From NCBI GenBank assembly GCA_016209865.1, contig JACQVL010000088.1, forward strand, positions 1 to 17,358: a stretch of DNA of 17,358 nt, in the 5' to 3' direction. Numbering within the stretch: the stretch's first letter is position 1; every line of letters begins with the position of its first letter. This DNA comes from Candidatus Latescibacterota bacterium (lineage in GTDB: Bacteria; JAAXHH01; JACQVL01). The notes beneath the pieces are model-generated. The model had not been told where the DNA came from. It saw nothing but the letters and a program-made list of their open reading frames with translations, and searched no databases. Positions 1-17,358 of this stretch are shown here, in pieces. Made by a program: the position numbers and the translations under genes.

Positions 1-13
1 TCGGTAAAAACCT

Positions 14-69
14 GTAGGGACGAATCTTGTATTCGCCCCGATGCGGGCGATCACAAGGATCGCCCCTAC
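14..69. repeat. Compound palindromic repeat with two hairpins
   Basis: The ends GTAGGG (14-19) and CCCTAC (64-69) are inverted copies. Inside are two further hairpins. CGAAT (21-25) pairs with ATTCG (31-35) and is extended by GGG/CCC across a bulged A. GGGCGATC (45-52) pairs perfectly with GATCGCCC (58-65) over a 5-base loop. The outer GTAGGG...CCCTAC ends suggest a dispersed intergenic element or non-autonomous mobile repeat. Similar motifs recur at 4418-4455, 8707-8732 and 9993-10013. A role in transcription is not shown. Confidence 0.6.
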
Positions 70-137
70 GGATGACCTGTTTTGATCATCAAATCTCATA
101 AGAAAGAGTGGCTATCTGTTTTTATTCTTTCCTGAAC

Positions 138-165
138 CCCCAATCCCCAATCCCGTATCCCGGGT
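138..165 (+). repeat. Short tandem heptamer array, CCCCAAT family
   Basis: Four consecutive 7-base units are visible: CCCCAAT, CCCCAAT, CCCGTAT and CCCGGGT, the last two degenerate. This unit resembles the short tandemly repeated repetitive (STRR) heptamers known from filamentous cyanobacteria; that likeness is from memory. The array ends 9 bases before the first start codon and occupies the place where a ribosome binding site would be expected. Confidence 0.55.
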
Positions 166-174
166 CTATCACGT

Positions 175-1203
175 ATGCGCTTCGTCCATCCTGACTATCT
201 GTACGCGCTCAGCCTGATCCCGGTCCTGTTCATCTTCTACGCCGTTTCGTTCCGGCAGAAGGCCAGGGCGTTAGCGCGATTCGGCAGTCCGGCCCTCCTG
301 GCCAAGATGGCGATCAGCTCCAGCAGCCGGCGGCAACGCCTGAAGGCGGGACTGATCCTCACCGGACTGGCGCTGTGCATCGTGGCCCTGGCCCGGCCGC
401 AGCTCGGGACGAAGGTGGAAATCGTCAAACGCCAGGGGATCGACCTGGTCATCGCCCTCGACGTCTCCAACAGCATGCTGGCGGAAGATGTCAAGCCGAA
501 CCGGCTCGAACGCGCGAAGCATGCCATCCGGAGCCTGATCGACAAGCTCCAGGGAGACCGGGTCGGGCTGGTGGTGTTCGCCGGCACCGCGTTCTTGCAG
601 TGCCCGTTGACATCCGACTACGGCACGGTGTCCCTTTTCCTGGACGGCGTCGACACGGAGACGATCTCGGAGCAGGGGACGGCCCTCGGAGATGCGCTGC
701 GGGCGGCGATGTCCACGTTCAACCAGCAGGAACGGAAGCACAAGGCGGTGATCCTGTTGACCGACGGGGAGGATCAGGGGAGCGAGCCGGTCGAAGCCGC
801 GCAAGAGGCAGCCAACCAGGGGATTTATGTGTACACGATCGGCATCGGCAGCCCGACGGGCGAACCCATTCCCATCCGGAACCCGGACGGGAGCGTCGCC
901 GGGTATAAACAGGATCGAACGGGGGAGGTAGTGATGAGCCAGTTAGACGACCTCACCTTAGAGAAGATCGCCAGCCTGACGAACGGCAAATACTACCGGT
1001 CGACCCTCGACGAGTCGGAGCTGGATCAGGTCTACGGCGACATCGCGGCGATGGAGAAGAAAGAGTTTGAGTCGAAAGAATTCTCGCAATATGAAGAACG
1101 CTACCAGTTCCTGCTCTTAGTCGGGTTAGTGTTGTTGAGCCTGGAGATGATGCTGACGGACCGCGCGAAGGTGAAGCGGGAATGGGCCGGACGGTTTGAA
1201 TAA
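175..1203 (+). CDS. batB: VWA-domain membrane protein, BatB/BatA-like
   Basis: Membrane-anchored von Willebrand factor A protein of the Bat (Bacteroides aerotolerance) family, 342 residues, the usual length. Two hydrophobic segments (about residues 10-26 and 58-75) precede the VWA domain, and a third near 311-327 closes the protein. The metal-ion-dependent adhesion site is intact: DVSNS at 96-100 (D96, S98, S100), a Thr in QGTA at 169, and TDGED at 196-200. The N-terminus FVHPDYLYALSLIPVL is typical of BatA/BatB, so ATG 175 is right although no SD is visible. It is followed after 4 bases by the TPR gene. BatA and BatB are hard to tell apart; I choose BatB because a BatC-like gene follows. The family is thought to work in an envelope complex, but its biochemical role is unsettled. 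Confidence 0.85.
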   Translation: MRFVHPDYLYALSLIPVLFIFYAVSFRQKARALARFGSPALLAKMAISSSSRRQRLKAGLILTGLALCIVALARPQLGTKVEIVKRQGIDLVIALDVSNSMLAEDVKPNRLERAKHAIRSLIDKLQGDRVGLVVFAGTAFLQCPLTSDYGTVSLFLDGVDTETISEQGTALGDALRAAMSTFNQQERKHKAVILLTDGEDQGSEPVEAAQEAANQGIYVYTIGIGSPTGEPIPIRNPDGSVAGYKQDRTGEVVMSQLDDLTLEKIASLTNGKYYRSTLDESELDQVYGDIAAMEKKEFESKEFSQYEERYQFLLLVGLVLLSLEMMLTDRAKVKREWAGRFE

Positions 1204-1207
1204 GGCA

Positions 1208-1882
1208 ATGATGATGTTTCTTCTTCTTTTCCTCGCCTTCTCTCTCTTCGACCGTCTGTTCGGACAACCGGCGGCGGCGCTGAACGCGAAGGGAAACGAA
1301 CACTACCGGGCGAAGCGGTACGACGAGGCGCTGAACGCGTACCGGGCCGCCCAGCTCAAACAGCCGGAGTCGGCGGCGCTGCACTCCAACATCGGGAATA
1401 CCCTCTACCGTCAGGGCCGGTACGACGACGCGCTCCAGCAGTACCGCCAGGCGACGGCCGGGCCAAAGCCGCTCAACGCGCAGGCGCACTACAACACCGG
1501 GAATACTCTCTACCGGACGGGCAAACTGGACGAGGCAGTCGAGGCGTACAAGCGAACCCTGCGCATCCTCCCGAACGACGCGGATGCGAAATTCAACCTC
1601 GAATTCATCAAGCGACAGATGCAGCAACGACAAAAGCCGCCGCAGCAGCAACGACAGAAACCGTCGGAGGATCGCCCCCAGCAGGACGAACAGCCGCAAC
1701 CCCGGCAACCACAACCGGAACAGCAGAAGGCCCAGCAGCCACAGCCGGTGAGACCGGGAGAGATGACACAGGAGGAGGCGGAACGACTCCTCAACGCGTT
1801 GAATCAATCAGAGCAAGACGTCCAGAAACAACGACGCAAACAAACACCGACCAGGCCGCGACGTTCGGAGAAGGATTGGTAG
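1208..1882 (+). CDS. batC: TPR-repeat protein, BatC-like
   Basis: Tetratricopeptide protein of about 224 residues. A hydrophobic N-terminus (MMMFLLLFLAF) suggests a signal or anchor and hence a periplasmic location. About three TPR units span residues 25-140 (NAKGNEHYRAKRYDEALNAY, then two copies with IGNTLYRQGRYDDALQQY and TGNTLYRTGKLDEAVEAY). A long Gln/Pro-rich linker follows, then an EEAERLLNAL-type helix that recurs at the C-termini of BatC proteins. Three ATGs occur in a row at 1208, 1211 and 1214, with a weak TAAGG at 1201-1205; a TTG at 1196 would overlap the upstream gene and is less likely. It lies between batB (4-base gap) and the kinase gene (3-base gap), so it is almost certainly cotranscribed. 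The TPRs probably hold Bat proteins together. Confidence 0.8.
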   Translation: MMMFLLLFLAFSLFDRLFGQPAAALNAKGNEHYRAKRYDEALNAYRAAQLKQPESAALHSNIGNTLYRQGRYDDALQQYRQATAGPKPLNAQAHYNTGNTLYRTGKLDEAVEAYKRTLRILPNDADAKFNLEFIKRQMQQRQKPPQQQRQKPSEDRPQQDEQPQPRQPQPEQQKAQQPQPVRPGEMTQEEAERLLNALNQSEQDVQKQRRKQTPTRPRRSEKDW

Positions 1883-1885
1883 CCG

Positions 1886-3298
1886 ATGATCGTCATGAAA
1901 TTCGGCGGGACGTCCGTCGGGACGGTCGAGGCGCTTCAGCAGGTCGCCCGGATCGTCGCCCAGTCCCGCCATCTCCAGCCGGTCGTCGTCGTCTCCGCCA
2001 TGAGCGGGGTGACGGACACGCTCCGCGCGATCGCGGCAGATGCATCTCAGGGGAATCGCGCCGACGTCCAGTGCCGGATCGAGGACCTGCGTGCCCGGCA
2101 CACCTCCACCGTGTCGGCCCTGCTGTCGACCCAGGAGCGAGAGGGGATGGTGGAGACAGTCACCTATCTGATCGACGAACTGGAGAACGTCTGTCACGGC
2201 ATCACTCTGCTACAGGAATTGAGCCCGCGCACGATCGACCTGGTCAGCTCGTTCGGGGAACGGCTGTCCGCGCCGCTCGTCTCTGCCGTCCTCCGGGAGC
2301 AGGGTGTCCCGTCCACGCCGTACGATGCCCGGTTGTCCATCAAGACGGACGATCGTTACACCGAGGCTGAGGTCGATTTCGCCGAGACGAACTCTCGTTT
2401 AGTCGAGGGACTCCGGCCGGCGGTCGACGCGGGGACCATCCCGGTCATCACCGGGTTCATCGGCTCGACGCAGCACGACGTGACGACGACCCTCGGCCGG
2501 GGCGCGTCGGATTACACCGCCGCCATCGTCGGGAGCGCGCTCAAGGCGGATGAAATCTGGATCTGGACGGACGTGGACGGGGCGATGACCGCCGACCCGC
2601 GGATCGTCAGCGAAGCGCGGGTCTTAGCGAAGATCAGCTACCAGGAAGCGGCCGAGATGTCGTACTTCGGCGCGAAAGTCCTCCATCCGAAAACGATGCT
2701 GCCCGCGGTCAAGGACCGGATTCCCATCCGGATCAAGAACACCTTCAACCCGTCCACCACGGGCACGCTCATCTCCGAGGAGACGGTCTCCTCTCCGCTT
2801 GGGGTGAAGACGGTGACGAACATCGACCATGTCTGCCTGGTCACGATCGAGGGCAGCGGGCTGATCGGGATGCCGGACACTCCGGCGCGGGTGTTCAAGA
2901 CGACCGCTCAGCATCAGGTGAACCTCATCATGTTCACTCAGGCGTCGTCCGAGCATGATATCTGTCTGGTGATTCTCGACAAGGAAAGCGACACGGTCGT
3001 CAAAGCCCTCCTGTCGGAGTTCCGGCACGAACTGGAGCGCGGGAGCTTAGAGGCGATCACCGTCCAGCCGGACATCGCGGTCGTGGCGGTTGTCGGGGAG
3101 GGCATGAAGGGAACGCCGGGGATCGCGGCGCGGACGTTCGGCGCGTTGGGGGCGCATCGGATCAACATCATCGCCATCGCGCAAGGGTCGTCGGAGTTGA
3201 ACATCTCGTTCGTCGTCGACCGCAAAGAATTGAAGGAAACCGTCCGGTTGGTTCATAGCGCGTTCGAGCTGGATAAATCAGTGACGAGTGACAAGTGA
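1886..3298 (+). CDS. lysC: Aspartate kinase (aspartokinase), ThrA N-half type
   Basis: Phosphorylates aspartate to 4-phospho-aspartate, the committed step toward lysine, threonine and methionine; cytoplasmic. The 470-residue protein opens with the KFGGTSVG motif (residues 5-12). It keeps SAMSGVTDTL, SSFGERLSAPL, the TTLGRGASDYTAA loop and the WTDVDG and ADPR substrate/nucleotide segments. Two ACT regulatory domains fill roughly residues 310-465, so feedback inhibition is likely. ATG 1886 has AAGGA at 1871-1875; ATG 1895 is an alternative. The last residues (SVTSDK) and the UGA stop are encoded by a heptamer repeat. The homoserine dehydrogenase continues in the same frame straight after the stop. 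Length and order match the first half of the bifunctional enzyme ThrA. The symbol lysC is generic; isozyme specificity cannot be read from the sequence. Confidence 0.93.
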   Translation: MIVMKFGGTSVGTVEALQQVARIVAQSRHLQPVVVVSAMSGVTDTLRAIAADASQGNRADVQCRIEDLRARHTSTVSALLSTQEREGMVETVTYLIDELENVCHGITLLQELSPRTIDLVSSFGERLSAPLVSAVLREQGVPSTPYDARLSIKTDDRYTEAEVDFAETNSRLVEGLRPAVDAGTIPVITGFIGSTQHDVTTTLGRGASDYTAAIVGSALKADEIWIWTDVDGAMTADPRIVSEARVLAKISYQEAAEMSYFGAKVLHPKTMLPAVKDRIPIRIKNTFNPSTTGTLISEETVSSPLGVKTVTNIDHVCLVTIEGSGLIGMPDTPARVFKTTAQHQVNLIMFTQASSEHDICLVILDKESDTVVKALLSEFRHELERGSLEAITVQPDIAVVAVVGEGMKGTPGIAARTFGALGAHRINIIAIAQGSSELNISFVVDRKELKETVRLVHSAFELDKSVTSDK

Positions 3299-3309
3299 CG
3301 AGTGAAAAA
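3279..3309 (+). repeat. Heptamer array AGTGACR, copy 1, at the lysC-hom junction
   Basis: Three units (AGTGACG 3280-3286, AGTGACA 3287-3293, AGTGACG 3294-3300) are followed by a partial fourth (AGTGA). The 31-base block recurs at 8278-8308 with one mismatch. Every unit contains TGA and the period is 7, so three units place a TGA in all three forward reading frames. The copy here provides the lysC stop codon (3296-3298) and a possible GTG start (3302) for the next gene. Confidence 0.85.
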
Positions 3310-3319
3310 CAAGGATTTC

Positions 3320-4411
3320 ATGAGAACCTTCCATCTTTTCCAGTTCGGTAAGGGGAACATCGGCGTGGCGCTGATCGCGCAGATGATCCACCAGCAGCAA
3401 GCTCTGGAAACGCAGTACGGGGTGCGCCTCGAGTACGTCGGGGTGTGCGGGCGCGAGCGGGCGACGATCGACCCCAACGGCCTGAACCGGGCGCTGGAAC
3501 TGAGCAACGGCCGGATCGACAGCATCGTCACCCTTCACCCGAAGAGTCGCGTCCACCACGGGTTCCGCTGGTTGATCGACGAAGTCCAGCGGCTGGACAT
3601 CCCCGACCTGCTCGTCATCGACCTGACCGCCTCGGAACTGACCCCGCTGCATCTGATGTGTCTTCAGCAGGGCATCCCGGTGGTGACGGCCAATAAGAAG
3701 CCCGTCTCCGATGACTACGAGGTGTACGCCGAACTCCAGCGACTCGGCCGGTCGGGTAAACAGTTATACTGGTACGAAGCGACCGTCGGCGCAGGACTGC
3801 CGGTCATCAGCACCCTGCGGGAGATCGTCGTCACCGGGGACGCCGTCGTGGAGATCATCGGATGTCTGAGCGGGACGCTGGGGTACATCTGTTCCCAGCT
3901 CGACACCGGACGGCGCTTCTCCGAGATCGTGCGCGAAGCGAAGGCGCGCGGGTACACCGAACCCGACCCGAGGGATGACCTCAGCGGGATGGACGTGGCC
4001 CGGAAGGCGCTCATCCTCGCCCGCGAGATCGGCTCCACCCTCAACCTGGCCGACGTGCACGTCGAGAGCATGATCTCCGACGTCCTGGCGCAGACCGGGA
4101 CGGCCGAGGAGTTCATGAAGCGCATCCGGCTTGAGGACGATAGCTACGAGGCACGCGTGGAGGACAGCCGGCGCCGTGGCGAAGTCCTGCGGTACGTGGC
4201 GACGGTGCACGACGGCCGGTGCGAGGTCGGCCTGCGGAGCGTCCTGAAGGACAGCCCGGCCGGCAACCTGTCCGGTCCGGACAACCTGCTTGCGTTCCGC
4301 ACGGCGCGGTATTCGGACAACCTGCTCGTCATCCGGGGACCCGGCGCGGGCGCGCAGGTCACCGCCGCGGGCGTGTTCGGCGACATCCTGAAGGCAGCGG
4401 GAGTGAGATAG
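3320..4411 (+). CDS. hom: Homoserine dehydrogenase, ThrA C-half type, without ACT domain
   Basis: NAD(P)H-dependent reduction of aspartate semialdehyde to homoserine, the branch point to threonine and methionine. From ATG 3320 the protein has 363 residues. A Rossmann motif GKGNIG lies at 10-15, ANKK at 124-127, VGAGLP at 156-161, and the family signature GYTEPDPRDDLSGMDVARK at 211-229, including the conserved Glu, Asp and Lys of the active site. The signature closely matches the C-terminal half of E. coli ThrA as I recall it. Gram-positive-style Hom proteins are about 430 residues with a C-terminal ACT domain, which is absent here. ATG 3320 has AAGGA only 4 bases upstream; GTG 3302 is possible but would translate repeat sequence. 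It lies in frame with lysC. Confidence 0.92.
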   Translation: MRTFHLFQFGKGNIGVALIAQMIHQQQALETQYGVRLEYVGVCGRERATIDPNGLNRALELSNGRIDSIVTLHPKSRVHHGFRWLIDEVQRLDIPDLLVIDLTASELTPLHLMCLQQGIPVVTANKKPVSDDYEVYAELQRLGRSGKQLYWYEATVGAGLPVISTLREIVVTGDAVVEIIGCLSGTLGYICSQLDTGRRFSEIVREAKARGYTEPDPRDDLSGMDVARKALILAREIGSTLNLADVHVESMISDVLAQTGTAEEFMKRIRLEDDSYEARVEDSRRRGEVLRYVATVHDGRCEVGLRSVLKDSPAGNLSGPDNLLAFRTARYSDNLLVIRGPGAGAQVTAAGVFGDILKAAGVR

Positions 4412-4417
4412 GAATGG

Positions 4418-4455
4418 AGGGGCGAAGCATTCGCTTCCGCGAATGCTTCGCCCTT
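4418..4455 (+). repeat. Perfect long hairpin between hom and asd
   Basis: GGGCGAAGCATTCGC (4420-4434) pairs without mismatch with GCGAATGCTTCGCCC (4439-4453) around the loop TTCC. A G-T wobble and an A-T pair extend the stem to 17 positions. It begins 6 bases after the hom stop and ends 2 bases before the asd ribosome binding site. No T-run follows, so it does not look like a simple intrinsic terminator. It could be an mRNA stabiliser or processing site, a translational control element for asd, or a dispersed repeat of the GGGCGAA...TTCGCCC type. Confidence 0.8.
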
Positions 4456-4471
4456 ACAAAGGAGCGTCTTT

Positions 4472-5527
4472 ATGCCCATCCGTGTCGGCATTTTAGGGGC
4501 GACCGGCGCAGTCGGTCAGCGGTTCGTGCAGTTGTTGGACGGCCATCCGTGGTTCACCGTCACCGCCCTCGCCGCGTCCGAGCGGTCGGCCGACAAGCCC
4601 TATGGCGAGACGGTCAACTGGCGGCTCGAGACAGACATCCCGGCGTACGCCCGGTCGATGGTCGTCCAGCCGTGCGAGCCGGGCTTAGCATGCGACCTCG
4701 TCTTCTCTGGCCTCGACTCGAAAGTCGCCGGCCCGATCGAGGAGGCGTTCGCTCAGGCCGGGTACCCGGTCATCAGCAACTCGAAGAACCATCGGATGGA
4801 TGAGGATGTGCCGCTGCTCATCCCGGAGGTGAACCCAGACCACACCGCCATCATCCCCCATCAGCGACAGCGGCGGGGGTACGGCCGGGGGTTCATCGTG
4901 ACCAACCCGAACTGCACCAGCGTCGGGCTGACGATGGCGCTCAAGCCGCTCGCCGACCGGTTCGGGATCACGACGGTGGCGGTCACGACGATGCAGGCGC
5001 TCTCCGGCGCGGGGTATCCGGGCGTCGCCTCCCTCGACATCCTCGACAACGTCTTCCCGTACATCGGGGATGAAGAGGAGAAGATGGAGCGGGAGCCGCT
5101 GAAGCTCTTGGGACGTTGTGATGGGACTGAATTTACCCCGGCGCCGATCGCCATCAGCGCGCAATGTAATCGCGTGCACGTGAAGGACGGCCATCTCGAA
5201 TGTGTCTCCGTCGCCCTCAGCGACCGGACGGACGAGGCGGCGGTCGCGGAGACGTTCCGGTGGTTCACCGCGCTCCCGCAGGAACTGCGGTTGCCGTTTG
5301 CGCCCGCGCAGCCGGTGGTCGTCCGTGACGAGAAAGACCGCCCGCAGCCCCGGTACGACCGGGACGCCGGGAACGGGATGTCAGTCGTCGTCGGCCGCAT
5401 CCGGCGATGCCCGGTGCTCGACTTCAAATTTTTGGTGCTCGTCCACAACACCATTCGCGGCGCGGCGGGCGCGGCGGTGTTGAACGCGGAGCTGCTGAAG
5501 GCGCAGGGGTATATCGGTGGTCGGTGA
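4472..5527 (+). CDS. asd: Aspartate-semialdehyde dehydrogenase (archaeal/fungal-type)
   Basis: Reduces 4-phospho-aspartate with NADPH to aspartate semialdehyde, the step between the kinase and homoserine dehydrogenase encoded just upstream. 351 residues. The Rossmann motif GATGAVGQRF lies at 9-18. The catalytic Cys148 is in TNPNCTS, QALSGAGYPG at 175-184 is the flexible active-site loop, and the substrate-binding and catalytic segment NRVHVKDGH spans 233-241. HNTIRGAAGAAVLNAELL near the end is typical of the branch found in archaea, fungi and some bacteria. ATG 4472 has AAAGGAG at 4458-4464. The last codons (GGR) and the TGA stop lie inside a GGTGRTC heptamer array. Confidence 0.94.
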   Translation: MPIRVGILGATGAVGQRFVQLLDGHPWFTVTALAASERSADKPYGETVNWRLETDIPAYARSMVVQPCEPGLACDLVFSGLDSKVAGPIEEAFAQAGYPVISNSKNHRMDEDVPLLIPEVNPDHTAIIPHQRQRRGYGRGFIVTNPNCTSVGLTMALKPLADRFGITTVAVTTMQALSGAGYPGVASLDILDNVFPYIGDEEEKMEREPLKLLGRCDGTEFTPAPIAISAQCNRVHVKDGHLECVSVALSDRTDEAAVAETFRWFTALPQELRLPFAPAQPVVVRDEKDRPQPRYDRDAGNGMSVVVGRIRRCPVLDFKFLVLVHNTIRGAAGAAVLNAELLKAQGYIGGR

Positions 5528-5539
5528 TCGGTGGTCGGT
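5516..5539 (+). repeat. Heptamer array GGTGRTC at the asd-batD junction
   Basis: Units GGTGGTC (5516-5522), GGTGATC (5523-5529) and GGTGGTC (5530-5536) are followed by GGT. It overlaps the 3' end of asd and supplies the asd stop codon TGA (5525-5527). A GTG at 5517 inside the array opens an in-frame extension of the next gene, but that would translate only repeat sequence. Related copies lie at 8256-8269, 8371-8405 (inverted) and 11165-11178 (degenerate). Confidence 0.85.
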
Positions 5540-5567
5540 TTCATGGGCGGGCAATGGGCATGGCACG

Positions 5568-7415
5568 ATGGCTCTTCTCTTCTTTCGGCGATTTTTCGTC
5601 CTGACATCGCTCCTGTTCCTCCCCGTTCTGGCGGCGGGGCAGGAGCTGACTGTCGAGGCGAACGCCGACCGCACCCGGCTCGGAGTGGACGAGCAGCTCA
5701 CGTTCACCGTCACCGTCTCCGGGAACAGCATCGACGCGGTCAATGAGCCGACCCTGCCAGCGATGAAGGATTTTCTGGTCGTCGGCCAGACGTCATCGTC
5801 GTCGTCGCAGATCAACATCATCAACGGCCGGCTGTCGACCGCCCGGACGATCCAGTACATCTACGCCCTCCAGCCGCGCGCGGCCGGCCAGTTCGTCATC
5901 GGCCCGGCGACCGTGACCTACAAGGGCAAGACGTACCGGACGCAGCCGATCACCATCCAGGTCGTCAGCGGCTCACCCGGCGGGGCGGGCGGCCTGCCGC
6001 CCCAGGCGGCGCCCGATCGCGCGGTGGCCGGGGAGAACCTGTTCGTCAAAGCGATCATCGATAAGAACACCGTCCGCCGCGGGGAACAGATCACGATCAC
6101 GTACAAACTGTACTCGCGGGCCAACCTGTCCAACGTCCAGTTCGACCGCATGCCGTCGTACACGGGGTTCTGGACGGAGGAGTTGTTCACCGCCCAGCAC
6201 CTCGATTTCTCGCCGGAGATCGTCAACGGGAAGCGGTATGATACAGCCGTCCTGAAGAGAGTGGCCCTCTTCCCCACGGCGGTCGGAAAACAGCGGATCG
6301 AGCCGCTCTCGATGCTGTGCGACGTCTCCGTCTCACGCCGCCGGGACCCGCTCAACAGCTTCTTCGACGATCCCTTCGACACGTTCTTCGGCCGGACGCA
6401 GCGGGTGTCCCTCCGGACAGAGGCTCTGACAGTCAACGTCCTGCTATTGCCCGAGTCGGGGAAGCCGCCGCACTTCAGCGGGGGAGTCGGCCAGTTCACG
6501 ATCCGGGCGTCGACCGACTCGACTCAGGCCGCCGTCAACCAGCCGCTCACCCTGATTGTGACCGTCGCCGGGGAGGGCAACCTCAAGATGATCAACGAAC
6601 CGGTGCTTCCCGACCTGTCGGAGTTTAAGCGGTACTCGTCGTCGAGCACGGACGCGATCAGGAAACGGGAGTCGCACGTGAGTGGGGAGCGTGTGTACAC
6701 GTACGTGCTCATCCCAAAAACATCCGGGGAGCGCCAGATCGGCCCGATCACGTTCTCGTTCTTCGACCCGGCGGCTAACACGTACCGGACCGTGGAGACG
6801 AAACCGATCGTCGTCACGGTTGCGAAGGGGACGGGGGAGTCGGTCGCCGAGGGGTTTGTGGTCAACAAAGAAGAGGTCAAGCAAGTCAAGACAGACATCC
6901 AATACATCAAGCCCGCGACCGTCGCGCTGGCGTCTCAGGGCGATTTCCTGTACCGCAACCCCTGGTTCCTCCTCCTCCAGGCGCTCCCGATCCTGGCCAT
7001 GATCGGGGCGGTGGCGTACCGATCGCACGAGCGCCGCCTCCGGTCTGATGTGGGCTATGCCCGGCGCCGTCGGGCGCTGGGGGCTGCGCGGCGAGAGCTT
7101 CAGCGGGCGCGGCGGGCGCTCAAACACGGCGCGGCGGAACAGGCGTCGACGTCGATCTCGAAAGGGCTGTCCCAGTACATCGCGGACAAACTGAACGTCC
7201 CGGTGGCGGGACTGACGTCCCAACAACTCTCCGACCTGCTGAGCGGCCGCGGGATCGAGCCGGACACGATCCAGACGCTCAGGCACTGTCTGGATACCTG
7301 CGATATGGCCCGGTTTGCCCCGTCGGCGGTCACCCCGCAGAGCATCCGGGACGTGATGGCGTCGGCGGAGCAGGTAATCGCCGCGATCGAGAAACGACTC
7401 GTGAAGACCGCATGA
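5568..7415 (+). CDS. batD: BatD-like exported protein (oxygen tolerance family)
   Basis: Predicted 615-residue envelope protein of the BatD family. A basic-hydrophobic signal peptide (FFRRFFVLTSLLFLPVLAAG, residues 5-24) has a likely cut before QELTVEA. The periplasmic part has several beta-rich modules: LTVEANADRTRLGVDEQLTFTV, a second starting NLFVKAIIDKNTVRRGEQITITY, and a third around QAAVNQPLTLIVTVAGEGNL. One transmembrane helix (about 464-484, NPWFLLLQALPILAMIGAVAY) is followed by an Arg/Ala-rich cytoplasmic tail of about 130 residues. ATG 5568 is chosen because it opens the signal peptide; GTG 5517 would add repeat-derived residues. No good SD is visible. It overlaps batE by ATGA. BatD is thought to present or restrain the VWA proteins; the mechanism is unproven. 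Confidence 0.85.
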   Translation: MALLFFRRFFVLTSLLFLPVLAAGQELTVEANADRTRLGVDEQLTFTVTVSGNSIDAVNEPTLPAMKDFLVVGQTSSSSSQINIINGRLSTARTIQYIYALQPRAAGQFVIGPATVTYKGKTYRTQPITIQVVSGSPGGAGGLPPQAAPDRAVAGENLFVKAIIDKNTVRRGEQITITYKLYSRANLSNVQFDRMPSYTGFWTEELFTAQHLDFSPEIVNGKRYDTAVLKRVALFPTAVGKQRIEPLSMLCDVSVSRRRDPLNSFFDDPFDTFFGRTQRVSLRTEALTVNVLLLPESGKPPHFSGGVGQFTIRASTDSTQAAVNQPLTLIVTVAGEGNLKMINEPVLPDLSEFKRYSSSSTDAIRKRESHVSGERVYTYVLIPKTSGERQIGPITFSFFDPAANTYRTVETKPIVVTVAKGTGESVAEGFVVNKEEVKQVKTDIQYIKPATVALASQGDFLYRNPWFLLLQALPILAMIGAVAYRSHERRLRSDVGYARRRRALGAARRELQRARRALKHGAAEQASTSISKGLSQYIADKLNVPVAGLTSQQLSDLLSGRGIEPDTIQTLRHCLDTCDMARFAPSAVTPQSIRDVMASAEQVIAAIEKRLVKTA

Positions 7416-8251
7416 ACGGAGTCCATTCACCACCCGCACGTCACCCTCCATCCCCTCACCCGCTCGTCAGAGTCGGAACGGGAGGAGTGTCAGGACTTGT
7501 GCTCATCGTCGTCTCGATCGTCGTCATGGGGGCTGTGCCGGGGTCTGTGGGGGAGCGGGTGGACGACCTGTACCGGCAGGGGAACGCGTTCTACGAACAG
7601 GGAGAGTATGCGAAGGCGAGCGCGGCGTATGAACGGATCATTCAACAGGGGTTTCACAACGGGTATGTCTACTATAACTTAGGGAACGCGTACTTCAAGC
7701 AGCAGCAATTAGGCAAAGCGATCCTGTCGTACGAGCGGGCGCGGCGTCTGATGCCCCGTGACCCGGATGTCTGGGCGAACTTAGAGATCGCCAATCTGAT
7801 GACGATCGACAAGCTCCAGCCTCCGTCCCCGTGGATCGGGTTCGTCCTCGTCCTCCGTGTCTACCAGTGGCTGAACGTGAACGAAGCGATCTCGACAGCC
7901 TCGACGCTGTACCTGTTGCTTGGTGTCATCGTCTCGCTCGCCATCTTGACTGAGCGGCCCGGCCTCCGCCGGGTGTTGCGGATGATGGGGATGATCGTCG
8001 TTGCAGGGCTGCTCGTGTTCGGGACGATCGCCGGCGCGAAGGTCTACGAGCAAGCTTCGGTCAGCCGGGCGATCGTCCTGGCAACCCAGGCAGATGCCCG
8101 GAGCGGCCCGGGGCCGAGCTACGATCTGTTGTTCTCCCTCCACGAAGGAGCGAACGTGACCGTGCTCGAGCAGCGCGGAGCCTGGGTCCGCATCGCCCTC
8201 CCGGACGGCAAAGGGGGATGGATGGAGCAGATCGCAGTCGGGGTGATTTAA
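7412..8251 (+). CDS. batE: TPR plus SH3-like domain protein, BatE-like
   Basis: 279-residue membrane protein with the BatE layout. There is an N-terminal hydrophobic segment (about 27-45) and two TPR units (DDLYRQGNAFYEQGEYAKAS and YVYYNLGNAYFKQQQLGKAI). Two more hydrophobic segments follow (near 165-180 and 190-208). A C-terminal bacterial SH3-type domain has ARSGPGPSYDLLFSLHEGANV and ends GGWMEQIAVGVI. The start codon overlaps the batD stop (ATGA, 7412-7415), which implies translational coupling; no SD is visible. The first 25 residues are Pro/His-rich and of low complexity, so a start further in cannot be excluded. It is the last gene of the plus-strand cluster and is followed by a repeat block with a terminator-like hairpin. 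Confidence 0.82.
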   Translation: MNGVHSPPARHPPSPHPLVRVGTGGVSGLVLIVVSIVVMGAVPGSVGERVDDLYRQGNAFYEQGEYAKASAAYERIIQQGFHNGYVYYNLGNAYFKQQQLGKAILSYERARRLMPRDPDVWANLEIANLMTIDKLQPPSPWIGFVLVLRVYQWLNVNEAISTASTLYLLLGVIVSLAILTERPGLRRVLRMMGMIVVAGLLVFGTIAGAKVYEQASVSRAIVLATQADARSGPGPSYDLLFSLHEGANVTVLEQRGAWVRIALPDGKGGWMEQIAVGVI

Positions 8252-8408
8252 AATCAGTGGTCGGTGGTCGGTTAAACCAGTGACGAGTGACAAGTGACGA
8301 GTCAAAAATGGCTTCACCCGTTTCTGGATGGTGCCATTCCCGCGAAAACGGGAATCCGTTTGTTTTTACCGACCACCGATCACCGACCACCGACCACCGA
8401 TCACTGAA
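8252..8408. repeat. Composite repeat block between batE and the HMA gene
   Basis: This 157-base gap is nearly all repeats. In order: two GGTGRTC-family units (8256-8269), a 31-base AGTGACR array (8278-8308), a 20-base palindrome (8336-8355), a T-rich run, and five inverted units (GACCACC, GATCACC, GACCACC, GACCACC, GATCACT; 8371-8405). The first pair and the inverted units are complementary over about 16 bases, so the transcript could fold into a long stem with the small palindrome in its loop. The two convergent genes end on either side. Confidence 0.8.
8336..8367 (+). terminator. Hairpin plus T-rich tail, possible terminator of the Bat cluster
   Basis: ATTCCCG (8336-8342) pairs perfectly with CGGGAAT (8349-8355) around CGAAAA and is followed by CCGTTTGTTTTT. 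On the plus strand this fits an intrinsic terminator with an imperfect T-tract, about 85 bases after the batE stop. The 20-base core also fits the pattern ATTCCC-N8-GGGAAT, the form of the neisserial dRS3 repeat, so it may be a dispersed repeat that doubles as a terminator. Confidence 0.5.
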
Positions 8409-8630
8409 TTATTGCACCCGAAACCCCAGCTCCGTGATCGTCTGGCGAATCGCGTCGAGGTCGGGGAGTTCGCCTTTTTTGAAGACGATTTCGACCGCGT
8501 GGTTTTGATGGCTTGCGGTGACCTTCTCCACACCGGCGACTTGCGTGACGGAACGCACGACGCGCTGTTCGCAATGCCCACAGGTCATCCCTTCGACGGT
8601 GAGGACGTGTTTCTCAATTTTTCTGAACAT
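8409..8630 (-). CDS. HMA-domain metal-binding protein (copper-chaperone-like)
   Basis: 73-residue stand-alone heavy-metal-associated domain with the ferredoxin-like ordering of CopZ/Atx1 proteins. The metal site MTCGHC is at residues 15-20 (Cys17, Cys20), after the first strand KHVLTVEG and before the helix EQRVVRSVTQVAGV. The family binds Cu(I) or other soft metals and passes them to P-type ATPases or regulators. No ATPase or regulator gene is in the window, so the partner is unknown. ATG 8630 is supported by GGAGG 5 bases upstream on the minus strand. A promoter-like sequence lies at 8672-8700. It converges with batE across the repeat block. Confidence 0.88.
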   Translation of the reverse strand: MFRKIEKHVLTVEGMTCGHCEQRVVRSVTQVAGVEKVTASHQNHAVEIVFKKGELPDLDAIRQTITELGFRVQ

Positions 8631-8671
8631 ACGGCCCTCCTTCGGTTCAATACTGGAATCAGTCTCATGAG

Positions 8672-8700
8672 AACATAACGCTTTGATCCTGATCTGTCAA
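8672..8700 (-). promoter_or_regulatory. Sigma-70-like promoter for the HMA gene
   Basis: On the minus strand a perfect -35 box TTGACA (8700-8695) is separated by 17 bases from TATGTT (8677-8672), which matches four of six -10 positions. The predicted start near 8665 leaves a leader of about 35 bases before ATG 8630. A 10-base palindrome TCTCATGAGA (8663-8672) overlaps the predicted transcription start and might be an operator. No CueR- or CsoR-like site was recognised. Confidence 0.55.
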
Positions 8701-8843
8701 GCCGTCCAGTAGGGACAGGGACTTTCATGTCCGGGCTCGGCCCTCACTATCCCCCACAAGGAGCAAGAAAGGGGAAGTCCCAGAAGACACGGTTGTCTCC
8801 TCTCTCCCCACCGTGTGAGAGGGGCCGGGGGTGAGGGTCTCAC
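8701..8843. repeat. Repeat-rich leader upstream of the first haem-barrel gene
   Basis: The gap between the HMA gene and the haem-barrel gene carries several palindromes. GGACA (8713-8717) pairs with TGTCC (8728-8732) inside a GTAGGGACAGGG-type repeat. CCTCTC (8799-8804) pairs with GAGAGG (8817-8822) and is followed by a G-rich GGCCGGGGGTGAGGG run, a motif common in intergenic regions of GC-rich environmental bacteria. The word CACAAGGAG occurs twice (from about 8755 and 8841), the second time as the SD of the next gene. I see no clear promoter for that gene. Confidence 0.5.
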
Positions 8844-8856
8844 AAGGAGAAGGGTG

Positions 8857-9966
8857 ATGTCTACGTTCCGGCGCTTGCTCCCTGGAGTCGTCCTGGTGCT
8901 CGTCCTGTGTGCCATGACGGCTGTGCACGCGGAGCCGTACCTGGCCGTCCGGGAAGGGTTGAAATGCAGCGCCTGTCACGTCAATCGCACCGGACAGGGG
9001 AAGCGGAGTGCGTTCGGGGCCAGCTATTCCTTGACGAAACTCCCGGCGATCCTCATGCTGGAATCCCGGCGGGGTGAGACGCTGAACCGGAGTGCGAGCG
9101 ATTTTCTGGCGGTCGGGGCGGATTTTCGGTTGCAGAATCACACGAATTTCCGCGTGCAGGGGGTGGTCGATCCACCCGCCCATCAGAACGCCAACTCGTT
9201 CCTGTTGTATGAAGGGAATCTCTACGGGGAAGTGACGCTCGTGAAGGACCGGCTCGCGTTCTACGTCGACGAACGGGTGGCCCCTGATGCGGCGGGCAGC
9301 CGGGAAATCGTGGCGCTCATGCGAGGCTTCCCGTATAATACGTACGTCAAAGTCGGCCGGATGTTCATCCCGTATGGGCTCAGGCTCTGGGATTATGATG
9401 CGTTCATCCGGAACAAAACCGGGATTCAGGGGGAGGAGTTCGGGTTTGAAGTGGGGGCTGAACCCGGGCCATTTTCCTTGAGTGCGGCCGCGTTGAACGC
9501 TGAACCGTTTCGAGCGTTCGATACCAATACCGCGAAGCAAGTCTCGGTCGTAGCCTCTGCGGTCTTCCGCCATGCTCGCGTCGGCGGGTCGTTCAACCTC
9601 AACACGAAGGCGCAGACGATGGGCGGCCCGTTCATCGGACTCACCGCCGGCCCGGTCACCCTCCTCGGCGAGTTCGACCTCATCCAGTTTTCCAGCGGCG
9701 GACGAGAGATCACCCAGCGGGTCGCGTACGGGGAGATGAACATCCTGCTCAAACGGGGACTGAACGTCAAAGGCGCGTTTGACTATTTCGACCCGCGGAA
9801 CGGGGACCCCAAGCTGAAGCGGTACCGGTTCGGGTTCGAGCCGGTCATCACTCCGTTCCTTCAACCCCGCGTGTTCTACACGGTCAACCGTCCCAGCATC
9901 CTGCCGGGTGCGGCCGGGAAGGGGAACGGAGATCAGCTCAGTATTGAGCTCCATGTGTTCCTGTGA
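8857..9966 (+). CDS. Exported mono-haem c barrel-like protein (porin-cytochrome-like), paralogue 1
   Basis: 369 residues. The signal peptide (about 1-25) ends in VHA before EPYLAVREG. One c-type haem motif CSACH lies at 37-41 in the context EGLKCSACHVNRTGQGKR, followed by a conserved FG. The remaining 310 or so residues alternate polar and hydrophobic stretches with many Gly and aromatic residues (YVKVGRMFIPYGLRLWDYD, FGFEVGAEPGP, NVKGAFDYFDP, RFGFEPVITPF) and end IELHVFL, like an outer-membrane beta barrel. N-terminal haem plus barrel is the layout of Cyc2-type porin-cytochromes, which carry electrons across the outer membrane; homology to Cyc2 is not proven. ATG 8857 has AAGGAGA at 8844-8850. 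A tandem paralogue follows at 10046. It could instead be a non-electron-transfer outer-membrane protein with a haem anchor. Confidence 0.75.
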   Translation: MSTFRRLLPGVVLVLVLCAMTAVHAEPYLAVREGLKCSACHVNRTGQGKRSAFGASYSLTKLPAILMLESRRGETLNRSASDFLAVGADFRLQNHTNFRVQGVVDPPAHQNANSFLLYEGNLYGEVTLVKDRLAFYVDERVAPDAAGSREIVALMRGFPYNTYVKVGRMFIPYGLRLWDYDAFIRNKTGIQGEEFGFEVGAEPGPFSLSAAALNAEPFRAFDTNTAKQVSVVASAVFRHARVGGSFNLNTKAQTMGGPFIGLTAGPVTLLGEFDLIQFSSGGREITQRVAYGEMNILLKRGLNVKGAFDYFDPRNGDPKLKRYRFGFEPVITPFLQPRVFYTVNRPSILPGAAGKGNGDQLSIELHVFL

Positions 9967-9992
9967 GACATCTGTCCTCACGCTTTCATACA

Positions 9993-10013
9993 GGGCGGGG
10001 TGATGCCTCGCCC
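9993..10013 (+). repeat. Small hairpin between the haem-barrel paralogues
   Basis: GGGCGGGG (9993-10000) pairs with CCTCGCCC (10006-10013), with one G-T wobble, around TGATG. No T-run follows, so it is more likely a member of the GGGCG...CGCCC palindrome family than a terminator. It lies 27 bases after the first paralogue and 32 bases before the second, so transcription may continue through it. Confidence 0.5.
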
Positions 10014-10045
10014 CTCAACGACCGCCATTAGGAAGGAGACACAGA

Positions 10046-11161
10046 ATGCCCTCTTCGCGCTATTCGTCCTTACTCGCCGTCCTGGTGCTCGTCCTGTGTG
10101 CCATGGCGACTGTGCACGCGGAGCCGTACCTGGCCGTCCGGGAAGGGTTGAAATGCAGTGCGTGTCACGTGAATCGCACCGGGCAAGGGAAACGGAATGC
10201 GTTCGGAGTCAGCTTCACTCAGACCAAGCTCCCCGCGATCGTCACGCCGGCTGCTCAACGAGGAGACATCATCAACCGGAACATCAGCGAGTTTCTGTCG
10301 GTCGGGGCGGATTTTCGGCTGGTGAACACGACAGCACTGAGCGTGAAGAAGGCGACGCCGCCGGCCAAGACCCAGAATACGTTTCTCCTGTTCGAAGGGA
10401 ATGTGTACGGTGAAGTGACCCTGGTGAAGGATCGTCTGACGTTCTATGTGGATGAGCAGGTCGCCCCGGATGCGGCCGGAAACCGTGAGATCCTGGGCAT
10501 CCTCCGCGGTTTGCCCAATAACGCCTATGTGAAAGTCGGCCGGATGTTCCTCCCGTACGGGCTTCGGCTCTGGGATTTCGATGCGTTCATCCGAAGCCAG
10601 ACCGGACTGTTAGGACAGGATTTTGGAGTGGAAGTGGGGGCTGAACCCGGACCGGTTTCTCTGAGCGCGGCGGTGTCGAACGGGGAACCATTCCGTTCCT
10701 TCGATACCAATAGAGGGAAACAGTTGACCCTCAGCATCGCGGGTGTCACCCCTGTTGTCCGTGTCGGCGGGTCGTTCTCGGTGAACACCACCGATCCAAC
10801 GATCGCCATCGCCAGGAAAGCCCTGACGATGGGAGGGCCGTTCGTCGGGCTGACCGGCGGGCCGGTGACCGTGCTCGGTGAACTCGACGTGGTCCGTCGG
10901 TACGTGGGGACGAAGTACGTCACCCAGAAAGTCGTGTACGGAGAGGCCAACATCCTGTTCACACGGGGAGTGAGCGCGAAAGTCGCGTACGACTATTTCG
11001 ACCCGAGCGGCGGGCCGAAACTCAAACGGGTCCGCATCGGGTTCGAGCCGTTCATCACCCAGTTTATCCAGCCCCGCCTGTTCTACGCGGTGAACCGGCC
11101 GCACGTGTTGCCAGGGGCGAACGGGGATCAGGTGACGCTTGAGCTGCACATGCTGTTTTAA
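10046..11161 (+). CDS. Exported mono-haem c barrel-like protein (porin-cytochrome-like), paralogue 2
   Basis: 371-residue paralogue of the preceding gene, collinear over its whole length. It has a signal peptide (residues 1-25, ending VHA), CSACH at 37-41 in EGLKCSACHVNRTGQGKR, and then FG. Matching barrel-like segments include LFEGNVYGEVTLVKDRLTFYV, YVKVGRMFLPYGLRLWDFD, GVEVGAEPGP and VAYDYFDP. It ends LELHMLF; the terminal Phe is the classic C-terminal signal for outer-membrane barrel insertion. It carries a small insert (around TTDPTIAIARKA) relative to paralogue 1. ATG 10046 has AAGGAG about 9 bases upstream. The first 80 or so coding bases are nearly identical to paralogue 1, while later parts have diverged. 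Electron transfer across the outer membrane is the leading guess; substrate and partners are unknown. Confidence 0.75.
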   Translation: MPSSRYSSLLAVLVLVLCAMATVHAEPYLAVREGLKCSACHVNRTGQGKRNAFGVSFTQTKLPAIVTPAAQRGDIINRNISEFLSVGADFRLVNTTALSVKKATPPAKTQNTFLLFEGNVYGEVTLVKDRLTFYVDEQVAPDAAGNREILGILRGLPNNAYVKVGRMFLPYGLRLWDFDAFIRSQTGLLGQDFGVEVGAEPGPVSLSAAVSNGEPFRSFDTNRGKQLTLSIAGVTPVVRVGGSFSVNTTDPTIAIARKALTMGGPFVGLTGGPVTVLGELDVVRRYVGTKYVTQKVVYGEANILFTRGVSAKVAYDYFDPSGGPKLKRVRIGFEPFITQFIQPRLFYAVNRPHVLPGANGDQVTLELHMLF

Positions 11162-11164
11162 GGC

Positions 11165-11178
11165 GGTGGTCGGTAGGC
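11165..11178 (+). repeat. Degenerate GGTGRTC heptamer copy
   Basis: One exact unit GGTGGTC (11165-11171) and one degenerate unit GGTAGGC (11172-11178) start 4 bases after the stop of paralogue 2. This is the right-most copy I found of the heptamer families. Confidence 0.5.
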
Positions 11179-11197
11179 AATCGCATGAGGTGTTCTC

Positions 11198-12352
11198 ATG
11201 ATTCGCACCCGTCAACAGCTCCAGGCTCTCGAAGACCAGAGCCTCGCCCCGTACGCGGTCAGGAGCCGCGAAAGCCGAGGACGGCGGTATCCTGAAGAGG
11301 AGGATCAGTTCCGGACGCCCTTCCAGCGCGACCGCGACCGGGTGGTGCACTCCAAAGCGTTCCGCCGGCTCGAGTACAAAACACAGGTGTTCGTCTTCCA
11401 CGAAGGAGATCATTACCGGACGCGCCTGACGCACACGATGGAGTTGGCCGGGATTTCCCAGACGATCGCCCGGAGCGTGGGGGTGAACGAAGACCTGACC
11501 GTCACGATCGGGCTGGCGCACGATTTAGGCCATCCCCCGTTCGGCCATGCCGGGGAGCGGGTGCTTCACGAATTGATGGCCGAGTTTGGCGGGTTCGAAC
11601 ACAACAAGCAGAGTCTCCGGATCATCGACCATCTGGAGTGGCGGTACCCGGATTTCCCCGGCCTGAACCTGACGTGGGAGACGCGGGAGGGCATCGTGAA
11701 GCACTCGACTCCCTACGATATCCCTGATACCGGGGATTTCGAGACGGGGACGCGGGCGTCGGGCGAAGCTCAGATCGCCAACGTGGCGGACGAGATCGCG
11801 TACAATTCACACGACCTCGACGATGTCCTGACCGCCGGGTTCGTCGAACTGGACGACCTGAAACAGCTCGACATCTGGGACGATGCCATCCAGAAAGCCG
11901 CCCGGAAGGCGGCTCATTTAGACGAAACTCGCCGGAAATACCAGATCATCCGGGCGCTCATCAACCAGCAGATCACCGACGTGATCCACACCACCCATGC
12001 CAACCTGATCCAGTCTCACGCGAACTCCGCTGAGGATGTCCGCAACCTTCCGGAGAACGTCGTCGCCTACAGCGAGTCGATGATGCGGAAGAACCAGCAG
12101 CTCCGCGAGTTCCTCCGCACGCATTTCTACGAGCACTTCAGGGTCGCCCGCATGGCGCGGAAAGCCAGACGATTCATCGTCGACCTGTTCGAGGAATACC
12201 GCACCGACCCCCGCCAGCTTCCCCCGTCCGCTCAACGCCACTTAGAGACCGAGCCGCTCGAGCGGGTGATATGCGACTACATCGCCGGGATGACCGACCG
12301 GTACGCCCTCGATGAGCACAAGAAACTGTTCGAGCCGTACGAGCGGGTGTGA
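11198..12352 (+). CDS. dgt: dGTPase-like HD-domain triphosphohydrolase
   Basis: Deoxyguanosinetriphosphate triphosphohydrolase-like protein, 384 residues. The family splits dNTPs into deoxynucleoside and triphosphate and so trims dNTP pools. The N-terminus FQRDRDRVVHSKAFRRLEYK and the HD metal-site residues are clear: LTHTMELAG (His79), AHDLGHPPFGHAGE (His108, Asp109, His112, His117), and the distal Asp in NVADEIAYNSHDLDD. FEHNKQSLRI is also a family motif. ATG 11198 has GAGG 7 bases upstream. It is monocistronic: a repeat lies before it, and its stop codon directly abuts the stop of a convergent gene. Substrate preference cannot be told from the sequence, and many family members act on dNTPs other than dGTP. 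Confidence 0.92.
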   Translation: MIRTRQQLQALEDQSLAPYAVRSRESRGRRYPEEEDQFRTPFQRDRDRVVHSKAFRRLEYKTQVFVFHEGDHYRTRLTHTMELAGISQTIARSVGVNEDLTVTIGLAHDLGHPPFGHAGERVLHELMAEFGGFEHNKQSLRIIDHLEWRYPDFPGLNLTWETREGIVKHSTPYDIPDTGDFETGTRASGEAQIANVADEIAYNSHDLDDVLTAGFVELDDLKQLDIWDDAIQKAARKAAHLDETRRKYQIIRALINQQITDVIHTTHANLIQSHANSAEDVRNLPENVVAYSESMMRKNQQLREFLRTHFYEHFRVARMARKARRFIVDLFEEYRTDPRQLPPSAQRHLETEPLERVICDYIAGMTDRYALDEHKKLFEPYERV

Positions 12353-12655
12353 CTACACCCCTCGCGTCTGATAGTGCGAAATCTCCACAGTGCCTGGTAC
12401 GACTGCGTCTAACAGCCGCTTTTTCGCCTCCCGAATATCCGGTTCCTGCGCACGCGATTCGTCCGCGTCGAGCGACGCGATGTCCGGAAACTCGCGTTCC
12501 ATCCAGATGACGTGCCCTCCGTAAAGTTCATGATGGACGCGGCCCCACTCGACGCGGCCATGCTGTCGGTACAAGGCGTTGAGTGCTTTCAGCGCTTCGA
12601 TGAATTCGCCCAGGCGCAACGGGGCGATCTTGGCCGTCCATTTCTGGATGATCAT
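12353..12655 (-). CDS. Small uncharacterised protein, possible dimeric alpha/beta-barrel fold
   Basis: 100 residues, soluble, no signal peptide. The N-terminal strand-helix pattern (MIIQKWTAKIAPLRLGEFIEALKALNALYRQHG) followed by HVIWMEREFPDIASLD resembles small ferredoxin-like dimeric barrel proteins (NIPSNAP/EthD/antibiotic-monooxygenase style), but I do not recognise the family with certainty. The ATG has GGAGG 7 bases upstream on the minus strand (12667-12663). It lies 17 bases after the stop of the larger minus-strand gene, so the two are probably one operon. Its stop directly abuts the dgt stop with no space for a terminator. Confidence 0.75.
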   Translation of the reverse strand: MIIQKWTAKIAPLRLGEFIEALKALNALYRQHGRVEWGRVHHELYGGHVIWMEREFPDIASLDADESRAQEPDIREAKKRLLDAVVPGTVEISHYQTRGV

Positions 12656-12672
12656 GGCTCAACCTCCCCGGC

Positions 12673-14427
12673 TCATCGCTCCCACGGAAACTCGAACGTC
12701 GGCTGGTTCGCGTAGCGCTTCATACGGAGGACGAGCCGGCTGCCCGCTCCGGGGGCAAGGCGGACGGTGAAGGACGCCCCGTCGACCGGGACGCGCTGGC
12801 CGTCGATCTCGACGCTGACGACCTGATGCTCGGCGTACGCGCCGCCCTGGATGACGACGGTGCGGGCGTCCGCCGGGTTGACGTTGACGAGCGTGAGGCC
12901 GGTCTCGTCGGCCGTCAGGGTATCGACGAGCGCGGCGACGTCTTCAGGTATCCCGGCACGCCGCCGGACCGGGTCGAAGTACCGCACCCGGCAGTGCAGC
13001 GGCTGGGCGTTCCGGGGCGGCAGCCCGCCTAACATCAATTCGACCAGTGTTCCGACGACGGCCGGGTTGAACCCGTTGGGGTTGTCGGACAGCCGCGTGT
13101 CCGGCGTCGTCGGGTCGTTGCGGACACGCTCCATCCGCTGACGGATCGTGCTGAAATCCTGCTGCAGCGCCTCGACCGGGTAGTTCGGACTCTGACCTTC
13201 GAGGAACGCGACCCATCCGGTCATCGGTAGGCGCTTCAGGTCGTCGTCGGCCATCGACCAGTAGTACACTTCCAGCGCCCCGTGGGCGTAAGGTTGCGGA
13301 GTGTAGTCGTACCAGCCCTGTTCCCCGTACATGTGCGGGTACATGACGGCGCCATCGATGACCTTCTGGTTGGCGTTGATGGAGTCGAGCATCCGCCGCC
13401 AGACCTCGACATACCGCTGATCTCCGGTCAGGAGCAGGGCGTTGCCGAACCCGGCGATGCCCATGTAGACGATGTTCCGGTGGGCCAGGTCGCCCGTCTG
13501 CGGGACGACGACCGTGAACCCCCAGCCGTACGTTCCGCCGTACCATTTGCCGTCGCACGCCCCGCCGATCGTCCCGTCCAGTCCGATGTTGGACGGGATG
13601 ACCCCGCCGTTCGCGCGCGTGCGCTCGACCCAGGCGTCGACGTACTCCAGCAGCCACGTCCTGTATTGAGCCTCGCCGGTCAGCATGTAAGCGTTGAGGG
13701 CCAGTCCCGTGGCGACGAGGTTGAGCGGATGGTCGCCGCCGACGTCGTTGTAGTCCTGAAAATGAGCTAACATCTCCTGATAATTCCGCTCCCCGTGGGC
13801 GAGGATGAACCGCCCTTCTTCGATCGGGTCTCCGGTCCAGTCGAGAGCAGTTGCCTTGCGCAGCAGGGGGCCCCGGCTGCCGTTGAACATGCTCCGGATG
13901 AGCCGGTGCTCCGGGTCGTAGTTGGGTGCTTGCGGGTCTTCATTCATGTACAACCCCGCGAACCGCCTCACGCGGCGCTGGAAGTCAAGATCGCCGGGGT
14001 CGGAGAGTCCCAGGACGTGAAACACCGACAGGCTCTCCCCGTTATGGAGCCAATCGAACATGACGGGGAATTCTTTGTAGTACATCCCGTCGCGGGCGAA
14101 CGGCACTTCCACCGTTTTGGCTTCCGTGTACTGGCGGATATGCCCGTTCTGGGCTTGTTTGCACATCTCCAGGATGATGTCCGGCCCGCCTAAAGCGTGC
14201 AGGATTGGCCAGCCGGTGAGGTTTTCGATCGCGTCGTCCGCGCCGTCGTCCCCGCCCCAGCGTTCGACACAGAGCAGGTAGCCGCGTTCGTCGAAGTAAC
14301 GGCGGTAGAACTCCTGGCACGCCAGACTCTGTACCCGGATGAGTTCCCGCTCTAACAGCGCCCAGGGCGGCGGCGGCATCGGGGAATCCACTGAAACGAT
14401 GGCGGCCTGCGTGTGTCCGGTTTCCAT
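12673..14427 (-). CDS. Uncharacterised protein, probable alpha/alpha-toroid (six-hairpin glycosidase-like) fold
   Basis: 584-residue cytoplasmic-looking protein without signal peptide. The middle part alternates helices with Trp/Tyr/Gly-rich turns (DHPLNLVATGLALNAYMLTG, WLLEYVDAWVERTRANGGVI, DGKWYGGTYGWGF, HRNIVYMGIAGFGNALLLTG), typical of alpha/alpha barrels in glycoside hydrolases, lyases and similar carbohydrate enzymes. The last 90 residues look like a beta-sandwich (TGLTLVNVNPADARTVVIQG through SRLVLRMKRYANQPTFEF). The closest resemblance, from memory, is uncharacterised proteins of Poribacteria- and Planctomycetes-type genomes. ATG 14427 is chosen because AAGGAGG (14440-14434 on the minus strand) lies 6 bases upstream; a longer frame to 14502 would lose that site. 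No catalytic residue is assigned. It is followed by the 100-residue gene. Confidence 0.75.
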   Translation of the reverse strand: METGHTQAAIVSVDSPMPPPPWALLERELIRVQSLACQEFYRRYFDERGYLLCVERWGGDDGADDAIENLTGWPILHALGGPDIILEMCKQAQNGHIRQYTEAKTVEVPFARDGMYYKEFPVMFDWLHNGESLSVFHVLGLSDPGDLDFQRRVRRFAGLYMNEDPQAPNYDPEHRLIRSMFNGSRGPLLRKATALDWTGDPIEEGRFILAHGERNYQEMLAHFQDYNDVGGDHPLNLVATGLALNAYMLTGEAQYRTWLLEYVDAWVERTRANGGVIPSNIGLDGTIGGACDGKWYGGTYGWGFTVVVPQTGDLAHRNIVYMGIAGFGNALLLTGDQRYVEVWRRMLDSINANQKVIDGAVMYPHMYGEQGWYDYTPQPYAHGALEVYYWSMADDDLKRLPMTGWVAFLEGQSPNYPVEALQQDFSTIRQRMERVRNDPTTPDTRLSDNPNGFNPAVVGTLVELMLGGLPPRNAQPLHCRVRYFDPVRRRAGIPEDVAALVDTLTADETGLTLVNVNPADARTVVIQGGAYAEHQVVSVEIDGQRVPVDGASFTVRLAPGAGSRLVLRMKRYANQPTFEFPWER

Positions 14428-14449
14428 CAATTGCCTCCTTATTCCTGGC

Positions 14450-14478
14450 TTGCGTGCGATGACCGTGGTGTGTATTAT
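14450..14478 (+). promoter_or_regulatory. Candidate promoter for the DinB-family gene
   Basis: TTGCGT (14450-14455) and TATTAT (14473-14478) are spaced by 17 bases on the plus strand. The -10 matches five of six consensus positions and the -35 three of six. A start near 14485 would leave a short leader carrying AAGGAGG (14488-14494) before ATG 14507. The -10 box overlaps that of the divergent promoter. Confidence 0.4.
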
Positions 14479-14502
14479 GAAAATGAGAAGGAGGAACCTC
14501 AA
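14474..14502 (-). promoter_or_regulatory. Candidate divergent promoter for the toroid-protein operon
   Basis: On the minus strand TTGAGG (14502-14497) and CATAAT (14479-14474) are spaced by 17 bases, with four and five consensus matches. Transcription from about 14467 would reach ATG 14427 with a leader of about 40 bases containing the strong SD. It shares five base pairs of its -10 box with the plus-strand promoter, so the two may exclude each other. Confidence 0.45.
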
Positions 14503-14506
14503 CGAT

Positions 14507-14977
14507 ATGGATACCTTTCAGCGCCTCTATCGATTATTCGCGTACGATACCTGGGCGAACCGTGAAACGCTCGCGTCGCTGAACAGAGCAGGAACGCCGC
14601 CCGTCCGCTCGCTGCGATGGATGGGGCACATCATCGCGGCGGAATGGCTCTGGCTGGGACGCCTGAAGCAGGAGCGGTCCCCCATCGCGGTCTGGCCCGA
14701 CCTGGCGCTGGCTGACTGTGACACCCACCTCACCGACCTCCAGCGGCACTGGCAGGACTATCTGCACGGCCTCGCGCCCGATGCCCTGGCTCAACGGATT
14801 GCGTACACCAACACCCAGGGCGAATCGTGGGCCAACACCGTCGAGGATATCCTGCTGCACATCGTGATGCACTCCACGTACCACCGCGGCCAGATCGCCG
14901 CCGACCTCCGGCCGGCCGGTCAGACGCCCGCGTACACGGATTTCATCCACGCGATTCGGCGGGGTTTCGTTGAATGA
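14507..14977 (+). CDS. DinB-family four-helix metal-binding protein
   Basis: 156-residue protein of the DinB/YfiT superfamily. The N-terminus FQRLYRLFAYDTWANRETL is typical. The metal-binding His triad is present: His41 in MGHIIAAEWLW, and His122 and His126 in HSTYHRGQI. Members include thiol-dependent transferases (bacillithiol, mycothiol or glutathione), but many have no known reaction. The similarity to DNA-damage-inducible dinB of Bacillus is by fold and implies no polymerase. ATG 14507 fits the family N-terminus, with AAGGAGG 12 bases upstream, a slightly long spacing; a longer frame from 14339 would overlap the divergent gene. It ends 6 bases before the stop of a convergent gene. Confidence 0.88.
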   Translation: MDTFQRLYRLFAYDTWANRETLASLNRAGTPPVRSLRWMGHIIAAEWLWLGRLKQERSPIAVWPDLALADCDTHLTDLQRHWQDYLHGLAPDALAQRIAYTNTQGESWANTVEDILLHIVMHSTYHRGQIAADLRPAGQTPAYTDFIHAIRRGFVE

Positions 14978-14983
14978 TGCCTC

Positions 14984-16561
14984 TCACGCCAGCCCCAGGA
15001 ACCGGTTCAGCACGTTAGCGGTGATCTTCGACACTCCATCGTCCACTAAGATCGAGCTCGGATAGCAGATCGACCCGGCGGAAAAGATCGAGCCTCCGCT
15101 GTCCGTCTCGTAGTAGACCATCTCCGCGCCGCCGTCGTTCGGGTTCATGCCCTTGGCCAACAACGTGACGTTCCTCGGAGAGCTGGGCGAGATTTTATCC
15201 GTCTCATGGCCCGAAGCCCCGCCCGGCACACGCATGTGCAGGCTACGCTCGCCGAACACGTCGCCGCTCTTCAGTCCCGTGCCGGTGAACACCCAATGGG
15301 AGGCATCGACCACCCGGTACGGCGCGGCGGTCATTGCCCCGGGGTCCGTGTACACGATGCCTAACAGGTTGGCCTCGGATTCCACGTACTGATGAAAACG
15401 GCTCTCCGTCGGGGGCCCGCCTCCGGCTCCATTGCGATAGATGACCGTGTACGTATCCAGAAACTCGACGGCGCAGTTCAATCCATTCCCGCCGAGGTAC
15501 AGCAGTCGCCCGCCGCGCTCGACGACCCATGCCTTGAGCCGGATGTACATCTCCTTCGACCAGTACTCGGGGTGCGTGCTGATGATCAGGACTCTGTACT
15601 CATCCAGGTTCAAGACGCCCGCATGGAACTGTGTCTCGGCGTACAGGTCGTACTCAAACCCTTCGCGCTCCAGCCATCCCAACAGACGCCATTCGGTAGG
15701 GGCCACGTGACAGGCCGCCCGGCCCTCGATCGGGTCGGTCACCCGGACGTGTTCGGGGACATGGTTGATCGGCTCCGGCCGGTCGAAGGAGAGCGGCGCA
15801 TACTCTTCGGTGTCGTAATACCGATGGGTCGGGTCGGTGTAGCGTTTCAGGTCGAGCCGGGCGTTGACGGTCGGCGTCGGCGGGCACCGGTCCGGATGGA
15901 TGTAATTGCTCCGGCCGCCGAAGTTGTTGTACGCGTTCCAGGTGATGTTCGAGGCCAGCACCGCCACCTGTGCCTGTGGCCGGCTGGGCGCGACGATCCA
16001 GGGAAATGAAAAAAACACTCCCGATTCGGTCTTCGCATGGAAATAGTACAGTCCAGATCGCGCCGGAGCCTCCAGGTACTGATGATGAATCGGGCTGCTG
16101 TACCCCTGCGTATTCCACCGGATGCCGGTCTGGGTGTAATCCCCGTCAGGGCTGATCTGCATCGTCGCCCGCGGCCCGTGCTCGTCGTACCACCCGATCG
16201 TACGGATGAATTCCTTCGTCCAGCCGTACCGCCACAACTCCAGTTTGTACGCCTCCACGGCATGCACCCGGAACTCCGACTTCTCCCCTGCCTGCACCCA
16301 CTTCGGCCACATGTACCCCCAGAGACCATCGGACAGCAGACGGAAATGGTAGGGTTCCCCTTCCTTCACGGTGATCTGCACGCTCTTCGAGCCGAAGCCC
16401 CGGCAGGCGAGCGTCACCTTGTACGGCCCCGGCGCGATCTCCGCGTACACCGCGCCCGTCGCGCGCGAACGGGCTTCGACCGACCCTGAAGCGTTCTCAA
16501 ACTCCAACAGGATATCAGCCAGCGCGACATACCGTTCATCACTCACGTAGCCGACTAACAT
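14984..16561 (-). CDS. N,N-dimethylformamidase large-subunit-like protein with N-terminal beta-sandwich
   Basis: 525 residues, no signal peptide. The body resembles the C-terminal domain of the dimethylformamidase beta subunit. It has SNITWNAYNNFGGRSNY (204-220), VAPTEWRLLGWLEREGFEYDL (286-306), the ISTHPEYWSKEMY segment (328-339) and LYLGGNGLNCAVEF (354-367). In the known enzyme a mononuclear iron is held by two Tyr and a Glu and the amide bond is hydrolysed; which Tyr and Glu correspond here cannot be fixed without alignment. Residues 1-75 (GYVSDERYVALADILLEF through YKVTLACRGF) look like a carboxypeptidase-regulatory or PEGA-type beta-sandwich. ATG 16561 has GGAGGG about 5 bases upstream. 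No small subunit gene is nearby, and the substrate is probably not DMF itself. Confidence 0.8.
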   Translation of the reverse strand: MLVGYVSDERYVALADILLEFENASGSVEARSRATGAVYAEIAPGPYKVTLACRGFGSKSVQITVKEGEPYHFRLLSDGLWGYMWPKWVQAGEKSEFRVHAVEAYKLELWRYGWTKEFIRTIGWYDEHGPRATMQISPDGDYTQTGIRWNTQGYSSPIHHQYLEAPARSGLYYFHAKTESGVFFSFPWIVAPSRPQAQVAVLASNITWNAYNNFGGRSNYIHPDRCPPTPTVNARLDLKRYTDPTHRYYDTEEYAPLSFDRPEPINHVPEHVRVTDPIEGRAACHVAPTEWRLLGWLEREGFEYDLYAETQFHAGVLNLDEYRVLIISTHPEYWSKEMYIRLKAWVVERGGRLLYLGGNGLNCAVEFLDTYTVIYRNGAGGGPPTESRFHQYVESEANLLGIVYTDPGAMTAAPYRVVDASHWVFTGTGLKSGDVFGERSLHMRVPGGASGHETDKISPSSPRNVTLLAKGMNPNDGGAEMVYYETDSGGSIFSAGSICYPSSILVDDGVSKITANVLNRFLGLA

Positions 16562-16677
16562 GAGAGCCCTCCGGTTGGGAGACGTTTTCGATTGACAAAC
16601 GAGCCGATCGCGGTATATATCCTACCAGTGCGAACCCGACATCGACCCGTAAACCGCATCGAGAAGGAGCATTCCCT
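16562..16677. other. Divergent intergenic region
   Basis: This 116-base gap separates the DMFase-like gene (minus) from the DUF1080 gene (plus). It contains the SD of the minus gene (16572-16567), a strong plus-strand promoter candidate (16592-16619) and the SD of the plus gene (16664-16669). I could not find a convincing -35/-10 pair for the minus gene. No palindromic operator stands out. Confidence 0.5.
16592..16619 (+). promoter_or_regulatory. Sigma-70-like promoter for the DUF1080 gene
   Basis: A perfect -35 box TTGACA (16592-16597) is followed after 16 bases by TATATA (16614-16619). An alternative -10 is TATATC at 16616-16621 with an 18-base spacer. Transcription would begin near 16627, about 50 bases before the ATG. 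Confidence 0.55.
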
Positions 16678-17319
16678 ATGAACCCCATGCAACCCGCACC
16701 ATCCCACGCCATCCTGCTCTTCAACGGGCACGACCTCCGCAACTGGCGGACGCGGAAAGGAGAGCCGGCGGCCTGGCACGTCGAGGATAGCGACGTGACC
16801 GTGGTTCCAGGCGCGGGAGATATCGTCAGCGAGGAGCGGTTCACCGACTTCCAGATGCATCTGGAATTCATGACGCCGGACATGCCGGAGGCCACCGGAC
16901 AGGCCAAAGGGAACAGCGGCGTTTTCCTGCAAGGCCGGTACGAGATTCAGGTGCTGGATTCTTACGGCCTCAACATTCCGGGCAAGGGTGACTGTGGGGC
17001 GTTCTACAACCAGTTCGCCCCTCTCGTCAACGCGTGCAGGCCGCCGCTTCAATGGCAAACGTACGATGTGATCTTCCGGGCCCCGCGCGTCGACGCAGCG
17101 GGACAGGTGGTCGAACCGGTGCGGGTGACGGTTCTGCACAACGGGATCGTGATCCAGAATAACGTTCAACTGCCCGGGCCTACCGGCGGGCCGATCGACA
17201 CCAACGTCGGAGAGCCGGGGCCGCTCTTGTTGCAGGACCATGGCAACCTCGTCAAGTACCGCAACATCTGGGTGCTGTCCCTTCCGCTCGAAGGGTCGGA
17301 CACGTACGAGCCGCGGTGA
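16678..17319 (+). CDS. DUF1080 protein (3-keto-disaccharide hydrolase-like lectin fold)
   Basis: 213-residue protein of the DUF1080 family, a concanavalin-like beta-jelly roll. Family motifs are in order: LFNGHDLRNW at 14-23, the DFQMHLEFMTP strand at 57-67, GNSGVFLQGRYEIQVLDS at 78-95, WQTYDVIFRAPR around 126-137, and a terminal YRNIWVLSLP strand. Characterised members hydrolyse 3-keto-glycosides; most are unassigned. There is no signal peptide, unlike many planctomycete relatives, so it is probably cytoplasmic. ATG 16678 is preceded by AAGGAG (16664-16669) with 8-base spacing and a good promoter. It lies divergent to the DMFase-like gene and ends 39 bases before the window edge; those last bases hold nothing I can identify. 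Confidence 0.88.
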   Translation: MNPMQPAPSHAILLFNGHDLRNWRTRKGEPAAWHVEDSDVTVVPGAGDIVSEERFTDFQMHLEFMTPDMPEATGQAKGNSGVFLQGRYEIQVLDSYGLNIPGKGDCGAFYNQFAPLVNACRPPLQWQTYDVIFRAPRVDAAGQVVEPVRVTVLHNGIVIQNNVQLPGPTGGPIDTNVGEPGPLLLQDHGNLVKYRNIWVLSLPLEGSDTYEPR

Positions 17320-17358
17320 CGTTACGAACCGGGTTGCACGGGAATGACACCAGAGCAA

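Follow-up and report, generated by a model that had tools for sequence, protein, structure and literature searches.

The window analysed here, the whole 17,358-nucleotide stretch of contig JACQVL010000088.1 from a Candidatus Latescibacterota bacterium, carries a lysC-hom-asd cluster with a heptamer array at the end of its first gene (Table 1). The lysC product has 470 residues and matches the Pfam families AA_kinase and ACT (two ACT_9 stretches). Its best NCBIfam match is the aspartate kinase (AK) PRK06291, at 545 bits and above cut-off, and its second is to ThrA positions 1-462. The hom product, which matches Homoserine_dh and NAD_binding_3 but no ACT domain in Pfam, has ThrA positions 464-813 as its best NCBIfam match, so that the two proteins tile ThrA as two halves. 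Neither protein alone reaches the 726-bit cut-off of the ThrA profile NF006959, the scores being 504 and 358. The likeness to bifunctional ThrA (AK-HSD I) is one of halves, of their order, and of an AK with ACT domains followed by a homoserine dehydrogenase (HSD) without one; the difference is that there are two genes here and in every relative from the same order that has the pair. Further along the window, two adjacent and similar ORFs (8815-9966 and 10046-11161) share an N-terminal C-x-x-C-H motif (KCSACHVN); neither gave a Pfam match.

Table 1. Features of the lysC-hom-asd cluster, in window positions
Feature	Position	Strand	Basis
lysC, ACT-containing aspartate kinase of the ThrA / PRK06291 class	1886..3298	+	ORF, NCBIfam, Pfam
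Heptamer array AGTGACG AGTGACA AGTGACG AGTGA(AA), UGA in all three forward frames	3280..3307	+	TRF, genome pattern search
lysC stop codon TGA, next base C, inside the heptamer array	3296..3298	+	Sequence
Putative Shine-Dalgarno AAGGA, 4 nt 5' of the hom ATG	3311..3315	+	Inference
hom, ThrA-type homoserine dehydrogenase without ACT domain	3320..4411	+	Pfam, start alignment with relatives
asd, aspartate-semialdehyde dehydrogenase, third gene of the cluster	4472..5527	+	Profile match; cluster also in relatives

An earlier, sequence-only reading of this DNA had drawn attention to the junction, and its description is largely borne out. The ORFs confirm that lysC and hom share one frame, with a single UGA inside the heptamer repeat as the sole stop between them; the hom frame is open from GTG 3302 and contains an ATG at 3320. 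Deleting 21 bp in silico gives one frame of 834 codons, as had been calculated (about 834), and the profile matches agree with its view that hom lacks an ACT domain of its own and that the halves are of ThrA type. The array itself, taken there as three 7-base units at 3280-3300, is real, although it is nearer to four units (26-28 bp) than to three: TRF reports a 7-bp array at 3280-3305 with 3.7 copies of AGTGACG. It is far beyond chance, since none of 200 shuffles gave six or more matches. The last codons of lysC (SVTSDK) and its stop are supplied by this array. The continuous AK-HSD frame required of a bifunctional ThrA is absent, being interrupted by the TGA, and the relatives have separate genes too.

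The array is one member of a large family. The heptamer pattern AGTGACNAGTGACNAGTGA has 360 matches in this genome, where the reversed control pattern has none, and it has no match in 15 genomes of the same order. The repeats are thus a dispersed family of many near-identical arrays. They also have common flanks, typically ...aaatC on the 5' side and an A-rich CGAGtaaaaac on the 3' side; arrays L033-L062 have the A-rich sequence 3' of the heptamers in common, and the last base of their 5' flank is usually C. This suggests that the repeated unit may be larger than the heptamers alone. Because seven is not a multiple of three, three successive units put TGA in frames 0, 1 and 2, and a forward gene that enters an array of at least three units must therefore stop there.

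The consequences were followed in 65 sampled arrays, around which genes were called crudely from codon usage, with poorly resolved starts. By these crude calls, the stop of the upstream co-directional gene falls inside the array in 21 cases, 37 arrays are intergenic and seven overlap a predicted gene on the opposite strand. Where a co-directional gene follows (14 junctions), frames 0, 1 and 2 occur 7, 3 and 4 times, and four of the 14, lysC-hom among them, have exactly one UGA in a shared frame. Two of the other three join functionally unrelated pairs: in one a short-chain dehydrogenase gene follows a gene of the NADH:flavin oxidoreductase family, and in the other a cation-efflux gene follows an M24 peptidase gene (the fourth junction is L037). 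The flavin oxidoreductase-family gene ends in KSVTSDK*, with last residues identical to those of lysC, because the same array is read in the same frame. Adjacent genes share a frame in one case out of three and three or more units give a UGA in every frame, so the in-frame, single-UGA layout is ordinary. Unlike the array itself, the layout of lysC-hom is not far beyond chance.

Other repeats lie close by. Between hom and asd there is a perfect inverted repeat, GGGCGAAGCATTCGC-ttcc-GCGAATGCTTCGCCC (4420-4453), which also belongs to a dispersed family, with 21 arms in the genome, many of them in pairs at a distance of about 45 bp. Another heptamer family, GGTCGGT / ACCGACC, occurs at 5513-5539, 8257-8273 and 8368-8404, and its two-unit pattern has 32 exact matches in the genome. 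At 5513-5527 this family forms the last codons of asd together with its stop (GYIGGR*), as the AGTGACN array does for lysC.

Fourteen other genomes of the order yielded Hom matches, at 54-59% identity; none of these genomes is close enough to display an empty site. In all 14, lysC lies directly 5' of hom as a separate gene in another frame (a difference of 1 or 2). The overlap is 4 bp (GTGA) in the nearest relatives, L003 and L004, and 8-14 bp, mostly 14, in the remainder. Where the records of these loci are named, they are labelled as Latescibacterota, Gemmatimonadetes or Zixiibacteriota MAGs. A genome from another family of the order, 85% complete (G001), gave no match. As in the window, asd follows hom in the relatives, and it does so in a Chloroflexia group as well. 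Separate, overlapping ThrA-class genes are the rule in this order.

The start of hom is shared with these repeat-free relatives. MRTFHLFQ aligns with their VKTYHLFQ and VKTLHLFQ, giving a common motif [M/V]-[K/R]-T-x-H-L-F, and the bases AAGG..TTTC stand 5' of the hom start in L003 as they do in the window. In the sister fused proteins the same position reads TSATHVFV, and there is no start codon.

The position of hom was examined in an HSD tree of 82 rows. The window protein falls in one clade with those of six order relatives (100/99) and branches off first within it; closest to this clade stand the fused proteins L017 and L063, with moderate support (93/71). A second, distinct clade (100/99) holds twelve stand-alone Hom proteins, and hom is placed with the ThrA-type proteins, far from these. 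Profiles, Pfam and tree together make hom a ThrA-class HSD without a C-terminal ACT domain; a stand-alone Hom with such a domain was also considered, and is ruled out by the missing ACT match and the separate clade. The AK tree, built without a stand-alone AK outgroup, also recovers the order clade (support 100); the class of the AK rests on profile scores and on the hit list, where kinases from fusions stand among stand-alone ones. Fusion to an AK is the usual state of this HSD class beyond the order, with open frames mostly of about 800-900 residues and some longer, and separate pairs occur in Chloroflexia/Thermobaculum, Rubrobacter and Bipolaricaulota records. AK-HSD fusions were treated in PMC1885841 as a gamma-proteobacterial event within the proteobacteria; with the wider sampling here they appear in several phyla. 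The other early branches include both fused and separate states, so that a still older ancestor may have had either. For the order itself, the simplest and most likely reading of these trees is that its ancestor already had separate genes and, as the window and its relatives form one clade, that the split most likely predates the repeat.

The alternative is that this lineage kept a fused thrA until the array split it, the relatives having been split independently at the same domain boundary. That this HSD class occurs most commonly as fused ThrA, that the fused group of L017 and L063 lies next to the order, that the window branches first within the order clade and that a deletion of exactly 21 bp opens the frame are all in its favour. 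It requires, though, two independent splits, and the shared start motif and AAGG..TTTC would also have had to arise independently in the same place. In silico deletions of 7, 14, 21, 26 and 28 bp were compared, and only that of 21 bp opens a fusion, an arbitrary choice when the whole array is about 28 bp. Removing the four units (28 bp, 3280-3307) leaves CTG GAT AAA TCA ACA AGG ATT TCA TGA, so that lysC ends FELDKSTRIS* and overlaps the hom start by 4 bp (ATGA), much like the junctions of L003 and L004 and with no fusion. This restoration is consistent with an ancestral overlap but is suggestive only and not proof; because the arrays share an A-rich 3' flank, the exact insert length is not fixed and may differ from 28 bp. 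The hom start common to the repeat-free relatives is the stronger evidence. The proposal that the repeat broke an ancestral fusion, and with it the expectation of a continuous fused gene in relatives without heptamers, therefore fails: all 14 pairs are separate and in other frames, the heptamer pattern is absent from these genomes, and removal of the array gives an overlap. We regard an independent split as quite unlikely.

We consider it highly probable that lysC and hom stand in their lysC-hom-asd cluster as two distinct genes, and that the dispersed array created the in-frame UGA end of lysC. The ThrA-class enzymes would already have been encoded separately in the common ancestor of the order, most likely by genes that overlapped briefly and in different frames at the lysC/hom junction. 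In this lineage an AGTGACN array of about 28 bp would have arisen at the 3' end of lysC by insertion or expansion, replacing its last few codons, supplying the UGA stop and shifting hom from the overlapping frame into that of lysC. Translation of hom would start from its own ATG at 3320, with AAGGA nearby. The apparent broken fusion is a by-product of the heptamer family.

A small functional amount of fused AK-HSD might still arise beside the separate enzymes by readthrough of the UGA. Only one UGA stands in the frame, and UGA is given as the most read-through stop in E. coli in the excerpt of PMC11126739. Against this, the shared frame and the junction are conserved in no relative, so conservation does not point to a selected fused product, and other gene pairs, whose members are no fusion partners, show this layout as well. 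The sequence-only reading had called UGA followed by C leaky in E. coli; the effects named in that excerpt for the base after the stop are those of G and T, which lends no support to C. We give readthrough very little credence. Equally improbable, in our judgement, is that 7-bp slippage could switch the locus between separate genes, a fused AK-HSD (loss of three units) and an overlapping pair (loss of four); if true, enzyme architecture would be variable, with the end of lysC and the spacing of hom changeable in 7-bp steps.

The array could also regulate hom translationally or post-transcriptionally, which would be compatible with separate genes and an array-made stop. It lies about 12-15 nt 5' of ATG 3320, and in a Beggiatoaceae genome TAACTGA heptamers stand just 5' of start codons (PMC4679880). 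Yet only five of the 65 sampled arrays are 25 nt or less 5' of a predicted forward start, by the crude gene calls, and many are found where genes end or between genes that run in other directions. Such a role seems unlikely, if less so than the other alternatives.

The AGTGACN arrays belong to an already known kind of dispersed bacterial heptamers. The TAACTGA direct repeats of marine Beggiatoaceae, for which a regulatory role was proposed (MacGregor 2015, PMC4679880), give stops in three frames and in 13 cases run over the stop codon of a gene lying upstream. Like them, the present arrays are dispersed, of few copies and mostly intergenic; they differ in unit and lineage, and in being found often where a gene ends, not chiefly in front of start codons. 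In Nostoc, Calothrix and Xanthomonas, heptanucleotide tandem repeats are over-represented intergenically, near a neighbouring ORF (PMC4692102); the ones examined closely there are rich in G (GGGAATC, GGGGATT), which AGTGACN is not. On split ThrA genes we found little literature. The closest counterparts to the gene arrangement are MAG clusters of Chloroflexia, Thermobaculum and Rubrobacter (L086-L088, L137), which have separate, adjacent ThrA-class lysC, hom and asd. They differ in a hom of about 43-49% identity, in the absence of an array at the junctions read, and in not being sister in the HSD tree. In these clusters lysC and hom almost abut.

That ThrA-class enzymes are encoded by separate, overlapping genes as a rule of this order is a modest side result. 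The wider point is that genes can be terminated by a dispersed heptamer whose arrays carry stops in all three frames, and that in about one case out of three this leaves the neighbour in frame and so imitates a broken fusion. Such repeat-made pseudo-fusions are a trap in the reading of genomes.
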